NCBI GenBank assembly: GCA_017511965.1
Contig: JAFWHT010000037.1
Span: 1 to 40,051, forward strand
Direction: 5' to 3'
DNA length: 40,051 bases
From: Candidatus Saccharimonadota bacterium
GTDB taxonomy: Bacteria > Patescibacteriota > Saccharimonadia > Saccharimonadales > Saccharimonadaceae
The stretch's first letter is position 1. Each line of letters starts with the position of its first letter. Under the pieces are notes generated by a model. It did not search any database. It saw only the letters and a list, made by a program, of their open reading frames with translations, and had not been told where the DNA came from. A program made the translations under genes and the position numbers. This document shows positions 1 through 40,051 of this stretch, piece after piece.

Positions 1-798
1 TGTTTGTATAAAAAATTTGTGACACACGAAAAAATCCAAATTCTTAAATGGCAGATTTTTGCAGTAGTAGGTATCTTTGCTGGACTAGCGTTCTTTTATC
101 TTGGCGGTGGATTATCGGCAAGGACTGGGTATACTTATGCGGAGACTTATGATTATATTTCGTTATCTACTTTATTAACTGCCCCACGTTATTTCTTGAT
201 AACCTTCATAACGCATTTTTCGAGAAATATCATATATATGATTCCGATTTTTAGTTTTAGTATTTTAGCGATTACTACGTATAGATTAAAGAATGACAAG
301 GCGAATAAGAATAAGATTAGAATGTTGATTTTGTTTGATGTTTTTTCTTTAGTTTATGTTATAGGGACAAGCTTAATTCTTCTAGACGATGCGTTGTCGG
401 TAAGGTTTTTGTTACCGTGCTATATTTTATTGATTTTTGCGATTGGGCTTTATGTAGTAGATTTTTATAAAGTATTATTTAATACTATCTCTTTGCGATT
501 AGTAGCAGGTATATGTTTAGTGTTATTATCTGTTATAGTAGTGGTTGATATGACGATCGGAAAAGTTCGATATGCGGTACGTACTAGTAACCAACTTGCG
601 GAAGTGCGTGAGAAAATTGAGAACGATTCGGACACATTGTGTTTAACTAAGGCTTGGGCCGCTTCGGAAGCCGGTCCAATATATTCACCGATTTTTAGTT
701 TTACACAAGAACCAATTTTTGAACCGTGGAACGTAAAGACAATTTATGATAAAGAAATTGTTTGGGCGGAAATAGGCGAAGAAGCTATTTGCGAATGA
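1..798 (+). CDS. Polytopic membrane protein, 5'-truncated by window edge
   Basis: The frame is open to the left edge, so only the C-terminal ~265 residues are present. Four or so hydrophobic segments are visible (roughly residues 18-38, 75-92, 108-128, 134-150 and 165-185 of the visible part), followed by a soluble tail of about 75 residues with two cysteines. The hydrophobic layout resembles the multi-spanning glycosyltransferase or DUF6056-like proteins common in surface-glycan loci, but no catalytic motif is in view. Its end overlaps the convergent GT4 gene by 14 nt. Function is unassigned; a role in envelope glycan synthesis is inferred only from the neighbours. Confidence 0.6.
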   Translation, partial: CLYKKFVTHEKIQILKWQIFAVVGIFAGLAFFYLGGGLSARTGYTYAETYDYISLSTLLTAPRYFLITFITHFSRNIIYMIPIFSFSILAITTYRLKNDKANKNKIRMLILFDVFSLVYVIGTSLILLDDALSVRFLLPCYILLIFAIGLYVVDFYKVLFNTISLRLVAGICLVLLSVIVVVDMTIGKVRYAVRTSNQLAEVREKIENDSDTLCLTKAWAASEAGPIYSPIFSFTQEPIFEPWNVKTIYDKEIVWAEIGEEAICE

Positions 799-1912
799 TT
801 TTTTGCCAAGCTTGATAGATAGTTTGTGGTGAGTAATGATTGATTTGGGAATTGAGATTTTTTTGAAATTTCTGTAATTTAGAGCGGTTATTTAGAAGAT
901 TAATAATTTCGTTGGCGATTTGGGTGGGGTTAGTAGAATCAACGAGGACGCCGGTGGTCGGGGTGATTTGAGCACGAGCGCCAGAAGCGCGGGCGAGAGC
1001 AAGGCAGGGAAGGCCGTAGCTCATAGCCTCGGTCAGTACAAGGCCGAAAGCTTCGGTTTTTGAAGTTAGGACAAAGAGCGAGCTGTCGTAATAATAGTTG
1101 GCGATTTCGGATTGAGGGAGAAAACCAGTAATTTTAATACAAGAATTTAAATTTTTAACTTTAATGAGTTGTTCTAAGTTTTTACGCTCTAGTCCGTCAC
1201 CGACGATGGTTAATTTAATTTCAGGGTCTTTTTGATGGATTTTTTCCATAACATTAATTAAAAGTGGAAAATCTTTTTCGGGGACGAGGCGCCCTACGGA
1301 GATGAGATTTTTTGTGTTTAAGGGAGATTTTTTAGCAGGGATGTTTGGGATGGGGTTTGGAATGTAAAGACATTTTGTGGGCTTAATTTTATTTTCATAA
1401 AATTTTTTTAGTTCTTCTGTTGCGACAACTAGATAGTCGAAAGTCTTGAGGGAATTAATTAATTCGCTGATGTATTTTTGGTTGTTTTGATGGAAATTGT
1501 GATCGGTAGCGATTTTTTGAGCCTCGCCTTTATAATAACGATTAACGAGAGAGTTATATAAAGAACGTTCAGTAATAATAATATCAGTCTGAAGATTTTC
1601 GAGGCATTTTTTAAAAACTCGATTCCTGGTTTTTACGATATTAATTCTTCTTTTGAATTCGCCTGGGATTTTGTGCCATTTGAATTTTGTGATAAGGTTT
1701 TTGAGAGAAATTTCGGCAGGTTGGTTAGGCGTGAGATAAGTGATTTTGATGTTGCTGGGGATTTTAAAAGTGGTGGGGTTAGAGGATTTGCCATAATTTG
1801 CGATGATTTCGACGTTATAATTTTTTGCAAACATGGTTGCGATAGTTGAAACAAAGCGTTCAATACCGCCTGGGGTTTTTAGTTGCATGGTGATGATGGT
1901 GATTTTTTTCAT
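785..1912 (-). CDS. GT4-family glycosyltransferase
   Basis: A 375-residue protein of the GT-B fold, likely transferring a sugar from a nucleotide-sugar donor to a cell-surface glycan on the cytoplasmic side. It begins with a typical N-terminal segment containing PGGIERF. The donor-binding domain contains ISVGRLVPEKDFPLL (about residue 205) and the family signature TEAFGLVLTEAMSYGLP with the E-x7-E pair (about residue 285). Its ATG overlaps the stop of the upstream ABC ATPase gene by 4 nt (ATGA), so it is translationally coupled and is the last gene of a three-gene export operon. Sugar specificity cannot be read from the sequence. Family length is normal. Confidence 0.88.
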   Translation of the reverse strand: MKKITIITMQLKTPGGIERFVSTIATMFAKNYNVEIIANYGKSSNPTTFKIPSNIKITYLTPNQPAEISLKNLITKFKWHKIPGEFKRRINIVKTRNRVFKKCLENLQTDIIITERSLYNSLVNRYYKGEAQKIATDHNFHQNNQKYISELINSLKTFDYLVVATEELKKFYENKIKPTKCLYIPNPIPNIPAKKSPLNTKNLISVGRLVPEKDFPLLINVMEKIHQKDPEIKLTIVGDGLERKNLEQLIKVKNLNSCIKITGFLPQSEIANYYYDSSLFVLTSKTEAFGLVLTEAMSYGLPCLALARASGARAQITPTTGVLVDSTNPTQIANEIINLLNNRSKLQKFQKNLNSQINHYSPQTIYQAWQKIIRK

Positions 1913-2694
1913 TCGATGCCAAGAAGTTTATTATATGAGTTGGCGATTTTAGCGGGGTCGCCATTTTCGATGATTTTGCCGTTTTCGAGAAGAATGGCGC
2001 GAGTGCAAAATCTGCGGACATCTCTCATGGAATGAGTGACAAGAATAACGGTCTGCTTTTTATTTTTTAAAGAAGTAAAATAATCGTTACATTTTTGTTG
2101 GAAAGCGGCGTCACCGACGGCGAGAACTTCGTCTAATAGAAGAATGTCGCCTTTGGCGCGGATAGCGATAGAAAAGGCAAGGCGGACTTGCATGCCGGAA
2201 GAATAATTTTTGAGTTTTTGATCTTGGAAATCTTTTAGTTCGGCAAATTCCCAAATATCATCGTACATTTTTTCCATTTCTTCATTCGAGAAGCCAAGTA
2301 AGGCGCCGTTCATGTAGACATTTTCGCGACCAGTAAGTTCGGGATTAAAACCAACGCCAAGTTCGATGAAAGGGACTAGTGAACCATTGATGGTGATTTC
2401 GCCTTTTTGAGGGTAATAAACGCCGGCGAGAATCTTAAGGAGTGTAGACTTGCCAGAACCGTTACGCCCGACGATGCCGATAAATTCGCCTTTTTTAATT
2501 TCAAAATCAAGGTTTTTTAAAACTTTTTGTTCTTTATAGCCTTTGATACCGCGAAGACGATTAAAGAAAGCTTGTTTTAGACCAAAAGCTTGTTCGGTTG
2601 GGAGTTTGAAACTTTTAGAAAGATTTTTGACTTGGATGGCGGTATCGTTATTGCCGTCTTCAATTTCGATGCGTTTGCCGATTTCGCGTTTCAT
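1909..2694 (-). CDS. Polysaccharide/teichoic-acid export ABC transporter ATPase (Wzt/TagH type)
   Basis: A 261-residue ABC ATPase. Walker A GRNGSGKST is at residues 76-84, the signature YSSGMQ at about 164-169, Walker B ILLLDE at about 184-189 and the H-loop His at 221. The segment ELGVGFNPELTGRENV is characteristic of the Wzt/TagH/RfbB export subfamily. The protein lacks the C-terminal carbohydrate-binding domain found in long Wzt proteins, so it resembles the short TagH/KpsT-like form. It lies directly after the permease gene (the two coding regions abut) and overlaps the GT4 gene. Together they would flip a lipid-linked polysaccharide across the single membrane. The substrate is unknown. 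Confidence 0.92.
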   Translation of the reverse strand: MKREIGKRIEIEDGNNDTAIQVKNLSKSFKLPTEQAFGLKQAFFNRLRGIKGYKEQKVLKNLDFEIKKGEFIGIVGRNGSGKSTLLKILAGVYYPQKGEITINGSLVPFIELGVGFNPELTGRENVYMNGALLGFSNEEMEKMYDDIWEFAELKDFQDQKLKNYSSGMQVRLAFSIAIRAKGDILLLDEVLAVGDAAFQQKCNDYFTSLKNKKQTVILVTHSMRDVRRFCTRAILLENGKIIENGDPAKIANSYNKLLGIE

Positions 2695-3507
2695 TTAAAC
2701 CTCCTCTGCAAAGAATTTAGATTTTTGACGGAAAATAAGAGCGCCTAGCGTGAGCGTGATAAATACTATAACGATGGGAATTATAGCAACAAGATGATTT
2801 TCTAGAAAGTTCCAGATAGTGATGGTTTCGGGAGTGATGAGGTTGTAACGAATATCTTGAATAGCTTGAGCAATAGGGTTGAGAAGAATAACTTTGGCAG
2901 CCAAAGTGGAAGTAGAGGCAACCATTGAAATTGGGTAGATAATCGGAACGGCGTAAAAAAGAGCTTGAACAATGACATCCCAAATCGAAGTGATATCGCG
3001 ATACTTAACGTTAATTGAGCCGAGTAGGAAAGCGATACCGAGAGAAAGGAGATAGAGTTCGAAAATAGCCGGAATAATAAGGAACCAAGTTAGGCTTGGA
3101 GTGACGCCGTTAATGAGGGCAAAAATAATAACTACAGCGACGTTTATAAGCATATTGATGACAGCAGTTAAAGTCGCTGAGACGACGACGATGTATTTCG
3201 GAAAACTAATTTTTCTGAGAAGGTCTCCACGAGTTACGATGGCTTGAATGCCTTGGGAAGTGCATTCGGTAAAAAAATTCCACATGGTGGTGCCGCAAAG
3301 AAGGTAGACAGGGTAATGGGGGATATCGTTGCCGATGCGGAGGAGTTTAGAAAATACTATATATAATATAGCAAACATCATTAAGGGACGAAGAAGGGCC
3401 CATAAGTAGCCAAGCACCGATCCTTGGTAACGAAGTTTAAAATCAGTCTTAGTAAGTTCTTTTAACAGAATACGATTTTTTTTGTTGAAAATTAGAGGAA
3501 TTTTCAT
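2695..3507 (-). CDS. Polysaccharide export ABC-2 permease (Wzm/TagG type)
   Basis: A 270-residue ABC-2 permease with about six membrane segments. The N-terminal amphipathic stretch carries DFKLRYQGSVLGYLWALLRP, the classic Wzm/TagG/KpsM signature, and the C-terminal part has the LNPIAQAIQDIRY motif. It is the first gene of the operon with the ATPase and the GT4 enzyme. Its promoter is an extended -10 (TGGTATAAT, 3516-3524 on the minus strand) ending 8 nt before the ATG, so the operon mRNA should be nearly leaderless; no Shine-Dalgarno is seen. It is divergent from the CotH-like gene. Confidence 0.92.
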   Translation of the reverse strand: MKIPLIFNKKNRILLKELTKTDFKLRYQGSVLGYLWALLRPLMMFAILYIVFSKLLRIGNDIPHYPVYLLCGTTMWNFFTECTSQGIQAIVTRGDLLRKISFPKYIVVVSATLTAVINMLINVAVVIIFALINGVTPSLTWFLIIPAIFELYLLSLGIAFLLGSINVKYRDITSIWDVIVQALFYAVPIIYPISMVASTSTLAAKVILLNPIAQAIQDIRYNLITPETITIWNFLENHLVAIIPIVIVFITLTLGALIFRQKSKFFAEEV

Positions 3508-3515
3508 ATTTTATT

Positions 3516-3557
3516 ATTATACCATATTTGTTTGTTGGGAGAAAGTTATGTTAAAAT
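3516..3557. promoter_or_regulatory. Divergent extended -10 promoters (export operon / CotH-like gene)
   Basis: On the minus strand TGGTATAAT occupies 3524-3516, 8 nt before the permease ATG. On the plus strand TGTTAAAAT occupies 3549-3557, 6 nt before the CotH-like ATG at 3564. Both distances put the expected transcription start at or within a few nt of the start codon. The whole intergenic space is 56 nt. Confidence 0.7.
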
Positions 3558-3563
3558 AAAAGC

Positions 3564-4859
3564 ATGAAGAAATGGCAGGTATTGCTTGGGGTTTTTGGAG
3601 TGAGTCTTTTGGTAGGGGCAGGATTTTTATTAAAGCCGATTTTTGAATATGTGGCGACAGCTAGAAACGAGATGATGGAAGTGCCGGAATTGAGACTATA
3701 CTTAAATGGAATAAGCTTAGAAGATATTAGGGCTGGAGACAAGAGTATAAAGTATGAAGACAATCGGTTAGTAGTTGAAGAAGAAAATCACAAAATTGAA
3801 TTTAATGATGTGCAAGTTAAGGGGCGAGGGAATTCGACATGGGAACGGCCTGAAAAAATTCCATTACAGATTAAATTTAAACGAAAAATTGATTTATTAG
3901 GATTAGGCGAAAGAAAAAAATATATCTTATTGGCGAATTATTTTGATTATTCTTTTTTAAGAAATGATGCGATGTTTAAAATAACCGAAATGCTTAATAG
4001 CAGATATCGATCACAAGGTAAATTCGTAGAATTATTGATTGACGATGAATATCAGGGCATGTATTATTTGATGACTAAAATTGAGCTTGGTAAGGGCGGA
4101 GTTGACATTAGAGACGAATATGCCGGTTTGTTTGAGCTTGATACTATGTATGGTGAGCTTGATGCGGTGTATGCTATGAATTGTAGCTATTCTAAAGTGG
4201 GCGAATGTTTAATTTTAAAAGATGCGGTATTTGAGGATGATGAGAATATGTCAAAAGAAGTAATAAAAAACTTCATCGAACAGTTTAACCTATTGGAAGC
4301 AGCAGCGAAAGAAAGAGATTTTAAAACAGTAGAAGAAACGGTAGATGTAGAATCTTTCGTGGAGTATTTTTTAATTTCGGAATTCGCAGTAAATCCGGAT
4401 GCATATTTGTCGAGTTTTAATTTTTATAAAAATGGGATAGACGATAAGATACATGCAGGGCCATTATGGGATTTTGATTTTGCATTTGGGAATAGAGGAG
4501 AAAATACTGACTCTTATTCACCAGAGATATTTATGTCACAGAAAGAACAAATTTTTACGGAAGAGAATGATTATTTGGACACCGGGAAGTTGATGTATTA
4601 TTTAATGGAAATTCCGGAATTTGAGGAAGAAGTGGCGCGGCTTTGGCGGGAGAAATTATCGGGAAGAAAGGACGAGCTTTTGATTCATATTTCAAAACAG
4701 GCGGATTATATAAAAGAAGCAGCACTTCGAGACGAAGCGAAATGGCGAGAAGAAGCGTTTTTTGAATCGGAAGTAGAGTATTTATTAGATTGGGTTGCTA
4801 GACGATATGATTTCTTTGAAGAGAGGTATGGTGAAGAAGCTGTAAAGGCGGTTTTGTAG
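3564..4859 (+). CDS. CotH-like protein (atypical kinase fold), membrane-anchored
   Basis: A 431-residue protein with an N-terminal membrane anchor (about residues 6-26), then a CotH-kinase-type domain. Family motifs are GRGNSTW (residues 87-93, the nucleotide-contacting loop region), a LLIDDEYQGMYYLMTKIE segment, and WDFDFAFGN (302-310), which holds the metal-binding aspartates of CotH. In spore formers CotH phosphorylates coat proteins; related proteins act on extracellular substrates. Here the anchor suggests the catalytic domain faces outside, where it might modify surface proteins. It sits alone between two surface-glycan operons. Domain assignment is firm; substrate is unknown. The promoter gives a leaderless mRNA. 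Confidence 0.87.
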   Translation: MKKWQVLLGVFGVSLLVGAGFLLKPIFEYVATARNEMMEVPELRLYLNGISLEDIRAGDKSIKYEDNRLVVEEENHKIEFNDVQVKGRGNSTWERPEKIPLQIKFKRKIDLLGLGERKKYILLANYFDYSFLRNDAMFKITEMLNSRYRSQGKFVELLIDDEYQGMYYLMTKIELGKGGVDIRDEYAGLFELDTMYGELDAVYAMNCSYSKVGECLILKDAVFEDDENMSKEVIKNFIEQFNLLEAAAKERDFKTVEETVDVESFVEYFLISEFAVNPDAYLSSFNFYKNGIDDKIHAGPLWDFDFAFGNRGENTDSYSPEIFMSQKEQIFTEENDYLDTGKLMYYLMEIPEFEEEVARLWREKLSGRKDELLIHISKQADYIKEAALRDEAKWREEAFFESEVEYLLDWVARRYDFFEERYGEEAVKAVL

Positions 4860-4862
4860 TTT

Positions 4863-6164
4863 TTAGTTTTTAGCACGGGATTTGGAGCGGTAATAAGAAA
4901 CGTGCCAGCGAGCATAGACAGCTAAGAGCCAAAATTTTTCGCGAAGGGTAGGGTTTTTTCCGAGCCAAGTTTTTAAATCTTGGTATTGTCTTGCCCAATT
5001 TTTCCAGACGGTTGCAGTTTTGTTAATTGTGCTAGTTTCGGTGCCGAAATTATAAATGTAGAGAGGCTCTAGAACAAAACTAATTTCGCCGTCGGCTTTT
5101 TTAAGATAATCAAGAACAAATTTGGTATCTTCGCCAAAATTTAAAGATTTGTCGAATTGGCATTTTTTGGCGAACTCGGCGCGAAAAAGTTTATTGACCG
5201 ACCAATACATTCGGCCATCGATAGCAAGCAAATATAATATATAGGCTTTTTTGGACTCTTGTTTTTTACGGGCGCGAAGAGGGTCGATGTAAACATCTTC
5301 AGCAGTTTCTCTTTTAAGTTTTTTGTAATGAGCCCCACAAACAGAAACAGAAGTATTATCACCGTACGCTTCTAAATGTTTTTGATAAAAATTTTTAGCA
5401 ATAGCGTCGTCGGAATCGATAAAACTGATAAAATCGCCAGTAGCAATCTCCAGACCATTGTTCCTGGCAGTAGATTGACCTTGATTTTTTTGATGAATAG
5501 CTTTAATGCGTTTGTCTTTTTTGGCATAATCATCAACGATTTTTTTAGAATTGTCAGTTGAGCCATCATCGACTAAAATGATTTCAAGATTTTGATAAGT
5601 TTGATTTAAAATCGAATCAAGGCAATTTTTGAGATATTTTTCAGTATTATAAATTGGGATGATGACAGAGATTTTGGGATTTTGATTTTTAATAGTATTG
5701 GTAATTTTAGACGGAGGAATTTTCCCAAAAACTAATTTATCATAAAATAGGAAATTTAGAATCATAGTGATCATCGTAACGAGACAGAAAATGGTGGTGC
5801 TTTCGATAAAATCATAATCGAAGGGGAGATGGAGATTTTCGGAAATCGTATGGATGAATTCATAAAAGAAAGTAATAAAACTAAAAAGCCAAGTTAGAAA
5901 CGGGCTAATTAAAAGAGCGGTAAGAAAATTCCAAAGAAAAAATTTAATAACGCCAAATTGGCCGGGGTTGCGCTCGCGCCAAGTAAATTTTGAATGCAAA
6001 ATGAAGCCAAGGAAAGTTGCGAAAGTGTAGGAAATAATTGTATCGAGCCAAAGCAATGCGTTGTTATTAATGATACGGGCAAGAAGAGTGAAAATAGCAA
6101 AATTGGTTAAGGTAAGAATAATGCCAACGAAAATGTATTTTCCGGCGCGCTTAGTGTTATCCAT
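4863..6164 (-). CDS. GtrA-like flippase domain fused to GT2 glycosyltransferase
   Basis: A 433-residue protein. An in-frame extension upstream of 6164 is open, but it would run through the divergent gene; the ATG at 6164 is preceded 6 nt away by TGCTATAAT and begins right at the GtrA homology (MDNTKRAGKYIFVG), so that start is chosen. Residues 1-125 form a four-helix GtrA-type domain thought to move undecaprenyl-phosphate-linked sugars. From about residue 140 follows a GT-A GT2 domain with ISVIIPIYNTEKYL, VDDGSTDNS and the DXD-type SFIDSDD. A GtrA domain and a transferase in one chain couple flipping and transfer. It is divergent from a GtrB-like gene, consistent with one glycosylation cassette. 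Confidence 0.87.
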   Translation of the reverse strand: MDNTKRAGKYIFVGIILTLTNFAIFTLLARIINNNALLWLDTIISYTFATFLGFILHSKFTWRERNPGQFGVIKFFLWNFLTALLISPFLTWLFSFITFFYEFIHTISENLHLPFDYDFIESTTIFCLVTMITMILNFLFYDKLVFGKIPPSKITNTIKNQNPKISVIIPIYNTEKYLKNCLDSILNQTYQNLEIILVDDGSTDNSKKIVDDYAKKDKRIKAIHQKNQGQSTARNNGLEIATGDFISFIDSDDAIAKNFYQKHLEAYGDNTSVSVCGAHYKKLKRETAEDVYIDPLRARKKQESKKAYILYLLAIDGRMYWSVNKLFRAEFAKKCQFDKSLNFGEDTKFVLDYLKKADGEISFVLEPLYIYNFGTETSTINKTATVWKNWARQYQDLKTWLGKNPTLREKFWLLAVYARWHVSYYRSKSRAKN

Positions 6165-6170
6165 AGGACA

Positions 6171-6194
6171 ATTATAGCATTTATAGTGTATAAT
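6171..6194. promoter_or_regulatory. Back-to-back -10 boxes of a divergent leaderless promoter pair
   Basis: Minus strand: TGCTATAAT (6179-6171) ends 6 nt before the ATG at 6164. Plus strand: TATAAT at 6189-6194 ends 6 nt before the ATG at 6201. The two start codons are only 36 nt apart, so each promoter's -35 region must lie in or beyond the other's -10 and even inside the opposing gene. Simultaneous occupancy by two polymerases looks impossible. Confidence 0.75.
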
Positions 6195-6200
6195 AGAGTT

Positions 6201-7154
6201 ATGAAAATGATTTCTTTTGTGATGCCAATACATAATGAAGAAGAGGGGATTAGTAAATTTCTGGATGAGGAATTTTTGCCAATAGTGCAGGAGATTTCGG
6301 GATACGAGAAAGAAATTATATTGGTTAACGATGGTTCGACGGATAAAACACTTTCGATTTTGCAGGAATATGCGAAAAAAAATAAAGAAATTCGGGTAGT
6401 GGCCTTGTCGCGAAATTTCGGGAAAGAGCCAGCACTCTCTGCAGGGATTTATGTAGCGAGAGGTGACGCAATTATAACGATTGACGCGGATGGGCAACAA
6501 CCGCCAAAATTAATTCCGAAATTTATTGAAAAATGGGAAAAGGGTGCGGAGATTGTAACAGGAGTACGAGATAAATATACTAAACATGGATTGATCCCAA
6601 AACTTGGTTCGAAATTATTTTATCGGTTGCTTAAAATGATGGGGAGTAAGTCGACAGTGCCGGGTTCGACAGATTTTCGGCTAATTGATCGAGTAGTTGC
6701 AGATGAGTTTAATAAATTGTCGGAACATAATCGAATTACACGAGGGCTGATTGATTGGTTAGGATTTCGACAAGAATATATATATTATATATATGGTGTA
6801 AGAATGGCGGGGAAGCCGTCGTATAGTTTTAAAAAGTTAGTACACTTGGCAGTTGATAGTTTTGTGTCGATGTCAACGACGCCGCTGGTGATTTTTGGAT
6901 ACATTGGGATAATGATTACGATTTTTTCGTTTATGCTTGGAATGTTTATTATTATTCAACAATATATTTTAGGTGATCCGTTAGGATTAAAGTGGAATGG
7001 TGCGGTGCAGATGACGGTGTTTATTACATTTTTGGTGGGGTTGGTTTTAATCTCACAAGCGATTACAGCACTTTATATTTCGCATATTCATGCGGAGTCA
7101 CAAGGTCGACCGCTTTATATAATAGATAAAAAAGAGTCAAGAAATTTGAAATGA
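6201..7154 (+). CDS. GtrB/DPM-like polyprenyl-phosphate glycosyltransferase (GT2)
   Basis: A 317-residue GT2 enzyme that would load a sugar onto undecaprenyl phosphate at the cytoplasmic face. It shows SFVMPIHNEEEGI, LVNDGSTDKTL, the DXD region TIDADGQQPP (about residue 95), and two C-terminal membrane helices (about 230-255 and 270-295), the standard GtrB/DPM1-like layout. The ATG at 6201 is chosen over an upstream in-frame GTG (6186) because that codon would overlap the -10 box. It overlaps the next gene by 4 nt (ATGA). With the GtrA-GT2 fusion and the GtrII-like protein it completes a Gtr cassette. Confidence 0.9.
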   Translation: MKMISFVMPIHNEEEGISKFLDEEFLPIVQEISGYEKEIILVNDGSTDKTLSILQEYAKKNKEIRVVALSRNFGKEPALSAGIYVARGDAIITIDADGQQPPKLIPKFIEKWEKGAEIVTGVRDKYTKHGLIPKLGSKLFYRLLKMMGSKSTVPGSTDFRLIDRVVADEFNKLSEHNRITRGLIDWLGFRQEYIYYIYGVRMAGKPSYSFKKLVHLAVDSFVSMSTTPLVIFGYIGIMITIFSFMLGMFIIIQQYILGDPLGLKWNGAVQMTVFITFLVGLVLISQAITALYISHIHAESQGRPLYIIDKKESRNLK

Positions 7155-8638
7155 AAATTGAAGTTTTAAAAAAGAGATTGTTAGTTTTTAAACCGTTTAT
7201 AAAACCATTTTTGGTAGTATTTTTGATTTATGTTTTAGCATTTCTTGCGGTTCTTAGAGCAGGAGTTTCGTTTGTAGACGATCGCGGACGAGCGATTTTT
7301 GGATATGCATGGACGTCGGATTTTAATCGCTTTTCGTCAACAGCGTTTGGACTTTTAATGAATGTGAACGATAGATTGCTTGATATTTCGCCGTGGCCAC
7401 AGATTTTAGGGTTAGCGATGCTTAGTGTGGTCGGAGTGATGTTAACATATGTGTTTTGCGATAAAAAAATAAAATTTTTGCCACTTATTTTAACGACATT
7501 CGTGGGGCTATTACCACTAACAGTAGAATGTTGGTTGTATAAATTTGATGCGCCATGTATTGCGCTGAGTGTATTAGTTTCGGTGTTGCCGATTTTATGG
7601 TGGCCGAAGAAGTTTGAGAAAAAAGCAGTGATAAAATTTAGTTTGATTTCTCTTTTTTGTATGCTAGTGATGTGGACAACGTACCAAGCATCGAGTGGAG
7701 TTTTCTTAGTTTTATGTTTATACATGGCGCTTAGAGATTATTTAAAGGGCGAAAAATGTTTGGATATAATTAAGAAGCTTATGTTAGCGATTTTGGTTTT
7801 TGTGATAGCGGCGCTGGCGTTTAAATTTTTGTTGCCAGAGCCAGAAAAGAGTTATCGTAGTAATGAAATGCTTGGGTTCTCTGAATTAATTTTAGGGGTT
7901 TGGAATAATTTTGTGATGCATATTAAATTGATGGTGGGAAGTTTAAATGTTTGGCAAATGATTTTAGCTGGGATGGCGGGAATAGGAATGACGATTTTAG
8001 TGTTTTGGCGATACAGAATGAACGGTTTTTTGGTTTTGATAATTTTCTTGGTCGCGTTGCCATTATCGATAGGAGCCTATTTATTATTAGTAAAACCACC
8101 GTTAACAGCGAGGTCGTTAGTTGGGGTGGGGATGAGTTTTGTGCCGGTTTTGATTTTAGCGACGAAAGACATTAAGAGTTTTAGTGGATATGTTTTGGTG
8201 GTGCCGAGTTTAGTACTTTTGTATTCTTTTTCTATGTTTGTTTTGGCTTTTGGGAATGGATTAGCGGATCAAGAGAGATGGGCGAATTATCGGGTGGAAG
8301 ATTTGGTTTCTAAATTATCAGAACTTTATCCAGATAAGGATGATGTAGCAAGCAAAAAAATTAAAATTGAGGGAGATATTGGATATTCAAAAGTGATGCA
8401 ACATGTAGTAGATAAATATCCGGCAACAAAAGAACTTGTAACTATTCAGACGACGGGGCTGAGTTCGGCGGCTTGGGGATTAACGAAAATTAGAAGCTAC
8501 CATAATCGACCACAGGTGTTTGAAGAAAATTATGCGTATGAAGATTATTGCAATCCGGAAATTGTAGAAGTAAGAGCGAATACTTATTATTATACGATTA
8601 GCGATAATATAGATAGGATTTGTGTTGAATTAAAATAG
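7151..8638 (+). CDS. GtrII-like polytopic membrane glucosyltransferase
   Basis: A 495-residue membrane protein with about ten hydrophobic segments. The N-terminal loop after the first helix contains [15 protein letters not shown], matching the conserved acidic loop of GtrII-type enzymes, which use the lipid-linked sugar made by GtrB to decorate a surface polymer outside the membrane. A soluble C-terminal domain (about residues 385-495) follows the last helix. It is translationally coupled to the GtrB-like gene (4-nt overlap). Acceptor and sugar are unknown. It may belong to a broader GT-C family, but the cassette context supports the call. Confidence 0.75.
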
Positions 8639-8693
8639 GGCGACTTTAGTAGTCTGGACTTTTTTTGATTTTTGGTGTATAATATATGCGTTT

Positions 8694-11573
8694 ATGGAAG
8701 AAGGGTTTATAAAAGTTCGGGGGGCGAGACAGAATAATTTAGCGAATTTGGACGTTGATATTCCGCGCGATAAGTTGGTAATTATTACTGGTTTGTCGGG
8801 GTCGGGGAAGTCGTCGCTCGCATTTGATACGATTTATGCGGAGGGGCAGAGGCGGTATGTCGAGTCTTTGTCTTCTTATGCGCGAATGTTTCTCGGGATT
8901 ATGGACAAACCAGATGTTGATTCGATTACGGGGCTTTCTCCGGCGATTTCGATTGACCAGAAGTCGACATCACGCAATCCGCGCTCGACGGTGGCGACGG
9001 TGACAGAGGTCTATGATTATTTGAGGCTTCTGTTTGCGAGAGTTGGAATTCCGCATTGTCCGATTTGTCACAAGGAAGTAAGTCGGCGGACAGTTGAAGA
9101 TATTGTAAACGAGGTGATGAAATTACCGCTTGGTTCGAAGTTGATGTTACTTGCACCAATTGTTTCGGCGAAGAAGGGGGAGTTTTTGCATATTCCAGAG
9201 CAATATACTTCTAAAGGGTTTTCAAGGGTGCGGGTAGATGGAATAATTTATGCGCTTGATGAATTTCCGGAACTAAATAAAAATGAGAGACATGACATTG
9301 AGATTATTGTTGATAGATTTGTGTTAAATCCGGAACTTCGGACGCGAATTGCGGGCTCAATTGAGCAGGCTTTGGAACTCGGACAAGGGATAATTCAGCT
9401 TCTGAAAATTAAAGATACTTCGACGGCGGTAGGAGAAAATCGGATAACGAAAGAAAATTCGGAGATTTTAACTTATTCGCAAAGATATGCTTGTCCAGAC
9501 CATCCGGATGAATTGATCCCGGAGCTAACGCCGAGACTTTTTTCTTTCAATGCGCCAGAGGGGGCTTGTCCGGTTTGTACGGGGTTAGGAAGCCGGATGG
9601 AAATTGATCCGACGTTGGTTTTTAATAATAATCTGACGATTGCGGAAGGTGGAATTCGGCCATTTAATCGGGTAGGGCAAGATTCGTGGTGGCTGAAAAG
9701 ATTGATGGCGGTTGGTTTGAAACACGGGTTTAACGTACAGACACCAATTGGAGATTTGTCGGAAGAGGTTCGACAAAAGATTCTTTATGGAACAGGAGAC
9801 GAGAAATATGAGATGAAGATTTCAGGTTCGGGAAGATTTGCGGACGGGACGGTTTATGAGACGACGTATGAGGGGGTAATTCCGACTTTGGAAAGACGTT
9901 ATAATGATCCGAAGATTTCCGAATTTATGAAGAAAGATATCGAGCGGTTTATGCGAGTTCGGAAATGTCAGGAATGTAATGGGGCGAGATTAAAGCCGGC
10001 GGTCCTCGCTGTGACAGTACACGATTTGAATATAGTAGATATGTGTAATCTGGATGTTGATGCGACTTTAGAAGTTTTAGGTCAAGATTTAGGATTTTCG
10101 GAAGCGGAGGCTTTAATTGCGGGGCCGATTTTAAAAGAAATTCGTGAGCGAGTGAGTTTTATGAAAGACGTAGGGTTAGGATATTTGGAACTTGGGCGAG
10201 CGGCAAATACTTTGTCGGGGGGTGAGGCGCAGAGAATTAGACTTGCGACGCAGATTGGTTCGGGGCTTCAGGGAGTTTTGTATGTGTTAGATGAGCCATC
10301 GATTGGTCTTCATCAGAGAGATAATGATAAATTGATTGCGACTTTGAAGCATCTTCGCGATCTTAAAAATACGGTGCTTGTGGTTGAGCATGATGAGGAT
10401 ACGATGCGAGAAGCGGATTATATTATTGACATTGGGCCGGGAGCAGGTTTGTCGGGTGGACGACTGGTAGCGGCGGGGACGCCGGAGGAGATTAGTAAAA
10501 ATCCAGATTCGATTACGGGACGATATTTGTCGGGGCTTGAGACAATTCCGGTGCCGAAGAAGCGAAGAAAGATTAAGAAGGGGTATGAATTAGTAGTACG
10601 GGGAGCGAGAGAAAATAATTTAAAGAACATTGATGTAACTTTTCCGCTTGGCGTGATGACGGTAGTTTCGGGAGTTTCGGGATCGGGTAAATCTACATTG
10701 GTGAATTCGATTTTGGCGAATGAGTTGCTCGCAAGATTGAATCGAGCGCAGACTGTTTCGGGGACACATGAGAAAATCGAAGGCATCGAGAATTTAAACA
10801 AGGTAATTGTAATTGACCAATCGCCGATTGGGCGAACGCCGCGATCAAATGTTGCGACTTATACGGGAGTGTTTACACAGATTCGAGAATTATTTGCGGG
10901 ACAGCCAGAGGCGGAAGTACGCGGGTATAAGGCGGGACGGTTTAGTTTTAATGTGAAGGGTGGGCGATGTGAACATTGTCAGGGTGACGGAGTAAATAAA
11001 ATTGAGATGCACTTTTTGCCGGATGTTTATGTGACTTGTCCGGAATGTAAGGGGCGAAGATATAATCGTGAGGCGTTAGAGATTAAATATAAAGGTAAGG
11101 ATATTTCGCAAGTGCTCGATATGACGATTGATGAGGCGGTAGAATTTTTCGGGAATATACCGTCAATTGCAGGGAAGCTAAGGACGATTCAGGAAGTTGG
11201 TTTGGGATATATTCGGCTTGGGCAATCGGCGACAACTTTTTCGGGAGGTGAGGCGCAAAGAATTAAACTTGCGACGGAACTCTCTAAGCGGTCGACGGGA
11301 CGGACGCTTTACATTTTAGACGAGCCAACGACGGGGTTACATACGGATGACGTGAAGAGGTTATTATCGATTTTAGGACGGTTGGTTGACGGGGGTAATT
11401 CAATGATCATTATTGAGCATAATTTACATGTAATAAAATCGGCGGACTATGTAATTGATATGGGGCCGGAAGGGGGGCTTAAAGGAGGGCTAGTGGTTGC
11501 TGCGGGGACGCCGGAGGAATTAGCAAAAAGCGGGAAGACGGATACGGGGAAGTATTTAAGGAAGTATTTGTAG
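8694..11573 (+). CDS. uvrA: Excinuclease ABC subunit A
   Basis: A 959-residue UvrA (family about 940-960), the damage sensor of nucleotide excision repair. It has two ABC modules: Walker [10 protein letters not shown] near the N-terminus with signature [10 protein letters not shown], and Walker [10 protein letters not shown] in the second half with signature [10 protein letters not shown] and Walker [12 protein letters not shown]. The second zinc module is standard (CEHC and CPEC either side of about 20 residues). The first zinc module reads CPDH ... CPVC, with His in place of one usual Cys. A -10 TATAAT (8678-8683) ends 10 nt before the ATG. The stop shares one base with the GTG start of the next gene. 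No uvrB or uvrC is in the window. Confidence 0.98.
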
Positions 11574-12127
11574 TGGCATTTTCTAATGATCAGGTCTCAA
11601 AAGAGGAAACGGAGAAAATTATCAAGCTAGCGCGGAAGGCCTTGGAGATTCCAGGGGATTTTGTGGAGATGGGGTGTTATAAAGGAGATACGTCGCTTTT
11701 ATTAGCTGAAATTATTCGAGGTTCTGGGAAAAAATTATGGATTTATGACTCGTTTGAGGGGTTGCCGGAGAAGGGGGAGATGGATGAATCGGTGTTGGGG
11801 GTAAATTTTAAGAAAGGCGAACTTTCAGTGACGAAGCGAGAAGTAAAGAAGCGTTTTTTGAAGGCAGGGTTGCCAGTGCCGGTGATCACTAAGGGGTGGT
11901 TTTCGGAGTTAGCGCCTACAGATTTGCCGGAAAACATTGCATTCGCGTTTCTTGACGGGGATTTTTATGAGTCAATTCGAGATAGTTTAAGGTTGGTTTT
12001 ACCGAAGATGGCGAAAAATGGAATTTTGGTAGTACATGATTATACAAACCCAGCGTTACCGGGAGTAAAGAATGCAGTTGATGAGGTTAGAGAAGACTTT
12101 AAAGACATAAAAGTCGTTTTATTATAG
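11573..12127 (+). CDS. TylF/MycF-type class I SAM-dependent methyltransferase
   Basis: A 184-residue Rossmann methyltransferase. The SAM-binding motif GDFVEMGCYKGDTSLLL (about residues 27-43), the acidic loop IYDSFEGLPE (about 57-66) and the metal/catalytic region AFLDGDFYESIRDSL (about 126-140) followed by VVHDY match the TylF/MycF family, which O-methylates sugars. It starts with GTG in TAGTG, sharing one base with the uvrA stop, so it is read by translational coupling. The surface-glycan genes upstream make a glycan substrate plausible, but this is inference. Slightly shorter than typical family members (about 230). Confidence 0.8.
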   Translation: MAFSNDQVSKEETEKIIKLARKALEIPGDFVEMGCYKGDTSLLLAEIIRGSGKKLWIYDSFEGLPEKGEMDESVLGVNFKKGELSVTKREVKKRFLKAGLPVPVITKGWFSELAPTDLPENIAFAFLDGDFYESIRDSLRLVLPKMAKNGILVVHDYTNPALPGVKNAVDEVREDFKDIKVVLL

Positions 12128-12135
12128 AGACAAAG

Positions 12136-12144
12136 TGATATAAT
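12136..12144 (+). promoter_or_regulatory. Extended -10 promoter of the ackA-groES-groEL operon
   Basis: TGATATAAT lies 17 nt before the ackA ATG. The leader of about 10 nt carries AAGGAG at a good Shine-Dalgarno distance. No CIRCE-type inverted repeat (TTAGCACTC-N9-GAGTGCTAA) is present, so HrcA control is not supported here. Confidence 0.7.
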
Positions 12145-12161
12145 TAAAAAAAGGAGTTATT

Positions 12162-13367
12162 ATGACAAATATCACAAAAATTTTTCTGGTTTTAAACTCG
12201 GGATCGTCGAGTGAAAAGTTTTCGCTTTATGAAGGTGAGGACGAGGTCTGTTCTTTATATTTTGAGGGAGTCGAAGAGGACGGGAAGAAAAAGTTTATTT
12301 GTACGATTACACGAGCAGATGGTAGCGAAGAATTGCTTGATAAAAAATGGGATTCTTTGGACTTAGCGTTTAAAGAAGCGAAGGCGATTTTTGAGAAAGA
12401 AGGGTTTATTAACGAGGCGCATCCACTGGACGGAATTTTAGTGCGAACGCCAGCGGCGGGAACTTATTTTAGCAAACACCATATTGTTGACGATGAGACA
12501 TTTGAGGAATTAGAGAAAGCGAAACTAACTTATCCTTTGCACGTTCCGGGAGCGATTCGGGGAGTAAAAAATGCACGAGAAGCGTTTCCGGGAATTCCAG
12601 TTTTGACGATGTCGGATTCGGAAGGCTTAACGCGGGAATCGCGAAAAGATACTTTGTATGCTTTGCCAAAAGAGATTATTGAAGAATATGATTTAGGACG
12701 CTTTGGTGCGCACGGGTCGTCTTATGGGTATGTGATGGGGCGAATTAAAGAACTGGGGCTACTTGAAAAAAAGATGGTAGTTTGTCATTTAGGCTCAGGT
12801 TGTTCGGTGACTGGGTTTATTGACGGAGAACCAGCGTATACTTCGATGGGTGAAACACCACTTGAGGGTTTGATGTCTTCGACGCGAACAGGGTCGATTG
12901 ACCCGACAATTGGTGCGTTGCTCGGTGAGAAATTAGGTGCAGCGGAAGCGATTAAGGTAATGAACAAAGAATCAGGACTTGTGGCGATTGCCGGTTCAAA
13001 TGATATGCGCGAAATTATTGCAAGAGCCGAAGAGGGGGATGAAGATGCAGTTTTGGCATATAATTTATTTATTGATGGCGTAGCGGGAAAGATTGGTGAG
13101 TTTGCGGCGAAGATGGGTGGAATTGATGCGATTGTCTTTACGGCGACGATTGGTGAGCGCTCAATTCCAGTTCGAAGTTCGATTATCGCAAAATTAGAAT
13201 TTATGGGCTTTAAAATTGATGATGAAGTGAAAGTGGATAAGGCGCTTGGATTTGTGAATGCGGCAGAAGAGGGCTCGAAGCCAATTTATATTATTCCGAC
13301 GAACGAGGCGGCATATATGATTAAAAAGGCGGGAGAAATTTTAGATAAGGAGGAAGAAAATGCTTAA
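12162..13367 (+). CDS. ackA: Acetate kinase, divergent member
   Basis: A 401-residue ASKHA-fold kinase that would make ATP from acetyl phosphate. The nucleotide motif NSGSSSEKF (residues 12-20) is intact, as are MSSTRTGSID (active-site Arg), FTATIGERS and IPTNEAAY near the C-terminus. Other positions depart from canonical AckA: the usual RVVHGG is VRTPAAG, FDTAFH is MSDSEGL, and GFHGTSH is GAHGSSY. The core Asp and first His are kept. It is first in an operon with groES (8-nt overlap) and groEL. No phosphotransacetylase gene is near. Most likely a diverged acetate kinase; an altered acyl-phosphate substrate is possible. Confidence 0.88.
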   Translation: MTNITKIFLVLNSGSSSEKFSLYEGEDEVCSLYFEGVEEDGKKKFICTITRADGSEELLDKKWDSLDLAFKEAKAIFEKEGFINEAHPLDGILVRTPAAGTYFSKHHIVDDETFEELEKAKLTYPLHVPGAIRGVKNAREAFPGIPVLTMSDSEGLTRESRKDTLYALPKEIIEEYDLGRFGAHGSSYGYVMGRIKELGLLEKKMVVCHLGSGCSVTGFIDGEPAYTSMGETPLEGLMSSTRTGSIDPTIGALLGEKLGAAEAIKVMNKESGLVAIAGSNDMREIIARAEEGDEDAVLAYNLFIDGVAGKIGEFAAKMGGIDAIVFTATIGERSIPVRSSIIAKLEFMGFKIDDEVKVDKALGFVNAAEEGSKPIYIIPTNEAAYMIKKAGEILDKEEENA

Positions 13368-13611
13368 ACCATTAAAGACAAATGTGGTGGCAGTTGTTGA
13401 GAAGCCACTTGAAAAAACGAAATCAGGAATTTTGCTTGGAGAGGCAAAAGAAAAACCGGCTTATGCAATTGTTGAAGCGGTTGGTCCAGAAGTAAAGTCA
13501 ATTAAAAAAGGCGATAAAATTGTTTATAAAGAGTATTCGACAACCGAAATTAATATGGATGAGAAAGATTATATTATTTTAAAAGAGGAGGATGTCTTAG
13601 CGACATTATAA
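13360..13611 (+). CDS. groES: Co-chaperonin GroES
   Basis: An 83-residue GroES, shorter than the usual ~95. It has the N-terminal LKPLKTNVVAVVE strand, the mobile loop KTKSGILLGEAKEKP (about residues 19-33) that binds GroEL, and the C-terminal GDKIVYKEYSTTEI region. A strong SD (AGGAGG) inside the ackA end precedes the ATG, and the gene overlaps ackA by 8 nt. It forms the lid of the chaperonin encoded 3 nt downstream. Confidence 0.95.
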   Translation: MLKPLKTNVVAVVEKPLEKTKSGILLGEAKEKPAYAIVEAVGPEVKSIKKGDKIVYKEYSTTEINMDEKDYIILKEEDVLATL

Positions 13612-13614
13612 AAT

Positions 13615-15228
13615 ATGGCGAAAAAAATTTATTATGAGGCGGAAGCGCGAGAAAAAGTTTTAGCGGGAGCAAAACAATTATATGATGCAGTAAAGGTGAC
13701 ATTTGGGCCAAAGGGGCAGAATGTCATTATTGAAAAAGAATATGGTGCGCCAGTGATTACGCATGATGGGGTAACGGTTGCGGAAGCGATTGAATTACCA
13801 AATAAAGATGATGTGCTCGGTGAAGCAGTTGGCGCAAAACTAATTAAGGCGGCGGCGCAGAAATTGAATAAAGTTGCGGGGGATGGGACGACGACAGTAA
13901 CGGTTTTGACATTTAATATATTAAATGAGGCGAATAAATTAATTGCGGCAGGAATGAATCCGATGAGCCTTCGACGTGGAATTGAGAAGGCGGGGATGGA
14001 AATTGTTTCGGCGATTGATAAGATGACTGAAAAAATCGAAGGCGATTCGGGACGAGTTGCGGAAGTGGCGACGATTTCGGCGGGAGATGAGGAAATTGGA
14101 AAATTAATCGCGGAGGTAATTACGAAGATTGGAAAAGACGGAGTTGTGACAGTTGAGGCGGGACAAGGGCTTGAGATGGAACAAGAAATTGTTGAAGGCT
14201 TTTCGTATGATAAGGGTTATTCATCGCCGTTTTTCATTACAGACGTGAATCGGCAAGAAGCGGTGTTTGAGAAGCCGTTAGTTTTAGTGACGGATAGGAA
14301 GATTTCGGCAGGTTCAGATATTTTGCCACTTTTAGAGAAATGCGCTCAGGCGGGGAAGAAAGATTTAGTGATTATTGCGGAAGAGGTTGAGGGAGAGGCA
14401 TTGTCGCTTCTGGTTCTTAATAAATTGAAAGGCGTATTTAATTCTTTGGTTTTGAAGGCGCCGTCTTTTGGAGAACGCAGAAAAGAAATCATGGAAGATA
14501 TTGCAATTTTGACTGACGCAACGGTTGTTTCTTCGGACAAGGGATTAAAATTAGAAGAAGTCGGATTAGAGGTTTTGGGTTCGGCGGCGAAAATTTTAGC
14601 GACGAAGGATGAGACGACAATTATTAAAGGGGCTGGTTCGAAAGCGGCAGTTTCGGAGCGAATCAAGTTGATTGGCTCACAAGCTGGAGTGGCGAAGTCG
14701 GATTATGAGCGAGAGGAATTTGAGAAACGAGCAGCGGCGCTTTCGGGGAAAGTTGCGGTGATAAAAGTTGGTGGAGCGTCGGAAACTGAGATTGAGGAGA
14801 AGAAATATCGGGTTGATGATGCAGTAGCGGCGGTGAAGGCTGCACTCTCTGAAGGGATTGTTGCAGGAGGTGGAGTGACGCTAGTTAATCTTGCAAGTAA
14901 AATGAAAGCGACAGACGATGGAGTAAAAATCGTGAAAAATGCGCTTTCGGCGCCTTTTGTTCACATTATGGAGAATGCAGGATTAAATGCGCAGGCTTTG
15001 CTTTCGGAAGTGGAAAAATCAGGTAAAGTTGGGTTTGGATTTAATGTGATGAATCCAGAAAAAGGCTTAGTTGATTTAAAGAAAGCAGGAGTAATTGATC
15101 CGGCGAAAGTAACCAAGGAAGCAGTAAAAAGCGCAACGTCGATTGCGGCAACAGCAATAACGATGGGGGCGCTTATCTGTGAAATTCCAGAGGAGAAACC
15201 AATTTCGCCTGATATGGGAATGATGTAG
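13615..15228 (+). CDS. groEL: Chaperonin GroEL
   Basis: A 537-residue group I chaperonin (family about 540-550). ATP-pocket elements are in place: ITHDGVTVA with Asp51, AGDGTTTVTV at 88-97 with Asp90, and YRVDDAVAAVKAAL with the hydrolytic Asp region; SEGIVAGGGVTLVN follows. The C-terminal tail is short, ending PDMGMM rather than a long GGM repeat. It starts 3 nt after the groES stop, so it depends on the upstream leader and coupling. The stop is one base from the convergent gene, with no terminator visible between them. Confidence 0.98.
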   Translation: MAKKIYYEAEAREKVLAGAKQLYDAVKVTFGPKGQNVIIEKEYGAPVITHDGVTVAEAIELPNKDDVLGEAVGAKLIKAAAQKLNKVAGDGTTTVTVLTFNILNEANKLIAAGMNPMSLRRGIEKAGMEIVSAIDKMTEKIEGDSGRVAEVATISAGDEEIGKLIAEVITKIGKDGVVTVEAGQGLEMEQEIVEGFSYDKGYSSPFFITDVNRQEAVFEKPLVLVTDRKISAGSDILPLLEKCAQAGKKDLVIIAEEVEGEALSLLVLNKLKGVFNSLVLKAPSFGERRKEIMEDIAILTDATVVSSDKGLKLEEVGLEVLGSAAKILATKDETTIIKGAGSKAAVSERIKLIGSQAGVAKSDYEREEFEKRAAALSGKVAVIKVGGASETEIEEKKYRVDDAVAAVKAALSEGIVAGGGVTLVNLASKMKATDDGVKIVKNALSAPFVHIMENAGLNAQALLSEVEKSGKVGFGFNVMNPEKGLVDLKKAGVIDPAKVTKEAVKSATSIAATAITMGALICEIPEEKPISPDMGMM

Positions 15229-15229
15229 A

Positions 15230-15778
15230 TTACATCTTGTCGATTGATTCGACGAGATAGAGGAGGGCTTTGGCACGTTCTTTCTCGTCGGAGATTTCGC
15301 GAGCGGCTTTGTAGGTGGGCTCTAAAATAGTGTGGTCGTGGAGATCTTCGAAGGCGTCGCGATAAATGTTGAATTTTTGCTGAGGTTCGAGATCAACTTT
15401 GTCCATGAGTGGCATTAAATCACGAAGAGCGGCATCTTTGACTTGCTTAGTGTCAAGCCTTTCTTCTGTCGATTCGGATTTAGCTGGAGTTGGCTCCTTT
15501 GGAGTTGGTTCTGGCTCGAGGGAAGGTAGCTCGTTTAATTCTGGGATGTTGGTTGCTTCGAGTGGAGCCATTGGCTCAGGTGCAGGAGGAAGAATATCTA
15601 CCTTAGTCTCATCTGGAAATGGCCCGACTGGAGCGCTGAGTTCGCCAGTATCGCCTTCTGGGACAGAAGATGGCGCAGCGACTGGGTCGGAAAATACCGG
15701 ATCGGTATCAGTTGTATTAGTAATATCATCGATTGCTTTTTGTAGATCATTATCTACAGCTTGATTTTGTTGGTCCAT
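15230..15778 (-). CDS. Acidic, proline-rich protein with helical C-terminal domain (unknown)
   Basis: A 182-residue protein not recognised as a named family. Residues 1-105 are acidic, rich in Pro, Glu, Asp and Thr and probably disordered. Residues 110-182 form a charged, helical domain (DLMPLMDKVDLEPQQKFNIY onward). No signal peptide or membrane segment is seen, so it is cytosolic. An extended -10 TGCTATTAT (15826-15818 on the minus strand) and a leader of about 35 nt with AGGTGG give conventional SD initiation. It faces groEL tail-to-tail. A disordered arm plus a small helical domain suggests an adaptor or scaffold, but that is inference. Confidence 0.75.
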   Translation of the reverse strand: MDQQNQAVDNDLQKAIDDITNTTDTDPVFSDPVAAPSSVPEGDTGELSAPVGPFPDETKVDILPPAPEPMAPLEATNIPELNELPSLEPEPTPKEPTPAKSESTEERLDTKQVKDAALRDLMPLMDKVDLEPQQKFNIYRDAFEDLHDHTILEPTYKAAREISDEKERAKALLYLVESIDKM

Positions 15779-15834
15779 TGTGTATGCCCACCTTTAATTA
15801 TTAAATTAGTTATGTTTATAATAGCACAGAAAAA

Positions 15835-16302
15835 TTAAATGCGCAAGAAATTTACGATTTTGTCGAGGAAATCAAGTTTGACTTCTTCCATGGGAAGGCG
15901 AGCGCCTAGAGCGTCGACGATAGCTTCGCCGCTACCTTCGGGGAAATAAACTTTAGTGGAGATATTAAAGCGTTTTTTAGGAATTAAAATGGCAGAAAAA
16001 TGTGAACCTTCTTTTAAAATACCAAAAGCTTTGAATTCGTCGTATTTGTGGAGTTTGTTACCTTCGGTGAGACCGTCTTTTCCTAGGGAATAAGTGATTT
16101 TGCGTGGTGGGCGAAAAGTGGAAATAAGGATAGTAATAATACTTAGTATTATAAGTGCAAGAAAAGTCCAGGCTTTAATAAATACTGCAAGGGTACCAAG
16201 AGCAGCTCCGACGATAAATAGACCAATATACCACCAAGTGTTGTGGTCGCGGATGATGTATTCTTCCGCTTCCCAAGAAATGCTTTTTGATTGATTAGCC
16301 AT
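15835..16302 (-). CDS. Conserved two-helix membrane protein (unknown)
   Basis: A 155-residue protein. A short soluble N-terminus containing SWEAEEYIIRDHNTWWY precedes two adjacent membrane helices (about 25-42 and 46-64), then a soluble cytoplasmic-type domain of about 85 residues with the strand-rich RKITYSLGKDGLTEGNKLHKYDEF. The layout resembles small conserved patescibacterial membrane proteins with a PH-like or DUF5673-like C-terminal part, but I cannot name the family surely. Its -10 TGCTATAAT (16317-16309, minus) ends 6 nt before the ATG: leaderless. Confidence 0.7.
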   Translation of the reverse strand: MANQSKSISWEAEEYIIRDHNTWWYIGLFIVGAALGTLAVFIKAWTFLALIILSIITILISTFRPPRKITYSLGKDGLTEGNKLHKYDEFKAFGILKEGSHFSAILIPKKRFNISTKVYFPEGSGEAIVDALGARLPMEEVKLDFLDKIVNFLRI

Positions 16303-16341
16303 AAGTTAATTATAGCATAACTTATAAAAATTCAAAAAATG

Positions 16342-16350
16342 TGGTAAAAT
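16342..16350 (+). promoter_or_regulatory. tRNA-Ser promoter (extended -10)
   Basis: TGGTAAAAT ends 9 nt before the first base of the tRNA, so transcription should start within 2-3 nt of the mature 5' end. Little or no 5' leader would be left for RNase P. Confidence 0.6.
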
Positions 16351-16359
16351 TAAAGTAAC

Positions 16360-16452
16360 GGAGGGTTACCCAAGTGGTTGAAGGGGACTCATTGCTAACG
16401 AGTTAGTCCGGAGCAATCTGGAGCGGGAGTTCAAATCTCCCACCCTCCGCCA
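16360..16452 (+). tRNA. tRNA-Ser(GCT), CCA encoded
   Basis: A 93-nt class II tRNA. Acceptor strands GGAGGGT (16360-16366) and ACCCTCC (16442-16448) pair perfectly, followed by discriminator G and an encoded CCA (16450-16452). The anticodon loop TTGCTAA (16392-16398) has anticodon GCT at 16394-16396, reading AGC/AGU serine codons. The T arm is GGGAG-TTCAAAT-CTCCC and a long variable arm, as expected for tRNA-Ser, lies between. The anticodon stem ACTCA/CGAGT leaves an A-C mismatch next to the loop. Confidence 0.95.
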
Positions 16453-16502
16453 ATCACTCTTTTGTATTTGATTTTTGGAAAGGCGTGTGGTATAATTTAG
16501 AT

Positions 16503-16925
16503 ATGATTAAAAATGTTGTCAAATTGGTTTTATCTATATTAGTGTTTGGGACGGTGGCTTTAACAGGGGTATCGTCAGTATCGGCACTAACTTTACAAGA
16601 GGGCGCAAAGGCAGCTCAGTGTGATGGTTGCCCAGAAGATTTATTTGGGGATAACGGTGTTTTTAGGCAAGTGACGAATACGATTTTGTATATTGTTGGG
16701 ATTGTAGCGGTGATTATGTTAATCGTTGGGGGGATCAAGTATGTGATTTCAGGTGGAGACTCGAAAAAGGTAACGGATGCGAAAAATACGGTACTCTATG
16801 CGATTATTGGTATGGTTATTGCGTTTTTTGCATATTCGATTGTAAACTTTGTGATTTCGGCATTACCATCTTCAGAAAATAGAGCGAAGGAAACGACTGG
16901 CTTAATCCAGACTACTCACAGCTAA
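16503..16925 (+). CDS. T4SS pilin-like (VirB2-type) protein 1
   Basis: A 140-residue protein with a signal peptide ending near SVSALT (about residue 30), a Cys-x-x-Cys stretch (QCDGCPEDLF) and two membrane helices (about 58-80 and 96-118) bridged by GGIKYVISGGDSKKVTDAKN. This bridge is the shared motif of the pilin-like proteins in this window and of T4SS pilins (VirB2/TrbC-like). The ATG at 16503 is chosen because TGGTATAAT ends 6 nt before it (leaderless); an upstream ATG overlaps that box. The last 24 nt overlap convergent comF. Confidence 0.85.
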   Translation: MIKNVVKLVLSILVFGTVALTGVSSVSALTLQEGAKAAQCDGCPEDLFGDNGVFRQVTNTILYIVGIVAVIMLIVGGIKYVISGGDSKKVTDAKNTVLYAIIGMVIAFFAYSIVNFVISALPSSENRAKETTGLIQTTHS

Positions 16926-17561
16926 AATTGCAATGATAATTTTTTTAACTCCAGCAGTCTGGAGTTTTTTAATGGCGGCTTTGATAGAAGAACCAGTGGT
17001 CCAGATATCGTCTAGTAGTATATAAGTGGTGTTAGGATTTATTTTGAGATTTGGATTGAGCTGGTAGGCGGATTTGGCTTGAATGGCACGAGTTTTTTTG
17101 TCGGCACCAACTTGGACGGTATTTTTGTCGCGAAGAAGAATCTTGGTGATTTTGTGGTGACGAAGCTTGGCAAGTTTTTTAGCAAGGAGAAGGGTGTGAT
17201 CAAAACCGCGAGCGCGAATGTGCTTAGAGATGGTGGGGAGAGGAATAATTTCAGTGTTTGTTGGAGTTTGAGGAAGAATTGCATCGAGAAGCTCGGCAAG
17301 AGGTTTTGCGAGCGCGCGAACAGAGGAGAATTTAAAATCGTAGATGAGTTTGCCAATTAACTCTTCGCGTCGGCCAATAATAAAAATAGGCGGGAGGTTT
17401 TTGGTACTACAATTTGGACGGAGTTTTTTTCGATTCGTAACAATGTAATTTTTACAACAATCGCAAAGTGGCTTTCCTAGACGACCACAACCCCTACAAG
17501 AGTGGGGTGCAAGAAGGTCTAAAGGATTCAAAACTGTTGTAATTTTTACAATTTTTGGCAT
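16902..17561 (-). CDS. comF: ComF-family phosphoribosyltransferase-like competence protein
   Basis: A 219-residue protein. Residues about 17-33 form a zinc-ribbon-like pair of CxxC motifs (CRGCGRLGKPLCDCC). The C-terminal PRT domain has the PRPP loop YILLDDIWTTGSSI (about 178-191), and the ARGFDHTLLLAKKLAK segment is typical of ComF. ComF works on the inside of the membrane during uptake of transforming DNA. The ATG at 17561 is preferred to an upstream in-frame ATG that would overlap the hsp20 promoter. It lies inside the T4SS region, divergent from hsp20, and overlaps the pilin gene by 24 nt. This is a hint, not proof, that the secretion genes serve DNA import. Confidence 0.9.
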   Translation of the reverse strand: MPKIVKITTVLNPLDLLAPHSCRGCGRLGKPLCDCCKNYIVTNRKKLRPNCSTKNLPPIFIIGRREELIGKLIYDFKFSSVRALAKPLAELLDAILPQTPTNTEIIPLPTISKHIRARGFDHTLLLAKKLAKLRHHKITKILLRDKNTVQVGADKKTRAIQAKSAYQLNPNLKINPNTTYILLDDIWTTGSSIKAAIKKLQTAGVKKIIIAILAVSSLD

Positions 17562-17568
17562 GATTTTC

Positions 17569-17605
17569 TTGATTTTACTATATTTATGCTTTATAATAAA
17601 GCATA
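17569..17605 (+). promoter_or_regulatory. hsp20 promoter with 21-nt perfect palindrome (candidate operator)
   Basis: TTGATT (17569-17574), a 17-nt spacer and TATAAT (17592-17597) form a near-consensus promoter. A perfect odd-centred palindrome, TATGCTTTAT-A-ATAAAGCATA (17585-17605), covers the -10 box and the expected start site. A dimeric repressor bound there would block hsp20. The comF -10 candidate (TAAAAT, 17577-17572 minus) lies just beside it, so both genes might be affected. Confidence 0.65.
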
Positions 17606-17625
17606 ACAATATAAGTGGAGGAAAT

Positions 17626-18132
17626 ATGACTCATACAAGTAGTGACGATTTGCTAATGGAGGATGATTTAGCTGCGGCGTTTCTTGGGAGCGATGAGGAG
17701 ACAACCACTCCTACTGCGACGCAAGAAGTAGCAGAAGAGTCAATCCAAGAGTTAGACGAATCGGTCGAAGATGGTGGGTGGGATGATACAACCGACGATT
17801 TTCCTGGACAGCTCGCTGTAGATGTCTTTGAAACCGCCGATAAATTAGTAGTAAAAGCGCGTACTGCGGGGATTTCGAAATCCGACCTAGATGTTAGTAT
17901 TTCTGACAATATCTTGACGATTTCGGGTATCTTGTCTGGTGGTGAAGATGAGCAAACGACAAGATGGCATATCCAAGAGTGTTATTGGGGTGAATTTTCA
18001 CGAACAATTGCTTTGCCAGTGCAAGTAAAAGAAGATGAAAATAGTGTGAAGGCAGAATTAAAAGACGGAGTGTTGACGATTACGTTTGAAAAAGAGAAGA
18101 CTGAAGCGCCAAAGAAAATCGCGATTCAATAA
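17626..18132 (+). CDS. Small heat-shock protein (Hsp20/alpha-crystallin)
   Basis: A 168-residue ATP-independent holdase. Residues about 66-160 form the alpha-crystallin domain, with LAVDVFETADKLVVKARTAG, ISDNILTISG and the hallmark DGVLTITFEK; an I-x-I tail (KIAIQ) ends the chain and would join oligomers. The N-terminal arm of about 60 residues is unusually acidic and Thr-rich with almost no aromatic residues, unlike the hydrophobic arm of most Hsp20s. A GGAGG SD sits 4 nt before the chosen ATG at 17626. It is followed by a strong terminator. Confidence 0.9.
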   Translation: MTHTSSDDLLMEDDLAAAFLGSDEETTTPTATQEVAEESIQELDESVEDGGWDDTTDDFPGQLAVDVFETADKLVVKARTAGISKSDLDVSISDNILTISGILSGGEDEQTTRWHIQECYWGEFSRTIALPVQVKEDENSVKAELKDGVLTITFEKEKTEAPKKIAIQ

Positions 18133-18154
18133 TAAAATAAACTTAGCTTTATTA

Positions 18155-18184
18155 AAAAATACTCCCTTTAAAGGGAGTATTTTT
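18155..18184. terminator. Bidirectional intrinsic terminator between hsp20 and pilin 2
   Basis: A 30-nt perfect palindrome: AAAAATACTCCCTTT followed by its complement AAAGGGAGTATTTTT. The GGGAG core and flanking A/T runs give a U-tract in both directions, so it can end hsp20 transcription and that of the converging pilin gene. Confidence 0.9.
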
Positions 18185-18200
18185 GAGACAGCAATTTATA

Positions 18201-18503
18201 TTAACCGTTGTTGCTGAGGATGTCGCTGATAAGGAAGTTTACGATTGCAAAAGCTAAGACGCAAACTACGAGACCGATAAGACCATAAAGAATAGTGTCT
18301 TTAGCTTTTTTAACTTTGCCAGTGTCGCCAGACGAAGTCATATAATTAACACCACCGATAATCATTACAACAACACAAACGACGCCTAGGACGCCAATAA
18401 TAGCGTTGATGATACCTGTTACAGAACCCATGAGGTCACTTCCTTCATTACCAATGTATTTTCCAGGTTCGGCATCGGCAAATTTTGTAAGTAAATCTTT
18501 CAT
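18201..18503 (-). CDS. T4SS pilin-like (VirB2-type) protein 2
   Basis: A 100-residue protein with two helices (about 28-52 and 70-95) bridged by GGVNYMTSSGDTGKVKKAKD, the pilin-like signature. No cleavable signal peptide is evident: the N-terminus MKDLLTKFADAEPGKYIGNE is soluble, unlike its paralogues. TATAAT (18539-18534 minus) gives a leader of about 24 nt with AAGGA, so it is translated by SD, again unlike its paralogues. Bridge and second helix are nearly the same as in pilin 3, indicating recent duplication. Confidence 0.85.
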   Translation of the reverse strand: MKDLLTKFADAEPGKYIGNEGSDLMGSVTGIINAIIGVLGVVCVVVMIIGGVNYMTSSGDTGKVKKAKDTILYGLIGLVVCVLAFAIVNFLISDILSNNG

Positions 18504-18533
18504 ATTATTCCTTTTTTAATTAATTTTAACTTT

Positions 18534-18561
18534 ATTATAACTTTTTTTAAAAAAAACGCAA
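18534..18561 (-). promoter_or_regulatory. Promoter of pilin-like gene 2
   Basis: TATAAT at 18539-18534, with a TTGCGT -35 candidate (18561-18556) after a 16-nt spacer. It makes this pilin gene independent of the two-gene pilin operon upstream. Confidence 0.5.
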
Positions 18562-18578
18562 TAGTTTATTAGCTTAAT

Positions 18579-19058
18579 TTATTTGGTTTGTTGGTTGGAT
18601 TTTTGAGTATTATTTTTATTGGTGTTTTTGTTAGTATTTTTTTGAGTATCTTGTTGAGTTGACGACTGGGCGTTAATAATGTTGTTGATAGTGAAGTTGA
18701 CAATAGCGAATGAGAGCGCGCAAACGGCTAAACCGATGAGGGCGTAGAGGATAGTCTTCTTGGCTTTTTCGATTTTCCCGGCATCACCAGAAGATGTCAT
18801 GTAGTTTACGCCACCGACGATGGTGAAGATGACAGCTACAACGCCAGCCACACTGATAATGGCAAAGAGGATATTTTTGATGAGGTTTGGCAAGTTGGCG
18901 TCTGAGGTGCCACCGCCACAACCGGCAGCTTTATAAGCGGCGGAGCCTGCGGGAAGAGCACTACAAGGATCTTCTGCAAAAGCGGGGGCTTGAATAATAA
19001 AAGCAAGACCAAGCATGCAAATAAATAATAGAGTAAATTTGGTAAAAAGTTTTTTCAT
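18579..19058 (-). CDS. T4SS pilin-like protein 3 with Asn/Gln/Lys-rich tail
   Basis: A 159-residue protein: signal peptide (residues 1-28, ending QAPAFA), a short Cys-containing ectodomain (two Cys around a GGG), two helices bridged by GGVNYMTSSGDAGKIEKAKK, then a 30-residue tail made almost only of Gln, Asn, Thr, Ser and Lys. The tail is low-complexity and would face the side opposite the bridge. Its ATG overlaps the stop of the upstream double-pilin gene by 1 nt (TAATG), so the two are co-translated and probably made in fixed ratio. Confidence 0.85.
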   Translation of the reverse strand: MKKLFTKFTLLFICMLGLAFIIQAPAFAEDPCSALPAGSAAYKAAGCGGGTSDANLPNLIKNILFAIISVAGVVAVIFTIVGGVNYMTSSGDAGKIEKAKKTILYALIGLAVCALSFAIVNFTINNIINAQSSTQQDTQKNTNKNTNKNNTQKSNQQTK

Positions 19059-19780
19059 TAGATTCCTTTCGCTAGTTTAATTTGTTCGATTAGATTGGAG
19101 GTGCCGGAGCTGCGAATTGTACTTGAAACGAAGGCGGTAATAGCGACAGAGAGGGCGACGATGGCGAGCCCGATGAGAGCGTACATGATAACTTTTTTGG
19201 CTTTTTCAAGTTTAGTAGCATCGCCGGCGGAGGTCATATATTGGATACCACCGTAAATGAGGAAAACGACAGAAACAATGCCGGCCATAGAGATAAACCA
19301 GTTAATCATGTTTTCGATCAGGTCATTAGGTTTGATGCAGTTACTATCAGTACAATCTTTGAATCGTCCACCAACAAGGACTGCGCGGATAGTGCCCATG
19401 ATAAGATTGGCAGACATAACGATAGCGAGACCAATGAAAGCTTGAGTGAGAGTTTTCTTGCCTTCGGCGGCTTTGCCGGGGTCGCCAGCGGAGAAGATAT
19501 AGAGGTAGCCACCGTAAATAACATAGCCAAGGACGAGGTAGGCGGCGATAATAGCGATATCGGTGGCGATGTTAGAGGCAATCATCCAGATGCCGCTTTT
19601 TAGCTCGGTTTCATTGCTAGGGGTGCCGTTGAGACCACAATCCCAAGATGTAAGACCAAGAAAATCGGGACAGGCTCTGCCGTTAATGCCGGTATCGGCA
19701 AAGGTATTTTCTGGTGTAAGAAAAGCCGTAGTCGAGAACATGGCACCGAGAATAGCTATAAAAACGAGAAACTTTTTCAT
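19058..19780 (-). CDS. Tandem (double) T4SS pilin-like protein 4
   Basis: A 240-residue protein with signal peptide (ending NTFADT) and two complete pilin-like units. The first unit has YVIYGGYLYIFSAGDPGKAA and LTQAFIGLAIVMSANL (about residues 85-128); the second has LIYGGIQYMTSAGDATKLEK and VIMYALIGLAIVALSV (about 172-214). Four Cys lie in the two extracytoplasmic stretches. This is an internal duplication in one chain, so it would place two pilin units side by side. It is first in an operon with pilin 3. The promoter TTGACC-N17-TACTAT ends 6 nt before the ATG (leaderless). Confidence 0.87.
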   Translation of the reverse strand: MKKFLVFIAILGAMFSTTAFLTPENTFADTGINGRACPDFLGLTSWDCGLNGTPSNETELKSGIWMIASNIATDIAIIAAYLVLGYVIYGGYLYIFSAGDPGKAAEGKKTLTQAFIGLAIVMSANLIMGTIRAVLVGGRFKDCTDSNCIKPNDLIENMINWFISMAGIVSVVFLIYGGIQYMTSAGDATKLEKAKKVIMYALIGLAIVALSVAITAFVSSTIRSSGTSNLIEQIKLAKGI

Positions 19781-19786
19781 AATTTA

Positions 19787-19815
19787 ATAGTAGCACGAAA
19801 CTTTTGAAAGGTCAA
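19787..19815 (-). promoter_or_regulatory. Promoter of the double-pilin operon
   Basis: Read on the minus strand: TTGACC (19815-19810), 17-nt spacer ending TGC, then TACTAT (19792-19787), 6 nt before the ATG. Both hexamers are near consensus, so strong sigma-70-type expression of a leaderless mRNA is expected. Confidence 0.75.
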
Positions 19816-19864
19816 AGAAAGTAACCATAAGCTTGACGTAAGTGAAAAAACATCGTAGTTATTA

Positions 19865-19893
19865 TTGACAAAAACGCTTATGTGTGCTATAAT
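19865..19893 (+). promoter_or_regulatory. Perfect-consensus promoter of the virB6-like gene
   Basis: TTGACA (19865-19870), a 17-nt spacer ending in TGC, and TATAAT (19888-19893): every consensus element including the extended -10 is present. The leader of about 28 nt includes a minimal ATG-CCT-TAG (19901-19909) and the SD-like AGGCGAGG 6 nt before the ATG. Confidence 0.85.
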
Positions 19894-19927
19894 TATAGGT
19901 ATGCCTTAGAGAAAGGCGAGGTTTTCT

Positions 19928-22900
19928 ATGATTAGGAAAAAATTACTGAATTTGAAGCTAAAAAAAGCCTTAATCGGTAGTTTTTTGGTAATTTTAGGAA
20001 TGTTTAGTTCTTTATCTGTTGCGGTGATAAATACGATGCCGGTGTATGCGGATGAGGAGACGACAGAGACGACAGAAACGACGGAAGCGACAGAGGCAAC
20101 AGAAGCGACAGAAGCAGTAGGAACTTCGAGGAGTACGGCAGATGGCTGTAAGGATAGTTTGGGAGCGATTGGGTGGTTGGTATGTCCGACAACAGGTAAG
20201 ATTGCGGAGGCGGTAGACTGGCTTTATAATCAGATTGAGAAATTTTTGACTATTAGCCCAATACCGGCAGAAGATGGATCGCCGATTTATGAAGTGTGGA
20301 AATACGTAAGAGGAATTACGAATATCGCATTTATTATATTCCTTCTGGTGGTGATTTATTCGCAGATTACAGGGCTGGGGATTAATAATTATGGAATAAA
20401 AAAGGCGTTGCCGAAGTTGATAGTGGCGGCTGTGCTGGTGAATTTGTCGTTTTTGATGTGTCAATTGGCGGTGGATGTATCAAACATCGTAGGGAATAGT
20501 TTAAGAGGAGTGTTTAGCTCAATAGCGACGGCGGCGGTGCCAGCGAGTGAGTCGGGGGCGAGTTATGTGTCGTATGCGGAGATGTATACGGCAATTGCAG
20601 GAGGAGCGGCATTGGCAGTGGGAGCAGGAGTGGTAGCCTTTGAAACAGGGGCAATTTGGATGTTGATACCAGTAGCGTTGGGGGCGTTAGTGGCAGTGCT
20701 TTCGGGGTTAATTACAATCGCCTTGAGGCAGGCGGTGGTGGCGCTTCTTATTATGATTGCTCCGCTTGCAATAGTGGCGAACATTTTGCCAAATACCGAA
20801 CAGTGGTTTAAGAAATGGAAAGATTTACTATTTAAGATGTTGATTTTTTACCCGATGTTCTCGCTTTTGTTTGGAGCGAGTCAGCTTGCGGGCTTTGCAA
20901 TTATTGCGAGTGCAAATGACGGATTTGGATTGTTACTCGGGATGGCAGTACAAATTTTTCCGTTGTTTTTCGCATGGTCACTGATGAAGATGAGCGGAAC
21001 ATTTCTTGGTGGTATCAATGCGAAGCTCAATTCGTTGGCGGCAGGACCACTTGCAAGAAATCGGGCGTGGGCGGATTCGCATCGACAATTATCGAAGCAA
21101 AGGCATTTGGCTTCGCCACATGCGGCAACGCCGAGCCTTAGGTTGATGCAGTTTGTAACTAATCGAAGAATAGCTAGAGAGCTAGAAACATCGGAGAAAG
21201 AAGCGTTTATTAAAGAGCGTGGTTTAGCATATCGGGCGCGCCAAAATTACAGAAGGGGTAATTTGAATGGGGTGCTTTCGAGAAAAGGTGAAGAAGCGTA
21301 TGAATTGCAAGCGAGGGCGATGCAATATCAACAGATGACGCTTCGCGATAAGAATAATTTTAACCAAGGTGTTTCTGGTCGGGCTAAGGAAGGTACTATA
21401 CGACACAAACGATTAGAAGCATTGGATAATATGACGATGAATGCGGCGGATAATTTGAAGTTTGAGATGGCTAGGGGTGCGATGATTGATTATCGAAATG
21501 CGGAAGGTTTTCAGAGGCGGGCGAATAATGCGATAAATGCGCATTTTGACCAAAAGGCAATTGATGCGGGTAATCTTAAGTATCAATTACACGGTGTTTT
21601 GGAAGATCCTGAAAATATAGCGCGTTATAATCGGATTAGAGATATTATGGAGAATAAAGAGGCGGACGTGCATTTTGCGGCGATGGAAGCGGCGTCTACA
21701 TTTAATGCGCAAGCGCAGATTATGCGAAATAAGTTTCAGACTTATACAGATTTGACGCCGGCAACACAAGACGTGGTGACACGATTAGGAGAATTAACTG
21801 CGCGAACAGATTCGAGTGATTATATTGACCCGATTATTGCGGGACTTCGAACATTGAATATGCGGGGCGATACGGATTTGGTGAGGGGACAGATCGAGCA
21901 ACTGTTAAATGGTGAAAAGATAAAGTTAGGTACTTATGCTTCGCAAGCGTTGGCAAACTTTTGTATGTTTGAAATAAAGGGTGGCGACCCATTTCTTAGA
22001 CGGTTTGGTAAGTTTATCAATTTGGAAACTGCAGCGATGTATAACGAAAAAGAGCCTAATGAGCGAAGGAAAAAAGAAGATATTTCGATGGAAGAATATG
22101 TTAATGGTGAATATGAATATGTCGATCATTATACTGATGAAGGGATTCCGGTGATGAAGTCGAAGAAAGTAAAAAGAGATGCGGCAACGCTACTTAATGG
22201 TACTTCGTTTAAGGATATGGAACGGACGGCGATTGCAAATATGACCGAAGCAATAAGATTGCATTCGGTTGATAAAGATGGAAACTTTGATTTGGAGAAA
22301 TTTAAGGAGAACGAGAAGAGAATTTGGGATGCGATTATGCCAAACGTGATTGGGGATCAGTTCTCGTTCCTTAGCGGTAGCGAACAGATTATCGCACTTG
22401 GTAAGGGTTTGACTGGAGTTGATGTAGCTAAACGTAAGTTTGATTGGGAAGGTATTTTTGGTAAGGAGATTGCGGGTACTTTGACGCCAGAACAAAAAGC
22501 GGATTATCTTGAATTCTTACATGAACGAACGAAGGGCTTTCTTGGTGGACATGTACCGGTGCAGATTGCAAGAACTAAGAGTGATATGCTAGAAGCGATT
22601 AAGACTCAATATACGCTTGCAGATGCAATTTTGAGTGGTGAGGGAGATTTGAAAGATAGGTTTGATGATGTTGAAAGTAAAGATTACAACACGATTTATG
22701 GAGAACACAAAGATAATGTGAAGGAGAGGTTTATTGGCTCGTTTAAGGAAGATGCATTGAGAGGCTTCGCAAAGATGTACCAAAAAGGTTATCAAGGTGA
22801 GGCGAAGGCTGGCTTGATTGAGCTCTTGAAGGATGAGTTGGAGAGGCAAGTTTATAAGGATGCCAAAGAGCAAAGAGAGCGAAGGCGTAAGTTTAATGAA

Positions 22901-23209
22901 GAAGAAGAGGAGGGGATGCCAGTTGATACTGAGATAAACGAAGAGATGTTTGGGGGTGGTGAAGTATTTAATGAGGCAAGACTAAAAGTTAAAGATATTT
23001 ATGATAAATACAGTCGGAATCCGATGCCAAATGCGATAGAGTTTTGGGGTGAAATAAAGGACGTACTAAGTGATGCGGTAGCGATGGGTGGAGATGATCT
23101 TACGGTAGAGATTGCAGAATTTGATAGTGGTGTGGTTGAGCATAGTAATATCCATGACCTATACAATAGAATTATGACGCGATTTTTCAATGTAAAAAAT
23201 GACCATTAG
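19928..23209 (+). CDS. VirB6/TrbL-like T4SS inner-membrane protein with very large cytoplasmic domain
   Basis: A 1093-residue protein. A signal/anchor segment (about 15-40) leads to an extracytoplasmic stretch with an acidic TTETTEATEATEATEA repeat, then about six helices between residues 125 and 360 including the VWKYVRGITNIAFIIFLLVV and AAVLVNLSFLMCQ segments typical of VirB6/TrbL-like channel proteins. Residues ~370-1093 are charged, mostly helical and soluble, several times larger than in normal VirB6. It is divergent from the pilin operon and heads the PrgI-VirB4 gene string. It probably forms the membrane channel; the long tail is unassigned. Confidence 0.82.
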   Translation: MIRKKLLNLKLKKALIGSFLVILGMFSSLSVAVINTMPVYADEETTETTETTEATEATEATEAVGTSRSTADGCKDSLGAIGWLVCPTTGKIAEAVDWLYNQIEKFLTISPIPAEDGSPIYEVWKYVRGITNIAFIIFLLVVIYSQITGLGINNYGIKKALPKLIVAAVLVNLSFLMCQLAVDVSNIVGNSLRGVFSSIATAAVPASESGASYVSYAEMYTAIAGGAALAVGAGVVAFETGAIWMLIPVALGALVAVLSGLITIALRQAVVALLIMIAPLAIVANILPNTEQWFKKWKDLLFKMLIFYPMFSLLFGASQLAGFAIIASANDGFGLLLGMAVQIFPLFFAWSLMKMSGTFLGGINAKLNSLAAGPLARNRAWADSHRQLSKQRHLASPHAATPSLRLMQFVTNRRIARELETSEKEAFIKERGLAYRARQNYRRGNLNGVLSRKGEEAYELQARAMQYQQMTLRDKNNFNQGVSGRAKEGTIRHKRLEALDNMTMNAADNLKFEMARGAMIDYRNAEGFQRRANNAINAHFDQKAIDAGNLKYQLHGVLEDPENIARYNRIRDIMENKEADVHFAAMEAASTFNAQAQIMRNKFQTYTDLTPATQDVVTRLGELTARTDSSDYIDPIIAGLRTLNMRGDTDLVRGQIEQLLNGEKIKLGTYASQALANFCMFEIKGGDPFLRRFGKFINLETAAMYNEKEPNERRKKEDISMEEYVNGEYEYVDHYTDEGIPVMKSKKVKRDAATLLNGTSFKDMERTAIANMTEAIRLHSVDKDGNFDLEKFKENEKRIWDAIMPNVIGDQFSFLSGSEQIIALGKGLTGVDVAKRKFDWEGIFGKEIAGTLTPEQKADYLEFLHERTKGFLGGHVPVQIARTKSDMLEAIKTQYTLADAILSGEGDLKDRFDDVESKDYNTIYGEHKDNVKERFIGSFKEDALRGFAKMYQKGYQGEAKAGLIELLKDELERQVYKDAKEQRERRRKFNEEEEEGMPVDTEINEEMFGGGEVFNEARLKVKDIYDKYSRNPMPNAIEFWGEIKDVLSDAVAMGGDDLTVEIAEFDSGVVEHSNIHDLYNRIMTRFFNVKNDH

Positions 23210-23220
23210 CGTGACGCTTG

Positions 23221-23229
23221 TGCTATAAT
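23221..23229 (+). promoter_or_regulatory. Extended -10 promoter of the prgI-virB4 string
   Basis: TGCTATAAT ends 9 nt before the prgI ATG, and a second TATAAT (23231-23236) follows. The second box is too close to act for a full mRNA. It lies just after the virB6-like stop, so the ATPase genes can be expressed apart from the channel gene. Confidence 0.65.
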
Positions 23230-23238
23230 ATATAATAT

Positions 23239-24234
23239 ATGGCGCAATATAAAGTGCCTCAGGATGTTGAGGCGGACGATAAACTATTAGGGCCGTTTAG
23301 TTTTCGGCAGTTTGTTTATCTTATGATTGCAGGCGGATTGATTGCGTTAGCGGTGGGATTATTCCAATTGTTTCCATTGTTAGCAATTATACCTTTGCCG
23401 CCGGTATTGTTTTTTGGGGCGTTGGCATTACCTCTTAGAAAAGACCAGCCGATGGAAACATATTTGGCGGCGTTAGTTTCGTTTTATTTAAAACCACGCA
23501 AGAGAATTTGGGAGCCAGGACAGCGAGAGTCAACAATTGAAATTACGGCGCCGAAGATTGCTGAAGATTCACGTACACGAAATATCACTGGCGAGGAAGC
23601 GACGCATAGATTGTCGTTTTTGGCGGATTTGATGGATACGGAAGGATATGCAATTAAGGGCGGGGGCTCGAATTTAATGCGAGAAGACTTGATTGCGGAG
23701 GCGAATGCGACAAGCGATATGTTTGAAAATAACCGTTTTAGTAATTTGGGGAATACGATTATTAAAGAAGAAAACGAACGACACGCGGAAGTGATTAATA
23801 GCATGAAAAAAGCAATCGAACGTAACGAGACTATGCTGGGAAGTTTTGGCTCGTCGATTATCCAGCCACCTGAAGAGAAGGTTCCTGTTAAAACGATAGT
23901 ACATAATGCGGGAGCGTCGGCAGTAAAGCCGGCGGTGGTTGAACCGACAGCAGAGCCTTTGCCAGCGACGCAACCAGAAACTGAAAAACCGGAACTTAAT
24001 TCGTCGGTAGTAGTGATGCCTGGGGTGAGCGTAGACGAGCAGCCGCCTGTGGAAGAAAAGGCAGAAACTGTGGAAAAAGCAGAGCCTGCAGAGGAAAAGG
24101 CTTCACCAAGTCAGCCGAGTCATAGTATAATGGAATTAGCAAATAATGCGGATTTTTCTGTTGAAACGATAGCGAAAGAGGCTAAACGAATAAAAGAAAG
24201 GGAAAAGGGCGAAGTTTTTATTTCGTTACATTAA
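23239..24234 (+). CDS. PrgI-family T4SS protein with long disordered tail
   Basis: A 331-residue protein. Residues 1-95 are a PrgI domain: QYKVPQDVEADDKLLGPFSFRQF, two closely spaced helices (about 26-45 and 48-66) and FYLKPRKRIWEPGQ. PrgI is the VirB3-like partner of VirB4 in Gram-positive-type systems. The remaining ~235 residues are not part of standard PrgI (about 100-120 residues): a helical segment, then a Pro/Glu/Ala-rich stretch and a basic C-terminus. It lies 3 nt before the VirB4 N-terminal-like gene. Confidence 0.85.
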   Translation: MAQYKVPQDVEADDKLLGPFSFRQFVYLMIAGGLIALAVGLFQLFPLLAIIPLPPVLFFGALALPLRKDQPMETYLAALVSFYLKPRKRIWEPGQRESTIEITAPKIAEDSRTRNITGEEATHRLSFLADLMDTEGYAIKGGGSNLMREDLIAEANATSDMFENNRFSNLGNTIIKEENERHAEVINSMKKAIERNETMLGSFGSSIIQPPEEKVPVKTIVHNAGASAVKPAVVEPTAEPLPATQPETEKPELNSSVVVMPGVSVDEQPPVEEKAETVEKAEPAEEKASPSQPSHSIMELANNADFSVETIAKEAKRIKEREKGEVFISLH

Positions 24235-24237
24235 ATT

Positions 24238-25182
24238 ATGGGACCACAACAAATGCAACCTAATCAAAATATGGCAGGGCAGCCGATGATGGCGATACCT
24301 GGACAACCGATGCAACCGATGCAATCGGCAACACCGATACAACCGGCGATGCCAGTGCAACCGGCTGCACCGCAGGCAATTTTGCCTGGTCAACAAGCGG
24401 CAAACATGAATGCTACAGCAATTGGGGCGGCAGCGATAACTTCGCAACAAGTGGCGCCAATTTCGCCAAATAAGGAAAATCCAACTTCGACACAGGCAAC
24501 GCTTTTAATTTCAGAGCTTCGTGATAACGTAGTAATCATGAAAGACGGATCATTTAGAGCAGTGGTGGCGTGTAAGTCGATAAACTTTGATTTGATGAGC
24601 GAAGTAGAGCGAGAAGGCGTTGAGTATTCATATCAAAATTTCTTGAATTCATTGAAGTTTACTACACAGATTTTGGTACGTTCGCAACGAGTGGATATTG
24701 GGCCATATATTGAGAGATTAATGGAAGTGCGACGAAATAACGATAATATGCTTTTGGGGGTATTGATGGATGACTACATTAACTTCATTGATATTCTGTC
24801 GCAAGAAGCAAACATTATGGACAAATCGTTTTTTGTAGTAGTGCCATATTATACATCGGCAGAAGCAGAAAAGAGTTTAGACTCGACAAAAAATTTGTTT
24901 AAGACTTTTTCAAAAAATAAGACGTTTGAAGTGACCAAAATTGATCGAACGACTTATGAGCAGGCAATGACGGAATTAAATAACCGAGTTGACGCGGTGA
25001 TGTCGGGCCTATTTCAGATTGGGATTCATTCAGTGAGACTAAATACCAGAGAGTTGGCAGAACTTTATTATAACTTTAATAATCCAGATACAGCAGTGAG
25101 AGAGCCATTGGTGGACTTTTCGAAATTAGCGACGATTTATGTAAAGAAGGGGGAGAATCCAGCGGAGGGACAAAATGGGTAA
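24238..25182 (+). CDS. VirB4/TraC N-terminal-domain-like T4SS protein
   Basis: A 314-residue protein without Walker motifs. Residues 1-75 are Met/Gln/Pro/Ala-rich and disordered. From about residue 80 (TQATLLISELRDNVVIMKDG) a folded domain resembles the N-terminal, non-catalytic domain of VirB4/TraC ATPases, including NFLNSLKFTTQILVRSQRVD and SFFVVVPYYTSAEAEKSL. It overlaps the VirB4 ATPase gene by 8 nt. The parsimonious reading is a VirB4 whose N-terminal domain is carried on a separate, co-translated subunit. Whether this is typical of the lineage needs a database check. Confidence 0.7.
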   Translation: MGPQQMQPNQNMAGQPMMAIPGQPMQPMQSATPIQPAMPVQPAAPQAILPGQQAANMNATAIGAAAITSQQVAPISPNKENPTSTQATLLISELRDNVVIMKDGSFRAVVACKSINFDLMSEVEREGVEYSYQNFLNSLKFTTQILVRSQRVDIGPYIERLMEVRRNNDNMLLGVLMDDYINFIDILSQEANIMDKSFFVVVPYYTSAEAEKSLDSTKNLFKTFSKNKTFEVTKIDRTTYEQAMTELNNRVDAVMSGLFQIGIHSVRLNTRELAELYYNFNNPDTAVREPLVDFSKLATIYVKKGENPAEGQNG

Positions 25183-26995
25183 ACGTAAAAAAATGACAGC
25201 GGCGGAAATGGCGGCGCAAGGTGAGGCGGCGGAAGCAGCAAGGATTCAACAAGCGTTTGAACAAGGCACGAATACTTTGCGTGATTTGATTTCGCCATCG
25301 GCAATCGAGATTAATTCGGATCATTTTAGATTAGGGAATAAATACGGGCGAACAATTTATGTTTATGGTTATCCACGGACGCTTTTTACGGGCTGGTTGT
25401 CGCCAATTATTAACATTGACGAAGTGATTGACGTGTCGATGTATATTTATCCGGTTGAATCGACGGTAGTAATGAAGAATTTAAAGACGAAGGTGACACA
25501 GCTAGAAGCGTCGATGAACTTAAATATGGAAAAAGGTAAAGTACGGGATCCGGAGTTAGAAGCAGCAATTAGTGACGCCGAGGAACTGCGTGATCAATTA
25601 CAGGTTGGAGCAGAGAGATTTTTCCGATTTGGGCTTTATGTGACGATTTGGGCAGATTCTTTGGATGAACTTAAATTTGTGCAACAAAAAATCGAAACGA
25701 TTTTTGGGCAACAGATGATTTTTTCGAAAGTAGCATCTTCTCAACAAGAGCAGGGGTTAAATTCGATTACTCCACAATGTATGGATCAACTGCAAATTCG
25801 ACGAAATATGAATACAGGCGCAATTTCGACATCGTTCCCGTTTACTTCGGCAGATCTTACGCAAGATAGAGGTATCTTGTATGGTATTAATATGCATAAT
25901 AATGGGTTGGTGATTTTTGATAGGTTTAGTCTGGAAAACGCTAACATGGTGGTATTTGCGAAATCTGGTGCGGGTAAATCGTTTACAGTGAAATTGGAAG
26001 CTTTACGCTCGATGATGATAGGATCAGAAATTTTGATTATCGACCCAGAGAACGAGTATCAAAAACTTTGTGATGCGGTAGGTGGGTCGTATGTGAGATT
26101 GTCTTTGAACTCGGATGTAAGGATTAATCCGTTTGATCTGCCGAAAGTAGTAGACGCAGAAGACGCCAACGATGCTTTGAGGGCGAATCTAGTAGTTTTG
26201 CACGGTTTGTTTAGGTTGATGTTGGGTGGGACACAATCGGCAGCTGGTGGCGTGACGGCAGCTTTAACAGCAAACGAAGAGGCAGATTTAGACCAAGCCC
26301 TGATTGATACTTATGCGCGAGCAGGAATTACGTCGGATCCATTAACACACCAATCAACACCACCGACGATTGCGAATTTGTACGATACGCTTTTACATAT
26401 GGAAGGATCGGGGCCACAGTTGGCGCAAAGGTTGCGTAAATATACGACAGGGACGTTTGCAGGTATCTTTTCGCAACAGAGTAACATTGACATTAATAAC
26501 CAGATGGTAGTATTTAACATTCGAGATCTTGAAGACGAGCTTCGACCGGTGGCGATGTATATTGTTTTGTCGCACATTTGGAACGTAGTGCGTGCTGAGC
26601 AGAAAAAGAGAATGCTGATAGTAGATGAGGCATGGCAGTTGATGAAATATGAAGATTCAGCGAACTTTTTGTTTTCACTTGCAAAGCGAGCGAGAAAGTA
26701 TTACCTTGGTCTGACGACGATTACACAGGACGTGGAAGACTTTATGAGCTCAAAGATGGGACGAGCAATTGTAAATAACTCGTCGATGCAGCTTTTGTTA
26801 AAGCAATCGCCGTCAGCGGTGGATGTTTTGTCAGACGTGTTTAAATTGACCGAAGAAGAGAAGAGGCGACTCTCGAATTTCCCGGTAGGGCAAGGGCTAT
26901 TCTTTGCGGGGCAGAATCACGTGCATATTCAAATTATTGCGTCGGAAACGGAAGAGGGCTTAATTACGACGAACCCGAATGCGGCGAAACAATAA
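25175..26995 (+). CDS. virB4: VirB4/TraC-family T4SS ATPase
   Basis: A 606-residue ATPase that powers substrate transport or pilus assembly. Walker A KSGAGKSF is at about residues 263-270, followed by the family motif IIDPENEYQKL; Walker B MLIVDEAW is at about 480-487; downstream QDVEDFMSSKMGRAIVNNSS and SNFPVGQGLF are standard VirB4/TraC signatures. The N-terminal ~230 residues hold the remaining pre-ATPase domain. Start at 25175 overlaps the previous gene by 8 nt. No VirD4 coupling protein or VirB11 ATPase accompanies it here. Confidence 0.95.
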   Translation: MGKRKKMTAAEMAAQGEAAEAARIQQAFEQGTNTLRDLISPSAIEINSDHFRLGNKYGRTIYVYGYPRTLFTGWLSPIINIDEVIDVSMYIYPVESTVVMKNLKTKVTQLEASMNLNMEKGKVRDPELEAAISDAEELRDQLQVGAERFFRFGLYVTIWADSLDELKFVQQKIETIFGQQMIFSKVASSQQEQGLNSITPQCMDQLQIRRNMNTGAISTSFPFTSADLTQDRGILYGINMHNNGLVIFDRFSLENANMVVFAKSGAGKSFTVKLEALRSMMIGSEILIIDPENEYQKLCDAVGGSYVRLSLNSDVRINPFDLPKVVDAEDANDALRANLVVLHGLFRLMLGGTQSAAGGVTAALTANEEADLDQALIDTYARAGITSDPLTHQSTPPTIANLYDTLLHMEGSGPQLAQRLRKYTTGTFAGIFSQQSNIDINNQMVVFNIRDLEDELRPVAMYIVLSHIWNVVRAEQKKRMLIVDEAWQLMKYEDSANFLFSLAKRARKYYLGLTTITQDVEDFMSSKMGRAIVNNSSMQLLLKQSPSAVDVLSDVFKLTEEEKRRLSNFPVGQGLFFAGQNHVHIQIIASETEEGLITTNPNAAKQ

Positions 26996-27000
26996 TTATA

Positions 27001-27009
27001 TGGTATAAT
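27001..27009 (+). promoter_or_regulatory. Extended -10 promoter of the cell-wall hydrolase gene
   Basis: TGGTATAAT ends 6 nt before the ATG at 27016; leaderless expression, separate from the virB4 gene that stops just upstream. Confidence 0.7.
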
Positions 27010-27015
27010 TTTAGT

Positions 27016-28431
27016 ATGAGAAGTTTACTTCGAAAGGTTTTTGTGCTAATAGTTGTGGTGGCGTTGACTTTGACATCGGTAGGCTCAACTTATGCAAGAA
27101 CGAGAGTAAAAGATATGCCAGAAGAACAATGGCTAAACGTTGCCGGGCGAAATAATATCTTGTTTTATAATCCGTTTGAGAGGCGCATGAGAGATTGTAG
27201 TCCGACGAGTGGAGCTGTAGATGTTGTTGGCGGGAATACTACATTTGTTGCTGATGGTAATGAGCATGGGCATTGGGAGGGTGGATGTAGTGATGTATCT
27301 CCGCATTCCACATGTCTTTCGAAATATGTTGGGCCAATTAGGACTGCAGCTGGCAAGAATGGAGTTCCTTGGGAAGCAATGGCAGCCCAACTTATTATTG
27401 AAAGCGGTTGTGCAACACAAGAGGTTTGCCCCAATAATCCACTAGGACTTAAAGGTGAGGGGCCGAGCTGTGATGGGGCGCATCGTACATTTAATAGTCA
27501 TGAAGAGGCTTTTGATTGGTATTTTCAAAGTATTCTTCCGGTAAAAAGATCGGCTGGAAAGTTTTCGCAAAATCCTTTTTCTTATATTGAGTTTATTGAG
27601 TATGGTGATCCACTAGCAGTTTATGCTACAGACCCCGAGTATGTCACTAAGGTGTCAAATGTGGTATGCGGTGTTCAAAAGTGGGCTGAAGCTAGAGGTA
27701 TTCCTATTTCGGCTGAAAATTATCATAATTTTAAGACTGACTACGCTACTCAAAATTCGAATGAGACTACTAATGATGGCAACACTGCTGATGAAAATGC
27801 TGATACTGACGGAGATGACGCTAATACTACTGCTGTCACTACGCCAACGCCAGATTATTGTTTTGGGGAGGGAGGAATTACTGGTTCAGAAATTGTAGAT
27901 GAGGGTGGATTGACGTACGAACAGGCGGTTCTTTATGTTCAGCGTTATGGAGCGAATATGGGAGGAGAAAGCGAAGCCGTTGTTGGTTCAGCGCTGTGGT
28001 TTACTAATCAATATGGTCGTGGCGGAACTAACTGTGTTACGTTTTCGGCTTTCTTTGTTAAAAAAGGATTTTCGAGTCTTAATGGTAATGCGCCTTGGGG
28101 CAATGGCGATAAGTTTGTTGATGGTTTATCGGGCGGAGTTATGTCAGGAACTCCTAGCGTAGGCTCAGTACTAAGTGTTTCTAACGGGGGAAGCCTTACG
28201 CATACTGCTGTAGTTTTGGGGATTCATGATGGGCAATATATTTTAGGCGAAGCGGATTATGGCATGAACGCGGAAGGGGCTGGGAACGGTACCTATGGGA
28301 GTGGTTCGGCTTATGTATCGGTCAAAACTGGCGACCCCATGTCTTGGTGGAGTGGCGCTACTTATATTAAATTTTACACGCCAGCATCTTTAGATCTGGG
28401 TGCTTTGGAAGGATATGTCAATGGAGCATAA
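27016..28431 (+). CDS. Secreted bifunctional peptidoglycan hydrolase (glucosaminidase/lysozyme-like + CHAP)
   Basis: A 471-residue protein with signal peptide (residues 1-28, ending STYARTR). Residues ~100-215 resemble GH73 glucosaminidase/lysozyme-like domains: PWEAMAAQLIIESGCAT with candidate catalytic Glu129, then NNPLGLKG. A Thr/Asp/Asn-rich linker follows (about 245-285). Residues ~305-460 are a CHAP amidase/endopeptidase with candidate Cys340 (GTNCVTF), His396 (LTHTAVVLG) and the GEADY acidic position. VirB1-like enzymes of Gram-positive T4SS have this two-domain layout and open the wall for the secretion channel. For an episymbiont, cutting the host's wall is also possible. Confidence 0.9.
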   Translation: MRSLLRKVFVLIVVVALTLTSVGSTYARTRVKDMPEEQWLNVAGRNNILFYNPFERRMRDCSPTSGAVDVVGGNTTFVADGNEHGHWEGGCSDVSPHSTCLSKYVGPIRTAAGKNGVPWEAMAAQLIIESGCATQEVCPNNPLGLKGEGPSCDGAHRTFNSHEEAFDWYFQSILPVKRSAGKFSQNPFSYIEFIEYGDPLAVYATDPEYVTKVSNVVCGVQKWAEARGIPISAENYHNFKTDYATQNSNETTNDGNTADENADTDGDDANTTAVTTPTPDYCFGEGGITGSEIVDEGGLTYEQAVLYVQRYGANMGGESEAVVGSALWFTNQYGRGGTNCVTFSAFFVKKGFSSLNGNAPWGNGDKFVDGLSGGVMSGTPSVGSVLSVSNGGSLTHTAVVLGIHDGQYILGEADYGMNAEGAGNGTYGSGSAYVSVKTGDPMSWWSGATYIKFYTPASLDLGALEGYVNGA

Positions 28432-29179
28432 CGATAACTTTAATCCCAAAAAAAGATTGGCGATTTTTATTGTAATAGGCGTGGTGTTTTTTTCTGTTGT
28501 GGGATTTGCTTTGTTATGGTTTGGCGGATTTTTTAAAGACAATCTTAGTCCGGCAGTGAGAGAAAATCAAGTCATCATTCAGAATTTAAAAGATTACACA
28601 AAAGAACAGTCTGATAAAGATATTTTACAGGTGATTCAGTATAGTCTTTTTACTACCATAAGGTATTTAATTGATGATCCGAAACTGATAAAATCAATTG
28701 ATGATGCGGTTGTTCGAGAAGGTAGTTTTTCTAGCAGATATGACGAATCTCGTAGAGTGTATGTCGTTGATTTCATCGTAGATATTCCAAGTTTGAGATA
28801 TTCATATAAGGCGCAATATGAATGGAGCGATAAAAAAGATCCGATATTTGATGAGTGGGGAACGCAGGTAACTTGTTTGCCGAAATCTGATTTAATATAT
28901 GGCAGTTTTAATTGTTGGGACGTAGAGGATGAATTGGCTGGAACGAACGACCCGGCTGGTCAAGTTTTGCCGTATCGACCTTTGTCGAATAAATTCTTTA
29001 TACGGGCTGATATTAATAGCCAAGGTAAAGTTGAAAAGATTAATGTGGATATTTATGCTTGTAGAGATATTGATGTTGATCCGATTGAAGCGGAGGCTAA
29101 AAAATGGATTGTAGAAAACATCCCAGACTATTCGGATTATGTTTATGGATATTCGTATTGTAAAACTCCATATGAATAA
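28421..29179 (+). CDS. Membrane-anchored T4SS-region protein (unknown)
   Basis: A 252-residue protein with one N-terminal anchor (about 13-35) and a large outer domain with four Cys (two near 161-172 and two near the C-terminus in ACRD and YSYCKTP), which may form disulfides. No family recognised. The ATG at 28421 is chosen because GGAAGGA lies about 8 nt before it; an in-frame GTG at 28400 is possible. It overlaps the hydrolase gene by 11 nt, so the two are co-translated. A NTF2/VirB8-like fold would fit the size and topology, but I see no motif to prove it. Confidence 0.7.
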   Translation: MEHNDNFNPKKRLAIFIVIGVVFFSVVGFALLWFGGFFKDNLSPAVRENQVIIQNLKDYTKEQSDKDILQVIQYSLFTTIRYLIDDPKLIKSIDDAVVREGSFSSRYDESRRVYVVDFIVDIPSLRYSYKAQYEWSDKKDPIFDEWGTQVTCLPKSDLIYGSFNCWDVEDELAGTNDPAGQVLPYRPLSNKFFIRADINSQGKVEKINVDIYACRDIDVDPIEAEAKKWIVENIPDYSDYVYGYSYCKTPYE

Positions 29180-29225
29180 TTAATAGTTTTAAATGTCAAT
29201 AACGATAAGAAAGAACTTGGCAGTC

Positions 29226-29254
29226 TTGCGTTTGGAGTGCTAATGGGGTATAAT
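29226..29254 (+). promoter_or_regulatory. dnaJ-like gene promoter
   Basis: TTGCGT (29226-29231), 17-nt spacer, TATAAT (29249-29254), ending 7 nt before the ATG. Leaderless mRNA expected; no heat-shock repressor repeat is seen. Confidence 0.7.
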
Positions 29255-29261
29255 AGTTTTT

Positions 29262-30167
29262 ATGGCTGAAAAACGAGATTATTATGAAGTTTTAGGGGTG
29301 TCTAAATCGGCATCCGATGATGAAATTAAGAAAGCTTACCGAAAGTTGGCGGTTAAATATCATCCGGATCGAAATCCGGGTGATAAGGAAGCCGAAGCGA
29401 AGTTTAAAGAAATTAATGAGGCGCATGAAGTCTTGTCTGATAAACAGAAACGAGCGCGCTATGACCAGTTTGGACATGCGGGGGTTGGTGGAGCTGGTGG
29501 ATTTGGTGGCGGTGGTACGGCCGGAAATCCGTTTGGTGGGTTTAACTTTAACGGTCAAACATTTAACTTTGATTTTGGTGGGGCTTCTGGATTTGATGAT
29601 ATTTTAGGTTCGATTTTTGGATTTGGTGGGGCAAGACGGCCACGAAGAGGAGCCGATTATCAAACTTCAGTTACTTTAACTTTTGAAGAAGCGATTTTTG
29701 GAACGACAAAAGAAGTTTCGACTAATGGTGAGAATATAAAAATTAAAGTTCCGGCAGGAATTGATGATGGAATGTCGATACGACTTCGTGGTAAGGGTGG
29801 GGAAGCGCCAGAGGGTTCGACTGAGAAAGGTGACCTTTATGTTAAAATTAAGGTTAAACCACATAAGAATCTAACACGCGAGGGGGCGATTATCTTGTCT
29901 GAAGAGACGATTAATATGGTTGACGCGGCGCTTGGTTGCGAGATCGAAGTTGAGACGGTAGATGGATCTGTCACGATGAAAGTGCCAGCAGGAACACAAT
30001 CGGGAACACCATTTAAATTGTCTGGGCATGGCGTACCATTTCGAGCGGATGGAGATAGAGGGCCACACATTGTAACAGTTATTGTTGAAACGCCAAAAAA
30101 TTTATCACGGAGACAAAAAGAGCTTTTGGAAGAATTTAAGAAAAGTAAAAAGCGCTTTTGGAATTAG
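29262..30167 (+). CDS. DnaJ-type co-chaperone without zinc finger (type II / CbpA-like)
   Basis: A 301-residue J-domain protein stimulating DnaK. The J domain (1-70) has the HPD motif at 34-36. A Gly/Phe-rich region spans about 73-125. The substrate-binding domains follow ([57 protein letters not shown]). The four CxxCxGxG zinc repeats of type I DnaJ are absent: a single residue string from the G/F region to the first beta domain leaves no room for them. No dnaK or grpE is in the window. The end overlaps the convergent 72-residue gene by 4 nt. Confidence 0.93.
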
Positions 30168-30382
30168 GCTGTAATTCGGGTTTCGACGAGCCCAGTCGAG
30201 ACATTTCTGACGACTAGATCGACGCCGTTAGAGGCGCGTTCGATGCGATGGGTTACCCAGCCGGAAGAGTTGCGTACGACTAAAGAGTTTGAAACAAGAC
30301 TCCCTTCGACGTAAGAATTTGAACCATCTGGCGCACGATAAATAACGCCTTCTCTTAATAGCATTTCTTCTAAATAACCCAT
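30164..30382 (-). CDS. Small 72-residue protein, unknown, strong SD
   Basis: [20 protein letters not shown] begins a 72-residue, Cys-free protein, mostly predicted strands with repeating Val-Arg-Asn patterns ([14 protein letters not shown] and [15 protein letters not shown]), which look like two or three short beta repeats. Not recognised. It is supported as a gene by a full consensus SD (AAGGAGGT 4 nt before ATG) and a promoter TTGATT-N17-TACACT on the minus strand. It is divergent from uraA and shares an upstream element with it. Confidence 0.7.
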
Positions 30383-30404
30383 TTACCTCCTTTTATTCTT
30401 TTTT

Positions 30405-30433
30405 AGTGTAATTGAATTGACATAAAAAATCAA
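30405..30433 (-). promoter_or_regulatory. Promoter of the 72-residue gene
   Basis: Minus strand: TTGATT (30433-30428), 17-nt spacer, TACACT (30410-30405). The -35 box is directly preceded by CTTATGC, so that CTTATGCTTG runs into it exactly as in the uraA promoter. Confidence 0.6.
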
Positions 30434-30481
30434 GCATAAGGAGAAATTTTGAAAAAATATAGCGTATCTTTCTTATGCTTG
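30431..30481. repeat. 10-bp perfect inverted repeat spanning two divergent -35 boxes
   Basis: CAAGCATAAG (30431-30440) and CTTATGCTTG (30472-30481) are exact complements 31 nt apart. The last three bases of each arm, read in its promoter's direction, are the TTG of the -35 box: TTGATT for the 72-residue gene and TTGCGA (30479-30484) for uraA. Symmetric placement favours paired regulator sites over an RNA hairpin, because the left arm lies outside the uraA transcript. Confidence 0.65.
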
Positions 30482-30508
30482 CGACGAAAATGAACGACAT
30501 GATAAAAT
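30479..30508 (+). promoter_or_regulatory. uraA-like permease promoter
   Basis: TTGCGA (30479-30484), 18-nt spacer and extended -10 TGATAAAAT (30500-30508). The leader of about 35 nt carries AAGGAGG 5 nt before the ATG. No riboswitch fold known to me is apparent in it. Confidence 0.6.
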
Positions 30509-30550
30509 TGGGCTAGTTGGCGTGGGATGTTCTTTAAAAAGGAGGATACA

Positions 30551-31909
30551 ATGAATAATAGGCAAGATGCGATTTATGATGCTAGTAGCTTAGGGGTGTC
30601 GAAGATGTTGATTTTGGGATTACAACACATGTTTGCGATGTTTGGAGCGACGATTTTGGTACCGATCTTAGTGAATAATTATTTTCATGGAGAAGGAATG
30701 TCGGTGCAAACGACGCTACTTTGTGCAGGAGCGGGAACGTTGATTTTTCATTTATGCACTCGTTTTAAGGTGCCTGCATTTTTGGGATCGAGTTTTGCGT
30801 TTTTGGGTGGATTTGCAGCTGTGGCAGAGCTTGAAACCGGTCGGTTTGCAGGTATGAGTTATGGCGAGAAATTGCCGTATGCTTGTGGTGGAATTGTAGT
30901 AGCGGGGCTATTGTATTTTGTTTTGGCAGGGTTGATTAAAGTTGTAGGCGTGCAGAAAGTGATGCGTTTTTTACCACCGGTTGTGACCGGTCCGATTATT
31001 ATTGGAATTGGTTTGGGGCTGGCGCCGTCGGCGATTGCAAACTGTTCGATGAATTGGCCACTGGCTTTAGTTGCGTTAGTAACGGTGATAATTTTTAATA
31101 TCTGGGGAAAGGGGATATTTAAAATTATTCCAGTGCTATTAGGTGTGGTAGTAGCGTATGCGATAGCAATTAATATGCAACAATGGGGATTGACAAACGC
31201 AGACGGAAGTATGATTATCGATACGCAGGCGATTGCTGAAGCGCCGATTGTGGGTTTTCCGCAGATTGCGATGGCAAAATTTGATTTGACGGTAATTTTG
31301 ACAATGGCACCGATTGCGATTGCGGCGATGATGGAACATATCGGAGACATTTCGGCGATTTCGGCGACGACGGGACGAAATTTTATTGAAGATCCTGGAT
31401 TAAATCGAACCTTGCTTGGGGATGGACTAGCTACGGCGCTGGCGGGATTTTTTGGTGGGCCGGCGAATACAACTTACGGTGAGAATACGGGAGTTTTAGA
31501 ACTCTCGAAGGTGTATGATCCGAAAGTGATACGACTGGCAGCGATTTATGCAGTAGTGCTTGGCTTTGTCCCGAAAGTAGCACAAGTTTTTGGCTCGATG
31601 CCGACGGCGATTGTGGGTGGAATTTCGTTTATTCTTTACGGAATGATTTCGGCGGTTGGAGTTCGAAATATAGTCGAGAACCAGGTTGATTTTAAGAAAT
31701 CGCGAAATTTAATTATTATGGCGATTATTTTAGTGATTGCGCTTGGGACTAACGGAATTAGTTTTTCAATCGGCGAGACGACGATTACGTTGACATCGCT
31801 TGCGTTAGCATCGATTGTGGGGATTTTATTAAATGCGGTTTTGCCTGGTAATGATTATCAATTTGGAAAAAATCAGCTGGGCGATGAATACCAAGGAATT
31901 CATTTGTAA
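30551..31909 (+). CDS. uraA: Uracil/xanthine permease, NCS2 family
   Basis: A 452-residue NCS2 nucleobase symporter with about 14 helices. Motifs include LQHMFAMFGATILVPIL near the N-terminus, FLGSSFAFLGGF, MMEHIGDISAISATTGRNF (the conserved Glu of helix 8) and GGPANTTYGENTGVLEL (helix 10), the last two forming the substrate site. The start at 30551 is fixed by an AAGGAGG SD; an earlier in-frame ATG (30527) overlaps it. In a reduced genome lacking nucleotide synthesis it would import bases scavenged from a host. Uracil is the likeliest substrate because QHMFAMFGAT/GENTG patterns resemble UraA more than purine carriers. Confidence 0.93.
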   Translation: MNNRQDAIYDASSLGVSKMLILGLQHMFAMFGATILVPILVNNYFHGEGMSVQTTLLCAGAGTLIFHLCTRFKVPAFLGSSFAFLGGFAAVAELETGRFAGMSYGEKLPYACGGIVVAGLLYFVLAGLIKVVGVQKVMRFLPPVVTGPIIIGIGLGLAPSAIANCSMNWPLALVALVTVIIFNIWGKGIFKIIPVLLGVVVAYAIAINMQQWGLTNADGSMIIDTQAIAEAPIVGFPQIAMAKFDLTVILTMAPIAIAAMMEHIGDISAISATTGRNFIEDPGLNRTLLGDGLATALAGFFGGPANTTYGENTGVLELSKVYDPKVIRLAAIYAVVLGFVPKVAQVFGSMPTAIVGGISFILYGMISAVGVRNIVENQVDFKKSRNLIIMAIILVIALGTNGISFSIGETTITLTSLALASIVGILLNAVLPGNDYQFGKNQLGDEYQGIHL

Positions 31910-31930
31910 CTTCTAAATTAAAAAAGTAAA

Positions 31931-31955
31931 AAGGCCTCGCGCGATGCGGGGCCTT
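31931..31955. terminator. GC-rich hairpin after uraA
   Basis: AAGGCCTCGC, loop GCGAT, GCGGGGCCTT: a 10-bp stem with one G-T pair. On the plus strand it is followed by AAACATTT rather than a U-tract. The upstream A-run would give a U-tract only in the minus direction. It probably still ends uraA transcription, but it looks better as a minus-strand terminator. Confidence 0.6.
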
Positions 31956-31982
31956 AAACATTTAGCACAAAAATTAAAAATG

Positions 31983-31991
31983 TGATATAAT
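31983..31991 (+). promoter_or_regulatory. rny promoter (extended -10)
   Basis: TGATATAAT, with an expected start about 31998. This leaves a leader of about 80 nt before rny, the longest in the housekeeping part, ending in an AAAGG SD. RNase Y autoregulation through that leader is possible but nothing in it proves it. Confidence 0.6.
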
Positions 31992-32076
31992 AAGAGGGGA
32001 AATTTATTAATTTGATTTTATTTGTTAAATCGTCGGTATCAGGAAAATATCGACAAAACAATTAGAAAGGTTTGTT

Positions 32077-33594
32077 ATGGAAATAGTAATTCCAATTGTT
32101 GCCGCGGTGGCTGGGCTTTTTGCTGGCGCTGGCGGTATTTTTGCGTATAACAAACGCAAAGAAAACGGGGGTAAAGATAAAGCAGATGATTTGATTCGGA
32201 AGGCAAAAAGAGAGGCTTCAGATATCGTTCTTTCGGCAAAAAAAGAAGCTTCACAATTGACAGAAAAAAATCAGATGGAGGAAAATGAACGACGAAAGGA
32301 ATGGAAAAAAACAGAAAATCGATTAGCAGAACGTGAAACGATTTTAGATGCAAAGTTGGATCAGTTAGAGAAAAAGTCGGACAAATTGAATCGCGAAGGT
32401 AAAGAATTAGAAGATTTGAAAAATGAAATTCGAGAAATTCGCACGAAACAACATGAGAAATTGGAAAAAATTGCGGGCTTGTCTAAGGCAGAAGCAAAAG
32501 AAAAATTGATGAAGATGACGGAGAATGACATCAAACAAGATTTGGTAGGATTGGTGGTAAAAGAACAGAAGGAGTTTAAACACGATATTGATGAGACGGC
32601 GCAAGCGATGCTTCTTACAGCGATGGAGAGAATGAGTTCGGAGGTAACGGCTGACAGAACGATTACGGCTTTGAAATTGCCGGATGATGATATGAAGGGC
32701 CGGATTATTGGTAAAGAGGGGCGAAATATCCAAGCGTTGCAACGAGCGACGGGAGTGGATATTATGGTGGATGATACGCCGGGAATGGTGGTATTGTCGT
32801 CGTTTGATCCGATTAGAAGACAAGTTGCACGATATGCTTTGGAGAGATTGATGAAAGACGGACGAATTAATCCATCGTCGATCGAAGAAGCGGTTTCTAA
32901 AGCAGAAAAAGAAATTGAAAAGGAAGTTGTGCGAGCAGGTGAAGATGCGGCAAGAGAAGTTGGAGTAGTTGGAATTCCACGCGAGATTTTGCACTTACTT
33001 GGTGAATTGAAATTTAGGACTTCGTATGGACAGAATGTACTTTTGCATTCAATTGAAATGGCGCATGTGGCGGGAATGATTGCGGAAGAGATTGGGGCGG
33101 ATAAGCGTGTTGCTAAGACTGCAGCTTTGCTACATGATATGGGCAAGGCAGTAACGCACAAAATTGAGGGGAAGCATGCGGATATTGGTGCGGAACTCGC
33201 AAAGAAATATGGAATGCCAGAGCAGGTTGTACACGCTATTGCTGCGCACCATGACGACATAGAGCCAACTACGCCAGAAGCGGTGATTGTAAAAATTGTT
33301 GATGCAATGAGTGCGGCTCGGCCGGGGGCTCGAAACATTTCGGCAGAAAACTTTGCAGAAAGAATGAAAGATCTTGAAAATATCGCAACGTCGTTCCCGG
33401 GGATTGATAAGGCTTACGCGATTTCGGCGGGGCGCGAGATTCGGGTAATTGTTGAGCCAAAACAAATTGATGATTTGTCGGCTTTGAAGCTCGCGCGTGA
33501 TATTGCGAATAAAATTGAGGCGACGATGAGCTATCCGGGTGTAATTAAGGTTAATGTGATTAGAGAAACAAGAGCGGTTGAGTACGCAAAGTAA
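32077..33594 (+). CDS. rny: Ribonuclease Y
   Basis: A 505-residue membrane-bound endoribonuclease that starts mRNA decay. Domains in order: one N-terminal membrane helix (about 3-24), a long charged coiled coil (about 35-170), a KH RNA-binding domain with GRIIGKEGRNI at 208-218, and an HD domain with the catalytic pair His353-Asp354 (LLHDMGK) and downstream AAHHDD. The C-terminal domain ends SYPGVIKVNVIRETRAVEYAK-like, as in the family. Length matches the usual ~510-520. The AAAGG SD is 6 nt before the ATG. It is followed by a strong terminator. Confidence 0.97.
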   Translation: MEIVIPIVAAVAGLFAGAGGIFAYNKRKENGGKDKADDLIRKAKREASDIVLSAKKEASQLTEKNQMEENERRKEWKKTENRLAERETILDAKLDQLEKKSDKLNREGKELEDLKNEIREIRTKQHEKLEKIAGLSKAEAKEKLMKMTENDIKQDLVGLVVKEQKEFKHDIDETAQAMLLTAMERMSSEVTADRTITALKLPDDDMKGRIIGKEGRNIQALQRATGVDIMVDDTPGMVVLSSFDPIRRQVARYALERLMKDGRINPSSIEEAVSKAEKEIEKEVVRAGEDAAREVGVVGIPREILHLLGELKFRTSYGQNVLLHSIEMAHVAGMIAEEIGADKRVAKTAALLHDMGKAVTHKIEGKHADIGAELAKKYGMPEQVVHAIAAHHDDIEPTTPEAVIVKIVDAMSAARPGARNISAENFAERMKDLENIATSFPGIDKAYAISAGREIRVIVEPKQIDDLSALKLARDIANKIEATMSYPGVIKVNVIRETRAVEYAK

Positions 33595-33608
33595 GCTTGG
33601 CTGATGAA

Positions 33609-33635
33609 AAAACCACGCCTTTTAGGCGTGGTTTT
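33609..33635. terminator. Bidirectional intrinsic terminator after rny
   Basis: AAAACCACGCCT, loop TTT, AGGCGTGGTTTT: a perfect 12-bp stem with A and T runs at both ends. It can serve rny and the convergent 159-residue gene. Confidence 0.92.
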
Positions 33636-33643
33636 GGTTGGTG

Positions 33644-34123
33644 TTAATAAATGTGAATGTTATTGTGTTCGTCGTCGTCATCATCGTCAAGATAGTCACT
33701 AATGATTTCGTTGGCCTCGTCGAGTAGATCTAAAAGATTTTCAAACTCTTCTTCCCACATGATGTGGCGAAAATAAGCATGTTGAATCGGAGCTTTGACT
33801 ACTGCTTCTGAACTAAGGGTTATCGAGAGGAAAAAATCTGGTTTGGCGTTGAAGTATTTTGTGTCGTCGCCCCAGACCATTTCAGCATTGAAGATCACAA
33901 AAATTATTGGTTCGCTGCCGTCGTGGTAATTGTAAATTTTGTTGCAGACGATATAATCTTTGTGATCTAAAAATACTTTGACGATTCCCGATTCGTTGTG
34001 CTTTTCGGCGAACTTTTGGATTGAAACCATCTCTTCTTTGCTAGGAACGTATTTTTCCGTTTGGAAGAGCCTAGAATCGGTACAAAGTTCATCGATGGTG
34101 TAAAATTCCATATCTAACCTCAT
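33644..34123 (-). CDS. Acidic cytosolic protein with poly-Asp tail (unknown)
   Basis: A 155-159-residue soluble protein, not recognised. It mixes strands and helices, has a central aromatic-rich FVIFNAEMVWGDDTKYF stretch, and ends in an acidic helix followed by DDDDDDEHNNIHIY. Two starts are possible: 34123 (after AAAGGGGG) or 34111 (after GAGGT); the first is given. The promoter TAGACA-N17-TATAAC (34199-34171, minus) leaves a leader of about 40 nt. The very acidic C-terminus suggests binding to a basic partner or metal, or DNA mimicry, but this is guesswork. Confidence 0.65.
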   Translation of the reverse strand: MRLDMEFYTIDELCTDSRLFQTEKYVPSKEEMVSIQKFAEKHNESGIVKVFLDHKDYIVCNKIYNYHDGSEPIIFVIFNAEMVWGDDTKYFNAKPDFFLSITLSSEAVVKAPIQHAYFRHIMWEEEFENLLDLLDEANEIISDYLDDDDDDEHNNIHIY

Positions 34124-34170
34124 TTTTGCCCCCTTTCATAACACCAATTTAAAGTACATTTACTATTACC

Positions 34171-34242
34171 GTTATATCATATTTTTACTTTTTTGTCTAG
34201 ATGGGGGTTGGAGTGGTATTTTTGGAGAAAATGTGTTATAAT
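34171..34242. promoter_or_regulatory. Divergent promoters for the acidic protein and a small membrane protein
   Basis: Minus strand: TAGACA (34199-34194), 17-nt spacer, TATAAC (34176-34171). Plus strand: extended -10 TGTTATAAT (34234-34242) with a leader of about 35 nt to the ATG at 34286. This accounts for the 162-nt gap; nothing else stands out in it. Confidence 0.6.
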
Positions 34243-34285
34243 GTTTTTGCGACTTTTGGGCGAGTTTATGAGAGGGGGTGATAAG

Positions 34286-34669
34286 ATGCGTCAAGTCGTG
34301 AACTTTTTTATTACAGGATTGATTTTTTGGATATGCTGGAAGACTTTTCCGGAGTATGTACAGGCGGATAACATTAGTACGATTTTGGTAGCGGCGTTGA
34401 TTTTTCATGTGTTATGGACGCTGGCGGAAGCGCTAGCGATGGCAGCGGTTTTGGCAATTGTAATGTCCGCAGAAAAAAATCTCGAAAGGGCTATTGATTT
34501 AGGTGCTTTGGTAGCGGTCGGTGTTATATTTTTTGCCGGTATTGGGGCGCTGTTTATAGCGGTAAATGCGTTGCCTGGTTTCGAGGTTGTAGGAATTTTG
34601 CCAAAGATACTTTTGACGCTGCTTTGTTCAGTTTGTTCGGTTTCGAGTAAGCCAAATAAAGAGTCCTAA
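34286..34669 (+). CDS. Small four-helix membrane protein (unknown)
   Basis: A 127-residue hydrophobic protein with about three to four helices (about 5-22, 30-58, 72-95, 102-118) and little soluble sequence. The ATG at 34286 is chosen over upstream in-frame starts because GGGGGTGAT, a long match to the anti-SD, lies 4 nt before it and the transcript starts near 34249. No family recognised; holin-like size is noted but not supported by motif. It ends at a clear terminator. Confidence 0.65.
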   Translation: MRQVVNFFITGLIFWICWKTFPEYVQADNISTILVAALIFHVLWTLAEALAMAAVLAIVMSAEKNLERAIDLGALVAVGVIFFAGIGALFIAVNALPGFEVVGILPKILLTLLCSVCSVSSKPNKES

Positions 34670-34678
34670 GTTTTATTG

Positions 34679-34706
34679 GCCCCGCTGATGTTTGGCGGGG
34701 CTTTTT
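34679..34706 (+). terminator. Intrinsic terminator
   Basis: GCCCCGC (34679-34685), 9-nt loop, GCGGGGC (34695-34701), then TTTTT. Strong rho-independent stop after the small membrane protein gene. Confidence 0.92.
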
Positions 34707-34752
34707 GATGGGATTTTGGGTCGTTCGGGTTTTGTGGTTTGGGTTTTTGGCG

Positions 34753-34761
34753 TGGTATAAT
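34753..34761 (+). promoter_or_regulatory. Extended -10 promoter of the LiaI/LiaF-like - tspO - DUF1653 string
   Basis: TGGTATAAT, with an expected start near 34768 and a leader of about 24 nt containing AAGGAG before the ATG at 34792. Confidence 0.65.
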
Positions 34762-34791
34762 AAAAGCATAATAATTAAAAAGAAGGAGTTT

Positions 34792-35184
34792 ATGAAAAAA
34801 CAGATTTCGAGTATCATATGGGGAGTGGTGTTGATTGCGGTAGGGGTGTTGTTGATATTGAGCGCGTTTGACGTGGTGGATTTTGATTTGTTCTTTGACG
34901 GGTGGTGGACGCTATTTATTATTATTCCGTGTCTTGCGGGGATTGTAACGGAAAATGATAAAGGTGGTTATGTAATCGGGCTCGTGATTGGGGTGCTACT
35001 TTTGCTTTCGGCGCAGGATGTGATTAGCTTTGATATGCTATGGCAAATTTTCGTGCCGGCGGTAGTGATTGTGATTGGGTTGGGACTAATTTTGAAGAAT
35101 GGGTTTGGAATTGACATGAAGAAACGAGGGTTTGAAGTTGAAATGAAGGGAAAAATAAAAGCAAAAAGAGGAAAAAAGAAATAA
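34792..35184 (+). CDS. LiaI/LiaF-like small membrane protein
   Basis: A 130-residue protein with four helices in two hairpins: SIIWGVVLIAVGVLLILSAF, LFFDGWWTLFIIIPCLAGI, GYVIGLVIGVLLLLSAQDV and MLWQIFVPAVVIVIGLGLIL. The Trp-centred W-T-L-F/W-Q-I-F hairpins and lengths match the LiaI-LiaF-like transmembrane region (also DUF5668), found in envelope-stress proteins. A basic tail ends the chain; the LiaF C-terminal beta domain is absent. The ATG at 34792 follows an AAGGAG SD. An envelope-stress role is inferred from family only. Confidence 0.78.
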   Translation: MKKQISSIIWGVVLIAVGVLLILSAFDVVDFDLFFDGWWTLFIIIPCLAGIVTENDKGGYVIGLVIGVLLLLSAQDVISFDMLWQIFVPAVVIVIGLGLILKNGFGIDMKKRGFEVEMKGKIKAKRGKKK

Positions 35185-35213
35185 AAGGTTATTAAATTAA
35201 GAAAGGTGGAAAT

Positions 35214-35723
35214 ATGGTTAATAAAAAAGCAAAATTGACAACTTTTGGGAAAATTTGGCGCATCGCGCTTTGTATTTTGGTGCCACTTGGTGGTGGGTTT
35301 TTAATCTCGCTTTTTACGAGAGACGCAATGAGCCAATTTGGCGATTTTAATCAACCGCCACTTGCGCCACCAGCTTGGTTGTTCCCGGTCGCGTGGACGA
35401 TTTTGTATGTTTTGATGGGCGTGGCTTCGTATTTGATTTATTTATCCGGGGCTAAGAAAAAAGCGAAGATGCCACAGGCACGGGTGGCACTGATAGTTTA
35501 TGGGATTCAACTGGTACTTAATTTTATCTGGATGCCACTTTTCTTTACGGCGAATCTTTATTGGGTAGCGTTTGCAGTTTTGGCTTTGATGTGGATTTTA
35601 GAAATTGTACTTCTTGTAATGACGTTTAAAATTTCACGGGCAGCGTTTTGGTGCCTGTTGCCGTATTTGGTTTGGACGACTTTTGCCGGCTATTTGAATG
35701 TTGGAATTGCGGTGTTGAACTAG
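35214..35723 (+). CDS. tspO: TspO/MBR-family membrane protein
   Basis: A 169-residue five-helix protein. Family motifs: QPPLAPPAWLFPVAWTILYVLMGVASYL, YGIQLVLNFIWMPLFF and LLPYLVWTTFAGYLN, including the Trp and Asn residues that line the porphyrin/cholesterol pocket. TspO binds tetrapyrroles and takes part in oxidative-stress handling. An AAGGTGG SD precedes the ATG. It abuts the DUF1653 gene (TAGATG), so the two are coupled. In a heme-auxotroph the ligand would come from the host; this is inference. Confidence 0.93.
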   Translation: MVNKKAKLTTFGKIWRIALCILVPLGGGFLISLFTRDAMSQFGDFNQPPLAPPAWLFPVAWTILYVLMGVASYLIYLSGAKKKAKMPQARVALIVYGIQLVLNFIWMPLFFTANLYWVAFAVLALMWILEIVLLVMTFKISRAAFWCLLPYLVWTTFAGYLNVGIAVLN

Positions 35724-36014
35724 ATGTCAGAACCAGAGAATCAGCGATTTAAATTGCACGGAGTTTACCGACATTTTAAAGGGGATTATTATTTGCTTGA
35801 GGATGTGATTTACCATAGTGAGACGGGGGAGAAGATGGTGGCGTATCGGGCGCTGTATGGGGATGGGCGGTTGTGGTGCCGGCCGTATGAGGAGTTTTTT
35901 GGGGAGGTAGATGCGGAAAAATATCCAGACGTAGAGCAGAAGTGGAGGTTTGAGTTGGTGGAAGATTATGATTTTAACGGGGCAAGGAATAAACGTGAGG
36001 GCCTCTTGTACTAA
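35724..36014 (+). CDS. DUF1653 protein
   Basis: A 96-residue protein with the DUF1653 core HGVYRHFKGDYYLLEDVIYHSETGEKMVAYRALYGDGRLWCRPYEEFFGEV (residues about 12-62, quoted in part by its key residues Y-R-H-F-K-G, H-S-E-T-G and W-x-R-P). The fold is a small SH3-like barrel; function unknown. It begins right after the tspO stop. A decayed relative lies 1.25 kb downstream (36972-37151), showing that the gene was duplicated. Confidence 0.9.
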   Translation: MSEPENQRFKLHGVYRHFKGDYYLLEDVIYHSETGEKMVAYRALYGDGRLWCRPYEEFFGEVDAEKYPDVEQKWRFELVEDYDFNGARNKREGLLY

Positions 36015-36034
36015 AGTGATATAATAGAATTAGC

Positions 36035-36427
36035 ATGTCGAATCAGAATGTTTATCACGGACGGCAAACTAAAGATATTGTTGCTCATATTAGAGAGCAT
36101 TATGAGGTTGAGCCGGAGTTTTTATGGGAAAAATATCCGGGATTTTGTATTTTTAGAAATACGCATAATCGAAAATGGTTTGCGCTTCTTGCGCGAATTA
36201 CGGCAAGACAACTTGGTTTAGAGCGAGATGGGTATGTTGAGATATTGAATTTGCGTTTTGATCGGGGCGGGGCGCCAGATTTGGTGGCTACGCGAAAAAA
36301 TTTCTTTCCGGCTTATCATATGAATAAGAATAATTGGCTGACGGTTTTACTTGATGGAAAAATGAAAGATGAAGAAATTTTTGAATTGATTGAAAATAGT
36401 TATGTGTTGATTGGGGTGGGGGAGTAG
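36035..36427 (+). CDS. MmcQ/YjbR-family protein
   Basis: A 130-residue CyaY-like-fold protein. The motifs FLWEKYPGFCIFRNTHNRKWFALL, GYVEILNLRFD and the C-terminal AYHMNKNNWLTVLLDG match MmcQ/YjbR, often called DNA-binding though the biochemical role is unclear. TGATATAAT (36017-36025) ends 9 nt before the ATG, so the mRNA has almost no leader. The next gene starts 7 nt after its stop. Confidence 0.88.
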   Translation: MSNQNVYHGRQTKDIVAHIREHYEVEPEFLWEKYPGFCIFRNTHNRKWFALLARITARQLGLERDGYVEILNLRFDRGGAPDLVATRKNFFPAYHMNKNNWLTVLLDGKMKDEEIFELIENSYVLIGVGE

Positions 36428-36434
36428 ATTGTAG

Positions 36435-36950
36435 ATGGGTATTAATAAAAAATTTGTGATGCCGGTTTTGGTTTTTGTGGTTGTGATTGTTTCGGTGGTG
36501 GTGACGATGGTGATGATGAATAGGGAACGTGTTGTAAATCAAGACAACACGGACGTTTCGGTAAATAATAATGAAATAAATTTGGAGGAAAATGAAATGG
36601 GTCATGAAATGAAAAGGGTTTTTGTGACGATTGAGGGGGAGAAATTGGAGGTAGAGTTGGCTAGGAATGCTACGGTTTCTGCGCTTCTTAAGATGTTGCC
36701 GTTGGAACTTTCGATGAGTGATTTGAATGGGAATGAGAAGTATGCGTATTTGGCGGAGACTTTGCCGGTTGACGTGGTACGTCCTGGGCGGGTCGAAGCG
36801 GGGGATGTGATGCTGTTTGGGGATGATTGTTTGGTGATTTTTTATGAATCGTTTGAGACAGAGTATAGTTATACGAGGATTGGGCATATTGATGGGCTGC
36901 CGGAGTTAGGGGGTGGGGAAGTTGTGGTGGGGTTTGACTTGGAAAATTAG
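36435..36950 (+). CDS. Membrane-anchored cyclophilin-like-fold protein
   Basis: A 171-residue protein: an N-terminal helix (about 7-27), a Asn/Glu-rich linker (about 30-55), then a cyclophilin-like beta-barrel domain (residues ~58-168) with KRVFVTIEGEKLEVELARNA, SALLKMLPLELSM, PGRVEAGDVMLFGDDCLVIFY and RIGHIDG, as in the bacterial cyclophilin-like (PF18050-type) family. Prolyl isomerase activity is not established for this family. The anchor suggests a domain outside the membrane. Probably co-transcribed with the MmcQ/YjbR gene. Confidence 0.82.
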   Translation: MGINKKFVMPVLVFVVVIVSVVVTMVMMNRERVVNQDNTDVSVNNNEINLEENEMGHEMKRVFVTIEGEKLEVELARNATVSALLKMLPLELSMSDLNGNEKYAYLAETLPVDVVRPGRVEAGDVMLFGDDCLVIFYESFETEYSYTRIGHIDGLPELGGGEVVVGFDLEN

Positions 36951-36971
36951 CGCGATGCTATAATTAGATTA

Positions 36972-37151
36972 ATGAAAACTGATTTATCGGAAGATTTGCG
37001 CTTTAAGCTGCATGGTGTTTGTTGACATTCTGAAGGAGATTATTATTTGCTTGATGATGTGATTTATCATAGTGAGATAGAGGAGAAGATGGTGGCTTGC
37101 AGAATGTATTTGGAGTTGGCGGGGGATAGAGAAGAGTGTTTGGGAATTTAA
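36972..37151 (+). pseudogene. Decayed DUF1653 paralogue with in-frame TGA
   Basis: Read from the ATG at 36972 the frame gives FKLHGVC, a TGA at 37023, then HSEGDYYLLDDVIYHSEIEEKMVACRM, colinear with the intact DUF1653 gene at 35724 (FKLHGVY-R-HFKGDYYLLEDVIYHSETGEKMVAYRA). The intact gene has CGA (Arg) where this copy has TGA. Homology then fails and the frame ends at TAA 37149-37151, losing the conserved W-x-R-P part. The promoter TGCTATAAT (36956-36964), 7 nt before the ATG, is still perfect. It lies at the left edge of the accessory-looking segment. Confidence 0.85.
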
Positions 37152-37180
37152 CAAGTTGGTAAGATGACATATGGAAAACA

Positions 37181-37570
37181 TTAGATTATACAAAGGATGT
37201 ATTTTGATAAATCCCATATTTTTATAACGTTGCCATACAGAGTTGCTGCGACAATAGGCAGGCCATATATACCGAATAAATTATGTGATGCCATTATTAA
37301 TGAATTAAAGAATATAATTAGTAGACTATTGCACGTTATTCTTTTTAATTGCCTACCTTTTACTTGGACTTTTTTCTCTATCATTAATGCTACGAGAGAA
37401 GCTATTGCTATAGCCAGATTTAAATCGAAACACGACTGTAGAAAATTTTGAATTTTAACTTCGTTGCTTAGTGCTTCTATGTCTTGAATGTTTTGGAGAA
37501 TAAATATGATAGAAGCAACAATTAGGAAGATGGCGATTTCTTTGATTATTATTTTTCTATTATTCCTCAT
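37181..37570 (-). CDS. Small four-helix membrane protein of a two-gene module (unknown)
   Basis: A 129-residue protein with four membrane segments (about 10-26, 48-66, 82-98, 101-118) and short basic loops (EKKVQVKGRQLKR). Not recognised. It overlaps the upstream 287-residue gene by 11 nt, so the two are translated together. Size and topology match small membrane effectors of two-gene phage-defence modules, for example KwaA of Kiwa, but no sequence signature proves that and the gene order is reversed compared with Kiwa as I know it. Confidence 0.68.
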   Translation of the reverse strand: MRNNRKIIIKEIAIFLIVASIIFILQNIQDIEALSNEVKIQNFLQSCFDLNLAIAIASLVALMIEKKVQVKGRQLKRITCNSLLIIFFNSLIMASHNLFGIYGLPIVAATLYGNVIKIWDLSKYILCII

Positions 37571-38423
37571 ATATTATATCGTTCTTTGCTATTGTTATAA
37601 GCTTCTTTTCTAGATCACTATAGTCTAAGTACCGTTTATTATTCTCATCTAATAAAACATCTACGGTATTTTTTTGGTAGTACCTAGTAAAATCTATTTT
37701 TTCTCCATCAATGGTCATTTTTATGTTAATCCCGTCCAGTAACTGACCATTATTTGATAAGATATCTTCGATGATTGGAGCGACCACCTTTTTGATGTTT
37801 TGCCCTCGTTTGCCCTTTAATTTAGTTGTTTTAATATAACCATTGCCAGATAAATAATCTTTGTATTTTTTTAATCTCGTCTCGTCTATATTATCACCGT
37901 AATAATCGTCAGCTCTGAATTCGGCGGTTGTTATAGAATTTGCTTGCATTAATTTTTCTGTTAAGCCTTTTCTGAAGACCATAACAAAGCGTAGCGTTAT
38001 TTTTGCGCAGCCATCCATTTTATCTTTAGCGATTTTTTCTAGTATTTTTCGTAGGGTAGATATTCGAGGGCAAAGATTTATTATAGTCATAGCGAGTGAG
38101 TTGTTTTTGCTATTGTACGCAAAAAGATTTTTATATGATAAGGACATATCTGACGGTATTTCAAGATTGCTTTCATTATCGCCAGTTTTCGTATCTGCTA
38201 TTTTTGGTAGTTCGTCGTTTTTTAATTTGCGTAACGTTATAATATACGTATCAAGCTTTTGTTCGACTAGAAGTATATAGCGATTTTCGTCTACGTCGGC
38301 AATGATTCTGTCTACCAATGGAAGCTGGCTAATTTGCTTGAGCAATTCGCCAAATTCGTAACTACATAGTTCAATGGTTGGATGGTATAGGAATATATCT
38401 TTCTGTTTTATTCTCTCGGTCAT
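37560..38423 (-). CDS. Soluble partner protein of a two-gene module (unknown)
   Basis: A 287-residue soluble protein. The N-terminal half is strand/helix-mixed (ELCSYEFGELLKQISQLPLV, YILLVEQKLDTYIITLRKLK); the C-terminal half has a basic stretch (NGYIKTTKLKGKRGQNIKK) that could bind nucleic acid, then IDFTRYYQKNTVDVLLDENN. No family recognised with confidence. TGGTATAAT (38440-38432, minus) ends 8 nt before the ATG: leaderless. It is coupled to the membrane protein downstream. A sensor (this protein) plus membrane effector arrangement is a reasonable but unproven reading. Confidence 0.65.
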   Translation of the reverse strand: MTERIKQKDIFLYHPTIELCSYEFGELLKQISQLPLVDRIIADVDENRYILLVEQKLDTYIITLRKLKNDELPKIADTKTGDNESNLEIPSDMSLSYKNLFAYNSKNNSLAMTIINLCPRISTLRKILEKIAKDKMDGCAKITLRFVMVFRKGLTEKLMQANSITTAEFRADDYYGDNIDETRLKKYKDYLSGNGYIKTTKLKGKRGQNIKKVVAPIIEDILSNNGQLLDGINIKMTIDGEKIDFTRYYQKNTVDVLLDENNKRYLDYSDLEKKLITIAKNDIIYEE

Positions 38424-38444
38424 TATTTATTATTATACCACAAG

Positions 38445-38717
38445 ATGGGATGGCGACTCCCTTTTAAATTAAAAACTATGGGGTGCGGTAAGCGCGTTTT
38501 TACGAGGTTAGACGCCGAAGACGACAAATGGTACTACTTTTCCCTCGCATACATTCCACGCGCGCTAAATAACCGCGACGTGAATGACGCGATAGTTCAG
38601 ACATTCTTCATTGGTAAGTGGCGCGTCCACAAGCTTTCGCTCTGGGCCAAGCCGGAAGATATCAACCATTACGGCAACGATTCTAATAAAACATTCTGTC
38701 AATTCGTCAATAGATAG
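38445..38717 (+). CDS. Short 90-residue ORF, possibly a remnant (unknown)
   Basis: MGWRLPFKLKTMGCGKRVFT begins a 90-residue, aromatic-rich protein (W, Y, F frequent) ending CQFVNR. Its codons end in C far more often than in the window's housekeeping genes (many CGC, GAC, TTC), which suggests foreign origin. No SD is seen; TTATAC lies about 9 nt upstream as a weak -10. It could be a small intact gene, the end of a longer lost gene, or chance. Not recognised. Confidence 0.4.
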   Translation: MGWRLPFKLKTMGCGKRVFTRLDAEDDKWYYFSLAYIPRALNNRDVNDAIVQTFFIGKWRVHKLSLWAKPEDINHYGNDSNKTFCQFVNR

Positions 38718-38781
38718 AGTCCACTTGGATACAATCGGGTTTTGAAAGTTATTGTGCAGAAAACAGGGGTGGGATTTTTTC

Positions 38782-38811
38782 TTGACACGAGATAGTAAAT
38801 TGTGATATACT
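38782..38811 (+). promoter_or_regulatory. Strong promoter upstream of leader ORF and GHKL ATPase gene
   Basis: TTGACA (38782-38787), 18-nt spacer, extended -10 TGATATACT (38803-38811). A short palindrome ACTAGAACTAGT (38809-38820) covers the -10 end and expected start. A hairpin GATAGTTA-TCG-TAACTGTC (38821-38839) would form the very 5' end of the transcript. The stretch 38718-38781 before the promoter holds nothing I can identify. Confidence 0.75.
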
Positions 38812-38904
38812 AGAACTAGTGATAGTTATCGTAACTGTCGCAATTATCAACAATATCAAACGTAAGTAGTTCGGTAATCGCATCGGACTCAGGAGATAAA
38901 TAGT

Positions 38905-38922
38905 ATGAGATACATTATGTGA
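38905..38922 (+). CDS. Five-codon leader ORF (MRYIM)
   Basis: ATG AGA TAC ATT ATG TGA, preceded by AGGAG (38891-38895) at 9 nt. It lies in the ~165-nt leader between a strong promoter and an intrinsic terminator whose stem begins 8 nt after the TGA. Translation or stalling on so short an ORF could change whether the terminator folds. A leader-peptide role is inferred from position only. Confidence 0.45.
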   Translation: MRYIM

Positions 38923-38929
38923 GTTTTTG

Positions 38930-38954
38930 ACCCCGTTTTAGACGAGGGTTTTTT
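38930..38954 (+). terminator. Intrinsic terminator/attenuator inside the ATPase gene leader
   Basis: ACCCCGT, loop TTTAG, ACGAGGGT with one bulged A, followed by TTTTTT. It lies 29 nt before the ATPase ATG, so the default transcript from the strong promoter would be a short RNA of about 135 nt unless the terminator is bypassed. Confidence 0.75.
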
Positions 38955-38983
38955 ATTATTAAATGTTAAATAGGAATAAAACT

Positions 38984-40051
38984 ATGAACAATCAATTAGA
39001 TATTACTCCAAATGCATCAAAGACTATTGAGAGTTTGCGATATCTTACCTATACAAACACTACAGCGTTGGCTGATATAGTGGACAACTCCCTAGATGCT
39101 AATGCGGAGAATATAACCATAACCATCGATAAAGAAAAATACATCATCATCCAAGACGATGGCTTCGGAATGACATTTGAAACAATGTGCGAAGCTATAA
39201 AACTAGGATCTAACACAGAAAAAGAATCCACAGATTTAGGACGCTTCGGCATGGGACTTGTTACGGCCAGTATATCTATGGGGCGCAAATTAGAAGTCGT
39301 CAGCAAAATAACAGGCCAAAAAGCCCATAAAGTATGTCTAGACTTAGATAAAATTATGGAAACAAACAAATGGTGTGCAGAAGAAGAAAGCTTGACTATG
39401 GACGACGAAGTTCGTATGAACAGCCTTGAGAGCGGAACAGTTGTAACAATTTCTAAACTAGATTCTATAGAGAGGAACATTGCTTCAAATGCAGACGCTC
39501 ATTTTCGTCAAGTCTTCAGAGGATTTCTGTTTTCGGGCCGTACTATAACATTAAATGGCAGACAGATAACACCATTAGATCCACTCGAACGAGACAGGTC
39601 GGAAACACAAGTACTCCTCGAAGACGACATAGATGTAGATGAAGAAAAAGTCCATGTGACGCTCGTACATCTAGATCCGAACAAAAGTGAACTTGCCGCA
39701 AAAAATGACGACAAAAATCATCTAACTTATAATCCAACAAATGAGGGGTACTACATAGTAAGGAATAATCGCGAAATTGCAGCTGCTCAAACACTCGGAT
39801 TATATACTAGACATCCGGAATTCAACCGTTTTCGTTGTGAAATTAGTTACTCCAGTAACCTAGACAAACAATTTGGCATTAATTTCACAAAGAATCATAT
39901 TGAGATGACTAAATCTCTCAGTGACAAGATCGATAATATCACAAAGCAATATCGAAATATGATTCGAAGTCAAGCAAAAAAAGCGTCAGAAGTTGAAGCT
40001 TCACAACAAATAAGCCATAGTGATGCTGAAGAAATAATTAGCCGCAAAAAA
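38984..40051 (+). CDS. GHKL ATPase of MutL/MORC type, 3'-truncated by window edge
   Basis: The frame is open from the ATG at 38984 to the last base (356 codons). GHKL ATP-site motifs are clear near the N-terminus: N-box LADIVDNSLDANAENI (about residues 28-43), G1 box IQDDGFGM (about 52-59) and G2 box LGRFGMGLVTAS (about 84-95). The following region is the S5-like transducer part. This arrangement fits HATPase_c_3 proteins related to MutL/MORC, many of which are encoded with restriction-modification genes, as opposed to sensor kinases or Hsp90. An AGGA SD lies 8 nt upstream. Partners would lie beyond the window. Confidence 0.85.
   Translation, partial: MNNQLDITPNASKTIESLRYLTYTNTTALADIVDNSLDANAENITITIDKEKYIIIQDDGFGMTFETMCEAIKLGSNTEKESTDLGRFGMGLVTASISMGRKLEVVSKITGQKAHKVCLDLDKIMETNKWCAEEESLTMDDEVRMNSLESGTVVTISKLDSIERNIASNADAHFRQVFRGFLFSGRTITLNGRQITPLDPLERDRSETQVLLEDDIDVDEEKVHVTLVHLDPNKSELAAKNDDKNHLTYNPTNEGYYIVRNNREIAAAQTLGLYTRHPEFNRFRCEISYSSNLDKQFGINFTKNHIEMTKSLSDKIDNITKQYRNMIRSQAKKASEVEASQQISHSDAEEIISRKK

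What the first reader, a model, noticed from the sequence alone, without database searches (positions are those of the whole stretch)
38782..38983. Leader with five-codon ORF and intrinsic terminator before a GHKL defence-type ATPase
A strong promoter (TTGACA/TGATATACT) drives a 5' hairpin, an SD-led ORF MRYIM, then an intrinsic terminator 29 nt before the ATPase start. By default this would produce a ~135-nt RNA and little ATPase mRNA. Read-through could be set by translation of the leader ORF, sensing inhibited protein synthesis, as happens in phage attack. Alternatively the short RNA is a functional ncRNA of the system.
Basis: partly seen in the sequence, partly recalled or inferred. Interest (0 to 1): 0.7.

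Follow-up and report, generated by a model that had tools for sequence, protein, structure and literature searches.

The report
One-off attenuator-like leader, MzaB-like ATPase
In a rumen-type Saccharibacterium, a gene for a defence-like ATPase sits behind a strong promoter, a five-codon reading frame and a mediocre transcription stop signal; the parts are real, but none of eight related ATPase genes has them, so this is more likely a local promoter rearrangement with a leaky brake than a proven phage or translation sensor.

Summary
The anatomy is real: one of the strongest sigma-70-like sites in the genome (38782-38811), a 5' hairpin, an SD-led ORF MRYIM (38905-38922), an intrinsic terminator (38929-38955), then the ATPase start at 38984. 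My scan found this combination nowhere else in the 695-kb genome. New facts change the reading. (1) The -35 box lies in the conserved right edge of a truncated copy of a one-gene module scattered through rumen Saccharibacteria. None of 35 other copies has a good -10 at promoter spacing, so this promoter looks like a junction-specific hybrid. (2) Eight relatives of the ATPase each have a promoter 20-72 nt upstream with no terminator and no small ORF. MRYIM with a Shine-Dalgarno occurs in 1 of 174 genus genomes. (3) The terminator is below median strength (-9.2 against -13.6 kcal/mol). Folding finds no winning antiterminator. Among the ribosome positions modelled, only one waiting at the UGA disrupts it, so general loss of translation should favour termination, opposite to the proposed sensing. 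Best reading: a lineage-specific leader that throttles a strong acquired promoter. Ribosome-coupled attenuation is possible but unproven. The ATPase is MzaB-like but far below the curated MzaB cut-off, and its gene is cut by the contig end.

The parts
38463..38807 (+). 5'-truncated copy of a multi-copy one-gene module (154-aa protein; here only its C-terminal 84 codons plus the 3' region)
   Evidence: blastn to 25+ copies within 38479-38807, 81-94% identity in the close copies; protein relatives
38445..38717 (+). 90-aa ORF, the remnant of the module's gene (stop codon at 38715-38717)
   Evidence: full-length relatives are about 154 aa
38782..38811 (+). strong sigma-70-like promoter TTGACA-N18-TATACT with TG; -35 in the module's conserved right edge, -10 at the junction
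   Evidence: 35 other copies lack a -10 of 5/6 or better at 16-19 nt
38819..38841 (+). 5' hairpin of the leader RNA, 10 bp with a 3-nt loop
   Evidence: -10.8 kcal/mol
38891..38895 (+). Shine-Dalgarno AGGAG of the small ORF
   Evidence: sequence
38905..38922 (+). five-codon ORF MRYIM-stop (UGA)
   Evidence: no other copy with SD in 174 genus genomes, none in viral contigs with a slightly stricter pattern
38929..38955 (+). intrinsic terminator, bulged 9-bp stem and T-run, below median strength for this genome
   Evidence: -9.2 kcal/mol; weaker than about three quarters of 80 gene-end terminators
38927..38958 (+). weak alternative promoter overlapping the terminator (TTGACC-N18-TTTTAT, or N20-TATTAT)
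   Evidence: score 7.1 against 13.2 for the main promoter; such scores occur about 2 per kb
38984..40051 (+). GHKL ATPase gene, MzaB-like, 3' end cut off by the contig end
   Evidence: HATPase_c_3 7.6e-27; PADLOC MzaB 8.9e-28; NCBIfam MzaB 109 bits against cut-off 850; contig length 40051

Best explanation
The leader is a local, lineage-specific product of rearrangement. The edge of a truncated repeat module supplies a -35 box that, with a -10 at the junction, makes a very strong promoter in front of the ATPase. The leader RNA then meets a mediocre intrinsic terminator, so most transcripts end as a ~137-nt RNA and a fraction reads through to the ATPase: a roughly constant throttle on a potentially costly protein. 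The small ORF may modulate this slightly, because a ribosome waiting at its UGA would open the terminator. Shown: the parts, the module origin of the -35, and the lack of the arrangement in relatives. Inferred: promoter activity, termination efficiency, throttling.
For: Promoter among the 47 best sites in the genome. -35 inside the module's conserved edge; no good -10 in 35 other copies. Terminator weaker than most in this genome: -9.2 against a median of -13.6. Terminator forms with P ~1.0 without a ribosome and with ribosomes at codons 1 or 3. Eight related ATPases have a promoter 20-72 nt from the start with no terminator, so the gene family does not need the leader.
Against: SD, ATG and a stop 7 nt before the terminator is a neat arrangement that shuffles give in about 1%, and it is unique in the genome. 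No expression data. Termination efficiency in Saccharibacteria is not known to me. No close orthologue of the locus was found in the collections, so selection on the leader cannot be tested.
Confidence: 0.42

Rival explanations
1. Ribosome-controlled transcription attenuator: a ribosome that lingers at the UGA of MRYIM (slow release or peptide-dependent stall) covers the terminator's 5' arm, so RNA polymerase reads into the ATPase; otherwise transcription stops.
For: With the ribosome footprint set for UGA in the A site, terminator pair probabilities fall from ~1.0 to 0-0.46; at codons 1 or 3 they stay ~1.0. Good SD and spacing. About 1% of shuffles have an SD-led ATG ORF ending this close. 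A short ORF with an intrinsic terminator controls vmlR in Bacillus (PMC9226507).
Against: No antiterminator wins over the terminator. No leader like it in 8 relatives, in 174 genus genomes or in viral contigs. General loss of translation would give termination.
Confidence: 0.2
2. Two units: a short independent transcript (38818-38954), a remnant or accidental unit, and an ATPase driven by its own weak promoter overlapping the terminator (TTGACC 38927 with TTTTAT or TATTAT).
For: Relatives carry their promoter at about this distance from the start (5' UTR 20-72 nt); a 5/6 -35 box lies at 38927.
Against: Low score (7.1; about 2 such sites per kb) and poor spacing or -10; the consensus scan lists no promoter between 38811 and 39705 on this strand.
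Confidence: 0.2
3. The ~137-nt RNA itself is functional, a small RNA tied to the ATPase system.
For: Strong promoter, 5' hairpin and 3' terminator are the anatomy of a small RNA.
Against: No Rfam match above chance; no relative of the leader in genus genomes beyond short chance matches or elsewhere in its own genome; folding only modestly better than shuffles (z -1.75).
Confidence: 0.1

Closest known systems
vmlR-type uORF/intrinsic-terminator attenuators of Bacillus (PMC9226507)
   Same: Promoter, very short SD-led ORF (Met-Ile-Asn there, MRYIM here) and intrinsic terminator in the leader of an ATPase gene
   Different: vmlR has mutually exclusive anti-antiterminator and antiterminator helices and a leader compared across Bacilli; here no competing antiterminator wins and no leader relative was found. 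vmlR encodes an antibiotic-resistance ABCF protein; this is a GHKL ATPase.
MzaB of the MzaABCDE anti-phage system
   Same: GHKL/MutL-like ATPase; matches the MzaB profile over residues 7-276. A family member (G075) holds an MzaB-C-D-E run
   Different: 109 bits against a cut-off of 850. The relatives nearest in sequence are not followed by MzaC/D/E but by a protein with RNA polymerase alpha-CTD and sigma-70 region 4 domains. MzaA is described as a sigma factor (PMC9523054), but these proteins gave no PADLOC MzaA hit.
Hybrid promoters formed at ends of insertion sequences
   Same: Outward -35 in the conserved edge of a dispersed element, -10 outside or at the junction
   Different: The module carries no recognisable transposase and its mobility was not shown; it may be a boundary gene of variable regions rather than a transposon.

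Membership tests
uORF-controlled transcription attenuator (vmlR type) | Promoter, leader and intrinsic terminator upstream of the gene | tested here: met
uORF-controlled transcription attenuator (vmlR type) | Translatable short ORF placed so that a ribosome can affect the terminator | tested here: met
   In silico only, and only for a ribosome at the UGA
uORF-controlled transcription attenuator (vmlR type) | Mutually exclusive antiterminator helix | tested here: not met
   Terminator P ~1.0; upstream pairing of its 5' arm is seen only before the 3' arm is made
uORF-controlled transcription attenuator (vmlR type) | Leader conserved with the gene | tested here: not met
   Absent in 8 relatives and in 174 genus genomes; no close orthologue available
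uORF-controlled transcription attenuator (vmlR type) | Read-through changes with translation state | not testable with these tools
   Needs RNA or reporter data
MzaB | Score above the curated NCBIfam cut-off | tested here: not met
   109.1 against 850, gene cut at its 3' end; the full-length relatives were not run against NCBIfam
MzaB | Encoded with MzaC, MzaD and MzaE | tested here: inconclusive
   Contig ends inside the gene; genus relatives have a different neighbour
Hybrid promoter at a dispersed element's edge | -35 conserved in the element's edge, -10 specific to this junction | tested here: met
   36 right ends aligned, the window's included
Hybrid promoter at a dispersed element's edge | The element is a transposable element | tested here: inconclusive
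   50 right ends, 40 left flanks in 28 clusters and 50 right flanks in 23 clusters; no transposase, no target duplication examined

The most novel reading that the evidence does not exclude
A defence-like GHKL ATPase in a Saccharibacterium is induced when ribosomes linger at the UGA of a five-codon leader ORF, so that a disturbance of translation termination switches the gene on through direct masking of the terminator.
Probability: 0.12. Interest if true: 0.65.

Novelty: new variant of a known kind. Interest (0 to 1): 0.3.

Why it matters
If the leader works as an attenuator it would be an example of a defence-like gene in an ultra-small symbiotic bacterium controlled by translation state; my one literature search for attenuation of anti-phage defence by leader peptides returned no paper. 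Even as a throttle it shows how a dispersed gene module can give a neighbouring gene a new strong promoter. As it stands it is one locus in one draft genome.

Tried and rejected
Conservation of the leader: no relative of 38804-38983 in 174 genus genomes beyond short chance matches. The best-looking one (24 nt, L040) is the 3' end of rpsO and I treat it as chance; the genome's own rpsO is elsewhere and differs. Rfam: no family at gathering score in the leader, and only chance-level matches at E 3.6-4.2. Close orthologues of the ATPase: none in genome contigs or viral contigs. The 3' half of the ATPase was not found by tblastn of relatives against the rest of the genome, nor a clear copy of the partner gene (matches to a C29 stretch with alpha-CTD similarity and a 22-23% match on C26). 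Phages and plasmids: no match to the leader DNA or the module protein. Structure of the module's 154-aa protein: mean pLDDT 44, unusable, so no fold search was made. Two counting limits: my leader scan printed some entries with negative promoter-terminator distances, an indexing slip, and I ignored those; the ATPase start was taken as 38984, although 38963 is possible.

Full report
Observation. The window is a whole contig of a 695-kb draft genome and ends inside the ATPase gene. Relatives of the upstream module come almost only from records named Candidatus Saccharibacteria, mostly from ruminant gut, and genus-mates of the window's genome carry it; the name of the window's own organism is an inference from that. 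The promoter is exceptional: 47 of 1.38 million positions score as well. The terminator is real but mediocre, -9.2 kcal/mol with a bulge, against a median of -13.6 for 80 gene-end terminators of this genome; 22% of those are weaker. The SD-led five-codon frame is unusual but not overwhelming: shuffled leaders give an ATG frame with some SD in 6%, with its stop within 15 nt of the terminator in 1.1%, and with AGGAG in 0.8%. Among roughly a dozen promoter-terminator-start arrangements in the genome it is the only one with an SD-led ATG mini-ORF.

Where the promoter comes from. A DNA search in the genus hit the first 20-40 bases of the query in many genomes and the leader itself in none beyond short chance matches. 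These hits are the right edge of a dispersed module of about 560-580 bp that carries one gene of about 154 aa. Copies from public genomes fall into 28 left-flank clusters (40 flanks) and 23 right-flank clusters (50 flanks) in many combinations. The copy in the window has lost its 5' part. The module's right edge reads TTTTTTCTTGACAYGAAACGGTRAA, so the -35 box TTGACA belongs to the module. In 35 other right ends no -10 of 5/6 or better stands 16-19 nt downstream; four have a 4/6 match. The strong promoter is therefore a product of this junction. That resembles the hybrid promoters known at insertion-sequence ends; I did not show that the module is a transposon.

Relatives of the ATPase. The protein is GHKL/HATPase_c_3, MzaB-like in PADLOC, but far below NCBIfam's MzaB cut-off (109 against 850). 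The nearest relatives, about 38-41% identical, are five loci in the genus. In the four loci scanned with Pfam (L095, L096, L097, L099) the next gene encodes a protein with RNA polymerase alpha-CTD and sigma-70 region 4 domains; the fifth locus (L098) has a next gene whose N-terminus is nearly identical to that of L099. A related description calls MzaA a sigma factor (PMC9523054). A more distant family member has an MzaB-C-D-E run. In eight relatives the best promoter leaves a 5' UTR of 20-72 nt, without any terminator or SD-led small ORF. So the leader is not a feature of this ATPase family. Because no close orthologue is available, I cannot say whether it is conserved within the species.

How it could work. 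Partition-function folding gives the terminator's main pairs a probability of ~1.0 when the RNA is free and when a ribosome sits on codon 1 or 3 (the outermost pair counted, 0.91-0.98). With UGA in the A site the footprint reaches 38932 and the pairs fall to 0-0.46. Upstream bases can pair with the terminator's 5' arm only before its 3' arm is made. The prediction is thus: no translation, termination; ribosome waiting at the stop codon, read-through. This contradicts a simple sensor of inhibited protein synthesis, and differs from vmlR, where a stalled ribosome lets an antiterminator form (PMC9226507).

Verdict. I favour a strong, accidentally acquired promoter held back by a leaky terminator (0.42), over a ribosome-controlled attenuator (0.20), a separate weak ATPase promoter overlapping the terminator (0.20) and a functional small RNA (0.10). 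Steps shown: anatomy, module edge, non-conservation among distant relatives, folding. Steps inferred: promoter use, termination efficiency, any effect of the small ORF.

Noticed in passing
window 38463-38807; L158-L213: A dispersed one-gene module (about 154-aa protein of no known family, 51-95% identical to one another in the 12-row alignment's first sequence, two small hairpins before its ATG, edges TACCG.../...CGGTRAA) occurs at many different junctions in rumen-type Saccharibacteria, with left and right flanks assorting in many combinations. It looks like a mobile or boundary gene of variable regions.
   Followed up: partly
L095 3790-7216; L096 5129-8449; L097 5265-8873; L098 133-3003; L099 5099-7984: A recurrent gene pair: MzaB-like GHKL ATPase followed by a protein with RNA polymerase alpha-CTD and sigma-70 region 4 domains (domains scanned in four of the five loci). 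In L096 three further genes follow that look like a type I restriction system (my reading of the sequences, not scanned). Possible reduced Mza-like defence system.
   Followed up: partly
L100 5280-14281 (G075): MzaB-C-D-E genes recognised by PADLOC, followed by a gene that looks like a DNA methyltransferase (my reading, not scanned), in another genus of the same family.
   Followed up: partly
window 37181-38423, minus strand: Two adjacent genes (287 aa, and a 129-aa protein that looks like a membrane protein) with no convincing family match; GC drops to about 0.30-0.34 here. Possible accessory or defence pair.
   Followed up: no
own genome, ends of contigs C4, C10, C11, C19, C26, C27, C29-C31, C34, C36-C38: Many contigs end inside long repetitive surface-protein-like genes (shared motifs such as TQLLDIRDNKVYWATKLQDGHCWMTQNLDLNL), a multi-copy family that probably breaks the assembly.
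   Followed up: no
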